A DNA stretch of 64,000 nt from Fibrobacter sp. UWH4. GTDB taxonomy: Bacteria > Fibrobacterota > Fibrobacteria > Fibrobacterales > Fibrobacteraceae. Position 1 is the stretch's first letter. Each line of letters starts with the position of its first letter. The stretch is taken from the NCBI RefSeq assembly GCF_900142475.1, contig NZ_FRAY01000003.1:434001-498000 (forward strand). The letters run 5' to 3'. The notes beneath the pieces were generated by a model that did not search any database, had not been told where the DNA came from, and saw only the letters and a list, made by a program, of their open reading frames with translations. Of the stretch, positions 1 to 64,000 are shown in pieces. Made by a program: the position numbers and the translations under genes.

Positions 1-70
1 CAAAAAATTTGGATTGGGGAATTCCCTTTGTTTCGAAAAAATTTACTTTTCCATGTTAGATGGAGAACGT

Positions 71-1459
71 ATGACCGCATACAAAAGACCTATTCAACAA
101 AGCATCATTCTGGGGAGCGCACTGTTCATCACGTTCATGTGCTTCTTTCTTTTGTTGCAATCCTACCAGTCCTTTTCGAAATCTTTGTTCCAGCAATACG
201 ACGACCGTCTGGACAATATCTTGAACTATGTACACAGCCAGATTGATGCCGACGACCTTTATAATTGCGTCCAGACCAGGGAAACTTCCGAGAAATACAA
301 GCAGCTTCAGCAGACGCTGAACGGAATGGTTGATGAATTAGAGCTATTTTACCTCTACATCGTTTTCACCAGAGATACGTTGATGGTAAACGTAATCTCT
401 GCCACGAGCCAAGCCGAGCGCGACCGTGGCGAAACGGACATGCCGCTTTTGGATTATTCGGAAGCATACCCCTACGAAGAAATCCAGAAATACAACAAAG
501 TCATGGAACAGTCCGACATTATGTTTTTCGAGGAAGATTCTGAATGGGGAGCCGCCTATACAGGCTGCAAGCCGCTAGCGAATTCCAGCGGAAAAAATTA
601 CGCCCTCATTTGCGCCGACATTTCTATTGCATCCCTGCATAATACAGTCAATTCCTACGTATTTTACAATGTGATGCTTACAATCATTCTGGGATTGCTA
701 TTCGGCCTTATCTTGATTGTCTGGCTCCGCCACAATATCACGGGACCGATTCTCGCCCTAGAAAAAAGTGCCCGTAGATTCGCAGAAAAAAGCCGTAACC
801 ACAAGGATCCCACAGAACTAGTCTTCGATACGCCGAACATTCATACGGGAAACGAAGTTGAATCGTTGGCCAGAGCCATTTCTCAGATGTCAGATGATAT
901 GCGGAAATATATACTGAGCATGATGTCTGCAGAAGAAAAAATCAAGTCTGCCCAAGAGACGGCTGCGGACATGACGCTCTTGGCCTACAAGGACGCCTTG
1001 ACCCATGTTGGAAGCAAGATTGCCTATGACAGGGCCATCAGGGCGCTAGAAAAAGAAATTTCAGAAAACAAGATTCCCTTTGCCATTGCGATGATCGACC
1101 TCAACAACTTGAAGAATATCAACGACGGCTATGGGCACTCGAACGGGAACAGCTATATCTATGGCGCATGCCAAATCATTTGCTCAATCTTTAGGCACTC
1201 CCCCGTGTTCCGAATCGGAGGCGACGAGTTCGTAGTCATCCTCAAGAACACGGACTATGACAACCGTACTGAACTCATCAACCAGACAAAACAGAAGTTC
1301 TCCGAAACCGAGAGCGACAACTCGAGGGAACCCTGGGAAAGGTTCTCTGCCGCCGTGGGTATCGCTGAATACCGTAGCGGAGATTCCGTAGACATGGTTT
1401 TCAAGAATGCCGACAAGGACATGTACGAAAACAAGATGACGATGAAAAAAAAGAATTAA
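71..1459 (+). CDS. Membrane-anchored diguanylate cyclase (HAMP-GGDEF)
   Basis: Makes the second messenger cyclic di-GMP from GTP at the inner membrane. A first membrane helix (about residues 10-30) and a second (about 195-218) bracket a roughly 165-residue periplasmic sensor region of no family I recognise. A HAMP-like linker and a C-terminal GGDEF domain follow, with an intact GGDEF active-site motif (R-I-G-G-D-E-F). The inhibitory I-site just upstream reads R-H-S-P, not RxxD, so product inhibition is probably lost. The ATG at 71 is chosen because a GGAGA stretch sits just before it; longer in-frame starts at 14 and 53 lack this. No obvious operon partner. The input signal is unknown. Confidence 0.9.
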   Translation: MTAYKRPIQQSIILGSALFITFMCFFLLLQSYQSFSKSLFQQYDDRLDNILNYVHSQIDADDLYNCVQTRETSEKYKQLQQTLNGMVDELELFYLYIVFTRDTLMVNVISATSQAERDRGETDMPLLDYSEAYPYEEIQKYNKVMEQSDIMFFEEDSEWGAAYTGCKPLANSSGKNYALICADISIASLHNTVNSYVFYNVMLTIILGLLFGLILIVWLRHNITGPILALEKSARRFAEKSRNHKDPTELVFDTPNIHTGNEVESLARAISQMSDDMRKYILSMMSAEEKIKSAQETAADMTLLAYKDALTHVGSKIAYDRAIRALEKEISENKIPFAIAMIDLNNLKNINDGYGHSNGNSYIYGACQIICSIFRHSPVFRIGGDEFVVILKNTDYDNRTELINQTKQKFSETESDNSREPWERFSAAVGIAEYRSGDSVDMVFKNADKDMYENKMTMKKKN

Positions 1460-1500
1460 CCGTTTTTACCGACGTTCCAAAATTCTATCTTTAGGCGGCC

Positions 1501-2304
1501 ATGCTTGCCGCACTGAACCTACATTTTTCGCTTTACGACTGGCTCCTGATTTTCATGGTGACCGCTTTGGGCACCTTGAGCGCCTACCTGAAAGACCCGC
1601 AACTGAAGGCCGTCACGGCGACGATTCCGATTCCCTGCGGTTTCGCCTACATTGCAGTCGGTCTTCCGATGGGGGCCGCTAACGCTATTTCGGGATTCAT
1701 GTGCTTTTTGTACGTGCATATCGTGCGCATTTTGCATTACAAAGTCAAAGTCCCTATCGTGCCGAGCATTATCGCAGGGCTCGCGTTTTTTGTGGCGCTC
1801 GGCACCTTCCTGATGCCGCGCATTCCCGATACCGAAGCGTGGTTCATCGGAGCGTGCGCCTTTGACTTTATCGTAGGGGTCACCATGTTCCAGACGCAGA
1901 GCTATAAATCTGGCGTGCGCTACAAGACTCCCCTGCCGATCTACATCAAGGCTCCGGCTATTGCAGGCGTCGTAAGCGGACTCATGCTGATCAAGCAACT
2001 TATGGGTGGCTTTTGCACCAGTTTCCCGATGATGAACTCCATCGTGAGCTACGAAAGCCGCTATTCTCTCGGTGACCAGTGCAGGCAACTGCCGCTGTTC
2101 TTGATTGCGGGCCCTTTCATGTTCATCGAGATGCGTTACCTGGAAATCGGTCTCGGTCTCAACCACTGGATTGTGCTCCTGTGCGGCTACGTGCTTTTTG
2201 CGGCTATCTACTGGCCCCTGAACAAGGAACTCAAGCGCCGTAACGAGCGTGCCGAGAAAAGTTACAAGAACATCCAGCATCCGGATACCGGAATCCAGGG
2301 TTAA
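1501..2304 (+). CDS. Polytopic membrane protein of unknown function
   Basis: A 267-residue protein that is mostly hydrophobic, with about six or seven membrane-spanning stretches (for example residues 10-30, 40-70, 85-105, 115-130, 155-170, 195-215 and 225-240) and a short Lys/Arg-rich cytoplasmic tail. It is not recognised as a member of a named transporter family. It starts 42 bases after the diguanylate cyclase in the same direction and has AGGCGG just before the ATG, so the two may be co-transcribed. A hairpin with a T-run follows at 2354-2395. The reading frame is long and uninterrupted, and its composition matches the neighbours. Confidence 0.75.
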   Translation: MLAALNLHFSLYDWLLIFMVTALGTLSAYLKDPQLKAVTATIPIPCGFAYIAVGLPMGAANAISGFMCFLYVHIVRILHYKVKVPIVPSIIAGLAFFVALGTFLMPRIPDTEAWFIGACAFDFIVGVTMFQTQSYKSGVRYKTPLPIYIKAPAIAGVVSGLMLIKQLMGGFCTSFPMMNSIVSYESRYSLGDQCRQLPLFLIAGPFMFIEMRYLEIGLGLNHWIVLLCGYVLFAAIYWPLNKELKRRNERAEKSYKNIQHPDTGIQG

Positions 2305-2353
2305 AAAGCGTAATTTCTTTACAATCGTTGAGAATCCATAAACATAATTATAT

Positions 2354-2395
2354 GTTAAAGGCCCTTTTTTTGTCCGATGAGGGCTTTTTTTAGGT
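2354..2395 (+). terminator. Intrinsic terminator after the membrane protein gene
   Basis: AAAG-GCCCT pairs with AGGGC-TTT and is followed by a seven-T run, just downstream of the stop at 2304. The first arm also runs into T-rich sequence, so it may work in both directions. Confidence 0.6.
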
Positions 2396-2417
2396 ATTTT
2401 CTAAAAGAAATGTACCC

Positions 2418-2567
2418 CTGGATCCCCGCATACGCGGGGATGACGATCGTTGTAGATGCACTCCGCGAGGAAGTGTGCGCGGATCCCCGCATACGCGGGG
2501 ATGACGAAATTCGTGTGCTTGCGTGGGCGGCGTACCAACCTGGATCCCCGCATACGCGGGGATGACA
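2418..2567. CRISPR. CRISPR-like mini-array: three 28-bp repeats, two 33-bp spacers, no cas genes
   Basis: Three copies start at 2418, 2479 and 2540, an exact 61-bp period. A 25-base core (from GGATCCCC to GGATGAC) is identical in all three. Each has an 8-bp stem ATCCCCGC / GCGGGGAT closing a 4-base loop, which is close to the CCCCGC-N4-GCGGGG hairpin of type I-E repeats. The spacers (2446-2478 and 2507-2539) are 33 bases each and unlike one another. Against a true array: only three repeats, no cas genes or clear leader in the window, and the repeat resembles dispersed intergenic palindromes common in bacteria, which give the spurious peptide V-I-P-A-Y-A-G. The third copy ends 19 bases before the GH74 start codon. 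Confidence 0.4.
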
Positions 2568-2585
2568 GGAAGAAATGGAGATGGC

Positions 2586-5141
2586 ATGTTTGGAAACATC
2601 AGGAACTTGACAATCGTTTCGGCTATGGCGCTCGGAATGTTCGCCACGGCCGTAAACGCCGAAAAATACGAATGGGGAAACGTCCGCTTTGACGGAGGCG
2701 GATTCGTTTCGGCCGTAATTTTCCACCCGAAGGCCGAAAACCTGCTTTACGCCCGCACCGACGTGGGCGGCATCTACCGCTTTGAATTTGACAAGAAGAC
2801 CTGGGTCCCGTTAATGGACTGGATTTCCGAGAACGATGTGGGCCTTTACGGAACAGAAGCCTTTGCACTCGACCCGAACGACCCGAAGCGCATTTACGTG
2901 CTGGCCGGCACGGGTTACTTTAGCAAAGGGCGCACCGCCGTGCTCCGCAGCGAAGATTTCGGCAACACTTGGGACACTAGCTACGTGGAAATGCTCGCCC
3001 ACGGCAACGGCATGGGCCGCCAGACCGGCGAAAAACTGGCCGTAGACCCGAACATGGGCAACATCGTTCTTTGCGGTAGCCGCACCAAGGGCGTGTACAA
3101 GAGCACCGACTACGGTAAAACTTGGACCAGCCTTTACAAGGTCGCCCTTTCCTCCGCAACCGAAAGCAGCCTGAACGGCGTGAATGGCGTGAGTTTCGTC
3201 CTTTTCGACCCGGCTCAGGGCAAGCTCGCCGACGGCAGCACCGCGACAATCTACATCGGCACTTCTGAAACCAAGGATAACCTGCAGGTGAGCCACGACG
3301 GCGGTGCCACTTGGGAAGTCGTCAAGGGAGTTCCCACAGGCCTGATGCCGCACCGCGCCAAAATCGTGGACGGCGACATGTATGTAACCTTTGCCGACGG
3401 CCCGGGCCCGTACAACATCGCCAAGGGCGGTGTCTACAAGTACAACATCAAGGCAGGCACTTGGACCGACATTACCCCGTTTGATGATAACGAAAAAGAA
3501 GGCGGAACCATCGTTCACGAAAAGAATGAATGTTCCTACGGTGGCATCTCTATCGACCCCAAGGACAAGAACCACATCATCGTTTCTACTCTCGGCCAGT
3601 ACACCGGACGCCACGTGACCAAAGACGAAAAGGAAAACTACGGCGACCGCATCTACACCACGACTGACGGCGGCAAGAACTGGATTCACGGTCAACATTA
3701 CAACGACATTCCAAACATCGACGCCAATGGTACCGCCTGGATTCCTGGTAACGCCATCCACTGGGCCGGTTCTCTGGAAATCAACCCCTTCAACAACAAG
3801 GAAGCCTGGGTCACCAGCGGCAACGGCATCTTTATGACCGAAGACATTACCGCCAAGGTTCCCGTGTGGAAGTTCATGTCCAAAGGTATCGAAGAAACGG
3901 TTCCGCTCGACATCGTGAGCATTCCAAACGGCCCGCTCGTCACCGCAATTGGCGACTACGATGGCGCTGCCTACGCGAACATCAATGAAAGCACCCCGCG
4001 CCACACCCCGACAATCGGCACCACGCAGAGCATGGGTTACGCCCCGCTCAGCGGATCATTGCTGCGTACCGGAACAATCACCAAGTACTACACCTACGAA
4101 TCCAAGAACTTCTTCGTGATGTACCGCTCTGACGACATGGGCGCCACTTGGGATTCCCTGAAAACCGAACTCAAGGGGGAAAAGGGACTTGTCGTGCTTT
4201 CTGCTGACGGCAAGGTGATTCTCCACCGCCCCGACCAGAGTGCAACCGTCTACCGTTCCGACGACAACGGTGCCAGCTGGACCGCTGTCGAAACCGGCAC
4301 GCAGACGCAGTACGCCCGCATTGTGGCCGACCCGGCTGACCCGAAAACATTCTACGTCATGAATGCCATGGGCACCCTCTACAAGTCTACCGACGCCGGC
4401 AAGAACTTTGTCGCCCAGGACGCCCGCCTGCAAAACGAAGGTGCTGGAGAATACTATAATGGCGCAGGTCTCATCCGCACCGTCCCGAAGAAAGAAGGCC
4501 ACCTGTGGGTTCCGATGGACCAGGCACAAGTCTGGCTCCCCAAGGGCTTTAGCGAAAACGGACTTGCCTACACCGAAGACGGCGGCAAGAGCTGGAACCA
4601 CTGCGAAGGCGCATCTACAGCGATTTCCGTGGGTATCGGCAAGGCAAAAGAAGGCTCCGATTACGAAACCATCTTTATCTGGGGTGCCGCAAAATCGGGC
4701 GACCCGATCGGCATCTACCGCAGCACCGACAAGTGCAAGACCTTCGAACGCATTAACGACGACATGCACCAGTTCGGCGGCCCGGGTAACGGACAGTTCG
4801 TACAGGGCGACATGAACAACTTCGGCGTCGTGTACATGAGCACGGTCGGCCGCGGCACCATCGTGGGAGCACCCGAAGGCACCAAGTTCGTCACAAAGAT
4901 TTCCCGCATCAATGTTTCGAGCAGCACCTTCATGCAACTTGAAAAGCGTACGCTCCATGTGAACGCCCCGGCAAACAGTACCGTCGAACTCTACGCCGCA
5001 AACGGCAAGCTCGCCTTCAGTACCGAAATCGGCAGCAACGCTGCTATCAGCCTGAACAAGCTCCCCGTAGGCAAGTACATGGCCCGCCTGAAGGATGCTA
5101 GCGGCAAAACGCTCCAGCACAGGGTTCTCGTTATCAAGTAA
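2586..5141 (+). CDS. GH74 xyloglucanase, secreted, with C-terminal tail domain
   Basis: Hydrolyses xyloglucan, a plant cell-wall hemicellulose, outside the cell. A signal peptide ending V-N-A precedes the GH74 double beta-propeller (about residues 25-780). The signature L-Y-A-R-T-D-V-G-G holds one expected catalytic Asp. The propeller signs V-A-L/F-A-L-D-P-x-D-P and repeated S-T-D-x-G-x-T-W Asp-box-like motifs recur throughout. The last ~65 residues are a small beta-rich tail ending K-Y-M-A-R-L-K...V-L-V-I-K, the type Fibrobacter secreted enzymes carry, probably for export or surface sorting. The start at 2586 is chosen because upstream codons from 2523 are translated CRISPR-like repeat; GGAG lies at 2577-2580. 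Transcribed alone, with a strong terminator behind it. No carbohydrate-binding module is visible. Confidence 0.92.
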   Translation: MFGNIRNLTIVSAMALGMFATAVNAEKYEWGNVRFDGGGFVSAVIFHPKAENLLYARTDVGGIYRFEFDKKTWVPLMDWISENDVGLYGTEAFALDPNDPKRIYVLAGTGYFSKGRTAVLRSEDFGNTWDTSYVEMLAHGNGMGRQTGEKLAVDPNMGNIVLCGSRTKGVYKSTDYGKTWTSLYKVALSSATESSLNGVNGVSFVLFDPAQGKLADGSTATIYIGTSETKDNLQVSHDGGATWEVVKGVPTGLMPHRAKIVDGDMYVTFADGPGPYNIAKGGVYKYNIKAGTWTDITPFDDNEKEGGTIVHEKNECSYGGISIDPKDKNHIIVSTLGQYTGRHVTKDEKENYGDRIYTTTDGGKNWIHGQHYNDIPNIDANGTAWIPGNAIHWAGSLEINPFNNKEAWVTSGNGIFMTEDITAKVPVWKFMSKGIEETVPLDIVSIPNGPLVTAIGDYDGAAYANINESTPRHTPTIGTTQSMGYAPLSGSLLRTGTITKYYTYESKNFFVMYRSDDMGATWDSLKTELKGEKGLVVLSADGKVILHRPDQSATVYRSDDNGASWTAVETGTQTQYARIVADPADPKTFYVMNAMGTLYKSTDAGKNFVAQDARLQNEGAGEYYNGAGLIRTVPKKEGHLWVPMDQAQVWLPKGFSENGLAYTEDGGKSWNHCEGASTAISVGIGKAKEGSDYETIFIWGAAKSGDPIGIYRSTDKCKTFERINDDMHQFGGPGNGQFVQGDMNNFGVVYMSTVGRGTIVGAPEGTKFVTKISRINVSSSTFMQLEKRTLHVNAPANSTVELYAANGKLAFSTEIGSNAAISLNKLPVGKYMARLKDASGKTLQHRVLVIK

Positions 5142-5200
5142 GAAATAGCGGTCGACTTACGCCTAAACGAGGCTGACCGTCCCAAGTTCCAAATACACAC

Positions 5201-5237
5201 AAAAATCCCCGACAGTCTTTTACTGCCGGGGATTTTA
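5201..5237. terminator. Bidirectional terminator between GH74 and the lipoprotein gene
   Basis: AAAATCCCCG-ACAGT pairs with ACTGC-CGGGGATTTT around a short T-rich loop, with A-run and T-run on the two sides. It serves both convergent genes. Confidence 0.85.
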
Positions 5238-5273
5238 TCAGAGCAAAGTTCTTAAGCCCTTAACGGGAGGCAA

Positions 5274-5864
5274 CTACTTGCAGGTATAAACTTCGCCCGT
5301 CGAGTTAAAGAAGGCCACGTCATCGGTTGCCTGGGATTTTCCACCCATCATCAACAACTGCGGGATAACCATCTTGACGACGGCACCTTCGGAGCTGAAT
5401 TCCGGCACGACCGTGATGGAACTCGAGGAATGCTTAGACTGCTTCACAAAGATGTTTTCCAATACGCACATCTGGATGTTATCAAAGTTCTGGGTAACAT
5501 TCTTGACCTTCAAGGCTCCCCCTTCGATACTCCAGGATCCCTTGATTGCAAGACAATCGGCGTCCGCCATCAAGTCTGCAGGGGCATTGGTGGGGTACGA
5601 AAATTCCAAGGTACCGTCAGCCTTAAATACCAACTTGCCAGGAGCAGACGCATAATCAAACGCGGGCCAGACCGCATGCGGCATAGCCTGCATGTTGACC
5701 AAACCTTCCATGTTCCAGGTTCCGATCAAGCATTCATCCGTAAGTCCATTAGCACACTTTTGCACTCTGCTCTTGGAAGGAGATGAACTGGAATCACCAC
5801 ATCCGACCAGCAATGCTGTTGCACAAACTCCGGCGGCAACTACGGCAAAAAAACTTTTTTTCAT
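5274..5864 (-). CDS. Small lipoprotein, lipocalin-like pattern, unknown function
   Basis: A 196-residue lipoprotein. The signal peptide ends in lipobox L-V-G-C (Cys about residue 22), followed by a short G-D-S-S-S-S-P-S linker. The body has an I-G-T-W...L-V-F-K-A-D-G-T-L-E-F...G-S-W-S-I-E-G pattern seen in small lipocalin-like beta-barrel lipoproteins; the lipoprotein at 11495 has a comparable C-terminal stretch. Two to four Cys residues may form disulfides. It stands alone between convergent GH74 and a divergent esterase gene. The role is unknown; outer-membrane or periplasmic location is inferred from the lipobox. Confidence 0.75.
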   Translation of the reverse strand: MKKSFFAVVAAGVCATALLVGCGDSSSSPSKSRVQKCANGLTDECLIGTWNMEGLVNMQAMPHAVWPAFDYASAPGKLVFKADGTLEFSYPTNAPADLMADADCLAIKGSWSIEGGALKVKNVTQNFDNIQMCVLENIFVKQSKHSSSSITVVPEFSSEGAVVKMVIPQLLMMGGKSQATDDVAFFNSTGEVYTCK

Positions 5865-6008
5865 ATTAAACCTCTAAGTTTTCATTGAATATAAGTAATT
5901 CTTGTTGTAAAAATCAACAACATAATAAAGTTTACAATTATATTTCCTCCATAGTAATGGATTATTTTTAATTTAAGGGAAATTATTCCCTCTTGTTTGG
6001 AGTATATT

Positions 6009-7232
6009 ATGAAAAAATTTCTTTTAGGAGCAGCCTTCGCAATGGCTCTTTCTCAAGTAAACGCAGCCCCGGACCCGAATTTCCACATCTATCTCGCCTT
6101 TGGCCAGTCCAACATGGAAGGTCAGGGCGATGTCGGGCAACAGGACAAGACGGTTGACGAACGTTTCCAGGTTCTCTGGGCGGCCGACAATGGCTCCTGT
6201 TCCGGGAAGACCAAGGGCAAATGGTCTACTGCCGTGCCTCCGCTTGCGCACTGTCAGGGTGCAAAACTCGGCCCCACGGACTATTTTGGTCGTACCATGG
6301 TCGAAAAGACGGACCCCCAGATCAAGGTGGGCGTCATTGTGGTCGCTGTCGCAGGGTGCAGCATCCAGTTGTTCGACAAGGACTCCTACGCAAATTATGC
6401 TAAAACACAGCAGAGCTGGATGACCCAGCGAATCAACACCTATGGCGGCAACCCTTATGGTCGCCTGATTGAGATGGCCAAGAAGGCCCAGGAAGAAGGC
6501 GTTATCAAGGGCATCATCTTCCACCAGGGCGAAACCGATGCCGGCGATGGCCAGTGGCCTTCCAAGGTCAAGAGGGTCTACGACAACATTATCAAGGATT
6601 TAGGCCTCGAAAACGACATTCCGTTCCTCGCGGGCGAAGTGCTGCGCAGCGGCGTGAGCAAGGGCGCGAACAACAACATTGCCAAGCTTCCGCAGCAGTC
6701 CAAGAACTTCTACGTGGTGTCTTCCGAAGGCTTCAACCAGGCTCTGAACGATGGTCAGAACGTACACTTCACCTCGCAGGAATACCGCGACTTCGGCAAG
6801 CGCTACGCCGAAAAGATGATCGAGGTCCTGGGTGACAAGCTCAAACCCGTTGCAGAATCCAGCAGCAGCGCGGCTGAATCCAGCAGTAGCGAAGTCGCCT
6901 CCAGCTCTAGCGAAGCAAAATCCAGCTCCAGCCATAGCCATCACGGAGTTTCTTCTTCGTCAGAGGCAGGTACGGGCATTGCGCAGGCAAACCACTTTGC
7001 GGGCGGGGCGCTTACGGTGAACAAAGCCGGCAATGTGCAGTTGAGCCTCGCCAAGGCAACGCAGCTCACCGTCAAGGTTTACTCTAGCCTCGGCAAGGAA
7101 GTGCTGGACTTGAGTGGCAACTACGCCGGAACCAACACCCTGGTGCTTGCAGACAGACTCCCGGCCGGGCGCTACGTAGTCAGTGCCCAGGGCGAGGGGT
7201 TCAAGGCCACTAAGCCTGTAATGGTAAAATAG
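6009..7232 (+). CDS. CE6-family acetyl (xylan) esterase, secreted, Ser-rich linker and tail
   Basis: Removes acetyl groups from xylan-type polysaccharide outside the cell. The signal peptide ends V-N-A. The SGNH-type catalytic domain (about residues 20-280) has the nucleophile block F-G-Q-S-N-M-E-G, the internal I-F-H-Q-G-E-T-D block, and a late H-F-T motif that supplies the catalytic His. A linker of S-S-S-S runs (about 283-330) leads to a ~75-residue C-terminal beta tail ending A-T-K-P-V-M-V-K. The start at 6009 has GGAG six bases upstream; a TTG at 5997 is less likely. The 3' end overlaps the convergent trmO gene by 23 bases. A related esterase with a CBM6 lies at 30391-31968. Confidence 0.88.
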   Translation: MKKFLLGAAFAMALSQVNAAPDPNFHIYLAFGQSNMEGQGDVGQQDKTVDERFQVLWAADNGSCSGKTKGKWSTAVPPLAHCQGAKLGPTDYFGRTMVEKTDPQIKVGVIVVAVAGCSIQLFDKDSYANYAKTQQSWMTQRINTYGGNPYGRLIEMAKKAQEEGVIKGIIFHQGETDAGDGQWPSKVKRVYDNIIKDLGLENDIPFLAGEVLRSGVSKGANNNIAKLPQQSKNFYVVSSEGFNQALNDGQNVHFTSQEYRDFGKRYAEKMIEVLGDKLKPVAESSSSAAESSSSEVASSSSEAKSSSSHSHHGVSSSSEAGTGIAQANHFAGGALTVNKAGNVQLSLAKATQLTVKVYSSLGKEVLDLSGNYAGTNTLVLADRLPAGRYVVSAQGEGFKATKPVMVK

Positions 7233-8058
7233 CGACGACCGTCAGGTGGTCGCCCTGCACTTGAAACTTGATTTCGAAGCCGGCGAACCTGATGCCGTAA
7301 ATGCGGTCGGCGGACCTCTGGTACGCGGGCCGCGGGTCTTCGGAAAGCAGCTCCACAAGAGCTGCCTTTTTTTCTGCGGGGAATTTTACGCCGGCGGCAC
7401 CAGATACTTCAGGGATACCGGCAGCATCGGGCGCAAATCTCGTGCCTTCGAGCAATTCCGGAGCCAATTTTCCGGGCGCAAATCCCGTGCCTTCAAGAAC
7501 TGCTTGCGCCTCGGCGGCAAATTCGACTTCGAGCTTTTTAAAGCGCACCGCCTCGGCAAAACCGCCTGTGGCCTCGGGCACGGAATCGGCGTACGGCAAG
7601 TAGGGCTTGATGTCTACTATAGACGTGCCGTCCATGAGGTCGGCGCCGCTGACCGTAATGGAGGGCGCGCCCTCCCCCATCAGGTTGATTTTCTCGATTT
7701 TGACGCAGCTCATGGCCAAGGGATTCGGCCTAAAGCTACTGCGCGTCGCAAACACGCCCAGCCGCGTATTGCCACCAAGACGGGGCGGGCGTACCGTCGG
7801 CTTCCAGGTATCGCGAACGTTCTCCGAAAAAATCCACAAGAGCCACAAGTGGCTAAAGCCTTCCAGCCCGCGCAACGCGTCGGCATTCCTGAATTCCGGC
7901 TCAAAGACAATCGTCGAACGCAAATTCTTCAAGAGCCCGCTCTGCCGCGGAATCCCGAACTTGTCCGGAAAATCGCTCCTGATGCGGGCAATGACCTTGA
8001 AAGTTATCTCGTCAAATTGCACAGCGAAATAATAGAAAAATGGACCTACGTTTTTCAA
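7210..8058 (-). CDS. trmO: tRNA-t6A37 methyltransferase TrmO (TsaA/YaeB family)
   Basis: Transfers a methyl group from SAM to the N6-threonylcarbamoyl-adenosine at position 37 of threonine tRNAs. Family motifs are clear: F-P-D-K-F-G-I-P-R-Q near the N-terminus, G-V-F-A-T-R-S-S-F-R-P-N-P-L, D-I-K-P-Y-L-P-Y-A-D-S, and a C-terminal D-P-R-P-A-Y-Q...Y-G-I-R block. Between the last two blocks lies an Ala/Pro-rich stretch (about residues 188-225) containing a near-duplicate L-E-G-T-x-F-A-P, longer than in typical family members. The start is uncertain: TTG at 8058, or GTG at 8022, which would begin nearer the family's usual N-terminus. The gene lies directly downstream of the orphan antitoxin-like RNA at 8109-8254, with only a terminator hairpin between. 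Confidence 0.88.
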   Translation of the reverse strand: MKNVGPFFYYFAVQFDEITFKVIARIRSDFPDKFGIPRQSGLLKNLRSTIVFEPEFRNADALRGLEGFSHLWLLWIFSENVRDTWKPTVRPPRLGGNTRLGVFATRSSFRPNPLAMSCVKIEKINLMGEGAPSITVSGADLMDGTSIVDIKPYLPYADSVPEATGGFAEAVRFKKLEVEFAAEAQAVLEGTGFAPGKLAPELLEGTRFAPDAAGIPEVSGAAGVKFPAEKKAALVELLSEDPRPAYQRSADRIYGIRFAGFEIKFQVQGDHLTVVAILPLQA

Positions 8059-8108
8059 CTATCCAAAATCAATAGCTAAAAGAACATCAGAACTAACACT
8101 GGATGATT

Positions 8109-8254
8109 TTTCCTCAAAAAAAAGCCGTTCTTTATATTTTCATATAAAAAACGGCAAAAATTGGCCTTTCTTTTTTATCTCAGGTGGCGACCTACCACCC
8201 TGTTTCATCAATTTGGCCTTTCTTTTTTTCTCAGGTGGCGACCTACCACCCTGT
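8109..8254 (-). ncRNA. Orphan type III antitoxin-like repeat RNA (no toxin gene)
   Basis: Read on the minus strand, a TATAAT promoter is followed by two near-identical 52-nt repeats, then a hairpin GCCGTT...AACGGC with eight T's. Each repeat has stem GGTGG / CCACC, then GAG and an A-rich run (GAGAAAAAAAGAAA), then GGCC. The loop GGUC can pair with the downstream GGCC (one wobble), forming an H-type pseudoknot. The same plan with different pairing bases (GAGC / GCUC) occurs at 35486-35617, there followed by a toxin gene. Here the terminator is followed by GAGGAAAAATC, a possible leftover ribosome-binding site, but no toxin frame; trmO comes next. Function as an antitoxin is inferred. Confidence 0.6.
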
Positions 8255-8259
8255 TGCTG

Positions 8260-8290
8260 ATTATAATATACAAAAGAAGATGTTATACAA
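8260..8290 (-). promoter_or_regulatory. Promoter of the orphan repeat RNA
   Basis: A perfect -10 TATAAT (complement of 8260-8265) lies about 6 bases before the first repeat. TTGTAT (8285-8290) is a weak -35 candidate at 19-base spacing. Confidence 0.55.
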
Positions 8291-8521
8291 GACTGTTTAG
8301 GCAATCAGGCTCCGCGCTTGTGTAAACAATTTCGCCCATGAATTTGCGGAAATAAACACCGAAGTAAAACATCTTCACGTCGTAATATAGATTTTTAAAG
8401 CGTTAAATTATGACATTTGTAAAATTTATTAGCTGCGGTGGATGGAAGTCCTTGAGACTGTTGGTCCTTGCGGGCATCCTCTGGGATGCTTATGTTGACT
8501 AAAACACATCAAGTTTAAAGA
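8291..8521. other. Intergenic stretch with one doubtful 30-codon frame
   Basis: No gene of normal size is visible. A frame at 8410-8502 (+) would encode 30 residues with a short hydrophobic core (L-R-L-L-V-L-A-G-I-L-W), but it has no ribosome-binding site and no recognised homologue. The rest is AT-rich, with no clear terminator. Confidence 0.3.
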
Positions 8522-9007
8522 TTATTTCTTTCGTCCTGGACGTGTTTCGGTTGAGATGATTTCCAATTCTCCGTCGGCGCAATTAAATTCCAATTCTCCA
8601 GAAAGAAATTTTTTTTTCATATTATTTTTGGCGGTGTATTCGTTGTCGGCTATTGTTTTCCGGACATAGATCGTTGCATCGCCTTTCTTTTTATATGTTA
8701 CGGTAAACGTCGTTCTTCGCTCGCATCTCTCTGGAGGCGGACATCTATTCCTATTTTCGTCGAAGTAGGCTACTTTGGCCTTGTATTTGTGATTGAGTTC
8801 GGTTTCGTTTTTTTTTAAAGCCCATTTTGCAATCCAATAAGCATTGCCATTCGTTACATCTTCGTCTTTTCCGAAGTAAGCCATTTCTGGAATGACATCT
8901 TTGTGCCCGTTATAATCGTAAGCTATGTAGACCGCTTTTCCATTGATTGGGAAAAAGCTTTTTAGCCTTACGCTGATGCATATTGTAGGTCTTTTCGGTC
9001 TAGCCAT
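8522..9007 (-). CDS. Hypothetical protein, 161 residues
   Basis: Not recognised. A soluble, mixed alpha/beta-looking protein with no signal peptide or membrane segment, rich in Lys, Asn and Tyr. A Cys-containing stretch (R-N-R-C-P-P-P-E-R-C-E-R) lies near residue 90-100 and a basic tail R-P-G-R-K-K at the end. A good ribosome-binding site (AAAAGGG about 6 bases before the ATG) supports the start. Its base composition is more AT-rich than the flanking core genes, and gene remnants lie on both sides, so it may belong to a transferred or decaying patch. It shows no resemblance to type III toxins despite lying upstream of the orphan RNA. Confidence 0.6.
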   Translation of the reverse strand: MARPKRPTICISVRLKSFFPINGKAVYIAYDYNGHKDVIPEMAYFGKDEDVTNGNAYWIAKWALKKNETELNHKYKAKVAYFDENRNRCPPPERCERRTTFTVTYKKKGDATIYVRKTIADNEYTAKNNMKKKFLSGELEFNCADGELEIISTETRPGRKK

Positions 9008-9157
9008 TTGTTTCCCTTTTAGTAATTCGTATTCAATATATCCATTTTTATCCCGTTCCGCAAGTGAAAATAAATTTTTGGGGGTGCATATAAACCCGCT
9101 TTTTGCGCGAATGAATGTTCTGTTCGCATTTCTTTTAGCAATGGCATTCGGTTGGGG

Positions 9158-9433
9158 ATGACGAAAGATGAGGTCTTAAAGAAAAATCTTGATTATAAGC
9201 AAGAATGCGATTCTGTATGAAAATGAGAAAAATGGAAACATTTGGGACCAAAGATGCCTAAGGACCCCAATGATTGGCAGGGGTCTGAAATTCATTTTTG
9301 CAAAAAAGCGTTTTTTTTCGTCAAACCTTACTTTTGGGGAAAGGGGACTGTAGTTGATCGAGATGGTTATGAGGTGGACGATGGACTACATCGGTACGGT
9401 TATCAATCTGTCCGTTGCACGAAGGACTATTAA
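9158..9433 (+). pseudogene. Remnant of a secreted FISUMP-like gene (C-terminal part)
   Basis: The only open part is 9242-9433 (63 codons from a TTG). Its end, Y-G-Y-Q-S-V-R-C-T-K-D-Y, matches the S-V-R-C-x-K-D ending of the FISUMP lipoproteins elsewhere in this window. Upstream, a 20-codon frame from 9158 and a short run in another frame (9216-9251) read as plausible protein, as if frameshifts had broken the gene. No signal peptide or complete domain remains. The assignment rests on the ending and could be chance. Confidence 0.35.
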
Positions 9434-9862
9434 ACAAATAGTCTTCTAAAATGCCCTAAGGCGGAAGAAGATAAGTCGTCGAGCGAACATTCGTCGGCCG
9501 AAGGCCGAGGCCATGTGAGCTTACAGCCCCATGCGTAAAGCTGGGGCTGTAGCGAGAGTGAGACGTGAGTCGAACGGTCGTGTAAGAGCGAGGCGAGCTT
9601 AGCTCTGGAGCCGTGGGCAATTTCTGGAAAACATATAAGCGTGCGGAGCAGGCTGAGCCGGAGCGTTGTTTTTTTTGGGATGGGAGAAGAGAAGCCGGGG
9701 CGTTGCGGGGCGGCGAGCGCCCGCAGAGGGGGTGCTGGAAGCCACGGCTATGGATTGCTTCGTCGCTTTGCTCCTCGCAATGACGTATGCCGGGGCTGCA
9801 AGCAGGGGGAGCCCTCCCCCCTTTTTTTCTATCTTTAAAAGCATACATAAAGGAGACGACAA
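9434..9862 (+). promoter_or_regulatory. Hairpin-rich 430-base leader before putP, ending in a terminator-like stem
   Basis: No protein gene is visible. The stretch contains a 9-bp hairpin ACAGCCCCA...TGGGGCTGT (about 9523-9550), a dispersed repeat (9754-9784), and GGGGGAG-CC-CTCCCCC followed by C and seven T's (9805-9828), ending only about 34 bases before the putP start. The last element has the form of an intrinsic terminator and could act as an attenuator for putP or end an upstream transcript. No known riboswitch was recognised. Confidence 0.4.
9754..9784. repeat. Dispersed intergenic repeat (TTGCTTCGTCGC...CAATGAC), copy 1
   Basis: ATTGCTTCGTCGCTTTGCTC...CGCAATGAC forms an imperfect palindrome. 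Near copies occur at 12940-12971 and, shorter, at 33894-33918. Such elements are common between genes in many bacteria and produce spurious short frames. Confidence 0.7.
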
Positions 9863-11404
9863 ATGGTCTTAACCGTTTTCATTTTATACCTGTTGATGAT
9901 GCTTGGCATCGGCTTTTACTTCTCCAAGAAGGCGAACAGCCTGAATGCCTACTACCTGGGCAACCGCGGCATGAACAAGTGGGTCGTGGCCATGTCCGCA
10001 CAGGCCTCCGACATGAGCGGCTGGCTTTTGATGGGCCTCCCGGGCGCCATCTTCGTGAGCGGTTTTTCCGAAGCGTGGATCGGCATCGGTCTCGTGATTG
10101 GCACATACCTCAACTGGAAAATCGTGGGCCGCAGGCTCCGCAAGTACAGCCACTTCTGCGGCGACTCCATCACGCTCCCCGACTTCTTTGCGAACCGTTT
10201 CCGCGACAACAAGGGAATCATCCGCGTTATCGCCTCCATCTTCATTCTCGCGTTCTTCCTGTTCTACACGGTTTCGGGCTTTGTGGCTAGCGCAAAGCTC
10301 TTCGGCACCATCTTCGGTATGGACTACACCACCGGCCTTATCATCGGTGCGGTTGTCGTGGTGAGCTACACCTTCATGGGCGGATTTTTCGCCGTGTGCT
10401 GGACGGACTTTATCCAGGCGACCATGATGCTTATCGCCGTCATCGCGATTCCCTCGATTATCATGACCGGCTCGGGCGGTTTTGCAGCGACCATGGATGC
10501 CGTGAACGCACAGAACCCCTACCTGTTGAGCCTGTTCACCAACGCCACCACCGGCAAGTCCATCGGGCTTATCGCCTTGATTTCTAGCCTCGCGTGGGGC
10601 CTCGGCTACTTCGGCATGCCGCACATCCTGGTGCGCTTCATGAGCATCAAGAACGCCGAAGACATCAAGTTCTCCCGCCGTATCGCCATGACCTGGGTCA
10701 CCATCTGCCTCGGTGCCGCCATCATGATTGCCATCCTCGGACGCTACTACGTAGAAGCGAACGGCATTACCGTCGCCGACCCCGAACGCATCTTCATGAT
10801 TCTTTGCCAAGCGCTCTGCCACCCGGCTGTCGCCGCCATCCTCATGGCAGCCATTCTCGCCGCTATCATGAGTACGGCTGACTCCCAGCTGCTGGTTTCC
10901 GCCTCTGCCTTCAGTAACGACCTCTACAAGCACCTGTTCCGCAAGAATGCGAGCAACAAGGAAGTCATGTGGGTGAGCCGCGGCGTGGTCGTGCTCATTA
11001 CGGTTATCGCGGTCATCGTCGCCATGCAGGGCGCTCCCAGTGCCGACGGAGTGAAGCACGGCAAGAGTTTCTTGGATGTGGTGATGAGCCTCGTGAGCTT
11101 TGCCTGGGGCGGTTTCGGCGCCACCTTCGGCCCGATTATGCTCCTTGCCCTGTTCTGGAAGCGTACCACGCTTCCGGGCGCCATCGCGGGCATGCTCGTG
11201 GGCGGCATCACCACCTTCGTGTGGAAGTTCTACCTCTCCGGATTCTCCGCCGAAATCTTCCAGATTTACGAGCTGGTGCCCGGCTTCGTGCTTAGCTTTG
11301 CGACCATCGTGATCGTGAGCCTCTGCACCAAGGCCCCCAGCAAAGAAATTATTGAAGAGTTTGACGCGGTGGAACATACCCGCCTGAGCGATATGAAGCT
11401 GTAA
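9863..11404 (+). CDS. putP: Sodium/proline symporter PutP
   Basis: Inner-membrane sodium:solute symporter (SSS family) that takes up proline with Na+. 513 residues with about 13 membrane helices, matching the family length. PutP-type features are visible: the N-terminal S-A-Q-A-S-D-M-S-G-W-L-L-M-G-L-P-G block, the G-M-D-Y-T-T-G segment, F-M-G-G-F-F-A-V-C-W-T-D helix, and M-S-T-A-D-S-Q-L-L-V-S-A-S-A late in the protein, which carries Na+-site residues. AAAGGAG sits well spaced before the ATG. It follows a structured leader and is closed by a strong terminator, so it is probably a single-gene unit. Proline is the likeliest substrate by family resemblance; not proven. Confidence 0.93.
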   Translation: MVLTVFILYLLMMLGIGFYFSKKANSLNAYYLGNRGMNKWVVAMSAQASDMSGWLLMGLPGAIFVSGFSEAWIGIGLVIGTYLNWKIVGRRLRKYSHFCGDSITLPDFFANRFRDNKGIIRVIASIFILAFFLFYTVSGFVASAKLFGTIFGMDYTTGLIIGAVVVVSYTFMGGFFAVCWTDFIQATMMLIAVIAIPSIIMTGSGGFAATMDAVNAQNPYLLSLFTNATTGKSIGLIALISSLAWGLGYFGMPHILVRFMSIKNAEDIKFSRRIAMTWVTICLGAAIMIAILGRYYVEANGITVADPERIFMILCQALCHPAVAAILMAAILAAIMSTADSQLLVSASAFSNDLYKHLFRKNASNKEVMWVSRGVVVLITVIAVIVAMQGAPSADGVKHGKSFLDVVMSLVSFAWGGFGATFGPIMLLALFWKRTTLPGAIAGMLVGGITTFVWKFYLSGFSAEIFQIYELVPGFVLSFATIVIVSLCTKAPSKEIIEEFDAVEHTRLSDMKL

Positions 11405-11440
11405 TCTAGAACGGGGCTTGCACCCAACAGACGAAAGTAC

Positions 11441-11476
11441 AAAAGAGGCCCGCAAATGCGGGCCTTCATTTTATTT
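11441..11476. terminator. Terminator between putP and the convergent lipoprotein gene
   Basis: AGGCCCGCA-AA-TGCGGGCCT, nine paired bases, with an A-rich left flank and T-rich right flank. Confidence 0.85.
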
Positions 11477-11494
11477 CCAGGGTTTCACCCTAAA

Positions 11495-12898
11495 TCAGTC
11501 GTCGTATTCCGGCGCTTCGAACGAATACGGAATGCGCGGCGAGTCCTTATCATGATGAATGAACGAGAATCCGCTAATCTTGCCCGTTTCACGGTCAACC
11601 GGTCCGGTCTGCAACTGGCCATACGTGCTTGTCGTACTGCCCGGATTCAATAACGTATTGTAGTCCATCACCATATAGTAGCCGTAAACTTCCCAAGTGC
11701 CCGACTTGAGTTCGACTCTCTTTGAGCCTTCGAATGCTTCCAGCTTGGAAGTTCCGTCGGCTTTCAACGTAAATGTCCAATCTACACCGTCTTGTGTCTT
11801 CACCCATTCGCCGACAAAATCTTCGGCATTTTCATACTCGTACTCGACTTCTTCAACCGTACAGTCCATGCTCTCGCCATTGTACGCCGTAATCTTATTG
11901 TCGGTGCCCACGGAATAGGTGAACATCGTACGCGAAGACCCCACATAGTAGAGCGGGATCATCAACAGCGTGCTGCGCTGGATATCATACCGACCGGCAT
12001 GCCAGTTCACTACTTGGCCGTCGACCGAGGTCTCATAGACATACGAACCGTCAAAGAACTTGAAGGTCCTCGTGGAATCGCCATCGGCACATTCATAGAT
12101 TTTCTTCTGAATTGTTTCGGCCTTGGAGACCTTGCTCTTCTGGACAGCGACGCTAGCCTTAATCGCTTCGCTGTAATCGCCACCGTCTACAGAGTACAGA
12201 ATTGTGTCGTCTTCATCGGCATTGTCGGCTGCTTTGACGACAAACGAAATCTTGAAGCCGGCGTCCATTTTTCCTATAATCTTTTTGACGGCATCGGTTT
12301 CACTATACTGCAAGCCAGCTTTATCTTTTTTAAAGCTCACCACGCCACCTGCAAAATCCGTATAGGTGACCACCCACAATTCGTCCGGAATGCGGAGTGC
12401 CAAAACGCCCTGCTTGCTGCCGGTCGACAGGTAGACGGTCTGGTCAAACAGCTTGAGTTCATAGTTCTTCTGTAAATCGGTGAGTTTCGCGGCACGGGCA
12501 CCTTCCGGAGTTACTACAGAAGAAGACGAAACTTCAGTGGATGAAGATTCCGGCGTTTCGCTAGACGAGGACTTCGGGGACTCGCTCGAAGAGGACTTGT
12601 CTTTACTTACGCTAGAAGACGACTTGGAATCATCTTTCGCAGAAGACGAGGAATTGTCGGAAGACTTTTCCGAAGAAGAAGAGTTCCCTGAAGATTTTTC
12701 ACTGGACGAAGACTTGTCGCCATCCTCGGACGACGAAGACTTGGCATCCTTTTCGGAAGAAGAAGAGTCATCGCCTTCTTCCACGGAAGAAGAAGATTCT
12801 TCGGAAGAAGGGGCCGCCGAAGCAGAAGAGGAATCGTCGCCGCAAGCCGTGAACAGGAATGCCGACGAAATCAAAAGAGCTAAAAATTTATTTTTCAT
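11495..12898 (-). CDS. Lipoprotein with long Ser-rich linker, unknown function
   Basis: A 467-residue lipoprotein. The signal peptide ends in lipobox F-T-A-C (Cys about 19). About 120 residues of S-S-S-S-E/D/K repeats follow, a flexible linker typical of Fibrobacter surface proteins. The globular part (about 150-467) is not recognised. Its last 100 residues have a G-E-W-V-K...F-T-L-K-A-D-G-T-S-K...G-T-W-E-V pattern like lipocalin-type lipoproteins. The ATG at 12898 is chosen; codons upstream to 12973 are translated dispersed repeat. It sits between convergent putP and the gap terminator and appears monocistronic. Outer-membrane anchoring is inferred. Confidence 0.8.
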   Translation of the reverse strand: MKNKFLALLISSAFLFTACGDDSSSASAAPSSEESSSSVEEGDDSSSSEKDAKSSSSEDGDKSSSSEKSSGNSSSSEKSSDNSSSSAKDDSKSSSSVSKDKSSSSESPKSSSSETPESSSTEVSSSSVVTPEGARAAKLTDLQKNYELKLFDQTVYLSTGSKQGVLALRIPDELWVVTYTDFAGGVVSFKKDKAGLQYSETDAVKKIIGKMDAGFKISFVVKAADNADEDDTILYSVDGGDYSEAIKASVAVQKSKVSKAETIQKKIYECADGDSTRTFKFFDGSYVYETSVDGQVVNWHAGRYDIQRSTLLMIPLYYVGSSRTMFTYSVGTDNKITAYNGESMDCTVEEVEYEYENAEDFVGEWVKTQDGVDWTFTLKADGTSKLEAFEGSKRVELKSGTWEVYGYYMVMDYNTLLNPGSTTSTYGQLQTGPVDRETGKISGFSFIHHDKDSPRIPYSFEAPEYDD

Positions 12899-12939
12899 GC
12901 CACAAATATAGTTTATTCTAAATAAAGATTCAACTAGAG

Positions 12940-12971
12940 ATTGCTTCGTCGCTCTCGCTCCTCGCAATGAC
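12940..12971. repeat. Dispersed intergenic repeat (TTGCTTCGTCGC...CAATGAC), copy 2
   Basis: Almost the same element as at 9754-9784, placed between the lipoprotein gene and the gap terminator. Its translation adds false N-terminal codons to the lipoprotein frame. Confidence 0.7.
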
Positions 12972-12991
12972 ATGGGTACCGAATCTACTAT

Positions 12992-13022
12992 AAAAAAGAA
13001 CCCCGCCGCTTGGGCAGGGTTC
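12992..13022 (-). terminator. Terminator of gap
   Basis: On the minus strand GAACCCTGCC-CAAGC-GGCGGGGTTC is followed by six T's, downstream of the gap stop codon. Confidence 0.8.
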
Positions 13023-13105
13023 CTAAAAGGTTTCTTAGCGGAAGTGCGGAAAACTAAGTGGCGTCCGCACGACTAACGCTATCTAGAAATCTTACTTGCC
13101 GATGA

Positions 13106-14548
<1,443 letters not shown>

Positions 14549-14564
<16 letters not shown>

Positions 14565-14785
14565 TTTACCACCTCACTGTTATGCGAACGTCTAACCGAC
14601 ACGACTGAATACATATCTTTTGCCAAGACAAGTGTCCAAAAATTGCCATCAGCCTTACCTATCAGAAGAAACTTATCATCTCTAGTAGGTAATATGGTGT
14701 ATTTTCCATTCATCAAGGCAACAAGCATTTCCGGTGTAAAACCGCGCTCAGCCATTCGTTCTAAAGCATGCTTTGTTATGTTCAT
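14549..14785 (-). CDS. Small DUF4258/RelE-like toxin candidate
   Basis: A 78-residue protein beginning with H-A-L-E-R-M-A-E-R-G-F-T, then M-L-V-A-L-M-N-G, and ending with V-V-S-V-R-R-S. This fits the small DUF4258-type fold related to mRNA-cleaving toxins. The pairing with a downstream ribbon-helix-helix gene (16-base overlap) supports a toxin role. The start at 14785 lies only about 5 bases from the -10 box, so the mRNA may be leaderless; Met at 14755 is an alternative but has only a weak ribosome-binding site. Toxicity is inferred from gene context. Confidence 0.65.
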
Positions 14786-14789
14786 AGTT

Positions 14790-14819
14790 AATATACATTA
14801 TGTATGTACAGATTGTCAA
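14790..14819 (-). promoter_or_regulatory. Promoter and probable operator of the DUF4258/RHH pair
   Basis: On the minus strand TTGACA (14814-14819), 18 bases, then TATATT (14790-14795). The palindrome ATACAT-A-ATGTAT spans the spacer and -10, a likely autoregulatory site. The -10 is so near the ATG that the transcript may start at the codon. Confidence 0.6.
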
Positions 14820-14928
14820 TATGAATTTATTTTGCAGGGTGAAATTGGATCACCCCAATCTATTAACACGCAACATTCAGAAAAAATGGGAATTTTGGCA
14901 CCTTTTTAATGATTAATTATGGGTATAC

Positions 14929-14967
14929 AAAAAAAGCCCCCGCAGAACCATTTGGGGGTGCGGGGGT
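14929..14967 (-). terminator. Terminator of the DUF285-repeat gene
   Basis: On the minus strand a CCCCCGCA...TGCGGGGG stem with a long loop is followed by seven T's, just past the stop at 14992. Confidence 0.7.
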
Positions 14968-14991
14968 ATTTCGACAGAAGGTTTTTCGCAG

Positions 14992-15699
14992 TTATTTCTT
15001 TTTGTACCACTTGGGAGGTTTCTTTTCCAAAGGAGATTCCTCAAACATATCGGACATATCAACGCCTTTCGGCACGTTCCATTTATCAAGATTCCCTTGA
15101 AATTTAGAAGAAGCGAACATTTCACTCATTGCCTCAACGTTTGACACATTCCATTTGCTAATATCGCCATTAAAATCAGAATTTCTAAACATCATGACCA
15201 TATTGATTACTTTGGACACATCCCATCTGCTGATGTCGCCGTTGAATTGAGAATCTTGAAATATTCTACTCATATTTGTAACATTCGATACATCCCATTG
15301 ACTGATATCACCGGTGAATTGTGAAAGATCCTCATCAGAAAACAAATCACTCATATCTGTAATTTTAGATACATCGATGAAATTCAAGTCACAATTCGCA
15401 CCATTCTGTTTTATGGCTGCTAAAATTTTTTTCCTTAAATCATCTTTATTTTTTGCAACAACCATTTTTTGTTCAGTGGTCTTTTTAACTACAGTCCCCT
15501 TTGGGGATTCTTCAGCTTTATGAGGTTTAGAGTACTTCTTATAGGCATTTTTCTTAAGGTGATATTTCCCTTCGTCGTCTTCAACCAAGTCATCTTCAGG
15601 GAATGCACAATAGTTTTTGAACTTGGAATGATCAAAGTCCTTCAATACTTTTAGGGGCTTGTCGTTTTTGGTCAGTTTCCAGTTCTTCGATGCGTTCAA
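14992..15699 (-). CDS. DUF285 / BspA-like repeat protein, probably 5'-truncated
   Basis: A 235-residue protein whose C-terminal half (about 105-215) consists of four to five ~25-residue repeats of the form M-S-x-M-F/I-x-x-S-x-F-N-G-D-I-S-x-W-D-V-S-N-V, the DUF285 surface-protein repeat. The N-terminal half is charged and lacks a signal peptide, although such proteins are usually secreted. The start codon falls inside sequence that on the other strand encodes the truncated Rpn-type nuclease, so the first ~15 codons may be fortuitous and the real 5' end lost at a recombination junction near 15.66-15.70 kb. Function unknown. Confidence 0.6.
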   Translation of the reverse strand: MNASKNWKLTKNDKPLKVLKDFDHSKFKNYCAFPEDDLVEDDEGKYHLKKNAYKKYSKPHKAEESPKGTVVKKTTEQKMVVAKNKDDLRKKILAAIKQNGANCDLNFIDVSKITDMSDLFSDEDLSQFTGDISQWDVSNVTNMSRIFQDSQFNGDISRWDVSKVINMVMMFRNSDFNGDISKWNVSNVEAMSEMFASSKFQGNLDKWNVPKGVDMSDMFEESPLEKKPPKWYKKK

Positions 15700-16129
15700 G
15701 GAGTCCCCGAACTATCGCCATAAGGTGCAGCTCCGCAATCAGGAGCAGCGTGTATATTTCGAACGGCAGACGGTGACGCTTATCGAAGTGAACAAGTTCC
15801 TCAAGCAGAAGGAAAAGTTCGAAGGCGACAATAGCCGCATTGCACAGTGGCTCCGTGCCATCGATACGCTCAACCGTGAAGCCGATTTCAGCAAGTTTGC
15901 TGCGGATCCCGTGTTCAAGGTCTTGCAAAACGAGGTAAAATTGTGTAATTTTAGTGCTAGGTATATGATTAGCACGATGATGAGAGATGTTGAGAAGGCT
16001 AGCTGGGAATACAGTGGTGGCCTTAAAAAAGCTCGCGAAATTGCGAAGAAAATGCGCGATAAGGGAGTCGATATTTCCATTATAAAGGAAACGACTAATC
16101 TTTCCGAAAAAGAAATTCGCGAGCTCTAA
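15659..16129 (+). pseudogene. Truncated Rpn-family nuclease/transposase-like gene (3' part)
   Basis: The readable protein, from about 15700 on, matches the C-terminal half of PD-(D/E)XK 'recombination-promoting nuclease' proteins: R-N-Q-E-Q-R-V-Y-F, then a W-L-R-A-I-D-T-L segment, and an ending A-R-E-I-A-K-K-M-R-D-K-G-V-D with helix S-I-I-K-E-T-T-N-L-S-E-K-E-I. The N-terminal catalytic domain is missing. The 5' edge coincides with the start of the oppositely oriented DUF285 gene, which suggests that gene replaced or was inserted over it. Likely a non-functional remnant. Confidence 0.6.
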
Positions 16130-16230
16130 TTGCTCTAAAAATACAATGCTTGGCGGTCAAATGGCCGCCTTTTTGCTGTATAACGAGCTGATTTCCCCAA
16201 ACATTGCCGAAGGGTAAAACAGAGATCTTA

Positions 16231-18546
16231 TTAAAACGAAACCTTCTTTCGGTTTTTAGGGTCGATTCGCTTCTGGATTGCGGTAAGCACTCGGGTAAGG
16301 AGCCAGGCAATCAAGAAATAGATGATTGCGGTCGTCACCAGCGGGAAAAACGCCTCGTAGGTTCGGCTGCGGATAATGTCGGAGGCCTTGGTCAGGTCGA
16401 GAATGGCGATATAGCCCACCACCGAGGTCATCTTGACCATGCTGATGAATTCACCCTGGTAAACGGGCAGGAAATGCCTTGCCGCCTGCGGGAATACAAT
16501 CCTGAAAAACGCCCTCACCTTGGTGTAACCGAGCGAAAGGGCGGCTTCCATCTGTCCCCTATCCACAGCCTCGATTCCTGTGCGCATCATTTCAGACACA
16601 TACGCCCCGAAGTTCATGCCAAATCCGATAATGGCGACCCATACCCCATCGAGCCCCGTGCGGGCGAAAACGACGTAGAAAAGAATCATCAACAGAACAA
16701 CCGATGGCGTCCCCTGCAATATACGGATGTAGGAGATGGCAATGGCATCGGCAATTTTATTCTTCGAAAGTCTCATCAGGCAAATCAGGAATCCAAGAAC
16801 AGTTCCAAAAATTGCAGACATAATCGAGATAAACACCGTAACGCCAATACCGTCTACAACGAGTTTCCAGCGATCTTCACGAATGAAGGTTCTCTCGAAG
16901 CTGGACTTCAACGAAACCCACAAGGTTTCTTCATCGGAGGCAACAGTCTCCCCTTCTGCAGCCCGTTTCACAATGGCAACGACTCCGCCATCATAAACAG
17001 GGACCGAGAAATCAATGCTTTGCTTTCTTTCCTCGGTAATGGTGATCTCGCCCACAGCCAAATCACTTGCACCCGACACAAGCGAAGGCAAAATGGATTC
17101 AAAATTCATATTCACAATTTCGAGTCCATAACCATAGGCCTCGCAAAAACGGACTACCCAGTCAATATCGTAACCGACAATGGCATTGTCCTTGATATAA
17201 ACAAACGGGGCAACCTCCGTATTCGTGGCCAAGTGAAGTGTTCCATTTGTCGCTTTCAATTTCGACAGATCAATTTTCTTGACAGATTCATCGGAGCCAA
17301 ACCAGACAGCCTCCAAATCCGTCTTCAATCCCTGTTTGTTGGACTTCTGGATAAATTCCGTCATCTGTGCGCGCAACTTTTCGCCTTTTTCATTCTTGGG
17401 GAACGCAAAAGCGTAGTCGGCCTCTTCCAAAAGCTTATTTACAATTTCAATTCCTTTATAACTTGCAACCACGAGCCTTGCAGTGGGCTCATCAACAAGC
17501 ATGGCGTCCAGCTTTCCGGCTTCAATCGATTTGGCTATATCGGCATAGGTATTGAAAAACAGGCTTTTTGCTTTCGGGAAGAAGGTATCCAGCACTTTAT
17601 TGAAGGCACATCCTGTCCCAAGACCAATCTTTACGCCATCACGATTCAATCCCTCTATAATTTCTTCTGGACTTTTCGCAACCTGCTGCGTTTTTTTGCC
17701 ATCGAGAATCTGAACCGCCATCACGCATTCTGAAACATAGAAGGCATTAGAGAGGTAGTTTTTCTCCTTGAACGCGGGAGTGGCGCTGAGCGTTGCCGCC
17801 GCAAAATCGTATATTCCCGTTTCAATACCGAGAATCACCGATTCAAATTCCACATTATGGACATCAAGGCCATACCCCATTTCTGTGGCAAAGCGGGCCA
17901 TCAGATCCATCTCGTAACCGACAATTCGCCCATCCTTGATGTATTCAAAGGGCGCAGTCGTGGCATTTGTCGCCATCTTGAGTGTGGGCATTCCCTCTTT
18001 TGCCTTCGGGAAATTCACCACTTTCCGGGTTTCATCGTTACCCAGCCAAAGTTGGTCGATCGAGTCCAAAAGACCCGCTGCACGATACTTTTCGATAAAG
18101 ACGTTCATCTCGTCGCGAAGCTTACGTCCCTTTTCATTCTTCGGGAACACAGCCACGACATCCATCGGTTCAAAGCCGGCGTGGATATAGCCGAGATTCG
18201 GATTTTGAAGAGCAGCATAACGAATAATCGGTTCGTCGTTGACAAAGCCATCCAACTTACCGTTTGCCACCAGATAGGCCATATCGGGCGTGGACTTGTA
18301 ATAGTCAATTTTTGCGTTAGGAAGAAGGCGTCGCGTTTCCTTGTCGACAAATACAAAACCCGTCTGCATACCGAGTCGCAAGTTCGCATTCTTGTTCATA
18401 TCGGCAATGGAATTGTACTTGAGATGTTTGTCCCTGAATTGCAGCGGAACATCCTTCAAAGAAGAGTCTTCTGTGGCAGCTAGGACACCGCTTGCGAAAA
18501 GCATTACGAAAAGCAGAACTATCCAAAATTTCAAAGTCGTTTTCAT
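16231..18546 (-). CDS. Amino-acid ABC transporter: tandem binding-domain halves fused to permease
   Basis: Binds and imports a polar amino acid or similar solute. After a signal peptide (1-23) come four half-domains of the SBP_bac_3 family in unusual order: C-half (about 48-170), N-half (188-282), C-half (292-418), N-half (436-530), then a HisM/GlnP-type permease (about 555-765) with the E-A-A-x-S-L-G coupling loop. N-halves are recognised by M/L-A-T-N...A-P-F-x-Y-I-K-D...I-V-G-Y; C-halves by G-K-L-D-A/G-M/F-x-V/N-D-E-P. Two complete binding domains therefore exist only as a permuted chain. The ATPase gene lies 8 bases upstream in the same operon. Substrate not predictable. Confidence 0.88.
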   Translation of the reverse strand: MKTTLKFWIVLLFVMLFASGVLAATEDSSLKDVPLQFRDKHLKYNSIADMNKNANLRLGMQTGFVFVDKETRRLLPNAKIDYYKSTPDMAYLVANGKLDGFVNDEPIIRYAALQNPNLGYIHAGFEPMDVVAVFPKNEKGRKLRDEMNVFIEKYRAAGLLDSIDQLWLGNDETRKVVNFPKAKEGMPTLKMATNATTAPFEYIKDGRIVGYEMDLMARFATEMGYGLDVHNVEFESVILGIETGIYDFAAATLSATPAFKEKNYLSNAFYVSECVMAVQILDGKKTQQVAKSPEEIIEGLNRDGVKIGLGTGCAFNKVLDTFFPKAKSLFFNTYADIAKSIEAGKLDAMLVDEPTARLVVASYKGIEIVNKLLEEADYAFAFPKNEKGEKLRAQMTEFIQKSNKQGLKTDLEAVWFGSDESVKKIDLSKLKATNGTLHLATNTEVAPFVYIKDNAIVGYDIDWVVRFCEAYGYGLEIVNMNFESILPSLVSGASDLAVGEITITEERKQSIDFSVPVYDGGVVAIVKRAAEGETVASDEETLWVSLKSSFERTFIREDRWKLVVDGIGVTVFISIMSAIFGTVLGFLICLMRLSKNKIADAIAISYIRILQGTPSVVLLMILFYVVFARTGLDGVWVAIIGFGMNFGAYVSEMMRTGIEAVDRGQMEAALSLGYTKVRAFFRIVFPQAARHFLPVYQGEFISMVKMTSVVGYIAILDLTKASDIIRSRTYEAFFPLVTTAIIYFLIAWLLTRVLTAIQKRIDPKNRKKVSF

Positions 18547-18554
18547 ATTCTCGC

Positions 18555-19643
18555 CTACTTCACCTGGAAATAAATTTGATTTACGCCATCAACGACACAT
18601 TGCCTGTAATTTTCAACGGCAACATCCACCAATCTTCGGGAAATTTCATCACAAGTTTCAAGCGGATTTATATTTTCCCCTACAAAGTCAATCTTGATTT
18701 CCACACGGCAGGATTCATCGGAATATTCAGCCACCAAATGGATGCTAGATTCTGGGGGCAATTTCATCAGCAAATTCTGCGCGACGAGCTCGTCAAATAC
18801 AAAATTGACATTTCGGGCAGTCCGCTTGTCAATTTGATTTTTCTCGACAAATTCAAAGAATTTTTGCACCACATTCGTAAAATCAGTCAATCCATGTTGC
18901 AGGCGAACATCAAACACCTTCAGGCGTTTGATAAACTGTCGAGTCTTATCTTTTTGCGGATGATCGAAAACCTGTTCCGAAGAACCTTCTTCGTAAATAA
19001 CGCCCTCGTCCATATAGAAGACGCGAGTCGATATATCCTTCGCAAATTTCATTTCGTGCGTGACAATGAGCATGGTCAAGCCCTGCTTTGCCAAGTTGCG
19101 AATCACCGAAAGAACCTCCCCCACCATTGTCGGGTCAAGGGCGCTCGTCGGTTCATCGAACAGGACAATTTCTGGATCCATGGCAAGGGTTCGCGCAATC
19201 GCCACGCGCTGTTTTTGACCACCGGAAAGTTCCTCGGGCAAGTTATTCGCCTTGTCGGCAAGTCCCACCGTGCGGAGCAAAGCCATTCCCTTTTCGTAGG
19301 CTTCCTTTTTTGTCCGGTGCAGCAAATCCACTTGCGCCACCATGATATTTTCGATGACGGACAAGTGATTGAACAAGTTGAAGGACTGGAAAACCATTCC
19401 CATTTTTCGGCGAAGCATCGGGACATTCGCCCCCGGTGCCGTAATGGATTTTCCATCGATTAAGATTTCTCCCGAAGTCGGGTTTTCCAGCCTATTGATG
19501 CAGCGAAGAAGTGTCGATTTACCAGTTCCCGAAGGGCCTATAATGGAAATAACCTCGCCTCGGTGAATTTCTGCATTCACATCTACAAGCGGAGTTACGT
19601 TGGGATACACTTTTTTCAAATGCCGGATCGAAATCATAACCAA
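18555..19643 (-). CDS. Amino-acid ABC transporter ATPase with C-terminal GHKL-like domain
   Basis: ATPase subunit for the fused permease encoded just downstream. Residues about 1-240 form a GlnQ/HisP-type domain: Walker [10 protein letters not shown], signature L-S-G-G-Q-K-Q-R, Walker B I-V-L-F-D-E-P, and the switch His in V-T-H-E. The extra ~115 residues resemble an anti-sigma (RsbW-like) histidine-kinase-type ATPase fold: N-box-like [10 protein letters not shown] and a degenerate [10 protein letters not shown] where an ATP-lid motif is expected. Such a domain is not part of the usual ATPase and may sense or regulate. TTG at 19643 is preferred because AAGGA lies six bases upstream; ATG 19637 is the alternative. 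Confidence 0.85.
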
Positions 19644-19772
19644 ATATATTCCTTCTTAGATACATTCAATTATAGAAAAAGATTGCCATATTTTTACATT
19701 GAGGAATCCATATTCCACATTGGAACATATAATCGTTGGGCTACAGCTTTTCGTTTTTTTATTTTTGTTGTC

Positions 19773-22700
19773 ATGAGCAATTCTTTGTTTAAAAAATTTG
19801 GTCGTATTCCCAATTTTTGCGCCCCGCTGTTTGGGCTGTTAGTTGTTGCATCTTTAATTTCTTGCGCCGGTAACGGAAAGCCGCTGACTGAAACTGAACC
19901 GCAGCCAGCAGCAGACGAGAGCGACGGCGGATCCAGCTACACCGACGACTATTTTGACGAAGGCTCGTCGCAGAATGCGGACAGGTCAAGTAACAAGGCC
20001 CTTCGGCAAGCTCAAGGACCTAATTCCGCAAGAGCTTTCAGCTCCGACGGATTCAACTTCATTTTGCCGCAGGGAGGCTCTGGAGACTGGGCGCTTGTGG
20101 GCGACGAGAGCGGCGCCCACGAGAGCGGCGTCCCCTACGAATTTTACAACGCCAGCACGGGACGCCGCGCGGTCCTGGTCGAAATCGAACTTCCGAAGGG
20201 CGAACCCATGCGACTCATGGACCGCGCCCAGATGGAAATGCAGGCTTTTGAAAGCAGCGGCAAGAAGGCGACTCTCGCCGAGACCTACCCCGAAGAAAAT
20301 TTCGGCGGTACAGGCGTATTCTTTGACGTGGCGGGCAAGCGCTACGACAGCCCCTACGAGGCCGTCGGCTTTGTGACAGGCGCCGGGAGCCGCGTGTACA
20401 CGCTCACACTTTCTGCCACCGACACGCCGCTCCAGCCGGGCGAACTCAAGAACGAATGGAAGGAATTCTTCGCGAACTTCAGCATGCGCGAAACTGCTGC
20501 AAGCGAAGGCCCGGAACTTTCGCCGAACAACGTGCAAAGCTTTGACTCCCCCACACTCGGCTACACTTGGGCAGTCAAAGACACCCTCTGGCATCACTGG
20601 ACAGGAATCGCCCGCCAGAACGACGACCCGGACCTGGTGCTTAGCAACAAGGCCGAAGACGTTTCGCTGTTCGTTTACGGCGCGACTGTAGAAAGCGACG
20701 CCGTCAATTCGCAGGATTTGTTCAAGGTATTGCTCGTGCGCCTGGGTGTCGACCCCAACAATCCCACACTTGAAATGCACCGCCAAAAGGTCGGCGACCG
20801 CTACGCACAGGACTTTAGCCTGACTCACGTAGTCAACAAGTTCGACTTCTACTACACAGGCCGCTATTTCTATGACGACGGCCGCGGAATCTTGATCGTG
20901 AGCTGGACCCAAGGCGTGAACAAGAAAAAGTACGCCAAGGTCATGCAACACGGTATCGAAGGCCTGACCGTGGGCGAAAATCCGGCCTCCAAAAACGCAG
21001 CCGCCGACCCCGAATCCGCCAAGAAACTCGCCAAGTTCAACGCCGCCATCATGAGCCAGGTGGGCATTCTGCGCCTGCTCGAAAACCAGCCGCTGGTGGC
21101 GCTCAGCTACTTTGAACGCGCGAACCGCATGGACCTCGAAGAGCCTCTCTACCTGATCAACTGCGGATTCGTGTACCAGATGAAGGAACTTTACGGCCCG
21201 GGCATCAGCCACTTTGAAAGCCAGCGCGAACTGGTGCAAAAGAACGGCAAACTGCTCTCAATTTTGGGCGAAATGTACGAAGCCCTGTTCGACTACGGCC
21301 GCGCCCGCGAATGCGCCGAAGCAGCCCTCCGCTACACGCCGAACAATCCGGAATACGTGATCAACTTGAGCGACGCCCTCTGGGGCCTCGGTCAGCGAAA
21401 CCAGTCGCTGGTGGTCGTGCAACGCCTTTACGACACGCAGCCGAGCAGCCGCCTGGGCGTCTACCTCGCAAAGACTTACATGGGCCTTGACCAGTACGCC
21501 GAAGCCGTCGACATTCTTTACCAGGTGCGCCGCCGCTTTGGTATGAGCGTGGAACTCGGAAGCACCTTGATGGATGCCCTCATGTTCCTTGGCCGCTACG
21601 AAGAAGCCCGCGCCATTAGCGAAGAAACCTTGGCCAAGGACCGTAACGACTACAAGATTTGGACCACGCAGGGCAAGATTCTATTCTACAGCCGCAACTA
21701 CCGCGGCGCCGAAAAGTCGCTCACCAAGGCACTCGCCTTAAAGCCCGATAACGAAGACGCCAAGAGTTTCCTCTCCGCCACGAAGGCATTCCTCGGCAAG
21801 GCAGACAACCGCACGCTGCAAAAGCCAATTACGCCGGTAGAAGAACGCACCAAGAACCTGAAGGGTCTCCTCAGCGAAAGCGCCAAGAAGCAAGGCACCG
21901 AAGGCGATTTTCCCGCCGTGGTGCATTACAACAAGCAGACCTTGAAAGCCGAAAAGGGCGCAAACTGGGTCCGCACCGACGAAATGCTCATGGAAATCCT
22001 CGACATTCGCGGCGCCGCCATCTATCGCGAATTCACTTTCGACTTCTTGCCGGGATTCGACCGCATTTACCTGAACGCCCTCGAAGTCTACGACAGCAAC
22101 TGGAACCTGAAGCAGAAGGCGAACCTGAATGGCGCCTACATTACCTACGCCACCGAAATCGGCGGCCAGAACGAATCGCAGACGGCGCATTTCCCGCTCT
22201 CGGAACTGGAGCCGGGCGACTTTATTTACCTGCAGTTCAGCCGCACCAACATCGAAAATAAGGGCATGATCCCCTACACCGACTTCGTGAGCAGCAAGGA
22301 CGTTCCCGTAGGCCAGTCCAGCTTCCGCATTTACGCCGACACCTCCCGTTTTGTGACCGAAGAATACGGCCCGCTCGAAAAGAAGGCCATCAAGGGCGGC
22401 ATCGAATGGAAGATCGAAAACCCGGTCATTATCCGCAAGGAACTTTACATGCCCGTGTACCGCGACTTTGGCGCAGGCCTGATGCTTACCGGCAAGCAGG
22501 AATGGAAGAACGTGGGCGAAGATTACCAGAACCTGATCAAGCACCAGTTCAAGCAGGCCGTGAGCGTGCGTGAAAAAGCCCGCGAAGTCCGCGGCAGCAA
22601 GGCAAACGACAACGCCGTCAAGGCCATCGTGAACTTTGTACGCCACGATATTCGCTACCGCGACATTCGATTCGGCGGACACAGCCTGATTCCGCAAACC

Positions 22701-23651
22701 GCCGAAGTCACGCTGAAAAAACACCAGGGCGACTGCAAGGACATGGCGCTTTTGCTCAAGGAAATGCTCGAAGCCGTAGGCATCAAGAGCTACCTCACCG
22801 CCATCCACCTGACCGAAGAAGGCTTTGCCGGCCTCCCGACGATTCAGCAGTTCAACCACATGATTCTCTACATTCCGGCGCAGGGTCAAATCACCGAACG
22901 CTGGGTCGATGCTACCGACAAGACCGGCAACGATCGCCCTGTACCGCTCGACATGGAAGGCAAAGTCGCACTCGTCATCAACGACGACAGCAGCCACGTG
23001 GTCACCACGCCGATTTTGGAAGACAATCAGGAACACCAAATCGGTATTGAACACCGCCTGTTTATCGGAAACGACGGCGCCTGCGAATTCCGCGACTCGA
23101 TTTCGCTGCAGGGCAAGTTCGCAAGCGTGATGCGTAACCGCTTCTTTGGCCGCGACGCCAAGGAACAGGAAAAGCTGATGGAAGACTTCCTCGCTTCGGG
23201 TATCCCCGACGTAAGCATCGGAAACATCCGCATCGAGAACTTGGCCGAATTCAACAAGCCGCTCGCCCTGATTGTGACTTACGCCTCCAAGGGCTACTTT
23301 GGCCAGGGCGGCTCCGAACTCAAGGGACGATTCCCGAACGTGTGGGAACGCAGCCTGTTCAAGCTCCCGAAGGTATCGAAGCGTCACCACCCGATTCGCA
23401 TGCCGCACGAAACGCAGTTTGCATACAAATTAAGTGTCACAGCAGCGAACGGCAAGACGGTCAAGATTACCGGCCCCAAGAAGCTGAATCGCGAACCGGA
23501 TTACGTGAGTTTCGAGAAAAATTACGACGGCAAGAACAGCATCAAGTGGACCACCTTCGCTCTCTACGCCGACCCGGCTGAATACAACAAGATTCGTGAG
23601 GAATGGACCTACTTGCTCAGCGAAACGAGCCCGATGATCGAGGTCAAATAA
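19773..23651 (+). CDS. Large lipoprotein: TPR, DUF3857 and transglutaminase-like domains
   Basis: A 1,292-residue lipoprotein. The signal ends in L-I-S-C. The sequence then holds an acidic linker, a beta-rich region, a TPR array (about 430-680), a DUF3857-like domain (about 730-900), and a transglutaminase-like domain with all three catalytic residues visible: Q-G-D-C-K-D (Cys), Q-F-N-H-M (His) and W-V-D-A-T-D (Asp). Proteins of this plan act in the periplasm or on the outer membrane, possibly remodelling or cross-linking; the substrate is unknown. ATG 19773 is chosen because the frame upstream lies over the ATPase gene; no clear ribosome-binding site is seen. A dispersed DNA repeat (19997-20020) is inserted in frame in the linker, giving R-Q-A-Q-G-P. 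Confidence 0.82.
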   Translation: MSNSLFKKFGRIPNFCAPLFGLLVVASLISCAGNGKPLTETEPQPAADESDGGSSYTDDYFDEGSSQNADRSSNKALRQAQGPNSARAFSSDGFNFILPQGGSGDWALVGDESGAHESGVPYEFYNASTGRRAVLVEIELPKGEPMRLMDRAQMEMQAFESSGKKATLAETYPEENFGGTGVFFDVAGKRYDSPYEAVGFVTGAGSRVYTLTLSATDTPLQPGELKNEWKEFFANFSMRETAASEGPELSPNNVQSFDSPTLGYTWAVKDTLWHHWTGIARQNDDPDLVLSNKAEDVSLFVYGATVESDAVNSQDLFKVLLVRLGVDPNNPTLEMHRQKVGDRYAQDFSLTHVVNKFDFYYTGRYFYDDGRGILIVSWTQGVNKKKYAKVMQHGIEGLTVGENPASKNAAADPESAKKLAKFNAAIMSQVGILRLLENQPLVALSYFERANRMDLEEPLYLINCGFVYQMKELYGPGISHFESQRELVQKNGKLLSILGEMYEALFDYGRARECAEAALRYTPNNPEYVINLSDALWGLGQRNQSLVVVQRLYDTQPSSRLGVYLAKTYMGLDQYAEAVDILYQVRRRFGMSVELGSTLMDALMFLGRYEEARAISEETLAKDRNDYKIWTTQGKILFYSRNYRGAEKSLTKALALKPDNEDAKSFLSATKAFLGKADNRTLQKPITPVEERTKNLKGLLSESAKKQGTEGDFPAVVHYNKQTLKAEKGANWVRTDEMLMEILDIRGAAIYREFTFDFLPGFDRIYLNALEVYDSNWNLKQKANLNGAYITYATEIGGQNESQTAHFPLSELEPGDFIYLQFSRTNIENKGMIPYTDFVSSKDVPVGQSSFRIYADTSRFVTEEYGPLEKKAIKGGIEWKIENPVIIRKELYMPVYRDFGAGLMLTGKQEWKNVGEDYQNLIKHQFKQAVSVREKAREVRGSKANDNAVKAIVNFVRHDIRYRDIRFGGHSLIPQTAEVTLKKHQGDCKDMALLLKEMLEAVGIKSYLTAIHLTEEGFAGLPTIQQFNHMILYIPAQGQITERWVDATDKTGNDRPVPLDMEGKVALVINDDSSHVVTTPILEDNQEHQIGIEHRLFIGNDGACEFRDSISLQGKFASVMRNRFFGRDAKEQEKLMEDFLASGIPDVSIGNIRIENLAEFNKPLALIVTYASKGYFGQGGSELKGRFPNVWERSLFKLPKVSKRHHPIRMPHETQFAYKLSVTAANGKTVKITGPKKLNREPDYVSFEKNYDGKNSIKWTTFALYADPAEYNKIREEWTYLLSETSPMIEVK
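19997..20020. repeat. Dispersed repeat inserted in frame in a coding region
   Basis: GGCCCTTCGGCAAGCTCAAG and the next four bases match the widespread 'CTTCGGCAAGCTCAGGGACC' repeat, translated as L-R-Q-A-Q-G-P. It lies in the acidic linker of the transglutaminase lipoprotein, where an insertion would be tolerated. Confidence 0.6.
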
Positions 23652-23672
23652 ACTGCTCAAAAATTAACAGAG

Positions 23673-23702
23673 AATGCCCCGGAAAAATTCCGGGGCATTT
23701 TC
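23673..23702. terminator. Bidirectional terminator between the transglutaminase lipoprotein and gspE
   Basis: AATGCCCCGGAA-AAA-TTCCGGGGCATT, twelve paired bases followed by T's, shared by two convergent genes. Confidence 0.88.
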
Positions 23703-23723
23703 ACATTCAACTTAAAAACGAAA

Positions 23724-25658
23724 CTAGTCGTCGGCAGTCGAAGCGCCAATGGCCTGTTCGAGCGTGGTATGGCCGTTCAACGCCTTCTGGATACCGTCCA
23801 TACGCAAGGTAATCATGCCGCATTCCTGGATGGCGGCGCGTTTGATGACATCGCCCGAAGAACGCTTGATGATAAGGTTACGCACGGTTTCGTTCGGCAC
23901 CAGGAACTCGTAAATACCGCAACGGCCCTTGTAGCCCGAACCATCGCACTTGTCGCAACCCTTGCCGTGGTAGAACTGCATATCGGGAGTCAAGTGGAAT
24001 TCGTCGCGCATGGCCTGCGAAATTTCGACAGGTTCCTTACAGTACTTACAGATACGGCGCACAAGACGTTGGGCAAGCACGCCCTTGATGGCGGTAGACA
24101 CAAGGAAGGGTTCCAGGCCCATTTCGAGCAAACGCGGGAATGCGCCGGCAGCATCGTTGGTATGGAGCGTACTGAAGACCAAGTGACCCGTCAAAGCAGC
24201 TTCGATAGCCATGGACGAAGTTTCCTGGTCACGCATTTCACCGATCATAATCACGTCCGGGTCCTGACGCAAGAGGGCGCGGATGCCCGCCGCAAAGGTA
24301 AAGCCCGCGGCGTTGTTAATTTGTCCTTGGTTCACACCGTCAATATTCAATTCCACCGGGTCTTCCATCGTAGAGATGTTGATGGTGGAATCCAAAATTT
24401 CTCGAATAGAAGCATAAAGCGTGGTAGACTTACCGGAACCGGTAGGACCGGTCACCAGCACAATACCGTTAGGAGCATTAATCGCATCGATAAACTGCTT
24501 GAGTACGCGCGGGTTAAAACCCATATCCTTCAGCGGGAACTGACCGGAGTTCGGGTTCAAGATACGCATAACGATCTTTTCGCAAACACCGCGCTTACGC
24601 AATGAAATCGGGAACGAGCTCACACGAAGGTCCACTTCGGAACCCTTGTAACGCACGGTAAAGCGGCCGTCCAACGGTTTACGTTTTTCGGCAATATCCA
24701 TCTTCGAAAGGAGCTTGATACGCGAAAGAATCTGCGGCATCAAACGAGCCGGAATCGGGGACATCACCTGCAGGTCACCGTCAATACGGTAACGCAGCTT
24801 GAGGAAGGTTTCCTGCGGTTCCAGGTGAATATCGGAGGCCTTACGGGCAATGGCTTCGTGAATCAGCGTCGTCACGATCTTCACCACCTGACGACCTTCT
24901 TCGTCACTCAGTTCGGGTTCGTCGTTACCACCCTGACCGCGTTCCACCGTTTCCAGTTCATCGCTGTCCTTGGATTCGCTGATCAAGTCGGCCAAGGATT
25001 CCTCGGCAGGACCGTGACCGGCGAACACGCGTTCAATCGCCTTCATCACGTCGGCTTCGGACGCCATCACCACGTCAACATCCATACGGACCTTGAACTT
25101 CACGATGCTGATCGTGCGCATGTTGGTCGGGTCCGTCATGGCAATCGTCATCACGGAGCGAACCTGGCGGCGTTCATCTTCACCCTTCTGCACGAACAGT
25201 GGCACCACCTTGTACTGCTTGCACATATCTTCGGGCAAGAAGGTATAGGCGTTCGGGTCAATATTGAAATTGTCGAGCTTTACATACGGAACTTCGAACT
25301 GCCTCGAAAGAATTTCAACAAGGCGTTCCTCGGGCATGTAGCCCAGGTCCACCAATGTACGGCCAAGGCGCTTACCCGAAGTTTTCTGGGTTTCAAGAGC
25401 CTTGTCTAGCTGCTCCTGCGTAATGTACCCTTGAGCGAGGAGCATTTCACCGATACGCATCTTGGTCGAAGACTGCATCTGCGACCCGAGGATGTTCGTT
25501 AGCGTTTCTTCGCTCACCATGCCAAGGCGCACCAGAATCTTACTGAGCATGAGACCGGTACGTTTATGTTCGGCCATGGCGTGGGCCAACTGGTCTTCGT
25601 CGAGGACTCCCTGACGAAGCAACAACTGGCCAAGGTTCATCTTGTTATTGTTCATCAT
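23724..25658 (-). CDS. GspE/PilB-type secretion or pilus assembly ATPase
   Basis: Cytoplasmic hexameric ATPase that drives type II secretion or type IV pilus extension. Two MshEN-like N-terminal segments (about 8-60 and 65-115) precede the ATPase core. Walker A G-P-T-G-S-G-K-S-T-T lies near residue 395. An Asp box, Walker B I-M-I-G-E-M-R-D, a His box, and a zinc-binding C-K-Y-C...C-D-K-C cluster follow. 644 residues, normal for the family. The start ATG at 25658 overlaps the thiL stop (ATGA), showing translational coupling; the 20 upstream codons are thiL sequence. No other secretion or pilus genes are adjacent, so GspE and PilB cannot be separated here. Confidence 0.92.
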   Translation of the reverse strand: MMNNNKMNLGQLLLRQGVLDEDQLAHAMAEHKRTGLMLSKILVRLGMVSEETLTNILGSQMQSSTKMRIGEMLLAQGYITQEQLDKALETQKTSGKRLGRTLVDLGYMPEERLVEILSRQFEVPYVKLDNFNIDPNAYTFLPEDMCKQYKVVPLFVQKGEDERRQVRSVMTIAMTDPTNMRTISIVKFKVRMDVDVVMASEADVMKAIERVFAGHGPAEESLADLISESKDSDELETVERGQGGNDEPELSDEEGRQVVKIVTTLIHEAIARKASDIHLEPQETFLKLRYRIDGDLQVMSPIPARLMPQILSRIKLLSKMDIAEKRKPLDGRFTVRYKGSEVDLRVSSFPISLRKRGVCEKIVMRILNPNSGQFPLKDMGFNPRVLKQFIDAINAPNGIVLVTGPTGSGKSTTLYASIREILDSTINISTMEDPVELNIDGVNQGQINNAAGFTFAAGIRALLRQDPDVIMIGEMRDQETSSMAIEAALTGHLVFSTLHTNDAAGAFPRLLEMGLEPFLVSTAIKGVLAQRLVRRICKYCKEPVEISQAMRDEFHLTPDMQFYHGKGCDKCDGSGYKGRCGIYEFLVPNETVRNLIIKRSSGDVIKRAAIQECGMITLRMDGIQKALNGHTTLEQAIGASTADD

Positions 25659-26695
25659 ATATGCGACCACGCCCGCGGGGGTACGGGCAAAAACTCTCCA
25701 TCTTGACGCAGCATGCAAACTTCAGGTGCACCAGACTTTTCTAGCGCATTCCCTATTCTACACACCTTGCCTAATCGAACATTTTCTTCAAATATACTAT
25801 TTGGGCATGAATTTGCAAACAGAAGTTCGTATTCTTCGCCCCCATTTAATGCAAAATCAAGAGGATCAAGGTGATATCTATCACACAGGCGAAGGACTTC
25901 CGCGTCAATCGGAAGCAAGGATTCCTCGATTTGCAGGTTCACCCCCGAAGCAACTGCCAGATGGTTCAACTCCGAAGAAAGACCATCGCTAATGTCCATC
26001 GCCGCGCCATAGGCTCCCAAACGAATCAGTTCGGCCCCCGCCGATTCACAAATCTGCGGAGAAAGATGGTATTCCACCAGCTTGGGGAATTCGGATGCCG
26101 CTTCGGGGTGGTTCATCAGGAGCCAGAGCCCCGCCCCGGACTTGCCGAGAGTCCCGTTTACAAATAAATTATTCCCCGGTTTGACCGCCGAACGCAAAAG
26201 GGGACGCGGAAACTCAAACGCACCGTCGGGTGACGCGCCTGATGAGGCGTCTGGTGATGCGTCGCCGAGTACTCCCAAAAGCGTCGTCGAGAACATCCCC
26301 ACCTCGCCCACCACGGTGTCGCCGCCAATCAAGGCGATTCCACGTTTGGCAAAGCCCTGCGAAAGGGCGGCCTGCACGCGGTTGCGGGTTTCAACGGACC
26401 AGTTCCTGTTCAAGCACAAACCTAGCAGGGCAAGTTTCGGAATTCCACCCATCGCCGAAATGTCTGACACATTAGAAACAATATGCTTTTCGACAGCCTG
26501 TTCGGGAGTCGACCAGTCCAGTCTGAAATGCGTATTTTCGACCGACAAGTCCTTGGTCACAAGCCAACCGTCAAAGATGGCGCAGTCATCGCCCACGCCG
26601 AGCCAGCCGCGGCGCTGCGGAGCGTCGTGCTTAAATTCAGCGGCGCCTTTCAACAACGAATCAATGAACTTGAATTCAGGTACGTCGGGGAACAT
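25655..26695 (-). CDS. thiL: Thiamine-monophosphate kinase
   Basis: Phosphorylates thiamine monophosphate to the active cofactor thiamine diphosphate, using ATP. Family features: G-V-G-D-D-C-A near the N-terminus, T-K-D-L-S-V-E-N-T-H-F, S-N-V-S-D-I-S-A-M-G-G-I-P, I-G-G-D-T-V, and late D-I-S-D-G-L-S-S-E and N-G-G-E-E-Y-E-L-L. An insertion of near-repeats (A-S-P-D-A-S-S-G-A-S-P-D, about 145-157) sits in a surface position. The last four bases overlap gspE. Linking a cofactor kinase to a secretion ATPase has no obvious functional logic and is probably just shared transcription. Confidence 0.93.
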   Translation of the reverse strand: MFPDVPEFKFIDSLLKGAAEFKHDAPQRRGWLGVGDDCAIFDGWLVTKDLSVENTHFRLDWSTPEQAVEKHIVSNVSDISAMGGIPKLALLGLCLNRNWSVETRNRVQAALSQGFAKRGIALIGGDTVVGEVGMFSTTLLGVLGDASPDASSGASPDGAFEFPRPLLRSAVKPGNNLFVNGTLGKSGAGLWLLMNHPEAASEFPKLVEYHLSPQICESAGAELIRLGAYGAAMDISDGLSSELNHLAVASGVNLQIEESLLPIDAEVLRLCDRYHLDPLDFALNGGEEYELLFANSCPNSIFEENVRLGKVCRIGNALEKSGAPEVCMLRQDGEFLPVPPRAWSHI

Positions 26696-26744
26696 ACACT
26701 AAAAATAGGAATTTAATGACGGGTTAATATTTGCCGCCGTCGGC

Positions 26745-26905
26745 TTGCGTCACCTAGGGGACTCCTACGGAGTCCCTCGCTGCTCGGCTCACCTATACGG
26801 AAATGCTAGCAATTCCGTGCAGGGTTCGCCTCACTGCTAGTCATGGCGCTACTGCGTAGCGCAGACCACTGCGCCTCGGAAATGGTCGCTCAAGTAAACT
26901 TGGCG
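26745..26905. other. Palindrome-rich intergenic stretch
   Basis: Between thiL and the FISUMP gene lie three close inverted repeats: GGGACTCC-TAC-GGAGTCCC (26758-26776), CGGAA...TGCTAGCA...TTCCG (26798-26817) and GCGCTA-CTGCG-TAGCGC (26846-26862). None has a T-run. They may form a structured RNA or terminate the FISUMP message; no gene is visible. Confidence 0.4.
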
Positions 26906-26911
26906 ACCGCA

Positions 26912-28537
26912 TCACTCGGCTGGTTTATCCTTGAGACAACGAACTGAAAACCCGTAATACTTGGCGCAGGTGGCCAGGTACGTAACCTCGTACTTGAAGT
27001 GCAAGTATATGTAGTGCGCGCTGTAGCCATTGTTCTCAGAAGAACTCCAGATGTACGCGGCGTAGCCTTCGTAGCGGTAACGGCCATCCTCCTTGTAGCC
27101 TGCGGGCAACGCGGAAAAGCCGAAAGCATCCTCGTTGTTGATGCCACTAGGCTCCTTCCCGCCAGTCTTGGACCTGAGGAACTGGCCCGCAACGTTTTTA
27201 TCAGTATATTCTGTAATGTTATCATCCACGGCAACAATCAACTTTTCCCATTCATCTCGGCTTGGCAGGTGCCAGCCTTCGGGGCAAACGCCTTGTACAT
27301 TACCATCGCCCAGATTGCATTTTCCTCCATTACCGCACTCCTCTTCGGTCTTCCCGAACGCCGCAGCCCAGGTGTACAGGCGACCGTAAACAGAACAATC
27401 GCCTTCCGTTGCTTCACTTCCGCCACCACACCAGCTGTTCTCCGTTTTGTAGTTCAGGTTCTCGGCCATCCAGGTCTCGCTGTAATCCGTTCCTTCCGGA
27501 GCGATAGTCACCATCTTGTAAAGCTGTTCCGTTTTCGCATCGTCATTGAACTTGGCACAGAACTGAGTTTCAGTGTCGTACTTTTCGCCATTGCACAGGT
27601 CATACAAATTTTCCTTAAAGCAGAACTTGTCCGCCGGATCAAACGGATCAGCACCGCACATGGCCTTATAGAGTTTTGTGGTCTTGGCATTTTCGCCTTC
27701 GCCGCATTGAATCGTAACGACTCCGCCCTCGTCGCTTACGATATCGCAGCTCGTGCCATCTTCACCATCTTTTCCGTTCGTGATGGTTCCCACGGTCTTG
27801 CCGCCGCACATCACCTCAATGCCGGAACCGTCCTGGAGCGCGGTCGCCGTGCACGATTCCCCGTTATCACCCTTCAGCGAGGCGAGCCATTCTTCCAGCG
27901 TCTTGTCCGTTCCCGAAAGCTCGTAAGCGCTCTTGCCGTTTTCTCCCTTGTCGCCGTTCGTAATTACAACCGGTTCAGCCCCCGGGCAGCTCACTTCAAT
28001 ACCGTTTTCAACAGGCTTTGTCGTGCAGGACTCGCCATCCTTACCATCCTCACCGTCTTTTCCATTCGTTCCGTTAGTTCCATCGGCGCCCTTAGCACCG
28101 TCCGTTCCGTTTTTGATAGTGCCGACGACCTTGCCGTCGCACTTTACCTCAATGCCGGAACCGTCCTCGAGTGCCGTCGCCGTGCAGGACGCACCGTCCT
28201 TACCGTCATCGCCATCTTTACCGTTTGTTCCGTTAGTACCGTTGGTGCCGTTTTCACCGGCCTTGCCATCGTCTCCCTTGGCGCCCGTGTCGCCCTTTTC
28301 TCCCTTGAGCGAACCCCAGCCGTCCGAAGTACAGGCATATACTTGCGAAGAATCGGCTGCATAAACCAAGGAGCCGTAAATGGACTCTTCGCACTCCGGC
28401 AGTTCCTTGTATTTTTCGACAATGTCGAGAGAAGCCTTCTCGTCCACGTTGGTCACTTCGGTTACCTCGTCGCCGCATGCCGTAAGCATCGCGACAACAG
28501 CGGCTCCAGCCGCAAAAGAATATTTCATAGCGCTCAT
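26912..28537 (-). CDS. FISUMP lipoprotein with collagen-like repeats
   Basis: A 541-residue surface lipoprotein. The signal peptide ends L-T-A-C. Several collagen-like G-x-x tracts rich in G-T-N, G-K-D and G-E-N (about 80-270) alternate with short S-C-T-A-T-A/T-K-P modules carrying paired Cys. The C-terminal ~190 residues are a FISUMP domain: W-M-A-E-N-L-N-Y, Y-G-R-L-Y-T-W, V-C-P-E-G-W-H-L-P-S, F-S-A-L-P-A-G, and the closing F-S-V-R-C-L-K-D. The start has AGGAG seven bases upstream. FISUMP function is unknown; an outer-surface role is assumed. Tandem G-x-x codons make the gene prone to length change. Confidence 0.88.
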   Translation of the reverse strand: MSAMKYSFAAGAAVVAMLTACGDEVTEVTNVDEKASLDIVEKYKELPECEESIYGSLVYAADSSQVYACTSDGWGSLKGEKGDTGAKGDDGKAGENGTNGTNGTNGKDGDDGKDGASCTATALEDGSGIEVKCDGKVVGTIKNGTDGAKGADGTNGTNGKDGEDGKDGESCTTKPVENGIEVSCPGAEPVVITNGDKGENGKSAYELSGTDKTLEEWLASLKGDNGESCTATALQDGSGIEVMCGGKTVGTITNGKDGEDGTSCDIVSDEGGVVTIQCGEGENAKTTKLYKAMCGADPFDPADKFCFKENLYDLCNGEKYDTETQFCAKFNDDAKTEQLYKMVTIAPEGTDYSETWMAENLNYKTENSWCGGGSEATEGDCSVYGRLYTWAAAFGKTEEECGNGGKCNLGDGNVQGVCPEGWHLPSRDEWEKLIVAVDDNITEYTDKNVAGQFLRSKTGGKEPSGINNEDAFGFSALPAGYKEDGRYRYEGYAAYIWSSSENNGYSAHYIYLHFKYEVTYLATCAKYYGFSVRCLKDKPAE

Positions 28538-28760
28538 ATCTCACTCCTAAGTAGGACTTTTATGTTCCGTGCGCTAATTTAGTAAAAAACGTATTCAAGT
28601 TCACAAACTGGTTGAAGTAGAAATAAACGAAGCCAGTAAAAAAGCACATCGTGGAGACAAATTGTTGACAAGATGAGAATTTCTTTAGGATAAAAAATAT
28701 TTTTTGAAAAACTCGAAAAAATCTATCCACAACTCGCGAGAATTACCTATCTTTTAGGCC

Positions 28761-29183
28761 ATGGGACACATCTTCTTTATAGCCCCGTCTTCTCCCGGCA
28801 GTCTGGACCGGTTGAGCCAATGGACTTTCCGTTGGCTGTTGGAGCACGGAGACCTGGCAGAAGATTCCACGATGTACAGCTGCAATTCCATCGAAGACGC
28901 CACAAATCTTCTGGAATCGGCCCTGATTATCGGTCAGTCCCCCGCCTTGATTATTTTGGACCATTCCGACAAGCCGTGCGAGCAGAACCTCAAGTTCAGC
29001 AAGCTCCTGCACGACGGAATCCCCGAATCGTGGATCGTGGAACTCGTTCCCGACAACATGCCACTTCCGGAAAGCGACGAAAACTACTACTGGGTCCGCA
29101 AACCGGTACGCGAAGAGGAATGGTACTGCACCCTGGAACAGGTGCTGCTCAAGAGCGGATCTCCCCAATGGGCAAATAACTAA
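28761..29183 (+). CDS. Receiver-like (pseudo-REC) single-domain protein
   Basis: A 140-residue soluble protein. It is not recognised by name, but the layout resembles a response-regulator receiver domain: a strand ending A-L-I-I-L-D (candidate phospho-Asp) in mid-sequence and V-R-K-P-V near the end, the Lys-Pro pair after strand five. The N-terminal acidic pair needed for Mg2+ binding is not seen (strand one reads I-F-F-I-A-P-S-S), so phosphorylation is doubtful. No kinase is adjacent. The upstream intergenic region (28538-28760) is AT-rich and holds no other gene. Confidence 0.55.
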   Translation: MGHIFFIAPSSPGSLDRLSQWTFRWLLEHGDLAEDSTMYSCNSIEDATNLLESALIIGQSPALIILDHSDKPCEQNLKFSKLLHDGIPESWIVELVPDNMPLPESDENYYWVRKPVREEEWYCTLEQVLLKSGSPQWANN

Positions 29184-29292
29184 TTCAGATTTCAGAATTC
29201 TGATTTCGGAATTATTAATCAAAAATTCCTAAAAAGATTGTTTTAAAAAAAACAACTCTGAAATCCGAACTCCGAATTCCTAACTTTTCAAT

Positions 29293-30270
29293 ATGATTAA
29301 AGGCGTAAGTTATTTTGGTGTGCGCTCGCCTAAGCATGTTCTTGCCGATATGCAGGACGTCAAGGCAGCGGGTTTTAACGCAGTGCTCCATACCTGGAGC
29401 GAAGAAGACCAACAGTATTACTACGGCACCATGAAGGAAATCGTGGACAAGTCCGCAGACTTGGGTCTGACGGTCTACGTAAACCCGTGGGGTGTGGGCC
29501 GCGTATTTGGCGGCGAAGCGTATTCGGAACTCACCGCTCGCAACCACGACTTATGCCAGGTGGCACTCGACGGCAAGCCGAAGGTGGCCGCCTGCCCGAA
29601 CCACCCTGAATTCCGAGCCTATATGCACAAGTGGATTGAATCCGTTTGCGCCACGAAGGTGAGCACTATCTTCTGGGACGAGCCGCATTTTTATTTTGAG
29701 AAAGGCGGGCTACAGAACTGGAGTTGCCGCTGCGAAAAATGCCGCGAGTTGTTCCGCGCTCGTTTCGGCTACGAGATGCCCGCCGAACTTACCAACGACG
29801 TGAAAAATTTCCGCGAGGACAGCCTGATTGATTTTCTGAAAGAAATGACCGAAGATGTTCACGCCCGCGGCAAGCGCAACTGCGTGTGCATGCTTCCGCC
29901 GTGGTTTCCCGCGGGGCTCGACGACTGGAGCCGCGTTGCAGGCCTTGAAAGCGTAGACGAAGTGGCCAGCGACCCGTACTGGGAACGCGGCGCCACCGAG
30001 GAATGGGTCCGCGAAAAATACGCCGAGACCGCCAAGAAGCTCGTGGATGTCGCCACCAAGTACGGCAAGGCCGTGCAGATGTGGATCAAGGCGTACCAGA
30101 TCGAGGCCGGCCGCGAGAACGACCTCGCCATCGCCGTCGAGGAAAGTCGCGCCGCAGGTATCGACAACATTTTCGCGTGGAGCTACCGCGGCACCGAGAC
30201 GCTCAGCTGGCTAAAAAGCGACAACCCAGAAGAAGTCGCCCGGGTGTTCAGGAACGCTCTAAACAACTAG
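29293..30270 (+). CDS. Putative TIM-barrel glycosidase-like protein
   Basis: A 325-residue protein with no signal peptide, so likely cytoplasmic. The order of segments suggests an alpha/beta barrel: G-V-S-Y-F-G-V near the start, V-Y-V-N-P-W-G in strand two or three, I-F-W-D-E-P-H at mid-length with an acidic pair typical of retaining glycosidase strand ends, W-S-C-R-C-E-K-C with three Cys that might bind metal, and M-W-I-K-A-Y-Q-I-E near the end. I do not recognise the family. It follows the receiver-like gene by 109 bases in the same direction. The substrate is unknown; sugar hydrolysis is only a guess. Confidence 0.55.
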   Translation: MIKGVSYFGVRSPKHVLADMQDVKAAGFNAVLHTWSEEDQQYYYGTMKEIVDKSADLGLTVYVNPWGVGRVFGGEAYSELTARNHDLCQVALDGKPKVAACPNHPEFRAYMHKWIESVCATKVSTIFWDEPHFYFEKGGLQNWSCRCEKCRELFRARFGYEMPAELTNDVKNFREDSLIDFLKEMTEDVHARGKRNCVCMLPPWFPAGLDDWSRVAGLESVDEVASDPYWERGATEEWVREKYAETAKKLVDVATKYGKAVQMWIKAYQIEAGRENDLAIAVEESRAAGIDNIFAWSYRGTETLSWLKSDNPEEVARVFRNALNN

Positions 30271-30384
30271 GGAGGGGTTCACCCTCCCTAAAATCCTCCC
30301 GACACTTAATAAACCGCATTGCCCAAATCTTGTTCCTCGGGGTTGTGCGGTTTATTTGCGTGGGCACACCTTCGGTGTGCTTGG
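30271..30384. terminator. Hairpin cluster between two convergent genes
   Basis: GGGAGGG-TTCA-CCCTCCC (30271-30290) follows the TIM-barrel gene directly. A long-loop AAACCGCA...TGCGGTTT and GCACACC-TTC-GGTGTGC (30365-30381) lie before the convergent esterase stop. T-runs are weak, so termination is likely but not certain. Confidence 0.45.
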
Positions 30385-30390
30385 CGGTAA

Positions 30391-31968
30391 TTATTTTATC
30401 TGTATCGTCGTGGAGCCTGTGCGGGATTTTGCGATGAACGTGCCGCCGTTTTTCACGAGGACTTTCGCACTGGCGCGGAGTTCCTGCTTTCCAGAGGCCC
30501 GCACCGTTCCCAGATAGTTGCCGTTCATGTCGAAAATGCGGTAGTTTTCAGCTCCGGTCGCATGCGATAGCGCGGGCTTTACAAAGGCTGTGCATTCATC
30601 AACGCAAACGACTTCATCCTCTCCGAACTGGAAGTAATCCACGTCCATCCAGGAACCGGTTACCGTAAAGCGCAATATGTGTTCGCCCGCAGGGAGGTTC
30701 ACCGTCGCCCGCACCTTGTTGTAGTCGTCGTAGTTGTCCTCGCCTTCATTTTTCGGGACAGAGATCACGTCGGTGATGTTCTTGCCGTCAAGCGACATCT
30801 GGAAGCCCGAAGTCTCGTTTGCGGATGCGACCGACGCGTAAAAGGAATATTCGCCCGTTTCCTTGACGTTCACGGTGTATTCGAGCCATTCGCCTTCCTG
30901 GTTGTAGCCCACGATGTAGCCCGTCGCCTTCTTGTAAATGTCAACGCCCGTCCCTTCGCGGTAATTGGTGCCGCCGTGGTCCTCGGAATCGTTTTCGCTG
31001 TAGGAATCGTTGCCCGAGCCGACACCCGGAACATCGAAGTCTTCCGCCTCGATTTTGCCCGGAATTTCAAACGGCTTACCCTTGAAGGGCTTTTGCGGTT
31101 CGGGAACCACCGGAGCGCGGTTTATTGCCTTGAGCATCTGTTCGGCATAGCGCTTGCCGAATTCCACGTAGGCATCATGGTTGAAATGGTAGCGGTCAAC
31201 ACCGTTGCCGCCGAGATTCTCGGACGACGCGTAGTAAGTATTGTCCATCGTATTCGGGAGTTTCGACACGCGGTCGGAATAGCAGCAACCTTCACGCAGG
31301 AGCTCGCCCGCCACGAAGGGAACTGTATCGGAACTCATGTCAAGCGCCTTGAGGATATCGTCGCGGGTCTTCTTCACGATTTTCGGCCAGTCCGGGTAGC
31401 CGCCGTCCGTTTCGCCCTGATGGAAGATGAACCCCTTGATGACGCCCACCTGTTGAGCCTTCTTCGCGATATCGATAATCGTCTTGGTGACGTTGCCGTC
31501 GCTCGCGTATTCCTTCGCGTAGTTCTTCAGCCAATCCTCCGCCGTAGAGAGGTAGCTTGCGTACTGGTCCTGGTCGAAGAGCTTGATGCTCGCACCGCCC
31601 ACCGCGACCGGGATAATCCCGATGGTCACGTCAGGCATGCTGTCGGCCATCGTACGCCCGAACCAGTCGGCAATGGAAATCGTGTTGCCGCAGTTGAAGA
31701 GCGAAGGTACCGCTGGGTAAACCTCACCGATGGTGTTGCGGCCCTTGCCGCTGCACTTTTGCGTCGCAAAAATCTTGAAACGCGGGTTTTCAGCCTTATC
31801 GGCGCTCTGGGCATCGGCAGTGCCGCCCATGTTGGACTGGCCGTACGCGATATAGATGTGGAAATTCGGGTCCGGAGCGGCATTCGCCTGAATTGCTCCA
31901 AACGACAACAAACCCGCAGCAATACATGCAGCAGGCACGAAACCAGAGAATTTGTTTAAAAATCTCAT
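30391..31968 (-). CDS. CE6 acetyl esterase with CBM6, secreted
   Basis: Deacetylates xylan-type polysaccharide while bound to it. The signal peptide ends Q-A-N-A. The CE6 catalytic domain (about 32-300) has Y-G-Q-S-N-M-G-G with the nucleophile Ser, F-I-F-H-Q-G-E-T-D, and a late Y-H-F-N-H motif with the catalytic His. A CBM6 follows (about 315-455: I-E-A-E-D-F, N-Q-E-G-E-W-L-E-Y, W-M-D-V-D-Y-F-Q-F), and a ~65-residue tail ends T-T-I-Q-I-K. The design matches the CE6-CBM6 esterases described from F. succinogenes. It shares the catalytic domain, but not the linker, with the esterase at 6009-7232. Confidence 0.9.
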   Translation of the reverse strand: MRFLNKFSGFVPAACIAAGLLSFGAIQANAAPDPNFHIYIAYGQSNMGGTADAQSADKAENPRFKIFATQKCSGKGRNTIGEVYPAVPSLFNCGNTISIADWFGRTMADSMPDVTIGIIPVAVGGASIKLFDQDQYASYLSTAEDWLKNYAKEYASDGNVTKTIIDIAKKAQQVGVIKGFIFHQGETDGGYPDWPKIVKKTRDDILKALDMSSDTVPFVAGELLREGCCYSDRVSKLPNTMDNTYYASSENLGGNGVDRYHFNHDAYVEFGKRYAEQMLKAINRAPVVPEPQKPFKGKPFEIPGKIEAEDFDVPGVGSGNDSYSENDSEDHGGTNYREGTGVDIYKKATGYIVGYNQEGEWLEYTVNVKETGEYSFYASVASANETSGFQMSLDGKNITDVISVPKNEGEDNYDDYNKVRATVNLPAGEHILRFTVTGSWMDVDYFQFGEDEVVCVDECTAFVKPALSHATGAENYRIFDMNGNYLGTVRASGKQELRASAKVLVKNGGTFIAKSRTGSTTIQIK

Positions 31969-32017
31969 GACAACCCTTCTTTTTCAAACATCCATCTTAA
32001 AATTATCCTGAAAAAAA

Positions 32018-32045
32018 CACAAAAGGCGCCCCCGGCGCCCTTATT
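32018..32045 (-). terminator. Hairpin/terminator, third after efp
   Basis: On the minus strand AAGGGCGCC-GGG-GGCGCCTT is followed by a T-rich tract; strong G+C stem just upstream of the esterase gene. Confidence 0.6.
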
Positions 32046-32072
32046 CTATAGACAGATTGTCAATGAAGACAA

Positions 32073-32100
32073 AACAAAAAGCCCCGTCGCAGGGGCGCAT
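32073..32100 (-). terminator. Hairpin/terminator, second after efp
   Basis: On the minus strand GCCCC-TGCGAC-GGGGC followed by five T's. Confidence 0.6.
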
Positions 32101-32127
32101 GACAAAGTGAAAATTACCGTGAGCGAA

Positions 32128-32206
32128 AAACGCCTGGTATTAACCAGGCGTGTTCGCGAGAGAACCGGCTCCAGAGTAAGGATTCTGGAGTGTTTAGCCG
32201 GTTCGG
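32128..32206 (-). terminator. Nested hairpin plus primary terminator of efp
   Basis: Right after the efp stop, GAACCGGCT...AGCCGGTTC (32161-32206) encloses an inner CCAGA / TCTGG stem. Then CGCCTGG-TTAATA-CCAGGCG followed by five T's (32128-32153) forms a clear intrinsic terminator. Confidence 0.75.
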
Positions 32207-32211
32207 TCTTA

Positions 32212-32796
32212 TTACTTCGCGCGTTCGAGGTAAGAACCGTCGCGGGTATCCACGCGGATCTTGGTGTTGTTTTCGATGAACAGCGGAATCATCACCTTGG
32301 CGCCGGTTTCGACGGTGCATTCACGCATCACGTTACCGCTGGTGTTGCCCTGGACTGCCGGAGGAGCGTCGATGATCATGAGGTCAACGAAGGTAGGCGG
32401 AATCACTTCGATCGGAAGCGTAGCCTGAGTCTTCGGGTCCTTCCACCAAGTGACTTCGACAGTAGCGCCATCGAGGAGCCAAACTTCGCAGCCATTGAGA
32501 GCTTCCTTGGAGATTTCTTCAGTTTCCTGAGTTTCGTTGTTCAAGAAATACCAAGTAGAACCGTCATTGTAGAGGTAAGTCATTTCGGTGAAGGTCACGT
32601 CGGCTTCTTCAACCGTATCGCCACTCTTCCAGGTGCGTTCGAGGGTGCGGCCGGTCACCAAGTTCTTGATGCGAACGCGGTTAAAGGCCTGGCCCTTACC
32701 CGGCTTCACGAACTGGTTTTCGATGATTTCGTACGGCTGACCATCAACCATGATTTTAAGTTTCTTGCGGAATTCGTTGGTGCTTACAGTACCCAT
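32212..32796 (-). CDS. efp: Elongation factor P
   Basis: Relieves ribosomes stalled at polyproline stretches. 194 residues in the usual three-domain layout. The N-terminal loop reads K-P-G-K-G-Q-A-F with Lys exactly at position 34, the residue that EpmA/EpmB-type enzymes beta-lysylate. The C-terminal domain ends with I-R-V-D-T-R-D-G-S-Y-L-E-R, close to the family consensus. It is transcribed away from epmB with only 41 bases between start codons, fitting the modification link. Several terminator hairpins follow. Confidence 0.96.
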   Translation of the reverse strand: MGTVSTNEFRKKLKIMVDGQPYEIIENQFVKPGKGQAFNRVRIKNLVTGRTLERTWKSGDTVEEADVTFTEMTYLYNDGSTWYFLNNETQETEEISKEALNGCEVWLLDGATVEVTWWKDPKTQATLPIEVIPPTFVDLMIIDAPPAVQGNTSGNVMRECTVETGAKVMIPLFIENNTKIRVDTRDGSYLERAK

Positions 32797-32837
32797 ATTA
32801 TCCTCTTGTTGATTTTGATTCTAAATTTAGCAATATA

Positions 32838-33812
32838 ATGGACGCAGCAGTTAAAGTTTTCACACAAATTCCTGACTTTTTGGAGTATTTAGGTACCGAT
32901 CTGGCGACCACCATCGCCAAGACGACAGCCCTGGCAAACCTCGACCTGAACCCCAAGTTTCCGTTCCTTTGTTCTAGGCATTATGCCGACCTCATAAAAA
33001 AGGCTAACGACCCAGCGGCCCTGTTGCGCGAAATTTTACCGACCAAGGACGAACTTAACAAAGTCGAGGGTTTTGTAGACGACCCCGTGGGCGACCTGCC
33101 TGCCGGAAAATCCGACTGTGTCATCCAGAAATACGACCAGCGCGCCCTGATTGTCTCGACCGCCACCTGCGGTGCCCGTTGCCGATTCTGTTTCCGCAAG
33201 AACTACCCTTTCCAGAACATTCCCGACGTGGCGCGCCAGGTGAGCCACTGGCTCGATACCCACAGCGACGTCTGGGAAGTAATCCTTTCGGGTGGCGACC
33301 CGCTGACGCTTGGTCCCGGCGCCTTCCGCGAGCTGATCGAGGCGATTGCCATGCACGCCTCGGTAACGACGCTCAGAATCCATACGCGCCTCCCCGTGAT
33401 GCGGCCGGACCTGGTAATGCAGCATTTTGAACTGCTGCGTGAATTGCCCGCCAGATTTAGCTGCGTATTGGTGTCACATGTGGACCACGCCGACGAACTC
33501 GACGAGGAATCGGCAACTGTTTTTGCTCAGTTGCGTTTTAGCGGCTGGACGCTCTTGAACCAAAGCGTGCTATTGCGAGGAATTAGCGACGATGCAGACA
33601 AACTAAACAACCTCTGCCGCAAGCTTTTTGAACAAGGTGTACTCCCCTATTACTTGCACCAGCTGGACCACGCCAACGGTGTCGCACACTTCGAAGTTGG
33701 CGATGACGAAGCTCGCAAGCTGATTGCAGAAATCCGCACCAAGTTACCCGGTTACCTTGTACCAAAACTCGTCCGCGAAATCGCCGGCGAAAAAAGCAAA
33801 ACACCCGTTTGA
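32838..33812 (+). CDS. epmB: EF-P (R)-beta-lysine-forming 2,3-aminomutase (radical SAM)
   Basis: Converts L-lysine to beta-lysine for EF-P modification, using SAM, a 4Fe-4S cluster and PLP. The radical SAM triad is C-G-A-R-C-R-F-C. The following S-G-G-D-P-L-T-L and R-I-H-T-R-L-P-V segments are typical of the KamA/EpmB family, and D-H-A-N-G-V-A-H-F lies near the C-terminal end, where PLP and lysine contacts are expected. At 324 residues it has the short EpmB length, not the longer catabolic KamA form. It sits head-to-head with efp. EpmA, which attaches the beta-lysine, is not in this window. Confidence 0.9.
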   Translation: MDAAVKVFTQIPDFLEYLGTDLATTIAKTTALANLDLNPKFPFLCSRHYADLIKKANDPAALLREILPTKDELNKVEGFVDDPVGDLPAGKSDCVIQKYDQRALIVSTATCGARCRFCFRKNYPFQNIPDVARQVSHWLDTHSDVWEVILSGGDPLTLGPGAFRELIEAIAMHASVTTLRIHTRLPVMRPDLVMQHFELLRELPARFSCVLVSHVDHADELDEESATVFAQLRFSGWTLLNQSVLLRGISDDADKLNNLCRKLFEQGVLPYYLHQLDHANGVAHFEVGDDEARKLIAEIRTKLPGYLVPKLVREIAGEKSKTPV

Positions 33813-33847
33813 AAACAGACCCGCCAAAAGTTTCATCTAATTTAAGC

Positions 33848-33882
33848 AAAAAAATCCCTCGGCGTAAACCGAGGGATTTTTT
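33848..33882. terminator. Bidirectional terminator between epmB and mdh
   Basis: AAAAATCCCTCGG-cgtaaa-CCGAGGGATTTTTT, a long stem with A and T flanks, for two convergent genes. Confidence 0.88.
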
Positions 33883-33893
33883 AGCAAATTGAG

Positions 33894-33918
33894 ATTGCCA
33901 CGCTTCGCTCGCAATGAC
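33894..33918. repeat. Dispersed intergenic repeat, short copy
   Basis: ATTGCCACGCTTCGCTCGCA then ATGAC, a shortened form of the elements at 9754 and 12940, placed just past the mdh stop codon. Confidence 0.55.
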
Positions 33919-33955
33919 AAGGGAGCAGAGAGCGAGCGTTACACTCTATTACCTA

Positions 33956-34900
<945 letters not shown>

Positions 34901-35014
34901 TTAACCTTCCTTTTAAGGTAATTAGATTTTTACGCATCAAATATAGCACTTTTTCGTGTTTCAGACAATGAAAAAACGCCCCAAAAAGCCGAAAAACGGA
35001 AAAAATAAGCTACA

Positions 35015-35464
35015 CTACTTCCCTTTTAACAACCAACCGCGGTAGTAAGTCAACGAAGAAAACCTGTATTTGGGTGGCAAAGGCTCTTTTTTCAAGCCCT
35101 CTATAAAATCATCAATATACTTTTGAAATTTTTCCACAATAAATATATAGCGCTTCATGATTTCCGTATGTTCTCGTGAATCGATATGCGCAGGCATTCC
35201 AATTTCATCATCATTAAAAATAATGACACTTTTACTAAAATCTAGCCCAGACGATGTCCTTTTGGAATTTTCACTTTCAAATTTATATGCATGTGTATGC
35301 TGGATATTCGACCTAAATGGAATAGCAAATCTAAAGGAACGGTATTCCACTAGCAACACCAAATAAGGGCGGTTTTCCTTCACAAGAATTTCGGTATTAT
35401 CTGCATAACGCTCGTAAAACAACGGCGATAGCAGCATAACCTTGGGTATGTTTTCTTTTTTCAT
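35015..35464 (-). CDS. Type III toxin-antitoxin endoribonuclease toxin (CptN/TenpN-like)
   Basis: A ~149-residue protein predicted to cut its own antitoxin RNA precursor and, when free, cellular mRNA. Features shared with CptN/TenpN/ToxN-type toxins as I know them: L-F-Y-E-R-Y near the start, N-R-P-Y-L-V-L-L, F-A-I-P-F-R-S-N-I-Q-H, and G-L-D-F-S-K-S-V-I-I. The helical C-terminal half has F-I-V-E-K-F-Q-K-Y-I-D-D. The ATG at 35464 is chosen: AAAAAGGA lies five to six bases upstream, directly after the antitoxin terminator; a TTG at 35482 is inside that terminator. Promoter, repeats, terminator and toxin are in the classical type III order. The exact family (CptN or TenpN) is not settled. Confidence 0.8.
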   Translation of the reverse strand: MKKENIPKVMLLSPLFYERYADNTEILVKENRPYLVLLVEYRSFRFAIPFRSNIQHTHAYKFESENSKRTSSGLDFSKSVIIFNDDEIGMPAHIDSREHTEIMKRYIFIVEKFQKYIDDFIEGLKKEPLPPKYRFSSLTYYRGWLLKGK

Positions 35465-35485
35465 GTTTTCCTTTTTTGACAAAAA

Positions 35486-35617
35486 AAGAAGCCGCTTTTA
35501 TATGGATATATAAAAACGACTTCATCTAATGAGCTTTCTTTTTTTCTCAGGTGGTCGCTCTACCACCCTGTCATCATTTCGAGCTTTCTTTTTTTCTCAG
35601 GTGGATGCTCTGCCACC
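35486..35617 (-). ncRNA. Type III antitoxin RNA: two 50-nt pseudoknot repeats plus terminator
   Basis: Minus-strand transcript with two tandem 50-nt repeats (35581-35620 plus flank, and 35531-35580). Each has a stem GGTGG / CCACC, a loop containing GAGC, an A-rich stretch GAGAAAAAAAGAAA, then GCTC, which can pair with the loop to form an H-type pseudoknot, the fold known for type III antitoxins. The stem bases differ between copies (loop-closing T-A versus C..T) while pairing is kept. Then follows hairpin GAAGTCG...CGGCTTC with seven T's (35481-35524), which limits toxin expression relative to the RNA. The A-run probably holds the toxin cleavage site. Confidence 0.78.
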
Positions 35618-35623
35618 CTGTCT

Positions 35624-35651
35624 ATTATAAATATACATTATTCTTCGACAA
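35624..35651 (-). promoter_or_regulatory. Promoter of the type III toxin-antitoxin locus
   Basis: On the minus strand TTGTCG (35646-35651), 16 bases, TATAAT (35624-35629), then the first repeat after about 5 bases. Confidence 0.75.
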
Positions 35652-35744
35652 AAAGCAAGCTTTTTCCAAGTTAGCGCTCGAATATATTTAAAATAGCAGG
35701 GGAAAGCTTCCGCCTTAAAGCGAACTGTTTTGCCACTAATTTGT

Positions 35745-35772
35745 CATGCCCGACTTGATCGGGCATCTCCTT
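35745..35772. repeat. Dispersed palindromic repeat (GTCATGCCCGAC...)
   Basis: GCCCGA-CTTGA-TCGGGC within GTCATGCCCGACTTGATCGG and the next eight bases, a common type of intergenic palindrome. Its translation (M-P-D-L-I-G-H-L) is a known spurious motif. Confidence 0.65.
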
Positions 35773-35923
35773 TTCCATCTGGAAAAGGTGCGTTTAGCAA
35801 ACAGCGCTCCAAGTAAAATCAGGTGGCGCTTATGCAGCTACTTTTTGATTTTCTGTTCCCCATATATGTCGGACCAAAAGAGAATGGATTTAGGCATAAT
35901 TAATACTTCTTTAACAGTGACTT

Positions 35924-36139
35924 CTAAAAAAAATTCTTTACTTCTTGACTAGGATTGCTTATACGATCTAAATTAAAACCATTTGCTACAAGTAAATTTG
36001 AATACTCCGTTGCTTGTGCTACCGAAGTTTGAACCATTGCTTGGCAGCCGCCACCAAAGGCATCTTCGTAAGCAATAACAGGATATGCTGGCAAATATTT
36101 ATTTGCCAAGGCACAATTAACAAGCCAAAAACCCTTCAA
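35924..36139 (-). pseudogene. Possible gene fragment, 71 codons
   Basis: The frame reads as ordinary-looking protein (A-L-A-N-K-Y-L-P-A-Y-P-V-I-A-Y-E-D-A-F-G-G-G-C, then Q-A-T-E-Y-S-N-L-L-V-A-N-G-F) with no ATG start (TTG only), no ribosome-binding site and no recognised domain. It could be the tail of a lost gene or a chance frame. Confidence 0.25.
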
Positions 36140-36181
36140 AAAGATTACTTTTCGTTTCGGGTTCTTAAGGGCAGAGTCCTA

Positions 36182-36218
36182 TTGACATATCATAATTATG
36201 ATATTATATTATCATAAT
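36182..36218 (+). promoter_or_regulatory. Promoter and operator of the first Phd/ParE pair
   Basis: TTGACA (36182-36187), 17 bases, TATATT (36205-36210). The perfect 16-base palindrome TATCATAATTATGATA (36189-36204) fills the spacer and a further ATCATAAT half-site follows the -10, as expected for autorepression by the antitoxin. GGAGG lies before the ATG. Confidence 0.75.
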
Positions 36219-36231
36219 AAAGGAGGCTATC

Positions 36232-36489
36232 ATGCCGAATATCCGTCCAATTTCAGACTTGCGCAACAACTTCACGAGCGTCGCGGAAACCGTACACAAG
36301 TACGACGAGCCCATGTATTTGACCAAGAATGGCGTGGGCGACATGGTCGTGATGTCCATCGAATGCTACGAAAAGCAGATGGCCCAGCTGGAACTTTATT
36401 CAAAACTTGCCGAAGCCATTTCCGAAGTGGAACGCGGTGCGGAATGCGCCGATGCCGAAAAATTCTTGAAGGATTTAATGAATGGCTAA
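36232..36489 (+). CDS. Phd/YefM-family antitoxin
   Basis: An 85-residue antitoxin. The N-terminal part, I-R-P-I-S-D-L-R-N-N-F, then Y-D-E-P-M-Y-L-T-K-N-G-V-G-D-M-V-V-M-S, is the Phd/YefM DNA-binding fold; the acidic C-terminal tail should wrap the toxin. It overlaps the downstream toxin gene by 8 bases. It probably binds the palindrome in its own promoter. Similar in plan, but not in sequence detail, to the antitoxin at 38460-38735. Confidence 0.88.
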   Translation: MPNIRPISDLRNNFTSVAETVHKYDEPMYLTKNGVGDMVVMSIECYEKQMAQLELYSKLAEAISEVERGAECADAEKFLKDLMNG

Positions 36490-36799
36490 AAAGTACGAAG
36501 TCGTTATCACGCCTTCGGCGCAAAAAGACCTCAACGAAATCAAATCATATTTTACAAACGTTCTCAAGACTTCATCAAATTCAATCTTCGAGAAGTTTCT
36601 TGAACAGGTCAGGCTGTTGAAAGCGCATCCGTTCACCTATCCCGTCCACCAAGATCCGCTGCTGAAACTCGTCGGCTACAGGGTCATTCCCATTGACAAC
36701 TACCTGATGTTTTACATGGTCAGGGGCAATGTCGTTCAAATCCATCGATTCCTTTACGGCAAACGGAACTACCTACAGTTACTAGGCATGGACACGTGA
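36482..36799 (+). CDS. ParE/RelE-superfamily toxin
   Basis: A 105-residue toxin. It starts Y-E-V-V-I-T-P-S-A-Q-K-D-L-N-E-I, contains L-V-G-Y-R-V-I-P-I-D-N-Y-L-M-F-Y-M-V and ends with I-H-R-F-L-Y-G-K-R-N-Y, the standard ParE/RelE fold order. Whether it poisons gyrase (ParE) or cuts mRNA (RelE) cannot be told; the late H-R-F-L-Y-G-K-R-N-Y is common in both groups. Overlap with the antitoxin gene implies coupled translation. Confidence 0.87.
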   Translation: MAKKYEVVITPSAQKDLNEIKSYFTNVLKTSSNSIFEKFLEQVRLLKAHPFTYPVHQDPLLKLVGYRVIPIDNYLMFYMVRGNVVQIHRFLYGKRNYLQLLGMDT

Positions 36800-36816
36800 T
36801 ATCTTTGTCCGCCTGC

Positions 36817-37710
36817 TCAAAACAAGTCCAGCGAACTGTCGAGGTAGATTTCTTCGCGGACTTGGAGCTGGTGTTCCGGCTTGGTCATGTAATAGAGCAG
36901 AAATTCCAGGATGACGGCGCTGCCGAGGCTGCGGCCTTCGATTTTAAAGTGGCGGAATCCTTGCGGGGCGTACACGTTCTGAAAGTCACTGATTCCGATG
37001 AATCCGGGATTTTTCATGGCATCGGAGAATCGGTAACCCCTTTGGACGTTCGGAGAGGCGCAAACGTGGTCCTCGCAGTTTTCGCCGAGGTTTTTCAGGC
37101 TCACGTTCTCGTAGCACTTTTTGCGGTCTTGGCAGCCGAACCAGCAGCATTCATTGCACAGGAACTCGACTTTCGGCTTTTGTGCGGGCGTTAGCGCGTT
37201 GAGTTTGGCGAATTGCTTATTGAGTCTGAAATCCGGCACCACGTAACTAAATTCGTCGCGGTTCAGTTCACCCTCGAATTGGGTGAAATCCGCCAACACC
37301 TTCGTCGTGGACGACACGAAATAGAATCCCGGATACTTCGCCTTAATGTAATCGAGCAACAAATCCGAATGAATGATGACGCCGCTCGGGGCCGACCCAT
37401 TTTTCTCGAACAGGGCACACAAGGCGTTGCATTTCTTGTCGGCAAGATGTTCTTCGCGAAGCAAGGAATTGCTGAAGGTCAGGCGCGCCGAAATGCCGTA
37501 TTCCTTGGTGAGAGCGACAACGGCCTCGGGCTCCGCATCGCCAAAACCGACGCGGCCACCACCCCAAAGGCAATCGCTGGGCGCACCATAAATGGAACCG
37601 ATTTCGCACCACTCGTAAAAGTATTCCCGATGCTCGCGGAACAGCGGCAAGAATGCCTTATACAAGTCGTAAAATTCGAACAGTCCGGGAAGGTGGTAGT
37701 AAACGCTCAT
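36817..37710 (-). CDS. Cys-cluster protein, possibly U32-peptidase-like
   Basis: A ~297-residue protein of uncertain family. It has A-R-L-T-F-S-N-S-L-L and V-I-I-H-S-D-L-L-L-D-Y-I, then a barrel-like F-Y-F-V-S-S-T-T-K-V strand. The Cys-rich segment C-N-E-C-C-W-F-G-C-Q-D-R-K-K-C, followed by E-N-C-E-D-H-V-C, could bind a metal or Fe-S cluster. The barrel-then-Cys order recalls U32 peptidase/hydroxylase proteins, but I cannot confirm it. The start is set at Met 37710; a GTG at 37743 is also possible. Transcribed divergently from the yfcE-like gene. Confidence 0.6.
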   Translation of the reverse strand: MSVYYHLPGLFEFYDLYKAFLPLFREHREYFYEWCEIGSIYGAPSDCLWGGGRVGFGDAEPEAVVALTKEYGISARLTFSNSLLREEHLADKKCNALCALFEKNGSAPSGVIIHSDLLLDYIKAKYPGFYFVSSTTKVLADFTQFEGELNRDEFSYVVPDFRLNKQFAKLNALTPAQKPKVEFLCNECCWFGCQDRKKCYENVSLKNLGENCEDHVCASPNVQRGYRFSDAMKNPGFIGISDFQNVYAPQGFRHFKIEGRSLGSAVILEFLLYYMTKPEHQLQVREEIYLDSSLDLF

Positions 37711-37807
37711 TGCATCAAATATACCTATTTCTATTTCGCCCACCTACCCTATTTTAACTATATTGCAATCATCTCCGAGCTCCGAATTCCGAATTCTGAA
37801 TTATCCT

Positions 37808-38386
37808 ATGCGCACTCTAGTTCTTTCTGATATCCACGGTTCTGCGTTCGCCTGCAAGATGGCGCTTTCTTACCTCGACAAGCTCAAATGCGACCGCATT
37901 TTCCTATTGGGCGACCTTCTTTATCACGGGCCGCGGAACCCGCTGCCGGGCGGGCACAATCCGCAAGGAGTTGTCGAACTCTTGAGCCCGCTCAAGGAGA
38001 AAATTACCGCGGTGCGCGGCAACTGCGACGCCGAAGTGGACCAGATGGTGCTGGGATTCCCGTGCCTTGCCGACTATGCCGAAATCGAAGAAGGCGGCCT
38101 AAAACTCTTCTTGAGCCACGGTCACCTCTACGACCCGTACCTGTTCAGTCACTACAAGGCCGACGTCTATTTTTCGGGCCACACGCACATTTTTACCGCC
38201 GAAAAAAACGCCGACGGAGTCTACTGCCTGAACCCGGGCTCCACGAGCCTACCCAAGGGCGGAAACCCGCCGACCTTCGGAATTTACGAGACCTCCGGCG
38301 AAGGCTCCACCACTCCCCCGCGATTCAGCGTACACCACCTGGAAACCGGCAAGGAACTTGCGGCTGTCAAGATTGTGCGAGAGTAA
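37808..38386 (+). CDS. YfcE/MJ0936-type metallophosphoesterase
   Basis: A 192-residue calcineurin-like phosphodiesterase. Metal-binding motifs are all present: D-I-H-G near the start, L-G-D-L-L-Y-H-G, G-N-C-D, S-H-G-H and G-H-T-H. The closing N-P-G-S-T-S-L-P-K matches YfcE. In vitro, members of this family hydrolyse phosphodiesters; the natural substrate is unknown. The ATG at 37808 starts right at the conserved M-R-T-L-V-L-S-D; the upstream frame is a short AT-rich repeat. Probably monocistronic. Confidence 0.88.
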   Translation: MRTLVLSDIHGSAFACKMALSYLDKLKCDRIFLLGDLLYHGPRNPLPGGHNPQGVVELLSPLKEKITAVRGNCDAEVDQMVLGFPCLADYAEIEEGGLKLFLSHGHLYDPYLFSHYKADVYFSGHTHIFTAEKNADGVYCLNPGSTSLPKGGNPPTFGIYETSGEGSTTPPRFSVHHLETGKELAAVKIVRE

Positions 38387-38399
38387 ATAGAATTATCAC

Positions 38400-38428
38400 T
38401 TGCATTACCCCCAACGAAAGACTATATT
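38400..38428 (+). promoter_or_regulatory. Promoter of the second Phd/ParE pair
   Basis: TTGCAT (38400-38405), 17 bases, TATATT (38423-38428), about 31 bases before the start codon. Confidence 0.55.
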
Positions 38429-38459
38429 TAATACCGAATTCAGTCTTACGCGAGGTTTT

Positions 38460-38735
38460 ATGCCGACCTATAAAAATATCAAGCCGATTTCTTACATTAA
38501 GGCAAACGCTGCAAAAGTGCTAGACCATGTAAATGACACTCGTGCACCCTACATCGTCACGCAAAACGGTGAAGCTCGCGGCGTAATCCTCGATACCGAG
38601 ACATTCCAAATGATGCAGGACGGCTTAAAGTTGTTTAAGCTTTTCGCTCAAAGCGAAGCCGAATTTTCAAAAGGAAAAACAATCAATCAAAAAGACCTCT
38701 TTGATTCCTTGGAGAAAGAACTAAATGCCCTCTAA
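38460..38735 (+). CDS. Phd/YefM-family antitoxin (second pair)
   Basis: A 91-residue antitoxin with I-K-P-I-S-Y-I-K-A-N-A-A-K-V-L-D and the T-Q-N-G-E-A-R-G-V-I-L-D turn of the Phd/YefM fold, followed by a helical acidic tail. The ATG at 38460 follows CGAGG; the 20 codons upstream cover the promoter and are excluded. It overlaps the toxin start by 11 bases. Presumed autorepressor and neutraliser of the next gene product. Confidence 0.87.
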   Translation: MPTYKNIKPISYIKANAAKVLDHVNDTRAPYIVTQNGEARGVILDTETFQMMQDGLKLFKLFAQSEAEFSKGKTINQKDLFDSLEKELNAL

Positions 38736-39063
38736 GAAAATCATTGTAGAATGGTCCGAATCGGCATCTCTCGACTTGAAGTCCATCATCTTGCATATTG
38801 CAACAAGTAGCCCCAAAAACGCAAAAGACTCGCTTGCTAGAATAAAAAAGGAATGCCAAGTCCTTGAAAAGTTTCCAGATTTGGGCAAAATTCCTGCGGA
38901 ATTAGAATATTTGCAAATCAACGGATTCCGGGAACTCGTTGTAAGCCCCTGGAGAATTTTTTATCGCAAAGAAGAAAACCGCGTCAAAGTCTTGGCTGTT
39001 GTCGATTCAAGACGCGATCTAGATGACGCCCTCTGGACACGTATGATGTTCCCGATTGTATAG
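38725..39063 (+). CDS. ParE/RelE-superfamily toxin (second pair)
   Basis: A 112-residue toxin: V-E-W-S-E-S-A-S-L-D-L-K-S-I near the start, F-P-D-L-G-K-I-P-A-E-L, F-R-E-L-V-V-S-P-W-R-I-F-Y-R in the core, and V-L-A-V-V-D-S-R-R-D-L late, the ParE-like plan. The toxin ends 2 bases before the convergent ABC ATPase gene. It differs clearly from the toxin at 36482, so the two pairs are not a recent duplication. Confidence 0.87.
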   Translation: MPSKKIIVEWSESASLDLKSIILHIATSSPKNAKDSLARIKKECQVLEKFPDLGKIPAELEYLQINGFRELVVSPWRIFYRKEENRVKVLAVVDSRRDLDDALWTRMMFPIV

Positions 39064-39065
39064 CC

Positions 39066-39812
39066 CTATTTCTTCAGTGCCGAGAGGAATTCCTTGAGGC
39101 GGGCGTCTTTCGGATTGTCGAAGATTTCTTCGGGGGAGCCATCTTCCTTGACGTAGCCGTCGGCAAAGAACAGCACGCGGTTAGCGACCTCGCGGGCAAA
39201 GCTCATTTCGTGCGTCACCACGACCATCGTCATGCCAGATTTGGCCAGGTCCTTCATGATCTTGAGGACTTCGCCGACCATTTCAGGGTCCAGGGCACTG
39301 GTGGGTTCGTCGAACAGGATTACCTCGGGCTGCATGGCCATGGCGCGGGCAATCGCCACACGCTGCTGCTGGCCGCCGGAGAGCTGCGCCGGATAATGAT
39401 CTGCCCTATCCAAGAGACCGATACGGTCCAAGAGTTCCTTCGCTCGTTTTTCCGCCTCGGCCTTAGTCATGAGCCCCAATTTCATCGGAGCGAACATGAT
39501 GTTCTTGAGGGCAGTCATATTCTTGAACAAGTTAAACTGCTGGAACACCATGCCCACGCGCTTGCGAACGTCAGGCTTCGAAAAGCCCTTCACTAAGATG
39601 CTCTTGCCGTCCAACAAAATGTCGCCGCTAGTCGGAGTTTCAAGCAAATTTAGCTGGCGGAGGAATGTAGACTTGCCGCAACCCGAAGGCCCGATAACCG
39701 CAATCACGTCGCCGCGATAAATGTCAAGCGAAATTCCCTTGAGAATCTGCTTGTCGCCGTAAGATTTGCAAAGGTCCTTGACCTGGATTAAAGTTTCTGC
39801 ATTAGCGTTCAT
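39066..39812 (-). CDS. Amino-acid ABC transporter ATPase (GlnQ-like)
   Basis: A 248-residue ATPase that energises the fused binding/permease protein encoded upstream. Walker [10 protein letters not shown], signature L-S-G-G-Q-Q-Q-R, Walker B V-I-L-F-D-E-P and switch V-T-H-E are intact. Unlike the ATPase at 18555-19643 it stops after the standard domain. Its start overlaps the end of the permease gene by 11 bases, so the pair is one operon. Confidence 0.93.
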
Positions 39813-41301
39813 TTTTCTTCAACCTCTTTTCAAGCTTTGCAACACAGGCCGAAAGCCCGGCAACAATGACAAAGTAAATGGCAGCCACGGCAAGGAGCGG
39901 GAGCATCGCCTCGTAGGTCATGCTACGGATAATGTCTCCGCCGCGCGTCAAGTCCATCAGGCCAATGTAGCCGCAAATGGACGTTTCCTTGATAAGCGTA
40001 ATAAATTCGTTGGTAAGCGCAGGGAGCGAGTTCTTGAACGCCTGCGGGTAGACGATGCTGTAAAGAATCGTGCGGAACTTGAGTCCGAGACTGCGCCCCG
40101 CCTCAATTTGGCCAGGGTCTACGCCCTTGATGCCGCTACGGATAATTTCGGAAACGTACGCCCCCGAATTCACGCCGAATGCGACAATCGCCACGAGAAT
40201 CTTGTTCACGTTCACCGACGAGAATACGATGTAATAGATGATGAGCAGCTGGATCATCATCGGCGTTCCGCGAATCACGGCGAGGTAGACTTTAGCAAGC
40301 GCGTTCAGCACCTTGTAGCGACCGTTGAATTCGTTGCCGGTGCGGATCTGCGCCACGATAAAGCCAATCAGAATGCCGAGCAGCGCAGCAAAGAGCGAAA
40401 TGATGAGCGTGTTGCGGAGGCCAAGAGCAATAAACTTCCAACGTGAATCCTTCACGAAGTTCTTGCGGAAATGTTCGGCAAAGCTCTCGTCGTTTTCCAC
40501 CGCCTCGTCGCCGCGGACAATCACGACAATCTTCGAGAGCGTATACGGGGTCGTGAAGTTGATGGACTTCTTGCGTTCTTCGGTCACGGTAAAGCCCGCG
40601 AAGCCGACATCCGCCTTGCCCGAAGAAACCGCATTGATTATCGCGTCAAATTCGATGTCCTGGATTTCGACGGTACGGTTCAGGTAGTCGGCAATGTAGT
40701 TCACGATTTCGATATCGAGGCCGACAATTTTTGCATTTTCGTAGTATTCGTACGGCGGGAACTGGGCATTGGTCGAAAGCACGAGTTTCGGGCCTTCGGT
40801 CACCTTCTTTTGATAATGGTAGTTGCCGGTGCGGTAGATGTAGGTATTAAAGAGAGAATCGTAGACGCCGTCCTGTTTCATGGCAGCGAGCGCCTGGTTC
40901 ACGGAATCGAGCAAAGCCTCTTTGCCCTTCGCGACAACCCCCGCGTACATTTCTTCGACAAAGACTTCGTCCAGAATGCGAAGCGACGGATTTTCTCGCA
41001 CGAACGCCTTGGCGGGCTGATCGTCACTCAAGACCGCGTCGATTTTCCCCTGCTTGAGCGCCTGGATGGCATCGGCAAGTTTCGTGTAACGGTCCACGTC
41101 GATTTTCGCAGTATCACCGCCGAAATCAGACGCATAAATGTCGGCGGTGTTGCCGATTTGCACGCCCACTTTCTTGTGGCCGAGATCGTTAATGCTGTGG
41201 ACTTTATTGGGGATTATCGCCTGCTTGCTTTCGCAAGAAACCAGGGCGAGCGCGTAAAACGCGATAAGGATTGGGAGGAGGAATTTTCGCATCATTTTCA
41301 C
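39802..41301 (-). CDS. Amino-acid ABC transporter: permuted binding domain fused to permease
   Basis: A 499-residue lipoprotein-permease fusion. A lipobox L-V-S-C (about residue 23) should anchor the N-terminus. The SBP_bac_3 domain is out of order: its C-terminal half comes first (about 38-160: [22 protein letters not shown]), then its N-terminal half (about 170-265: [23 protein letters not shown]). The permease domain (about 285-490) has R-G-T-P-M-M-I-Q and the E-A-G-R-S-L-G coupling loop. It is like a single-unit version of the protein at 16231-18546. Substrate unknown; a polar amino acid by family. Confidence 0.9.
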
Positions 41302-41371
41302 CTTGGATTCTAATTTAGAAAAACATCGCCAGTCCGCAACGCCCCGGCCTGCCGTTTACTATCTTTTGCTT

Positions 41372-42256
41372 ATGCATTACACTCCGTACCGCGATTTGCT
41401 ACTGAAGATTTTCCCGAATTACCTGAAGGTGCGCAAGCTCCCGCTGAACGGCGGCATGAGTTGTCCGAACCTGGACGGCACCAAGAGTTTTTCGGGTTGC
41501 AGCTACTGCAATAACAGGAGTTTCAGTCCAGTATTTGACCAGGCGAAGGTTTCGATTCAGGAGCAGCTCGACAAGTTCGTGCCGAGACTCCGCGAAAAAT
41601 ACCCGAACGCAGGTATTTTGGCCTACTTGCAGCCGTACACGAACACGCACGCCCCGCTCGAACACCTAAAGGGAATCATCGACCCGATTATCAAGCATAA
41701 AGAAATTGCAGGCCTTGCCATCGGCACGCGCCCGGACTGCCTCGAAGACGACAAGGTCGCTTACCTAGCCGAACTCAATCGCAAAAAGCCGATTATCGTG
41801 GAAATCGGCCTGCAAACCGCAAACGACTTGACGCTCGCCGCCATCAACCGCAGGCATACCCTCGCCGAATTCGAAGAAGCCGTCAAGCGCTGCCAGGCAG
41901 CGGGACTTACCGTCACCACGCACGTGATCGTGGGGCTGCCCGGCGAGACCATGGAAGATTTCAAGCATACCGCCCAAGTGGTTCGCGACTTGAAACTCGC
42001 CGCGGTCAAGATCCACCCGCTGCACATTGTAGCGGGCACCGTGATGGCGCAGGATTACGCCAACGGTGAAATCAAGCTCCTAAATTTTGAAGAGTACTGC
42101 GAAGCGGTCGCCGAGATGATCAAGATTATCGGTTTTGAAACCGCTATCGAACGCTTTAGCGGAGAAAGTCCGAGCGATATGCTCATCGCCCCCGACTGGT
42201 GCGGCGAAAGGGACAAGATAATTGCGACTGTGGAAGGAATTTTAAGTAGGCTGTAG
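41372..42256 (+). CDS. Radical SAM protein, TIGR01212/YhcC family
   Basis: A 294-residue radical SAM enzyme. The cluster-binding motif is the family's extended C-P-N-L-D-G-T...G-C-S-Y-C-N form. G-L-Q-T-A-N-D-L-T-L-A-A-I-N and H-V-I-V-G-L-P-G-E follow, and I-H-P-L-H-I-V-A-G-T lies late. Family members are widespread and their reaction is not established. The start at 41372 (M-H-Y-T-P-Y-R-D) agrees with the family; the ORF extends upstream without protein-like sequence. Divergent from the ABC operon, and 23 bases before apt, possibly co-transcribed. Confidence 0.88.
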   Translation: MHYTPYRDLLLKIFPNYLKVRKLPLNGGMSCPNLDGTKSFSGCSYCNNRSFSPVFDQAKVSIQEQLDKFVPRLREKYPNAGILAYLQPYTNTHAPLEHLKGIIDPIIKHKEIAGLAIGTRPDCLEDDKVAYLAELNRKKPIIVEIGLQTANDLTLAAINRRHTLAEFEEAVKRCQAAGLTVTTHVIVGLPGETMEDFKHTAQVVRDLKLAAVKIHPLHIVAGTVMAQDYANGEIKLLNFEEYCEAVAEMIKIIGFETAIERFSGESPSDMLIAPDWCGERDKIIATVEGILSRL

Positions 42257-42279
42257 ACAGTTGGAAATAGGACGCCATT

Positions 42280-42804
42280 ATGAAACGAATTGAAGACTAT
42301 ATTATTTCTGTTCCAGATTTTCCGAAGCCGGGGATCCTTTTTCGCGATGTCACGGGAATTCTTGGCGACGCCGACGGTCTAAGGCTCACACTCAATGCGT
42401 TCTACAAGATGCTTGAAAACGTCGATTTTGACGTGGTTGTCGGGCTTGAGGCTCGCGGATTTCTCTTCGGAGTCTCCATTGCAGAACATTTTCACAAGCC
42501 GTTTGTGCCGGAACGTAAAAAAGGAAAACTCCCCCGCGAAACCGTCAGTGTGGAATATGACCTGGAATACGGGAAAGCTTGCATGGAGATTCACAAGGAC
42601 TCCATAAAGCCGGGTGCGCGAGTCCTTGTTGTTGATGACCTGCTAGCGACCGGAGGGACAGCCAAAGCAGCCGCGACTCTCATTGAAAAATTAGGGGGAA
42701 AAGTGGAATTCTTCGCATTTGTAATTGAGCTTTTGGACTTACACGGGCGCGAAGCACTCAAGGGTTACCGGGTAGAATCGCTCACCAAGTTCCCGGGACA
42801 CTAG
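42280..42804 (+). CDS. apt: Adenine phosphoribosyltransferase
   Basis: Purine salvage enzyme: adenine plus PRPP gives AMP. 174 residues, normal length. P-D-F-P-K-P-G-I-L-F-R-D and G-L-E-A-R-G-F-L-F-G are typical APRT blocks, and the PRPP loop is V-L-V-V-D-D-L-L-A-T-G-G-T-A. It follows the yhcC-like gene closely and ends before a shared terminator. Confidence 0.94.
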   Translation: MKRIEDYIISVPDFPKPGILFRDVTGILGDADGLRLTLNAFYKMLENVDFDVVVGLEARGFLFGVSIAEHFHKPFVPERKKGKLPRETVSVEYDLEYGKACMEIHKDSIKPGARVLVVDDLLATGGTAKAAATLIEKLGGKVEFFAFVIELLDLHGREALKGYRVESLTKFPGH

Positions 42805-42873
42805 TAAGTTTAGAATTTCCTATTTCGGAACTCGGTTTTTTGAATTCGACCTTAGGCATTTTATATACAAACG

Positions 42874-42906
42874 AAAACGCTCCGAGATTTCTCCCGGAGC
42901 ATTTTT
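42874..42906. terminator. Terminator shared by apt and the aryl polyene operon
   Basis: GCTCCGaGA...TC-CCGGAGC hairpin with A-rich left and T-run right flank, between convergent transcription units. Confidence 0.8.
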
Positions 42907-42927
42907 CAATTTAAACCTAAGCAGGAA

Positions 42928-44151
42928 TTACACGCGCTTGAAAATGAGCGACGTATTAATTCCGCCGAAAGCGAAGTTATTGGACATGATGTATTCTACG
43001 TCCATTTCGCGTCCGGAGCCCGTAATGTAGTCCAGCGGAGCACATTCGGGGTCCACGTTTCTCAAATTGAGGTTCGGGCTGAACCAGCCTCGGTTCATCA
43101 TATTGATGGCAAGCCAGGCCTCGATTCCACCGCAAGCTCCAAGCGTATGACCGACATAGCTCTTGAGGCTGGAAAGGGGAACCGCACGCTGCTTAAGCGC
43201 ATTGTATGTAGCCCAGCTTTCGGCAATATCGCCGTGGTGGGTTGCCGTACCGTGACCATTCACGTAACCGACTGCATCGGCTGAAAGTCCCGAATCTTCA
43301 ATCGCCAATTCGAGAGCCTGCTGCATGGTTTCTTTCTTGGGCTGCGTGATGTGTTCACCGTCAGTATTGGAACCGAAACCGACCAATTCTGCATAGATTT
43401 TTGCACCACGGGCCTTGGCATGTTCATATTCTTCGAGAACCAGGGCTCCCGCACCTTCGCCAATCACCAGACCGTCGCGGTCCTTGTCGTAGGCAGCAGG
43501 AGAAAGTTCCGGATGGTCATTCTTGGTGCTTGTCGCAAACAAAGTATCGAACACAGCGGATTCAGTCGGATCCAGTTCATCGGCACCGCCTGCAATCATC
43601 ACATCCTGCTTGCCGTACTTGATGAGTTCGTAGGCCTGACCGATAGCGAGGCTTCCGCTGGAGCACGCCGTATTCGTCGTGACCAGGCGACCCGTAAGGC
43701 CAAGAACCACGCTGATATTCACGGCACAGGTCTGCGGCATGGCGCGGATGTATGTCGTCGCGGTAATCTTGGAACAGTCGTAGGTCTTGAGCATCGAGAA
43801 GAACTCGAGCAACGGGTCGATACTACCCATCGAGGAGCCGAAAGCGACACCCATGCGACCGGACTTCATCAAAGCGGTCTCGTTCGTTAAACCGGCCACT
43901 TCAATAGCCTTGTCCGCAGAAGCCAAGCCCATCACGGCCACGCGACCCGCACCACGAATCTTTTTACGCGGATACGGCGGCAGAGGCTCCAGAATAGGGG
44001 CGGCAAGACGGGTATTCATCTGCTTATAGATATCCCAGGCGTCCATACGAACGACTCGGTTCTTAAGGCCCTTCAGACTTTCAATAGCAGTTTCAGCATC
44101 AAAACCAAGCGAAGATATACAGGATCCACCCGTAACAACAACACGACGCAT
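42928..44151 (-). CDS. Aryl polyene beta-ketoacyl-ACP synthase (FabB/FabF-like)
   Basis: Condensing enzyme for polyene chain elongation. 407 residues with the complete triad: Cys163 in N-T-A-C-S-S-G-S, His in N-G-H-G-T-A-T, and His in V-G-H-T-L-G. Last gene of the minus-strand operon; its ATG overlaps the ketoreductase stop (TAATG). A second ketosynthase lies three genes upstream and a KS-like fragment protein on the plus strand, so this one may pair with either. Membership in an aryl polyene pathway is inferred from the neighbourhood. Confidence 0.9.
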   Translation of the reverse strand: MRRVVVTGGSCISSLGFDAETAIESLKGLKNRVVRMDAWDIYKQMNTRLAAPILEPLPPYPRKKIRGAGRVAVMGLASADKAIEVAGLTNETALMKSGRMGVAFGSSMGSIDPLLEFFSMLKTYDCSKITATTYIRAMPQTCAVNISVVLGLTGRLVTTNTACSSGSLAIGQAYELIKYGKQDVMIAGGADELDPTESAVFDTLFATSTKNDHPELSPAAYDKDRDGLVIGEGAGALVLEEYEHAKARGAKIYAELVGFGSNTDGEHITQPKKETMQQALELAIEDSGLSADAVGYVNGHGTATHHGDIAESWATYNALKQRAVPLSSLKSYVGHTLGACGGIEAWLAINMMNRGWFSPNLNLRNVDPECAPLDYITGSGREMDVEYIMSNNFAFGGINTSLIFKRV

Positions 44152-44879
44152 TAAGCAAGTCCCCCATTAACAGAAATCACCTGACGGGTGATGTAGGCAG
44201 CCCCTTCCGAAAGCAGGAACACGACCGTGGCAGCCACTTCTTCGGGCTTACCCACGCGCTTCATCGGAATGGCGGGCAAAATCATATCGAGCGGAGCATC
44301 CTTGATCATCTCGGTTTCGATGACGCCCGGAGCAACGCTGTTTACCGTAATTCCACGGCTTGCAAGTTCGGTCGCCAAAGCCTTGGTCGCACCGATAAGG
44401 CCAGCCTTGGAAGCACTGTAGTTCACCTGGCCACGGTTGCCGATAACGCCAGAAACAGACGAAATCGTCACGATGCGGCCACGACGCTTGCGGCACATGG
44501 GCATCACAATCGGGTGAAGCACATTGTAAAAGCCGTTCAAGTTCGTATCGATAACCTTGTCCCAGTATTCGTCGGTCATGGCCGGGAAAGCAGTATCGGC
44601 ACAGACGCCTGCATTGGTTACGACACCAAAATAGACACCGTTTTCTTCGATATCCTTCTCGAGCACAGCCTTGCACTGTTCACGGTCACGGATATTGAAC
44701 TGGAGCAGACGAATAGAACCACCCTGTTCACGAATTTCGTTTGCGAGCTGTTCGACCGGAGCCGCATTCCTATTGTAATGCGCCACCACTTCGTAACCCG
44801 CCAATGCGACAGCCTTTGCAATGGCAGCACCAATGCCACCGCTTGCACCTGTAATCAAAACACACTTCTTATTTTCCAT
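44151..44879 (-). CDS. Aryl polyene 3-ketoacyl-ACP reductase (FabG-like SDR)
   Basis: NADPH-dependent reduction of the beta-keto group on the growing polyene. 242 residues, classical short-chain dehydrogenase: T-G-A-S-G-G-I-G cofactor loop, T-N-A-G, and catalytic Ser...Y-S-A-S-K. The ending G-G-L-A matches FabG proteins. It lies between a hotdog dehydratase and a ketosynthase gene, the same order as in other aryl polyene clusters. Confidence 0.92.
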   Translation of the reverse strand: MENKKCVLITGASGGIGAAIAKAVALAGYEVVAHYNRNAAPVEQLANEIREQGGSIRLLQFNIRDREQCKAVLEKDIEENGVYFGVVTNAGVCADTAFPAMTDEYWDKVIDTNLNGFYNVLHPIVMPMCRKRRGRIVTISSVSGVIGNRGQVNYSASKAGLIGATKALATELASRGITVNSVAPGVIETEMIKDAPLDMILPAIPMKRVGKPEEVAATVVFLLSEGAAYITRQVISVNGGLA

Positions 44880-44905
44880 ACGCGCCCAAATATAGTAAAA
44901 GAATC

Positions 44906-45379
44906 CTAGTTCATCTTCAAAATTGACATTGGGTCGTCCACTTCGACCGTACAGAGTGACGCCGATACAGCCAAATTATCGCCCACGAAAACCTTGCCTT
45001 CGAAGGTCACGGCCATATCGACACGCATCGTCTGGTGGACCCGGATGCGCACCACATCGCCGGCCTTGAAAACGGGAACCGCCATCTTGCAGTTGGATAC
45101 GCTCATGATAAAGCCTTCCTTGGGCTTTTGACCGAGCGAACGCCCATAAATTCCAGACAAAGCAGAAATGCTCTGGGCCATGTACTCAAACGCCACATAC
45201 GAAGGGACTCCCTGCAGGTCCTCTTTAAAGAACATACAGTCCTTGTGGATATCCACTTCGGTTTCAATCGTAATCTCGTCCAGGTCATGGGAATTGACAC
45301 GGTCGAGCAAAAGCATTTTGTCTTTGTGCGGAACCAGTTCGGAAACCAATTCTCTTGTCGGAAATTCAGGCGTACCCAT
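44906..45379 (-). CDS. Aryl polyene 3-hydroxyacyl-ACP dehydratase (hotdog fold)
   Basis: A 157-residue hotdog protein that should remove water to form each double bond. L-V-P-H-K-D-K-M-L-L-L-D-R-V is the typical FabA/ApeP-like block with the His, and F-E-Y-M-A-Q-S-I-S-A-L the helix. The second dehydratase of the pathway is the C-terminal domain of the gene product at 54045-56378. Four bases separate it from the upstream ketosynthase. Confidence 0.85.
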   Translation of the reverse strand: MGTPEFPTRELVSELVPHKDKMLLLDRVNSHDLDEITIETEVDIHKDCMFFKEDLQGVPSYVAFEYMAQSISALSGIYGRSLGQKPKEGFIMSVSNCKMAVPVFKAGDVVRIRVHQTMRVDMAVTFEGKVFVGDNLAVSASLCTVEVDDPMSILKMN

Positions 45380-45383
45380 TATT

Positions 45384-46580
45384 CTATTCCTTCGCTATAA
45401 CTAGAGAAACATTGCAACCGCCAAAGGCAAAGGAGTTGCTGATACAATACTCGAGAGGTGCCGAGGCCTGTTCGCCCGGTTTGACCAAGTGTACCTTCGG
45501 GAGTTTCGGGTCTTCGCAACCGTCGAACAGATGCGCCGGGAGAACTCCCCCGTTCTGGAGCGCAAGGCAGCAGAAAGAGGCTTCGAGAGCGCCTGCCGCT
45601 CCGAGCGTATGCCCCGTAAGCGCCTTCGTGGAACTAGCCGGAGTTGTTTCGCCAAACAGGCGATTCACGGCGATCGATTCCATCGAGTCGTTCAGACGCG
45701 TTCCCGTTCCATGCAAATTAACATAGCCGATAGAAGAAGCATCCAGTTCCGCATCGGACAGCGCCGCCTTCATCGCGAGATAGGCGCCTTCGCCATCGGC
45801 GCGAGGTGCCGTAATATGGTCGGCATCGGCACTTTCACCAAAGCCCACCACCGAAAGACCGTTACAGGAATCAGTGGCAAGATCCGGCAGATTTTCGCGG
45901 GTTACCAGGAAGAACGCGGCCGCGTCACCGAGAGTAAGTCCCGTACGATTCGCGCTGAACGGATTCGTCGGCTTGTCGGACATGGCCTCGAGGGAAGCGA
46001 AGCCCAGGATGACGGACTGGGAAGCGATATCGACACCGCCCACGATAGCCGCATCGCAGTTACCGGCATAGATGTTATTGCGTGCAGAAACAAAGGCACT
46101 CGCACTGGAGGCACACGCCGTCGAATGCACCGAGAGCATCCCCGTAATGCCGTAACGCTTGGCGATATACTGCGCCGGGAAATCAGCGGCCTGGTAATCC
46201 AGCACATAACCTTCGGGGAACGCCCCCGTTTCCTTGAAGCTCCTGAGCGCATTCATCGAAGCTTCGGAACCGTTGTCGCAGGAACCGATAAAAATTCCGA
46301 TGCGGTCTGCACCGAACTTTTCGACCGCCTTGCGGATAGAAGCATCCATCTGGGAAAGCGCAGCCTGCGAAAGTCTGTTCACGCGGTTGTCGAACTTGGA
46401 GTCCTCTACAGGAGCCAAAGACGACGGATCGATGGTCGCCGCGGGGCGCATGACACCCGCTACATCGTAGGTGGTGAATTCGCCGCGAACTCCATTCTTT
46501 AACTTATCAAAAACGCTGTCCTTGCTGCCACCCAAAATACAGTGGAACGCAAAGTCGTTAATAAACAAAGGCCTACTCAA
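45384..46580 (-). CDS. Aryl polyene beta-ketoacyl-ACP synthase (second KS)
   Basis: 398 residues, FabF-like. Catalytic Cys156 in S-T-A-C-A-S-S, His in L-H-G-T-G-T, His in T-G-H-T-L-G and the G-G-C-N loop are present, so it is an active condensing enzyme and not a chain-length factor that has lost the Cys. In aryl polyene systems two ketosynthases divide initiation/elongation work. Its start overlaps the upstream DUF3261 gene by four bases. Confidence 0.9.
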   Translation of the reverse strand: MSRPLFINDFAFHCILGGSKDSVFDKLKNGVRGEFTTYDVAGVMRPAATIDPSSLAPVEDSKFDNRVNRLSQAALSQMDASIRKAVEKFGADRIGIFIGSCDNGSEASMNALRSFKETGAFPEGYVLDYQAADFPAQYIAKRYGITGMLSVHSTACASSASAFVSARNNIYAGNCDAAIVGGVDIASQSVILGFASLEAMSDKPTNPFSANRTGLTLGDAAAFFLVTRENLPDLATDSCNGLSVVGFGESADADHITAPRADGEGAYLAMKAALSDAELDASSIGYVNLHGTGTRLNDSMESIAVNRLFGETTPASSTKALTGHTLGAAGALEASFCCLALQNGGVLPAHLFDGCEDPKLPKVHLVKPGEQASAPLEYCISNSFAFGGCNVSLVIAKE

Positions 46581-47173
46581 TTTGCCTCCCCTAACGTAAT
46601 ATGGTAACTGTAACCGCGCAAATCATTGACAAGCCTGATTTCGGCGCCGGTCTTTTTCGCCGTTAAAATCGTCTTTTCATTTTCAGAAAGCGTACGGACA
46701 AAATCGGTGTTGTCGGCACCGGAACGGGTCTCAGAAAATACAAACCCGGCCTGCTCAAAATTCTTCTGCAACGGTTCAAACGGATAAAAACAAATCTGGA
46801 AATCCGCGAGCAGATACTCCGCCTTCATCTTTTCGACATCCATCAGGGAACTTTCCACTTTCACGGAATCGCGGAAGTAGCTGATTTCGCCGATAGTCGT
46901 CCCGAATCCAGAAAATAGCACCACCGAAAGAACGGAATCATTTGCACGCACCCAAGAATCCGCCTCGAAGGAATCTGTCGAACCGTCCGGCTTATGGAAT
47001 TCCCCCACGATATGTTGCGGCATATCGAGCTTTTCGGTCATCGAGGCTGTCGGCAGGAGCGATACGGAGCGCTCATCGGAATAATAGACGGGTGCAGTCC
47101 CCGGAACCTGGCGCGCATTGTGGCAGGCGACTAAAAGGAGCAACAAAAATGCGAGTATAGATTGTTTTGTCAT
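46577..47173 (-). CDS. DUF3261-type lipoprotein of the aryl polyene cluster
   Basis: 198-residue lipoprotein, lipobox L-V-A-C (Cys 17). The body (F-E-A-D-S-W-V-R-A-N-D-S-V-L-S-V-V, then D-F-Q-I-C-F-Y-P-F) resembles the DUF3261 protein found in aryl polyene clusters, where it is thought to help place the product in the outer membrane. Between the MMPL exporter and the ketosynthase, the usual order. A short dispersed repeat piece (TCCTCGCAATGAC) lies near its start. Confidence 0.75.
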   Translation of the reverse strand: MTKQSILAFLLLLLVACHNARQVPGTAPVYYSDERSVSLLPTASMTEKLDMPQHIVGEFHKPDGSTDSFEADSWVRANDSVLSVVLFSGFGTTIGEISYFRDSVKVESSLMDVEKMKAEYLLADFQICFYPFEPLQKNFEQAGFVFSETRSGADNTDFVRTLSENEKTILTAKKTGAEIRLVNDLRGYSYHITLGEAN

Positions 47174-47257
47174 TACATTCCTCGCAATGACATAAAAGGT
47201 TCAATCATATACAATCCACTCAAAATCGACATTTTTGCGCCACAAATTTAGAAATTT

Positions 47258-49633
47258 TTACCTTCTGCTGAATGGCGACAGGGCGAAGCAGCACAAAATA
47301 CCGAGCAACACCGAGAAGCCGAACGTCGCAACCGGAACAAAGCTGCTAAAAGAAAGGCTTCCGAAAGAAATCAGCGTCGTCATGGCCGAAAGCATCACGG
47401 CAAGGGCCGTCGTCAGGTTACGCGCCCCCCCTTCCTTGAAGAAAAGAGCATAGTCGATGCCGATACCGAGAGTCAAAATGACACCCACAATCGCAAAGAA
47501 GTTGAACGGAATGCCACAATAACCGAACACGGCCGCAATAAAAAAGCAGGAAATGACTGGGGCGCGAATGACCTTGAGCGCCTGGACAAAACCGTAAACC
47601 AGGACCAGCACGACAAAAACGACAAGGTAGGCCAGGGCCACGAGCAACAGGGCGACCCGCGAAAGGTCCGTCAAGGTCGCATTCACGTTATCCATCTTGT
47701 TCACCGCGTAAACAAAGGGCATACCTTCGGCAAATTGAGATACGGCAAAATCCGCGGCCACGTGGAGCGGGAAAACGGCGCTGAAAAATTTACCGTTGAC
47801 CTCGCCTATCCAGAGCATCGAAAGGATACTCCTGAACGAAGCCGGAATTTCCGATTGCGGAGTCAGGTAATGGGGCGAAGCATCCGGCACTCGCACCGAA
47901 TCAGAGGAAAGGTTCAAGTCTCGGAGAAGTTCGCCGAAAACGGGAGACGCATAAAGCCGACGGATACCTTCGAAGGTTTCTTCCTGTACCTTTAAAGATG
48001 GAATGTAGGCCGAAGTCGCCAGGTAACCGCCCAGCACCGGTTTCACCGAACTGGAAACTGAATCATGGGTCAAATCGAGGACAGAATCGAGTCGACGGAC
48101 GAGCGATTCTTCGTTCTGCAAAAGTTCCTGCTCCGAGGAGCCTTCCACGATAAAGTAGTTCGCCGAAATTCCCAAGTTGTTCAGTCGCGCATTCAACGCC
48201 TCGGAACGCTTGAGATTTTCGCTCATCGCATACAGGGCGCGCATATCCGTATGGATATTCTGCTTCAGTACCCCCGGAACAAGGGCCAGGAGCAAGACGA
48301 TTCCCGCAACGACAACCGTACGAGGAGCGAAGCGATCGTAGATATCCAAGATAAAAGCCGGAATTCTTGTCGGAGCCATAGATTTGGCACGAGCGTCCCC
48401 CTGCGGAATGGGCAGATTCGGGAACAGCAACAAGATGGTCGCAAAGGAACTCGCCAGACCGACAATCGAAAAGACGGCCATCTGGCGAAGGAGCGGAAAA
48501 TCGGCAAAGGTAAGCGCAATGTAGCTGAGTTCGGTCGTCATGAAACCGAGCAGGAGCCCCTTGAAAATGTGGCGGCGGATATCGAGACCTTTTTTTGAGG
48601 TTCCGTGTTTCCAGTCGGTAAAGAAGTGGATTGCGTAATCGATACTCACGCCAATCACGCTCGTCCCGAACACAAAGGTAAACACATGAATGCTCCCGAA
48701 CAGGGCCCACGTTCCTAAAAGCGCTGCACAGATAGCAACGCCGATTGCCACGAGCGTACACACGATCGGAACCGGCGTGCGGAAAGCCCATAAGAGGAGC
48801 AGAAGAATCAAGACAATCGACACGCCCGAAATCCACGCCACTTCGGACTGCGCGTTCCTGGAGCTTTCGTAGCTGTGGAAAGGCACGCCGGACTTTTCGA
48901 TGCGGAGCCCCACATGAACAAGGCAAAGCGAATCCAGCACACGGTCTAGGCGAGCGAGCACATGGCCGTCGGAGGCCATCGTCGAAACCGTCGGCGAAAG
49001 CGCAGCGCTCCACATCACATACGATACCGAAGAATCTTCGGCGGCGAGCACACCGTCGCGCAGGGTGAAGCGCCCCCCCATCAGCTGCGAATGGAGTGTA
49101 AAGTAGTCGAAAGATTCTGCTCCGAGCAGAAAGGGGTCATCTTCCAGGTGACTCAAGTCGGCAATCGTGAAAGCCCCGTAGACCTTCTGCCGCGCCATAT
49201 CGGCAATCGCCGAGAAGGCCGAGGAATCGCCCGCCTTAAGTCCCGCCTTAAGTAAATCGCGGACGGGTTTCCCCTGCAGCACGTTGCGGTACTCGAAGAA
49301 AAAGTCGCTCATCCGCTGCATCGCGGAATCGTCGACGTACAGGCGCGTTTCGGCGAAGGCACTATCGGAGGCAAAAGAGGCTTCCAGTGCCTCCGCCGCC
49401 GATTTCGCCACCGCGAAATCGCGATGCCCAACGAGCACCGTGAAGTTGCGCATCGAACGCGCACTCAGCGCCTTTTCAGCCTCGCTGACATTCTTGAATT
49501 CGCTTGAATCCGGAAGCACCGAATATAAATCCGATTCCACCTTCCAAGGCTGTAAAAGGCCAAGCGAAATAAGGGCGACATGGATGGCCGCCCAGATAAT
49601 CACCGAGACAAGTTTCTTCGACGCCGGTCTCAC
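47258..49633 (-). CDS. MMPL/RND-type exporter of the aryl polyene cluster
   Basis: A 791-residue membrane protein with two RND halves: one helix, a ~200-residue periplasmic domain, five helices (about 250-430), then the same again. The half-site A-I-H-F-F-T-D-W-K lies in the first membrane block and D-Y-A-L-F-F-K-E-G in the second. Exporters of this type move the polyene lipid outward. GTG start at 49633 overlaps the LolA-like stop (GTGA), supporting that start and translational coupling. Confidence 0.88.
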   Translation of the reverse strand: MRPASKKLVSVIIWAAIHVALISLGLLQPWKVESDLYSVLPDSSEFKNVSEAEKALSARSMRNFTVLVGHRDFAVAKSAAEALEASFASDSAFAETRLYVDDSAMQRMSDFFFEYRNVLQGKPVRDLLKAGLKAGDSSAFSAIADMARQKVYGAFTIADLSHLEDDPFLLGAESFDYFTLHSQLMGGRFTLRDGVLAAEDSSVSYVMWSAALSPTVSTMASDGHVLARLDRVLDSLCLVHVGLRIEKSGVPFHSYESSRNAQSEVAWISGVSIVLILLLLLWAFRTPVPIVCTLVAIGVAICAALLGTWALFGSIHVFTFVFGTSVIGVSIDYAIHFFTDWKHGTSKKGLDIRRHIFKGLLLGFMTTELSYIALTFADFPLLRQMAVFSIVGLASSFATILLLFPNLPIPQGDARAKSMAPTRIPAFILDIYDRFAPRTVVVAGIVLLLALVPGVLKQNIHTDMRALYAMSENLKRSEALNARLNNLGISANYFIVEGSSEQELLQNEESLVRRLDSVLDLTHDSVSSSVKPVLGGYLATSAYIPSLKVQEETFEGIRRLYASPVFGELLRDLNLSSDSVRVPDASPHYLTPQSEIPASFRSILSMLWIGEVNGKFFSAVFPLHVAADFAVSQFAEGMPFVYAVNKMDNVNATLTDLSRVALLLVALAYLVVFVVLVLVYGFVQALKVIRAPVISCFFIAAVFGYCGIPFNFFAIVGVILTLGIGIDYALFFKEGGARNLTTALAVMLSAMTTLISFGSLSFSSFVPVATFGFSVLLGILCCFALSPFSRR

Positions 49634-50331
49634 TTTTTCACTTTCTTAAATTTAAGGGCCAGGTCCTTAAAGGCTCCCTCAACAGAATCAAGGTCCTTGA
49701 AATGCGCCTGGGCAGAAAAATCATAGACGACCTGGTTGCCTTCGCCATCGACAATCGTCACCTTTTCCAGCTCGGTTCGGCCCGAAAGGACAATCGACGC
49801 AATGACTCGGGCGACGGCCTTTTCCTTGGGAACAAGCCCCACGGAGAACGAATCCCCTGCCACGAAGAAGATATCGAAATTGCGAGCGAGTTCGTCGAAC
49901 TTACCCGAGAAAACCGACTGGATGGTTCCCGAGAATTCGGCGAATACCGGATTGTCCTTCGCGCTCATCGTCTTCTTGGCATCGCGGGCGACATCCCACT
50001 GGACAATGGAATTATCCCCCACCCACAAGAACGACGGGAACGGCTTCCTTGTATCCCAGACAATTCCCGCTTCGCGGTCAATCGCAAAAGACCCCGTCGA
50101 AACAAATTCGCGGTTCATCTTCTTGATCGTACGCGTCTGCTTGAAATCACCCATGGTCAACGGAGATGCCGTCAGCACCGAAAGCGACTGCTGCAAGGCG
50201 GGTTTAGAGGCCTCGGTCAAAGGCTTCTTGAAGACATCCGAAGCAGAACCCGCCGCAAGGGCGGATCCCCAAAGAGTCGGAAGGGCAACAGCCATGACCG
50301 CGAAACCTCTAATCAACGACCGCAACATCAT
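49630..50331 (-). CDS. LolA-like outer-membrane lipoprotein carrier of the cluster
   Basis: A 233-residue periplasmic protein with a signal peptide ending A-L-A-A. The central pattern M-G-D-F-K-Q-T-R-T-I...G-S-F-A-I-D-R-E-A-G-I-V-W-D-T-R-K-P matches LolA-related carriers of aryl polyene clusters. Presumed to ferry the polyene lipid through the periplasm. The start at 50331 is set by ATGA overlap with the thioesterase stop; longer upstream frames are thioesterase sequence. Confidence 0.82.
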   Translation of the reverse strand: MMLRSLIRGFAVMAVALPTLWGSALAAGSASDVFKKPLTEASKPALQQSLSVLTASPLTMGDFKQTRTIKKMNREFVSTGSFAIDREAGIVWDTRKPFPSFLWVGDNSIVQWDVARDAKKTMSAKDNPVFAEFSGTIQSVFSGKFDELARNFDIFFVAGDSFSVGLVPKEKAVARVIASIVLSGRTELEKVTIVDGEGNQVVYDFSAQAHFKDLDSVEGAFKDLALKFKKVKK

Positions 50332-50765
50332 CCGTTTTCCTCGGCGGCGAGAGCCTCGCGCACGCGTTCGATAAAGCACGGCGGACACACCATGAGCGAA
50401 TCACGCTTGTTCATGTCCACCGCCATCTGCATACTTTCGGCCTTGCACAGAAGCGTGCCACTTTCGGCGTCAAAGAACTTGTACGAAAGCTTCAGGCAAA
50501 CCTCGTATTCCTCGAGAGTCACCTCGGCACGGATGCGCTGCATGAAAATCATCGGGCGCAAGTAGCGGATGTGCATGTCCACCACGGGCCAAGCAAAACC
50601 AATCGCCTCCATGGCGAAGTAGTCGTACTTGATCTTGGCAAGGAGAGCGCAACGGGCCACTTCCATGAATTTCACGTAGTTGCCGTGCCACGCCACCTTC
50701 ATCGAGTCCACGTCGTAAAACTCGACCTTGAACTCGACAGTTTCTTTCAGTTTCTTCTGAGCCAT
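50328..50765 (-). CDS. Hotdog acyl-thioesterase (4HBT type)
   Basis: A 145-residue thioesterase. F-Y-D-V-D-S-M-K-V-A-W-H-G-N-Y holds the Asp of the 4-hydroxybenzoyl-CoA thioesterase family. It probably frees or edits ACP-bound intermediates. Overlaps the LolA-like gene by four bases and follows the ammonia-lyase gene by 12 bases. Confidence 0.88.
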   Translation of the reverse strand: MAQKKLKETVEFKVEFYDVDSMKVAWHGNYVKFMEVARCALLAKIKYDYFAMEAIGFAWPVVDMHIRYLRPMIFMQRIRAEVTLEEYEVCLKLSYKFFDAESGTLLCKAESMQMAVDMNKRDSLMVCPPCFIERVREALAAEENG

Positions 50766-50777
50766 AGAATCCCCGAA

Positions 50778-52301
50778 TTAAACGGCGTAGTGCTTTTCAC
50801 GGATCAGTTCGAGCGTCATGCGGAGGTCCGGTTCCAGCTGACGGTCGCAAGCAAGCGGAGCGAACTTCTCGAACACCTGGTCGTAGGTCTTGCGGACTCC
50901 TTCGATGCGCTTGTCGGTGATTTCACCGCGTTCGAGGCGAATGTGGAGAGCCTGGGACGCGGCGAGCAACACGGCGGCAGCCACCTGTTCGGTGAGTTCA
51001 ATCACGCGGATACAGTCGCGGGAAGCAATTGTACCCATACTCACCTTGTCCTGGTTGTGGCATTCAGTGGAACGGCTGAACACGCTCATGGGCATCGTAT
51101 TGTGGAGAGCTTCGGCCGTCCAAGCAGAGACGCCGATCTGCACCGCCTTGAAACCGTGGTTGAGAGCAAATTCATGACTACCCGTGAGGTTAGGCGGCAG
51201 ATTGCGGTTGAACTTGATGTCCACAACAGTGGCCAACTGACGGTCCAGAAGATCGGCAAAGTTAGCGACAATGTTCTTGAGGGTATCCATGGCGAGACAG
51301 ATATGACCACCGTAGAAATGACCACCGTGGAAGATATTCTTTGTTTCGGGGTCCACAATCGGGTTGTCGTTTGCGCTGTTCATTTCGATTTCAATGAGCT
51401 GGCGGAGCAACGGTTCAGAATCGTAGAACACGCCCACGATATGCGGAGCGCAACGCAGAGAATACGGGTCCTGGATCTTTTCAGGGACCACGTTCTTTTC
51501 GACTTCGAGGTTCATCGCATCGCGCATCTTCTTTGCGGCAGTCACGAGACCCGGGTGCGGCTTCACGGCGAACAGGCGTTCGTAAAAATGGTAGGCATTG
51601 CCCTTCATGGCGATCGTATTCATCGCCGTGATGCGGCAAGACAAATCGGCCAGGTATTCGGCACGGCTAAAGGCCATGCACGCGACGGCATTCATCACGG
51701 CAGTACCGTTCATGATGGCGATCGCTTCCTTCGGGCGGAAACGGTGCGGAGTGATACCGAGTTCGGCCATCACGTCCTTGGAAGAACGGCGTTCGCCCTT
51801 GTAGAGCACGTCACGTTCACCGATCACTGCTCCGGCCAGGTAAGAGAGCGGAGTCAAGTCGCCACTCGCACCCACGGAACCTTCCTGCGGAATAAGCGGC
51901 AGGATATCATTCTGCAAGAACGTCATGATAATCTTCAAAAGTGCGTAGCTCACACCCGAGAAACCTTGAGCCAAGGTATTCAGACGCACCGTCATGATAG
52001 CACGGGTCGTTTCTTCATCAAAATAGTTGCCCATGCCGCAACCGTGGAAACGCGACAAGTTGATAGGCAGTTCATAGTAACGATCGGGCGGCACCACCTG
52101 CGTGCAGGAATCGCCGTAACCCGTGGTCACGCCGTAAATGCCGCCATGTTTAGCGAGAGCTTCGTCCAGGAATTCCGCACCGGCGTCGATTTTCTTCTGG
52201 AATTCCGCAGAGGAATCCAGCTCGACATTCACTTGGCGCTTGGCAATAGCCACGACCTGTTCGATGGTTAATTTTTCTGATCCAATGACGACAGTCTTCA
52301 T
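50778..52301 (-). CDS. Aromatic amino-acid ammonia-lyase (HAL/PAL/TAL family)
   Basis: Removes ammonia from an aromatic amino acid to give the aryl-acrylate starter, most likely coumarate from tyrosine. 507 residues. The self-forming MIO cofactor triad Ala-Ser-Gly is at 145-147 in V-G-A-S-G-D-L-T-P-L; the catalytic Tyr is at 62 in T-T-G-Y-G. The selectivity position after N-L-S-R reads F-H-G, and a His there fits the tyrosine type, but this is inference. Many aryl polyene clusters, especially in Bacteroidetes, carry such a lyase. A histidine-utilisation role is unlikely as no hut genes are near. Confidence 0.9.
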   Translation of the reverse strand: MKTVVIGSEKLTIEQVVAIAKRQVNVELDSSAEFQKKIDAGAEFLDEALAKHGGIYGVTTGYGDSCTQVVPPDRYYELPINLSRFHGCGMGNYFDEETTRAIMTVRLNTLAQGFSGVSYALLKIIMTFLQNDILPLIPQEGSVGASGDLTPLSYLAGAVIGERDVLYKGERRSSKDVMAELGITPHRFRPKEAIAIMNGTAVMNAVACMAFSRAEYLADLSCRITAMNTIAMKGNAYHFYERLFAVKPHPGLVTAAKKMRDAMNLEVEKNVVPEKIQDPYSLRCAPHIVGVFYDSEPLLRQLIEIEMNSANDNPIVDPETKNIFHGGHFYGGHICLAMDTLKNIVANFADLLDRQLATVVDIKFNRNLPPNLTGSHEFALNHGFKAVQIGVSAWTAEALHNTMPMSVFSRSTECHNQDKVSMGTIASRDCIRVIELTEQVAAAVLLAASQALHIRLERGEITDKRIEGVRKTYDQVFEKFAPLACDRQLEPDLRMTLELIREKHYAV

Positions 52302-52313
52302 GTTCTACATCCT

Positions 52314-53285
52314 TTATTTTGAGTTTTTCCAAAAATTGTAAAAATTATACCACTGGTACGGATGCCTGAGGCACAATTTCTGTAAAATTTGCGTGTATTC
52401 CTGCACAAGCATCCGAAGTCTTTCGGGGCGCTCCTTGCGGCTACAGTCAAAAGTGGTTTTCGCCTTCACCACATGCATCTCGTAAGGCGAACGAATATCA
52501 AAGTCATGCTTGCGGATGGCAAACGTAAAGTAAATCGGGGCACCCAGAATACTCGAAAGCGTAAAGGCCCCTTCCGGAAAATTCGCCCTCTCGCCCAGGA
52601 AATCCATCTCGACATTCCGGTCCGTGGAATTCGCCGAGGTCCGGTCCCCCGCAATCACCACCAGGTTACCCTTCGCAATCTGTTCCTTCATCCACACGGC
52701 AGAATCGACTCCAATCTTGTTTGCGTCCAGCACCGAATTCATCAGGTCCGGATTCAATTCAAAAAGGAGCGCATTGAACTTGGACGTTCCCGAGAAGTCG
52801 ACCACCGGGAAAACCTTGAATTCCTTATGCGAATGGATTTCACCGTAGCCCGTCAGCGAGCGCAGCATTTCCATGTTACCGAGGTGCGAGCAAATCAGGA
52901 ATGCACCCTCGCCGCGGTCAATCTGTTCCACCAGCTTGTCGAGGTCGTCGCCCTGGGTTTCCACCTGGTTCAGCTTGATCGCTCCACGCCAGCCGAGCAG
53001 TTTCTCGATCATCGAAAGTGCAAACGAAAGCACGTGCTTGTAGGTGCCCATGAAGGGCATCCGCTTGCCCTGCACCGCCGACAGGCGTTTCAGGTAGGCC
53101 GCTGAACGTTCCCGGACGGGGCGCGCCCCCATCCAGAAAAAGAAGCACACGACCGCCGTACACAGTTCAACGACACGAAGCGGCAAGTGGCAAGTTATCC
53201 ACAGCATAAAACGGAAGTGCCACAGGCTTCCGCCCACTTCCTTTACTTCGTACCACTGTTGTAATTGTGCGTTCTCGGAGCTCAT
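52314..53285 (-). CDS. LpxL-like lipid acyltransferase
   Basis: A 323-residue membrane-associated acyltransferase with one N-terminal hydrophobic segment. The H-L-G-N-M-E motif is the family's HxxxxD/E-like active site and A-G-D-R-T-S-A-N-S the second block. Probably joins the polyene to, or builds, the lipid anchor. Starts 4 bases inside the preceding glycosyltransferase gene. Confidence 0.85.
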   Translation of the reverse strand: MSSENAQLQQWYEVKEVGGSLWHFRFMLWITCHLPLRVVELCTAVVCFFFWMGARPVRERSAAYLKRLSAVQGKRMPFMGTYKHVLSFALSMIEKLLGWRGAIKLNQVETQGDDLDKLVEQIDRGEGAFLICSHLGNMEMLRSLTGYGEIHSHKEFKVFPVVDFSGTSKFNALLFELNPDLMNSVLDANKIGVDSAVWMKEQIAKGNLVVIAGDRTSANSTDRNVEMDFLGERANFPEGAFTLSSILGAPIYFTFAIRKHDFDIRSPYEMHVVKAKTTFDCSRKERPERLRMLVQEYTQILQKLCLRHPYQWYNFYNFWKNSK

Positions 53286-54052
53286 TTTCTCTTCTTAAAA
53301 AGGCGGCGACCAAGAATTATCGGCGAACGAATCAGCATGCCGAGGCAGAGCTTGGTATGCGTCCAGGAAATTTCGACGTTATCGCCAAAGGCGCGGAAAT
53401 TGGACACGCCGTCTTCAGGGTACTTCACCTTGATCGGATAGAAATACATCTTGAGACCAGCCCAAGACAGGCGCACCAGGATTTCGATATCGAAGCCCAT
53501 GCGGTACGTGCGAATTTTCTTAGCCACCGGCCAAACCTTCGCTACGGGATACACGCGGAACCCGCACATGGAATCGGGAATAGACTTGGAAAGAGTCTCG
53601 ACCGCAACCCAGAAATTCGTAATCTTACGGCCCTGTTCACGCGCCTTGGGCACGGAGCCGTCGTACTGCGGCATTCCCGCCACCAAATCGAACGGGTGCT
53701 TTTTGGCGGCTTTCAAAAAGAACGGAATTGCGTCCGCGTCGTGCTGACCGTCGGCATCCATTTGCAGAGCATGCGTAAAGCCCATCTCGTAGGCCTTTTC
53801 GAGGCCGCTGATGACCGCGGCACCCTTGCCACCATTCTTTTCGCGCGTCACGAGAGTCGTATTCGGGACTTCGTTTGCGACCTGCACCAAAATTTCGTGA
53901 CCTTCGGGAGTATTGCCATCGTCAACCAAAATCACGGAAAGTCCCTGGGCGGCCAGCGTTTCCGCCACCTTGCGGCTCGTCGCCTCGTGACGATACACCG
54001 GCACGATAGCGCAGAACTTCATATCTTCAGGTTTCATCTTGGGCTCACGCAT
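53282..54052 (-). CDS. Family 2 glycosyltransferase
   Basis: A 256-residue GT-A enzyme: A-I-V-P-V-Y-R-H start, V-I-L-V-D-D-G-N-T, and Q-M-D-A-D-G-Q-H with the metal-binding Asp residues. A C-terminal hydrophobic stretch could bring it to the membrane. In aryl polyene clusters glycosyltransferases of this type are thought to build the anchor. Overlaps the ligase gene end by 8 bases. Confidence 0.88.
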   Translation of the reverse strand: MREPKMKPEDMKFCAIVPVYRHEATSRKVAETLAAQGLSVILVDDGNTPEGHEILVQVANEVPNTTLVTREKNGGKGAAVISGLEKAYEMGFTHALQMDADGQHDADAIPFFLKAAKKHPFDLVAGMPQYDGSVPKAREQGRKITNFWVAVETLSKSIPDSMCGFRVYPVAKVWPVAKKIRTYRMGFDIEILVRLSWAGLKMYFYPIKVKYPEDGVSNFRAFGDNVEISWTHTKLCLGMLIRSPIILGRRLFKKRK

Positions 54053-56378
54053 TGGCAGCCTCCGTCATAACGAGGGTTCCACTCGAAAGGGCTCGGCCTT
54101 CTTCGAGCGTATAGGAGAAAGCGACCTTTCCTGCATCGGCCTTGTAGCTCATTTCAAGAATCGCGGGAACGTTCGGCAAAATCGGATAGCTGAACTTGGT
54201 GCGTTGGATTCGCGACACGGTCTGCGACGTCCCGAGCAGCGCATGAGCAAGCGTCACCACCATATCCACCTGCGCAACCGCAGGAAGCAGCTTGAACGCC
54301 GGGAAATGTCCGCTATAGAAATCGCTGGTTTCGGGGAACACGAGCTTGAGCGTCACCGTCCCCGGCTCACGCTTCATCTTCAGAATCTTAAAATTCGGGC
54401 TTTCGGGAATACCGAACAATGCCTGGATATCGCGCATCTTGATCTTACCTTGTGTATCCTGCGGAAGTTCCTCGAGGTAGCGCCACTTCTTGGGCGACAC
54501 CGTATTCTCGATGAACTGCATCAGGTGCTTCTTGAAGAAATTGTTGATTTCGAGTTTCGGCAGGTTCTTGAACTTTTCACGGCCTTCGGCATTCAGCACA
54601 ATCGCCGCGGCAAGGTACTGGCGGCTCCCCACCATCGGGACCACGCGCACATCCTGCACCAGGCCCGTCTGCTTCAGGCGATTTTCCACTTCAGGGAGAG
54701 AAATTCGCTTTTCCTCGATTTTCACGATGGAATCGGCGCGGCCCTTCAACAGGAAACGCCCGTCGTCGTAGATTTCCACGAGGTCGCCCGTCGTAAAACC
54801 TTCGGGTTCCAGAATGTAGCTCGACTTCACGTTCAGGCAGTCGTTTTCGCCGATGCTCATCTTGCAGACTTCAAACGGTTTCCAAATGGGGCCGTTCTTG
54901 GACTGCCTGTAGGCTATGCCACCGGTCTCGGTACTGCCATAGATTTCTGTGGTCCAGTAGCCCGTGATGCCTTCGCACTTGCGGGCCACCTCTTCGGGAA
55001 GCGGGCCGCCCGAAGAATAAATAATCGGTGTATACTTGAACTCAATCGGCTTTTCGGCATCGGCGGCGAGGCGCTTCAGGTAAGCCGGGCTCGACGCGAT
55101 TACCGCCTTTTCACCGGCCAGGCTAACGAGTTCGCTCGGATAGTCGATGCGGTGTCTACGGAACGGAAGCCCCGTCGCCGTCGGCAGTAGCACCGTAAAC
55201 AAGAGGCCGTAAATGTGGTGGTGGTTCACCGTGCTGTAGACCTTGCGGCCCACCCAGTCATCGCCGAAAACCTTCACCAGTTCATACAGTTCATTTTCAA
55301 ATTGTGAAAAACGCTTGGGCACGGATTTCGGCTCGCCCGTCGTTCCCGAGGTAAACATCACCATCTCGGCAGCATTCTTGTCAAAACTGTTCCACAAGGT
55401 CTCGACTTCGGGTCCGTTCAAAATGTCCTGGATCTGCACCGCACCGGCAGAAGCATCGCCAAAGGGAGTGTCGGTGATAAAACCGTATCCGGGTTTCTTG
55501 ATTTCCTTGATAAAGACTTCCTGGCGGTTCGCCGTCACCATCGCCTTGCGGCCGCTCTGCAACATCGAAAGGAGCGCTACGATAAAGAAGTAGGAGTCCT
55601 CGCAATGGAGAATCCACGGACGGTTTTCGCTCGATTCCAGGAACCGGCGGACCTTGGAGACATCGGAAACGAATTCCGACCAAGTCCTTTCGGAGGCCCC
55701 GTCGAAACAGACGATGGCCCCGTCGGGGCGGCTATCCCGCTGCAAATCGCAAACGGGAATGTAGGATTGCATCTTCTTTTGCATCATTTTACGGACCATG
55801 AATTCAACGGCAAACAAAATGCCGATTAAAATATAGGAGATTAAACCGTTGTAGAGGGACCAAATCCGGTCGCTACCCACCAATGCGGTGCCCAAGGCGA
55901 TTGTCGCGTTCACCACGAAGAAAACGCACCACACGAGTGTCACGCGGTCGCAGTAGCGTTCCACGAAGCGGCAAGACGGAGAGGTTCGAATGCTCTTGTC
56001 GCCCAGGCACGCGAGCCTGAACACGAAACTGGGCTTTTTCCAGAGCGTAAACGAGAAAAACGCCAAAAGGCTCAAGCTCACCAGTACAGGGTAGAACTTG
56101 AGGAACAATACGTTGTCTGCAAAAAAGGCAATCGCCCCGCATACAAACATGAGGGCGACCAGCGCAAAGTTTTTGACGATATTCGCACGATCCTGGGAGC
56201 CATCCGACCCCTTGGAACGACCCTTCGTGACATTGAAAAAATGCACAAAAGCAAGGCCGATGAGCATCAAGCTCAAACGGCGGGGAGAAAGCCCCCAAAA
56301 TTCAAGGCCACAAAAAACGAGAGCCGGGTAAAGGACCGAAAAGGCGGCAAAGAGGACCTTCCCCGCCACGGATTTCAT
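54045..56378 (-). CDS. Fused membrane domain / aryl-ACP ligase / dehydratase
   Basis: 777 residues with three parts that are separate genes in many aryl polyene clusters. First, about 210 residues with six hydrophobic segments. Second, an AMP-forming acid:ACP ligase (about 220-660): M-F-T-S-G-T-T-G-E-P-K phosphate loop, E-I-Y-G-S-T-E-T-G-G, and a late G-R-A-D-S-I-V-K-I lysine block. Third, a hotdog dehydratase domain (about 665-777) with S-G-H-F-P-A-F-K-L-L-P-A, including the expected His. It should activate the aryl acid, load the ACP and help dehydration. The stop of the ACP gene abuts its start. Confidence 0.88.
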   Translation of the reverse strand: MKSVAGKVLFAAFSVLYPALVFCGLEFWGLSPRRLSLMLIGLAFVHFFNVTKGRSKGSDGSQDRANIVKNFALVALMFVCGAIAFFADNVLFLKFYPVLVSLSLLAFFSFTLWKKPSFVFRLACLGDKSIRTSPSCRFVERYCDRVTLVWCVFFVVNATIALGTALVGSDRIWSLYNGLISYILIGILFAVEFMVRKMMQKKMQSYIPVCDLQRDSRPDGAIVCFDGASERTWSEFVSDVSKVRRFLESSENRPWILHCEDSYFFIVALLSMLQSGRKAMVTANRQEVFIKEIKKPGYGFITDTPFGDASAGAVQIQDILNGPEVETLWNSFDKNAAEMVMFTSGTTGEPKSVPKRFSQFENELYELVKVFGDDWVGRKVYSTVNHHHIYGLLFTVLLPTATGLPFRRHRIDYPSELVSLAGEKAVIASSPAYLKRLAADAEKPIEFKYTPIIYSSGGPLPEEVARKCEGITGYWTTEIYGSTETGGIAYRQSKNGPIWKPFEVCKMSIGENDCLNVKSSYILEPEGFTTGDLVEIYDDGRFLLKGRADSIVKIEEKRISLPEVENRLKQTGLVQDVRVVPMVGSRQYLAAAIVLNAEGREKFKNLPKLEINNFFKKHLMQFIENTVSPKKWRYLEELPQDTQGKIKMRDIQALFGIPESPNFKILKMKREPGTVTLKLVFPETSDFYSGHFPAFKLLPAVAQVDMVVTLAHALLGTSQTVSRIQRTKFSYPILPNVPAILEMSYKADAGKVAFSYTLEEGRALSSGTLVMTEAANA

Positions 56379-56635
56379 TACTTCTTATCCGCGTTCTGGA
56401 TCAAGTTATAAATGGCGTCGACAACGTCCTGAACGGTGCGGACCGTCTTGAAGACTTCGGGATCGATATTGGTCGGCAAGAGAGACTTAAGCTTCACGAT
56501 CAGGTCGACGGCGTCAATGCTGTCCAGTTCGAGATCTTCGTAGAGACGAGCTTCAGGGGTCACCTTGGCTTCGTCCATTTCGAAATCTTCGATAAGGGCG
56601 GCTTTCAACTTATCAAAAATCGCTTGTTTATCCAT
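56378..56635 (-). CDS. Acyl carrier protein (first of two)
   Basis: 85 residues, acidic. L-E-L-D-S-I-D-A-V-D-L holds the phosphopantetheine Ser. Carries the growing chain. Its stop touches the ligase start (one-base overlap), and it is 11 bases after the second ACP gene. Confidence 0.92.
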   Translation of the reverse strand: MDKQAIFDKLKAALIEDFEMDEAKVTPEARLYEDLELDSIDAVDLIVKLKSLLPTNIDPEVFKTVRTVQDVVDAIYNLIQNADKK

Positions 56636-56646
56636 TTCATCCTCCC

Positions 56647-56916
56647 TTATTTAGGCATGTTCGCCGAAATATATGCAGCGAGCGTATCTACAGAATAGAA
56701 ATGCTTCTTCGTTTCTTCGTTCACCACCGAGAAAGTCACGCCGAAGTTTTCCTTGACGGCGATACCGAGTTCCAGAGCATCGATAGAGTCAAGCCCGAGT
56801 CCATTTTCGCTTTCGCCAAAAAGAGGAGCGTCGTCTACGATATCGGCTGCGGTCACGTCTTCAAGTTCCAACACCGTTACAATCATTTCTTTGATACGAG
56901 ATTTTAATTCGTTCAT
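56647..56916 (-). CDS. Acyl carrier protein (second)
   Basis: 89 residues. G-L-D-S-I-D-A-L-E-L has the carrier Ser. First gene of the long minus-strand pigment operon; two ACPs are usual in aryl polyene clusters, one probably for the aryl starter and one for elongation. Confidence 0.92.
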   Translation of the reverse strand: MNELKSRIKEMIVTVLELEDVTAADIVDDAPLFGESENGLGLDSIDALELGIAVKENFGVTFSVVNEETKKHFYSVDTLAAYISANMPK

Positions 56917-57032
56917 ATTTAACCCTTAATTTGGGCGCAAAAATAGATTAAAAAATCCGTTTCGTCAACCACATAAATTTATATTATTTGCTAAATTTGA
57001 GCGCAAAACAAACTAAATAACAAAAGAGTTCT
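56917..57032. promoter_or_regulatory. Divergent control region of the two aryl polyene operons
   Basis: A 116-base AT-rich gap between the divergent ACP and methyltransferase genes. TATATT/TTATAT-like -10 candidates are visible in both directions near 56980-56990, but no clear -35 or operator, so only the location is proposed. Confidence 0.4.
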
Positions 57033-58124
57033 ATGTTCGACTACTATTATCAAGACCAAATTTCGGCTACGGACGCCAAGTTCGAAGCCCAGAAAATCGC
57101 ATTTGCCCCCCTCAGCTTCCACGCCGCAAAGGCCCTCCGAGACATGGGGATTCTCGAAGCCATCTGCAGCGCCCGCAAGAAGGGAATCACCGTTTCGGAA
57201 CTTTCGCAAAAGCTCGGCATTTCTCTCTACGGCGTCGGAGTCCTGATTGAAATGGGACTCGGCATGGGGGCCATCAAGCTTCATAAGGATTCCAAAGAGG
57301 ATGATCTCAAGCTTACGCTCGGCAAAATCGGATTTTTCCTGATGAGCGACGAAATGACGAAAGTCAACATGGACTTTTCCGAAGACATCTGCTACCTGGG
57401 GGCCGAGGACATGCAGGAAGCTATCCGCGACGGCAAGCCCGCGGGTCTCAAGCACCTCGGCAACTGGAAGACCGTGTACCAGGGTCTCTCTCAGCTGACC
57501 GACCAGCAGAAGAAGAGCTGGTTCGGCTTTGACCATTTCTATTCCGACCTGGCCTTCCCCGAAGCGCTCCCCATCGTCTTTTCCAACCCCTGCGCACGCC
57601 TCTTTGATATCGGCGGCAACACCGCCAAGTGGGCCATCGCCTGCTGCAAGTTCAACCCGGACGTGAAGGTTTCCATCATCGACCTCCCGGGCCAGACCGC
57701 CGTCGCCGAAAAGAACGCAAAGGCAGCCGGTTTCGAGAACCGCATCGACACCATCCCCTGCAACGTGCTCGACGAGACCACCGAATTCCCGAAGGGCGCA
57801 AACGCCGTCTGGATGAGCCAGTTCCTCGACTGCTTCTCGCTCGAAGAAATCACGAAGATTCTCACGAAGATCCATTCCGCCGCAGCCCCCGACACCGACA
57901 TCTACGTACTCGAACCGCTGTGGGACAAGCAGCGCTTTGAAGCCGCCGCCTACTCGCTCCAGGCCACGTCGCTCTACTTCACCTGCATCGCAAACGGCAA
58001 CTCCAAGATGTACCGCTTCGAAGAACTGAAGCACGCCATCGAAATCGCCGGCTTCGAACTGAAGGAAGCGCACCATACCGTTGGCCCGAACAGCTACTCG
58101 CTGCTCCGTTTCAGGATCAAGTAG
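57033..58124 (+). CDS. SAM-dependent O-methyltransferase (aryl head cap)
   Basis: A 363-residue methyltransferase of the plant/bacterial O-methyltransferase type: an N-terminal winged-helix dimerisation domain (T-V-S-E-L-S-Q-K-L-G-I) and a SAM-binding Rossmann domain with L-F-D-I-G-G-N-T-A-K and I-I-D-L-P-G-Q. Aryl polyenes often carry a methoxy group on the ring, which such an enzyme would add. First gene of the plus-strand branch of the cluster. Confidence 0.85.
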   Translation: MFDYYYQDQISATDAKFEAQKIAFAPLSFHAAKALRDMGILEAICSARKKGITVSELSQKLGISLYGVGVLIEMGLGMGAIKLHKDSKEDDLKLTLGKIGFFLMSDEMTKVNMDFSEDICYLGAEDMQEAIRDGKPAGLKHLGNWKTVYQGLSQLTDQQKKSWFGFDHFYSDLAFPEALPIVFSNPCARLFDIGGNTAKWAIACCKFNPDVKVSIIDLPGQTAVAEKNAKAAGFENRIDTIPCNVLDETTEFPKGANAVWMSQFLDCFSLEEITKILTKIHSAAAPDTDIYVLEPLWDKQRFEAAAYSLQATSLYFTCIANGNSKMYRFEELKHAIEIAGFELKEAHHTVGPNSYSLLRFRIK

Positions 58125-58137
58125 TCGTAAGGTGGGC

Positions 58138-58761
58138 ATGGGAACAATGATTTATATTGAACGTGCCGAGTACTTTATCCCGAGCGAAGAACAACCGCTC
58201 CCCGACGTGAAGTTCGTGCCGATGCTTACGCGCAGACGCTTGAGCCAGCTGTCGAAGATGGTTGTCTACGTGAATGCCGCCATCAGCAAGGACCAATCCC
58301 CTTGCAAGGTGACCTTCGCCTCGCAGTACGGTGAAATTTCGCAGCAGCTTAAAATTTCACAGGCTCTGCTCGATACCGGGAACGTCTCGCCTGCGCACTT
58401 CAGCCTCTCCGTCTTCAACGCGTCGATCGCGAACGCAACGATTCTCGAAAAGAATACCGCCGGTTATTCGGCCGTATTCTCCGGGAAGGCTGCTTTCCGC
58501 GAAGGCCTCAAGGACTGCGTCGCCGCCCTTAAGGCGGGTTCCGAAACGGAACGCGTCTTTATATTCGCTGACGAAAAGATTCCCGAGACCTACGCTCCCG
58601 TGGCGGGAACGCCGTACCCGAACGCCGTATGCGCCCTGGCACTCCGCCTGACTACCGACGCAAGTAAGGGTGGCCGCGAACTCGACGAGACTCCACTCGA
58701 AGGTAATTTCGAGACAGCGGCCGAAGAGGCCATCGCCTTCATTAAGCAGAGGTTAGGCTAA
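58138..58761 (+). CDS. KS-like N-terminal-domain protein of the aryl polyene cluster
   Basis: About 207 residues, matching the short beta-ketoacyl-synthase N-terminal-domain proteins of aryl polyene clusters: V-T-F-A-S-Q-Y-G-E-I, then S-P-A-H-F-S-L-S-V-F-N-A. No active-site Cys, so it probably acts as a partner subunit, like a chain-length factor, for one ketosynthase. AAGGTGG precedes the ATG; Met 58147 is an alternative. Its stop overlaps the acyltransferase start. Confidence 0.8.
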   Translation: MGTMIYIERAEYFIPSEEQPLPDVKFVPMLTRRRLSQLSKMVVYVNAAISKDQSPCKVTFASQYGEISQQLKISQALLDTGNVSPAHFSLSVFNASIANATILEKNTAGYSAVFSGKAAFREGLKDCVAALKAGSETERVFIFADEKIPETYAPVAGTPYPNAVCALALRLTTDASKGGRELDETPLEGNFETAAEEAIAFIKQRLG

Positions 58762-59552
58762 TGCTTCGCCGCATCAAGTACATCCGACGGCTGCTTTCGA
58801 AGCTATCCTCGTTTGCGGTCTTCGGAATCAGCAGCCTGATCCTCGGGACATCGCTATTCCCCCTGTTCCACGTGCTCGCGGGTTTTTCGGAAAAACGCTT
58901 CAACATGATTTCGCGCCGATTCGTAAACCTGTTCTTCAGGTTTTTCGTCAAGTATATCGAAGTCACCGGGGCCATGCGCCTCAGCGTCGAGAACCGCGAA
59001 CTGCTGAAAGGAATCAAGGGAAAGGTCGTCATCGCGAACCACCCCTCGCTCCTGGACGTGGTGATCCTCTTCTCGCTCATCCCGAACTCGAACTGCATCG
59101 TCAAGGGAGCCCTTGTCCAGAACGCCTGCATTTCGGCTATCATCCGGAACCTCTACATTCCGAACAGCATTCCCTTCGAAGAACAGCTGGAACGCGCCAA
59201 GAAGTCGATGATCGAAGACGGCAACAACCTCATCATCTTCCCCGAAGGCACTCGCTCCAAGCCGGGCGAACCCTGGCAATTCAAGAAAGGGGCCGCGCGC
59301 TTCGCCCTTTTTGCCGAAGCGGACGTCATACCGATTTATTTTGGCGGTAACGAAAAAATCGGACTCCGCAAGCACGACAAGATGCTGCAGTTCCACCCGA
59401 CCGAACGCTACATGTACAATCTCAAGGTCTTGCCGAGCATCCCGGTTGCCCCCTACAAGGATATGCCGATGTCAAAGAGCGCCATCCTGCTCACCGACAA
59501 GATGAAAGAAGTTTTAGAGAAAGAACATCAAAACGAAAAGGTAACACAATGA
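58761..59552 (+). CDS. PlsC-like 1-acyl-glycerol-phosphate acyltransferase
   Basis: 263 residues with one N-terminal membrane helix. N-H-P-S-L-L-D is the HxxxxD catalytic motif and F-P-E-G-T-R-S the substrate motif. Probably builds the lipid anchor for the pigment. Overlaps neighbours by 1 and 4 bases. Confidence 0.9.
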   Translation: MLRRIKYIRRLLSKLSSFAVFGISSLILGTSLFPLFHVLAGFSEKRFNMISRRFVNLFFRFFVKYIEVTGAMRLSVENRELLKGIKGKVVIANHPSLLDVVILFSLIPNSNCIVKGALVQNACISAIIRNLYIPNSIPFEEQLERAKKSMIEDGNNLIIFPEGTRSKPGEPWQFKKGAARFALFAEADVIPIYFGGNEKIGLRKHDKMLQFHPTERYMYNLKVLPSIPVAPYKDMPMSKSAILLTDKMKEVLEKEHQNEKVTQ

Positions 59553-59992
59553 AAAAAATTTCCCTGATTCTCGCCCTGGGCAGCATCGCCGCCGTTCTCA
59601 CCGCTTGCGGTGGCAACTACAGCCGCGCTCAAACATTGGAACAGCAGAACTCGCCGTTCAACTGCGTCGGCCTGCATGTCAAGAATGCTCAGTGGCATTT
59701 TATCGATGACTTCGGCCAGCGCGTCGATGCCATGGGTTCCTGCCATGCCGGCATGAAGCACGGGACCTTTGATTTCGTCGTCAACGGCCAGCTTGTCGCC
59801 AAGACCAAGTTCATCAAGGACAGCGAACGCAAGACCACTTGCTTTGTCATGGGCAAGACAAGGACGAACCTGATCAACTGTATGCAGCTGAACGCCGCTC
59901 AAGCCCAGAACAATCCGCAAATGCAGCAAGCCCCCATGCAACAGGCTCCTGTGCAGCAGGCTCCCATGATTCAGAACGACCAAAACTTCTAG
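59549..59992 (+). CDS. Small lipoprotein with Gln/Pro-rich tail
   Basis: 147 residues. Lipobox L-T-A-C (Cys about 20). The middle part has four Cys; the end is a Q-Q-A-P repeat, a flexible tail. It is co-transcribed with the pigment acyltransferase (four-base overlap), but its role is unknown and it may not be part of the pathway. Confidence 0.75.
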   Translation: MKKISLILALGSIAAVLTACGGNYSRAQTLEQQNSPFNCVGLHVKNAQWHFIDDFGQRVDAMGSCHAGMKHGTFDFVVNGQLVAKTKFIKDSERKTTCFVMGKTRTNLINCMQLNAAQAQNNPQMQQAPMQQAPVQQAPMIQNDQNF

Positions 59993-60025
59993 GTTGTCAT
60001 TCCCTAAAATCTAACGAGGCAAAAC

Positions 60026-61459
60026 ATGGCAAAGACTAGCGCAAAGAAATCGGAAAATTCAGCCAAGAAGGGCACCCAGACCAACATGTGGACCGGCCGT
60101 TTTGCTAGCGGCATGGCACAGAGCATGGTGGACCTGAGCTTCAGCCTGCAATTCGACGCCGAACTCATCGAAGAAGACATCGAAGGCAGCATCGGCCACG
60201 GCAAGGGCCTGGTAGAATCCGGCGTGCTCAGCAAGGCGGAATACAAGAAGATTTGCGACGGACTCGCCAGCATCCTCAAGGATTACAAGGCCGGCAAGAA
60301 CCTGTGGAAGGAATCTGACGAAGACATCCACATGGCCGTGGAACGGGTACTCACCGAACGCATCGGCGCCCTCGGCAAGAAGATTCACACGGGCCGCAGC
60401 CGTAACGACCAGGTTTGCACGGACTTCAAGCTTTACATGCGTCACCGCGCCGCCGAAATCCGCGCCCTCGAAGTTTCTTTGATGGAAACAGTTCTCGACC
60501 TCGCGAAGAAATACTTCGGCAAGATGATGCCGGGCTACACGCACCTGCAGCAGGCACAGCCCATCTACTTTAGCCATTACCTGATGAGCATGTTCTTCGC
60601 CGTGAGCCGCGACGTGAAACGCCTCGACAATTTCCTGGAACTGCACAGCGAACTTCCGCTGGGTAGCGGTGCCATGGCAGGCTCTGCCTTCCCGTACCAC
60701 CGCGCCCTCGTCGCGAAGGAACTGGGATTTAACGGAGTCTCCCCGAACAGCATCGACGCCGTGAGCCATCGCGATATGATGCTCGAATTCGAAGCCGACC
60801 TCGCGATTATCGCGAACACCATGAGCCGCTACGCCGAAGACTTTGTGAACTGGAGTACCAGCGAATTCGGCTACCTCACCTTGCACGACGCCTTCTCTAG
60901 CGGATCCTCGATGATGCCGCAGAAGAAGAACCCGGATTCCATGGAACTCATCCGCGGAAAGTCCGGCCGTATGCTCGGTAACTTCAGCGCCCTCTACACG
61001 CTAGTGAAGGGTGCCCCGCTGAGCTACAGCCGCGACCTGCAAGAAGACAAGGAACCGGTATTCGACTCCGTCCATAACGTGAAGGTGATTCTCCGTGTGA
61101 TGAAGGAAGCCTTGGAAAGCGCACGCTTCAACTTCGACAAGATGCATGCGAAGATGCTGCCGGCGCTGCTGGCTACCGACCTCGCAGACTTGCTGGTCGA
61201 ATCCGGCGTGCCGTTCCGCGATGCCCACCACGTGGTCGGTAGCCTGGTCGGCGAAGCCGCCCGCCAAAGCCTCGAATTCACGGACCTCTCTGATGAGGCC
61301 TGGGCAAGCGCCGGCGTCCCGAACGTCAAGCAAATGAAGAAGACGCTCACCTTCGAATACAGCGTTTCCCGCCGCAACATCGAAGGCGGAACGGGCCCCA
61401 AGTCCGTGAAGCAGCAGTTCGGCAAGGCCGAAGCTATCTTGAAGAAGTTCAAGAAGTAA
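60026..61459 (+). CDS. argH: Argininosuccinate lyase
   Basis: Last step of arginine synthesis: argininosuccinate to arginine and fumarate. 477 residues. Blocks T-G-R-S-R-N-D-Q, the H-L-Q-Q-A-Q-P region with the catalytic His, and the fumarase-type signature G-S-S-M-M-P-Q-K-K-N-P are complete. About 20 extra Lys/Ser residues precede the usual W-T-G-R-F start, but the ATG at 60026 follows AACGAGG. Not part of the pigment cluster in function. Confidence 0.95.
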   Translation: MAKTSAKKSENSAKKGTQTNMWTGRFASGMAQSMVDLSFSLQFDAELIEEDIEGSIGHGKGLVESGVLSKAEYKKICDGLASILKDYKAGKNLWKESDEDIHMAVERVLTERIGALGKKIHTGRSRNDQVCTDFKLYMRHRAAEIRALEVSLMETVLDLAKKYFGKMMPGYTHLQQAQPIYFSHYLMSMFFAVSRDVKRLDNFLELHSELPLGSGAMAGSAFPYHRALVAKELGFNGVSPNSIDAVSHRDMMLEFEADLAIIANTMSRYAEDFVNWSTSEFGYLTLHDAFSSGSSMMPQKKNPDSMELIRGKSGRMLGNFSALYTLVKGAPLSYSRDLQEDKEPVFDSVHNVKVILRVMKEALESARFNFDKMHAKMLPALLATDLADLLVESGVPFRDAHHVVGSLVGEAARQSLEFTDLSDEAWASAGVPNVKQMKKTLTFEYSVSRRNIEGGTGPKSVKQQFGKAEAILKKFKK

Positions 61460-61470
61460 TTCGCCCCACG

Positions 61471-61650
61471 TCATCCCTGACTGAGCTCGCGCACCTCACG
61501 TCATCCTCGACTGAGCTCGCGCACCTCACGTCATCCTCGACTGAGCTCGCGCACCTCACGTCATCCTCGACTGAGCCCGCGCATCTTATGTCATCCTCGA
61601 GTGAGCTCGCGCACCTCACGTCATCCTCGACTGAGCTCCGCGAAGGAGGG
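61471..61650. repeat. 30-bp tandem repeat, six units
   Basis: Units begin at 61471, 61501, 61531, 61561, 61591 and 61621, exactly 30 bases apart, each TCATCCTCGACTGAGCTCGC plus GCACCTCACG with few changes. There are no spacers, so it is not a CRISPR array. The unit resembles the common intergenic 'TCATCCTCGAC...' repeat, amplified in tandem between argH and its terminator. Confidence 0.85.
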
Positions 61651-61658
61651 GATCTATA

Positions 61659-61694
61659 AAAGGCGAACCTGAAAGGGTCCGCCTCTTTTTATTT
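61659..61694. terminator. Terminator after argH
   Basis: AGGCGAACC-TGAAAG-GGTCCGCCT followed by T's, past the tandem repeat; may also serve the convergent FISUMP gene. Confidence 0.7.
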
Positions 61695-61737
61695 ATGACT
61701 CCCGGCCGCCTCTATGAGGCTCCAAGATGACATTCAA

Positions 61738-63039
61738 TTATTCTTTTTCCTTGATGCACCTAACCGAGAACGCACTCTTCGATTCCTTCGGCTCAACACT
61801 GATAGCATCGTCATAATAGCGCAACAGAAGAACCGACTGATTATCGCTCCACATATACGAACTCAAGGTCAAGTCAAAGAAATCTCCCGCATCGCGGCCA
61901 CCAGCCGGCAAGGCGTTGAAGCCCCACAGGTTCATGCCAGCCTCGCCCTTATCGGACCAGCCTTCGCGGGTACGGAGCATCTTACCTAAACTGACGAAAT
62001 CCGCAAGGCCCTCAAATTCCACCGCTGTCGGAAGACGCCAGCCTTCGGGACAAACAGTCTTTGCGGCATCAAAGGAATACAGACGGCCGTACTTGTCACA
62101 ATTCTTTTCATCGTCGTTGTAACACCAGCTGCCATCCGTCTTGTAGGCCATATTTTCGGCCATCCAGGTCTGCGCATCGATATTGATGGTCTTGTAAGTA
62201 TGGCCCTCGTATTCCAGCTCGCCATAATCAAACGGGATCTTATCGAGGTAAGAAGAATCTAGGTCACCCGATATTTTCGCATCGGAATAATTGACCGACA
62301 AAACGCAGCGGAGCGACATCCCGTGATCCTTATAATACTCTCCCCTTTCGAGATAATCTCTGTCGTAACGGAGAGTCCAGCCGTAGCTCGTCGCATCGTC
62401 AATCTGCGTACTCGACCAGAAGTAGGCGTACTTCCCCGAACTCATAAAGCTGCCGTCTTCGCTATTTTTACGGCCCGCCGGAAGAGCGTAAAAGCCGAAA
62501 CGATTGAGCGCCTTGGCCGCAGAATCAGCGCGTTCCCAGCCATCTACCGCCTTCATGCCTGTACCGACCAGCTCGGCACCGCTGATTGACTCAAAATACG
62601 ACTTTAGTTTATTCCAATCATCCACCGAAGGTACACGCCAGTTTTCGGGGCAAATTCCCTGGAAATCGTTCTGATGGTAACTATAATTCGAAGATGCTTC
62701 CGAAGAGGCGTACTTCGACTCAAGATTCAACACGGCCGTCCAACTATACAGCGGACCATACTTTTCGCAGCTGTCCTTAGAATTCTCGTAGCACCAGATA
62801 TTGCCCTTCAGATTCTTCGTCTTGGAACTATCGGCGTAGCGCAAGTTTTCCGCCATCCAAAGCTGATTGCCGACCTTGACCACAGAATACTCATTTCCGT
62901 CGCGCTTGTCCTTGAACTTCCCGTCGGTCAATTTAATCGAGACCGGATCAATCCCGAACAGGTCAGCGGATTCAGGATCATGCTCCGTACAAGCCACAAG
63001 ACCCGCCACACACGCTAACAACATTAGACTTTTTTTCAT
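61738..63039 (-). CDS. Lipoprotein with two FISUMP domains
   Basis: 433 residues, lipobox L-V-A-C. Two tandem FISUMP domains (about 45-250 and 270-430), each with W-M-A-E-N, Y-G-P/R-L-Y-S, I/V-C-P-E-N/G-W-R-V/L-P, A-L-P-A-G and closing S-L/V-R-C. Unlike the gene at 26912 it has no collagen-like region. Surface location inferred; function of the domain unknown. Confidence 0.88.
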   Translation of the reverse strand: MKKSLMLLACVAGLVACTEHDPESADLFGIDPVSIKLTDGKFKDKRDGNEYSVVKVGNQLWMAENLRYADSSKTKNLKGNIWCYENSKDSCEKYGPLYSWTAVLNLESKYASSEASSNYSYHQNDFQGICPENWRVPSVDDWNKLKSYFESISGAELVGTGMKAVDGWERADSAAKALNRFGFYALPAGRKNSEDGSFMSSGKYAYFWSSTQIDDATSYGWTLRYDRDYLERGEYYKDHGMSLRCVLSVNYSDAKISGDLDSSYLDKIPFDYGELEYEGHTYKTINIDAQTWMAENMAYKTDGSWCYNDDEKNCDKYGRLYSFDAAKTVCPEGWRLPTAVEFEGLADFVSLGKMLRTREGWSDKGEAGMNLWGFNALPAGGRDAGDFFDLTLSSYMWSDNQSVLLLRYYDDAISVEPKESKSAFSVRCIKEKE

Positions 63040-63188
63040 ATTTCCTCCTAGAAACTTTTAGAGAACCATAAGGCAATACGTCACAAAACAAGACGCACAA
63101 CTTTAATATACATAAAAATTTATATAAAGGAACAAAAAAAGAACCCACGAAGAGAATCTTTTATAATTTTTTCAACTTCACAACCTAT

Positions 63189-64000
63189 TTATTTCATGAT
63201 GCAGCGTACATAAAGTTCTGCACCTTTCCTAAGAAGTTCCAAAGACGCGCCTTTCGAATTCGCATCATAGCATAATGCGTTTTGGAAATTTGCATCTTCA
63301 TTTGATTGCAAAAAGAAGCATGTTTTTTTCGTGGAATACGTTAGATTTTCACTAGGAAACTGGCTTTCGAGAATTCCTCCATCCTCATAGAACGAGAATT
63401 CATAAGCGTTATTATTTTTCAACGAATCCTGAGAATTTAAGAACAATGGAACATCATAATAGATGTTTTCACTAGGAACTTCACCACATACACCCTTTGT
63501 GTACGTTGTTTTTACAGAGGCTCCCACGGAATGCAACAAAATTTCGACGTCCGCTTTTGTGGGCAAACGAAAATTTCCAGAACAAGCATCCATAGCCTTT
63601 TCGTAAGACATCAACGAGCCGAACAAATTGCAGTTTTTTTCTTCGTCGTTTAAGCAATGCCCCCCGCCCCTAACATTTTCGGAGAACCATGTCTGCGAAC
63701 CGATTCGAACAGCGCCATAACGAACATCCCCTATACGGGCCCCGCATCGACGGATTGTAGAAGGTTCAACTGTAGCCGGCAAAGTATCATAATCAAAGCC
63801 GACAGAATAATCTCCGGACACATTTATATACTTTCCATTTTCATCACGCTCTAGCCACGTTGCCGATTCGCCGAAACAGCAAATAGTGTCCTTTATTGCA
63901 AAATTCTCATAGAAACAGACCGTGTCTTTTGATTCTTCCTGAAAGAGGAACGGATCAACAATCTCTGCATTATGCAAAGATTGTTCACATTCAGGAAGTT
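63189..64000 (-). CDS. FISUMP-type lipoprotein, 5' end cut by window edge
   Basis: The frame is open from 63189 to the right edge. The first readable residues, L-P-E-C-E-Q-S-L-H-N-A, match L-P-E-C-E-E-S-I-Y of the collagen-like FISUMP lipoprotein near its residue 47, so the signal peptide lies beyond 64000 and the TTG at 63977 is not the start. A FISUMP-like region follows: W-F-S-E-N-V-R, L-F-G-S-L-M-S-Y, F-R-L-P-T-K and final Y-V-R-C-I-M-K. This domain is diverged, with shorter motifs. Confidence 0.75.
   Translation of the reverse strand, partial: LPECEQSLHNAEIVDPFLFQEESKDTVCFYENFAIKDTICCFGESATWLERDENGKYINVSGDYSVGFDYDTLPATVEPSTIRRCGARIGDVRYGAVRIGSQTWFSENVRGGGHCLNDEEKNCNLFGSLMSYEKAMDACSGNFRLPTKADVEILLHSVGASVKTTYTKGVCGEVPSENIYYDVPLFLNSQDSLKNNNAYEFSFYEDGGILESQFPSENLTYSTKKTCFFLQSNEDANFQNALCYDANSKGASLELLRKGAELYVRCIMK

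Follow-up and report, generated by a model that had tools for sequence, protein, structure and literature searches.

The locus lies on the minus strand of a 64,000-nucleotide stretch of Fibrobacter DNA (the window; its genome is denoted G000 and those of its relatives likewise by G numbers). In the direction of reading, its features are:

8265..8270, minus strand: -10 box TATATT in the promoter of the antitoxin RNA (from a comparison of the sequences upstream of every RNA locus and from alignments to G061, G005 and G102)
8203..8253, minus strand: TenpI-type antitoxin repeat 1, 51 nt, with stem GGTGG/CCACC, pseudoknot GGTC/GGCC and an A-rich linker
8156..8202, minus strand: antitoxin repeat 2, stem and pseudoknot as in repeat 1, running into the terminator
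8116..8155, minus strand: intrinsic terminator with a 14-pair stem and 8 T, situated between antitoxin RNA and toxin in intact loci
8105..8115, minus strand: remnant toxin ribosome-binding site GAGGAAAAA, identical in the toxin-bearing G005, G086 and G102
8089..8106, minus strand: 18-nt piece attributed to the toxin interior by alignment to the G102, G086 and G005 toxins
8059..8088, minus strand: C-terminal toxin stub DVLLAIDFG*, aligned to the intact end DVLLNIDFG* of G102 and also found in the toxin-less G061
8029..8058, minus strand: promoter-like site of trmO (TTGAAA, 18 nt, TATTAT), with a -10/GTG layout also seen in relatives without the RNA
7210..8022, minus strand: trmO (Pfam TrmO_N 6.5e-44, TrmO_C 1.8e-12)

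The RNA (8116-8253) consists of two near-identical 51-nt pseudoknot repeats and the terminator, whose stem spans 8155-8124. The repetition goes far beyond chance, as two 46-nt segments at a spacing of 51 were identical at 40 of 46 positions, versus 27 of 46 at best in 60 first-order Markov shuffles, and the RNA fold z-score was -5.4. The initial annotation had put the repeats at 52 nt, which is one too many, but its description of two repeats, a terminator, a GGTGG/CCACC stem, an A-rich linker and a GGUC/GGCC pseudoknot was accurate: in each repeat the loop GGTC can pair with GGCC beyond the linker, with one U-G pair. In 17 distinct repeat units taken from related loci all pseudoknot positions pair (100%), and three of the four pairs show compensatory double changes; when the partners are slid by one column, overall pairing falls to about 48%. 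It had been argued that such covariation indicates selection on the orphan RNA. That is right for the family as long as it was linked to a toxin, but the toxin-linked relatives G102, G086 and G005 carry the very same GGUC/GGCC repeats, so the covariation says nothing about the orphan; it is real but, judged from these alignments, older than the toxin loss.

A comparison of all upstream regions showed that the promoter of most RNA loci consists of TTGAC or TTGCT, a spacer of 17 nt and TATATT. The supposed likeness of the window's promoter to that of the sister locus 27 kb away extends to the -10 box, which is intact, but not to the -35 box, which is kept at most sister loci and is here replaced by GTCTTG, since from about 8275 leftwards the sequence is unlike that of any relative. 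An inverted repeat (8276-8299/8353-8376, 24-nt arms, 75% complementary) adjoins the -10 box. It spans 8276-8376, at the very place where the window and all its relatives part, and is probably a trace of the rearrangement in which the -35 box was lost. As it occurs just once in the genome, it was rejected as a repeated mobile element, and it shows no attC consensus by eye that would make it an attC-like site. Further to the left, between the RNA and a putP-like gene and in a stretch absent from relatives, lies an ORF of 161 aa (8522-9007) for which no significant Pfam or PADLOC match was found.

The identity of the system was established from the sister locus, where the toxin gene is still present:

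35018..35467, minus strand: intact subtype-A TenpN toxin (NCBIfam NF047358 TenpIN, 125 bits; ToxN-like predicted fold)
35524..35623, minus strand: subtype-A antitoxin repeats GAGC/GCTC (weak Rfam 6A matches)

All 19 homologues tested matched NF047358 (type III TenpIN toxin), the protein at this locus with 125.4 bits at a cutoff of 90. Its predicted model (mean pLDDT 85) aligned best to ToxN, AbiQ and CptN (Z 12.1 to 9.7), with MazF-like chains clearly below these (Z about 6.5), so that the fold, one of the hallmarks of TenpIN toxins, is predicted to be ToxN-like. No toxin family was hit by 35018-35467 in Pfam or PADLOC, and a sequence search against PDB chains returned nothing useful. On the NCBIfam match and the ToxN-like predicted fold, the system is a TenpIN type III module with a TenpI-type antitoxin RNA. 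Near this type III locus, at a distance of at most 4 kb, lie two Phd/YefM-ParE type II toxin-antitoxin pairs (36232-36799 and 38454-39063).

The initial annotation saw in the locus an orphan copy of a type III antitoxin RNA that is followed by trmO instead of a toxin, and proposed to look for the toxin between RNA and trmO in related Fibrobacter genomes, where intact genes would point to decay. They were indeed found there. In G005 a subtype-B toxin with an open frame of 174 codons and a GTG start separates trmO from an RNA that is identical to the window's over about 160 nt, and the order is the same in G086 and G102, with an identical RNA, an intact toxin and then trmO. The match between G102 and the window runs through RNA, terminator, ribosome-binding site, toxin stub, spacer and trmO, and the two sequences differ mainly in that the window lacks two stretches of the toxin. 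What is left of the gene here is GAGGAAAAA, the 18-nt piece and GATGTTCTTTTAGCTATTGATTTTGGATAG, which reads DVLLAIDFG*; the toxin start and N-terminal codons were deleted right after the ribosome-binding site. The 18-nt piece matches exactly over 11 bases (GTGTTAGTTCT) and, being short, is less certain than the C-terminal piece. The suggestion that GAGGAAAA may be all that remains of a toxin gene was thus half right: it is the toxin's ribosome-binding site in relatives, but it is accompanied by the 18-nt piece and the C-terminal codons. Of the features that characterize a TenpIN module, the orphan locus has the tandem pseudoknot repeats upstream of the toxin site (two repeats) and the intrinsic terminator between RNA and toxin site (8155-8116). 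A toxin of the TenpN family, present at the sister locus and in G102, G086 and G005, is reduced to stubs, and we therefore regard the orphan locus as a remnant of a TenpIN module and not as a complete member.

The position of the RNA, about 100 nt upstream of trmO on the same strand, would fit a leader or, as suggested at the outset, a regulator recruited by that gene. A -10 box stands a few bases ahead of the GTG of trmO, and this layout is kept in G030, G010, G073, G035 and G020, all of which lack the RNA. Judging from the sequence, trmO probably starts, leaderless, at the GTG at 8022 and not upstream, and probably has a promoter of its own. Together with the 14-pair terminator that closes the RNA, this makes regulation of trmO by the RNA unlikely, and in relatives the toxin lies in between; we consider such a role highly improbable.

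Another possibility raised at the outset was protection against a toxin elsewhere, for which the resident toxin at 35 kb would be a candidate; the orphan RNA and that system share one genome, the same stem and the same A-rich linker. The orphan RNA, however, is a TenpI antitoxin remnant of subtype B and the 35-kb system is of subtype A, and at none of the 35 intact loci do RNA and toxin belong to different subtypes. Moreover, the subtype-A locus already has two intact repeats of its own. In CptIN, a related family, rescue was obtained with cognate antitoxins but not with non-cognate ones (PMC4627078). The subtype-A gene was the sole toxin gene found in the window genome, where a subtype-B toxin was not found. 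Buffering or cross-neutralisation of the resident toxin by the orphan is thus very unlikely.

In a survey of 80 Fibrobacter genomes, a covariance model detected the RNA in 42 and toxin homologues were present in 35. When one genome per species across GTDB was scanned by pattern, the RNA turned up only in Fibrobacter and its family, and an exact pattern scan of viral contigs found none. Extra pattern matches at L126-, L145-, L148, L153 and L164 were dismissed as chance. Of the loci examined in detail, 64 in all, 35 carried a complete toxin gene and 15 lacked one altogether; at the other 14 the gene was damaged, either by truncation, by a frameshift or by reduction to a C-terminal stub. The reverse situation, an intact toxin without the RNA, was not encountered in the 80 genomes except for one case cut by a contig end. 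Loci with a single repeat were more common where the toxin was damaged or missing (12/29 versus 2/35 at intact loci, p = 7e-4), and by our tally about 15 of the 20 clearly toxin-less loci were in a genome without an intact toxin of the same subtype. If an antitoxin is unsafe to lose before its toxin, decay that starts with the toxin predicts this genus-wide pattern.

Two further degenerate toxin-less RNA loci, L137 and L139, lie outside the 64. At both of these a toxin-less TenpI RNA is directly followed by a small gene with a DUF4258 domain, and at L176 by one with a DUF4160 domain; these genes may possibly represent replacements of the toxin at the same RNA. A pair of loci, L128 (in G075) and L140 (in G068), have a toxin-less RNA with the same scar. 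Here the sequence from the promoter to just beyond the toxin stub is near-identical, the left flank has diverged and the right flank is unrelated, which suggests that the block moved or recombined as a unit.

Whether orphan RNAs are kept by selection or simply eroding was judged from their conservation. The RNA repeats and the -10 box are identical in G000, G061, G102 and G005, and between G000 and G061 there is no change in the RNA, against 9 differences at the 124 fourfold sites of trmO. Such conservation is what one would expect of a solitary antitoxin that is still made and neutralises incoming toxins of its subtype on mobile elements (anti-addiction), though none is resident. Plasmids and some viral contigs carry relatives of the toxin, and orphan type II antitoxins are common in Klebsiella, where an anti-addiction role was proposed (PMC7192599). 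The repeat units of toxin-less loci, moreover, differ by a median of 0 positions from the nearest intact unit (versus 1 among intact loci), and perfectly paired units are nearly as frequent in damaged or toxin-less loci (42/47) as in intact ones (64/68). The toxin scar, however, is conserved between G000 and G061 just as well as the RNA, which argues for a recent event or for local recombination. That the scar is common to two species may be due to descent or to exchange. The trmO distances suggest local exchange, since the trmO of G061 shows 15/768 differences from that of G030, which lacks the RNA, but 36/765 from that of G000. Further signs are at odds with selection. The -35 box is kept in G061 but replaced in the window, and G061 in turn has a changed terminator stem and ribosome-binding site; many toxin-less loci are down to one repeat; and the toxin-less L140 has lost one of its pseudoknot pairs, with a toxin remnant that shows no change from that of L128. 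Terminator regions drifted more in toxin-less loci (p = 0.007), in part because this stretch overlaps the deletions. From these sequence changes the orphan RNA looks like it is decaying, and its expression in the window genome may well be reduced. We consider a selected solitary antitoxin unlikely. The broader proposal, that the toxin-less TenpI RNAs of Fibrobacter form a retained class providing immunity against incoming TenpN toxins, draws on the near-perfect repeats at the 29 loci with a damaged or missing toxin and also seems rather doubtful to us.

The reading we favour, with a probability of roughly 85%, is that a TenpIN-type type III module lost its toxin by deletion and that the RNA is its antitoxin half, now probably partnerless and eroding. 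The ancestral locus would have consisted of a promoter, two TenpI pseudoknot repeats, a leaky terminator, a TenpN toxin with a GTG start, and trmO, an arrangement retained in G102, G005 and G086. In a lineage that includes G000 and G061, two deletions of about 95 and about 360 nt, as estimated from the alignment, would then have taken nearly all of the toxin. A cell should tolerate losing the toxin as long as the antitoxin is there but be harmed if the antitoxin goes first, and modules of this kind would thus decay toxin-first and leave the RNA behind. The remaining RNA would probably be without a partner, and presumably without a present function, and under erosion.

The module itself is of a known kind, and orphan antitoxins of kinds other than type III are already well known (PMC7192599). 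Orphan type III antitoxins and their frequency were not described in the literature searched, a set outside of which the major TenpIN and 6A-motif sources fell. The locus offers a clear and datable case of the decay of a type III module in which the toxin goes first and the RNA stays, and the one-sided loss recurs at about 30 loci in one genus. For annotation it is a caution that such repeats need not mean a working toxin-antitoxin system.

Among known systems, CptIN of Eubacterium rectale (PDB 4RMO) is similar in repeat length (45 nt versus 51 here), in RNA architecture (two stems, the first loop very short, the second long and A-rich) and, according to the predicted model, in toxin fold (Z 9.7); it differs in RNA sequence, and the toxin here is TenpIN by profile. 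The Rfam 6A RNA (RF02925) resembles the subtype-A sister repeats in its AGAGC-loop hairpin, A-rich linker and GCUC; the sister locus scores 32.7 and 28.6 and the orphan 17.3, all below the gathering threshold of 41.2. This sub-threshold similarity at 35524-35623 suggests that 6A RNAs may be a family of type III antitoxins, which is a testable idea. The orphan type II antitoxins of Klebsiella (PMC7192599) are comparable in that an antitoxin without toxin is found at degraded loci and is widespread across a population, but those are proteins of type II and IV systems and here it is an RNA. As for TenpIN (NF047358) itself, the parental locus, as preserved in the relatives, has its tandem pseudoknot repeats, intrinsic terminator and toxin of the ToxN fold, while the window locus, with its toxin deleted, is half a module.

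Follow-up and report, generated by a model that had tools for sequence, protein, structure and literature searches.

The window, the whole 64,000-nucleotide stretch of Fibrobacter sp. UWH4 DNA analysed here, most probably carries a chromosomal type III toxin-antitoxin (TA) module of the TenpIN family, and we put the probability that the locus is such a module and works as proposed below at about 95%. The type III class assigned in an initial annotation of this DNA was borne out by the family profile and predicted fold of the toxin, by the gene order and by covariation in the repeats, and the locus was found to lie in an island that has an empty site in relatives. With high confidence, the locus itself belongs to a known kind, TenpIN.

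Results

Architecture of the locus

On the minus strand, the locus consists of a promoter, two 50-nt repeats, a 16-bp terminator, a ribosome-binding site (RBS) and a 149-codon open reading frame (ORF) (Table 1). Type III systems have been defined by tandem nucleotide repeats, followed by a Rho-independent terminator and then by a toxin gene (PMC5086642), and tandem repeats, a Rho-independent terminator and a toxin gene were all found here. Much of this arrangement had been described in the initial annotation, and our results agreed with it. The two direct repeats, detected at 35531-35572 and 35581-35622, start 50 nt apart and are 93% identical over 42 nt; the intrinsic terminator is present; an RBS-like AAGGAAA lies upstream of the toxin ORF; and this ORF encodes both the NRPY and the FAIPFRS motifs.

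Table 1. Features of the TenpIN locus in the window and of 6A/TenpI units found apart from TenpN. S1, first stem of the predicted pseudoknot; S2, loop-to-tail stem.
Feature	Location	Strand	Basis or remarks
TenpN-family toxin gene, 149 aa, predicted endoribonuclease	35015..35464	-	NF047358; AlphaFold2 model
Intrinsic terminator between antitoxin and toxin, 16-bp stem, 4-nt loop, T run	35488..35523	-	
Predicted TenpI antitoxin repeat 2, 50 nt, S1 GGGTGG/CCACCT, S2 GAGC/GCTC	35524..35573	-	RF02925, 32.7 bits, E=0.00047
Predicted TenpI antitoxin repeat 1, 50 nt, S1 GGGTGG/CCACCT, S2 GAGC/GCTC	35574..35623	-	RF02925, 28.6 bits, E=0.0056
Likely -10 box TATATT	35630..35635	-	TATATT in 28/28 Fibrobacter loci listed
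Likely -35 box TTGCTT	35653..35658	-	aligned with TTGACT/TTGCTT in many relatives
~1.8-kb island with TenpIN and a Phd/YefM-ParE type II pair, approximate limits	35013..36815	.	empty site in relatives
Toxin-less 6A/TenpI units	L137:2365-2415, L140:1551-1601, L141:5571-5662, L144:851-903		viral contigs
Toxin-less 6A/TenpI units	L145:1384-1434, L151:947-997, L189:1487-1537		viral contigs
Two tandem 6A units and terminator	L032:1501-1601	minus	G008, Fibrobacterota-phylum genome, no TenpN detected

The toxin belongs to the TenpIN family

The toxin matched the NCBIfam equivalog model NF047358 (TenpIN) with an E-value of 1.8e-36 and 125.5 bits, over the cut-off of 90, which settles on one of the four family names suggested in the initial annotation. 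Searches of Pfam and PADLOC and a sequence search of the PDB gave no relevant match, and a profile search of the PDB returned chance matches only. Since Pfam, PADLOC and the PDB sequence search were silent, the toxin assignment stands on one NCBIfam model together with the predicted fold and the arrangement of the locus.

The structure of the toxin was modelled with AlphaFold2 (pLDDT 86, pTM 0.84). Comparison of this model with the PDB by Foldseek gave AbiQ as the top match (probability 1.00), and the five best matches by VIA-align were ToxN-Bt (Z 10.8), AbiQ (10.7), CptN (9.8), ToxN-Ec (9.6) and ToxN-Pa (9.5), with chains 4ato, 4glk, 4rmo, 7d8o and 2xd0 giving rmsd values of 3.2-3.6 over 126-136 of the 149 residues. 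The predicted fold thus matches five solved type III toxins, above every MazF/Kid protein (Z of 6.4 or less), as the proposed class had led one to expect. The model indicates a ToxN/AbiQ/CptN fold, a Z score near 10 denoting a shared fold and not an activity; endoribonuclease activity of TenpN is predicted by likeness to studied relatives.

The nearness of the predicted fold to AbiQ, ToxN and CptN, as well as the resemblance to CptI of an array that has two units and an A-rich loop 2 (PMC5086642), would also suit a member of CptIN or of ToxIN/AbiQ. However, the toxin is only 7-13% identical to the solved ToxN, AbiQ and CptN chains, and TenpIN was the sole profile returned, over its cut-off, when NCBIfam, a library in which the presence of CptN and ToxN profiles was not established, was searched to E=1. 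We consider membership of these other families highly unlikely, and assign the toxin to TenpIN.

The repeats are predicted to fold as H-type pseudoknots

According to the initial annotation, each repeat pairs GGTGG with CCACC and then GAGC in the loop with GCTC in the tail. Both pairs of motifs were found in each unit, both units containing GACAGGGTGG-(C/T)AGAGC-(AT/GA)-CCACCTGAGAAAAAAAGAAAGCTC, and folding without pseudoknots recovered S1 in both. The same RNA precedes TenpN homologues of Fibrobacter, usually as two units among the loci that we read. The number of units ranged from one to three in Fibrobacter loci (three in L031 and one in L019; L002, L003 and L008 were also noted), and the two units of one locus can differ in S2, e.g. 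GGGT/GCCC and GAGC/GCTC.

We aligned 30 distinct units from Fibrobacter relatives and compared the columns of S1 (4-9 with 19-24) and S2 (12-15 with 41-44) with 500 shuffles and with a control in which the partners were slid. Standard pairs made up 99.0% of cells (shuffle mean 89.0), 40 cells were changed on both sides (shuffle mean 15.3) and the covariation score was 0.370 (shuffle mean 0.169), with none of the 500 shuffles reaching any of these values; kinship among the sequences inflates such counts, yet the slid control, which retains this kinship, clearly failed (27-55% paired). Counting the pairs that had a double change gave 4 against a shuffle mean of 2.9, a value not above the shuffles (100 of 500 reached it). 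Double-sided change was seen in three of the four S2 pairs and in one S1 pair; support is strongest in the loop-to-tail stem, for which six forms were found (GAGC/GCTC, GACC/GGTC, GGCC/GGCC, GGTC/GACC, GAGT/ACTC and GGGT/GCCC). These compensatory changes support the predicted H-type pseudoknot in the repeat unit.

Repeats placed directly upstream of a terminator and a gene might instead be a cis-regulatory leader or attenuator of that gene and not an antitoxin. Tandem complete pseudoknots before TenpN, along with the toxin-less copies found elsewhere (see below), are more in keeping with an RNA that acts in trans than with a leader, and we give the leader hardly any weight; the repeats are most readily read as the antitoxin.

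A probable conserved promoter and a terminator flank the repeats

The promoter of the initial annotation, TTGTCG/TATAAT, was the part that we dropped. It matches at 10 of 12 positions, but such sites occur in this DNA at the chance rate (2 found versus 2.0 expected), and it is little conserved, its TATAAT (35629-35624) being present only in the window and in one near-identical relative among 28 loci. We replaced it with the conserved TTGCTT-17-TATATT. The TATATT box lies 15-20 nt upstream of AGGG in all of the 28 Fibrobacter loci listed; the conserved boxes of these loci, aligned by eye, are TTGCTT or TTGACT and TATATT, and the spacer in the window is 17 nt. Transcription starting ~7 nt past TATATT would open the RNA at repeat 1.

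The terminator has a folding energy of -18.3 kcal/mol (z = -8.0), and a terminator-like inverted repeat occupies the same position in the loci of relatives. In the relatives' loci that were read, promoter, repeats, terminator and toxin follow one another in the same order as here.

Two units of about 50 nt are typical of TenpIN

The initial annotation had regarded the antitoxin as having only two repeats and an unusually long unit; both features proved to be usual for TenpIN. We surveyed 87 TenpN loci, taken from viral contigs and from genomes other than this one; 64 of them had a 41-57-nt tandem repeat within 450 nt upstream, versus 2 of 76 control stretches. The periods ranged from 41 to 57 nt and were mostly 50-51 nt, a peak on which the many Fibrobacter loci in the set weigh, and the median was 1.9 copies. 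This survey indicates that a two-unit antitoxin of ~50 nt per unit is typical for TenpIN.

Among 168 genomes of the phylum Fibrobacterota that were searched, TenpIN was detected in 37, of which 35 belong to Fibrobacter; thus, it is frequent but patchy in this genus. The initial annotation held that type III systems are little described in this phylum; no paper within reach of our literature search treated them in Fibrobacter, although TenpIN is frequent there.

TenpIN lies on a small TA island

In four relatives (L158, L160, L176 and L180), ~12 unmatched bp stand in place of 1.8 kb, and homology to window positions 33.96-35.01 kb joins homology from 36.82 kb onward. This near-clean empty site shows that TenpIN rides on a ~1.8-kb island of low GC content (40%, versus 52% for the window), which is an acquired or often-lost TA segment. 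The island lies between a gene that we take, from its sequence, to be mdh and a 308-codon ORF that had no Pfam match. Among the genomes searched, G061 shares this location, with the end of TenpN ~140 bases before its mdh start, and its locus is near-identical to that of the window.

Some relatives carry copies broken by stop codons or truncations. Decay therefore does occur in Fibrobacter, and the window locus could be a decayed or silent relic with toxin and repeats kept by chance. We judge this improbable, because in the window copy the ORF is intact, both units can pair at S1 and S2, and the terminator and the conserved promoter are present, and because the near-identical locus is present in G061. 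An intact TenpIN module remains the preferred reading.

A Phd/YefM antitoxin and ParE toxin pair (window 36232-36799, plus strand) lies within the island, and a second Phd/YefM-ParE pair (38457-39063, plus strand) lies just beyond it, giving three TA modules in ~4 kb. The window also holds a tandem array at 61467-61638, with a 30-bp unit, 5.7 copies and 91% matches.

The Rfam 6A RNA probably corresponds to a large clade of TenpI

Each of the two window units aligns from end to end across the 52-position model of the 6A RNA (RF02925), including the loop GUAGAGC and the tail AAAAGAAAGCUC that make up S2, at scores (Table 1) below the gathering score of 41.2. The structure line of RF02925 contains S1 only, and the Rfam output gives no function. 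The 6A RNA reportedly stems from Weinberg 2017, its likely source; RF02925 was named in no paper within reach of our literature search, outside of which lay the likely sources (Weinberg 2017 and Blower 2012 NAR).

A 6A match above gathering was found just upstream of TenpN in 13 of 20 TenpN-first loci scanned, a set that was picked after viewing the repeats, with 12 loci looking 6A-like and eight being of other types. All 12 6A-like loci were positive, as was one of the eight others (L097, Fusobacterium). The remaining seven were negative, indicating that 6A represents one large clade of TenpI and not all TenpI. The 6A-TenpN loci came from metagenome-assembled genomes and isolates labelled Clostridia, Lachnospiraceae, Fusobacterium, Spirochaetes and Proteobacteria.

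In the reverse test, a DNA pattern made from 6A, blind to the toxin, gave 15 stretches in viral contigs, and a protein over the TenpIN cut-off follows seven of them. An S1 run of at least five pairs, which the pattern did not demand, was present in 13 of the 15 (L146 among them being doubtful); the run was four pairs in L142 and two in L138. A control pattern with S2 changed to GAAC/GTTC gave 14 stretches, with an S1-like stem only in L189, L191 and L193, and L189 alone scored as 6A among the nine control stretches that were scanned. This shows that such DNA patterns bring many chance hits. A third toxin-blind DNA pattern gave no match. Altogether, the presence of 6A at 13 of 20 TenpN loci and of TenpN after seven of the 15 reverse hits indicates that one TenpI clade is 6A, and the conclusion that RF02925 serves as TenpI antitoxin in a large clade of type III TA systems is well supported.

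Toxin-less copies occur in viral contigs

In six viral records that gave other hits of the reverse test (L137, L140, L141, L144, L145 and L151), which may be fragments, TenpN was absent across the whole record; five of these toxin-less copies scored above the 6A gathering score and L141 just below it. A seventh, in L189, has two units adjoining a tRNA gene; here, the absence of the toxin was judged only from a motif search covering the fetched stretch. In L140 and L141, a terminator-like hairpin comes after two units, which lie between repressor and integrase genes in the former and downstream of the phage genes for ribonucleotide reductase and dUTPase in the latter. The copy in L145 is near a holin gene, and that in L137 adjoins weakly matched head-tail genes. 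A BLASTN search of named phage records with two TenpI arrays gave no match; thus, toxin-less arrays were seen here only in IMG/VR contigs and one genome (Table 1).

Wild-type phage PhiTE carries 1.5 pseudo-ToxI repeats, which encode no complete unit, and their expansion allows escape from ToxIN (PMC3475682). By analogy, the complete toxin-less TenpI units in phage contigs could be ready-made decoys, standing in nature for what the pseudo-ToxI of PhiTE became under selection in the laboratory. The combined proposal, that 6A is the TenpI of a large clade and that the toxin-less phage arrays are RNA decoys against host TenpN, is tentative, and we put its chances somewhat below even.

Discussion

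The mechanism that we propose is modelled on work on ToxIN, CptIN and TenpIN (PMC5086642, PMC4627078, PMC5377504), and RNase activity, processing, neutralisation and phage defence are taken by analogy from these studied relatives. A single promoter would give an RNA of two 50-nt units, and the terminator ahead of the toxin gene would leave most transcripts as antitoxin, with a minority reading through to form toxin mRNA. Each unit would fold as an H-type pseudoknot, with S1 formed by GGGUGG and CCACCU, S2 by GAGC of the S1 loop and GCUC of the tail, and an A-rich loop 2. The motif GATGA stands at the boundary between the units and again behind the last one, and probably marks the cutting region: TenpN would cut the precursor near this conserved junction (GAUGA), and the resulting pseudoknots would keep TenpN inactive. 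The complexes of relatives differ in stoichiometry, CptIN being a tetramer and ToxIN a hexamer. A failing supply of antitoxin, for instance when a phage shuts off host transcription or when the island is lost, would free TenpN, which would then cleave cellular RNA and stop growth, resulting in abortive infection and/or island maintenance.

The window locus falls within a well-supported TenpIN clade of rumen and gut Fibrobacter, and the six loop-to-tail stem versions of this clade make antitoxin specificity testable through stem swaps. The main use of the locus lies in the assignment of 6A to TenpI, by which a catalogued RNA family gains a concrete proposed function, and in the lead on phage-borne toxin-less antitoxins, which hint where RNA-based counter-defence may be sought.

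Among known systems, ToxIN (Pectobacterium, Bacillus, E. coli) and AbiQ share with the window locus the toxin fold (Z 9.5-10.8) and a pseudoknot RNA antitoxin, but their toxins belong to another family and their units are shorter, at 34-36 nt for ToxI-Pa, ToxI-Bt and antiQ, which have 2.8-5.5 copies (PMC5086642), versus 50 nt in the window. CptIN of Eubacterium rectale (4RMO) is similar in its type III order and in its pseudoknot with a long A-rich loop 2 (PMC5086642, PMC4627078), as well as in its toxin fold (Z 9.8), and differs in its toxin family, with 13% identity over the aligned part. TenpIN of Photorhabdus luminescens shares the toxin profile NF047358, the gene order, tandem antitoxin repeats and a terminator before the toxin, a likeness at the level of toxin profile and locus layout; the window locus differs in its Fibrobacter host and in a 50-nt unit that resembles Rfam 6A. 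The Photorhabdus system has been shown to abort phages in both E. coli and Pectobacterium (PMC5377504, PMC5086642).
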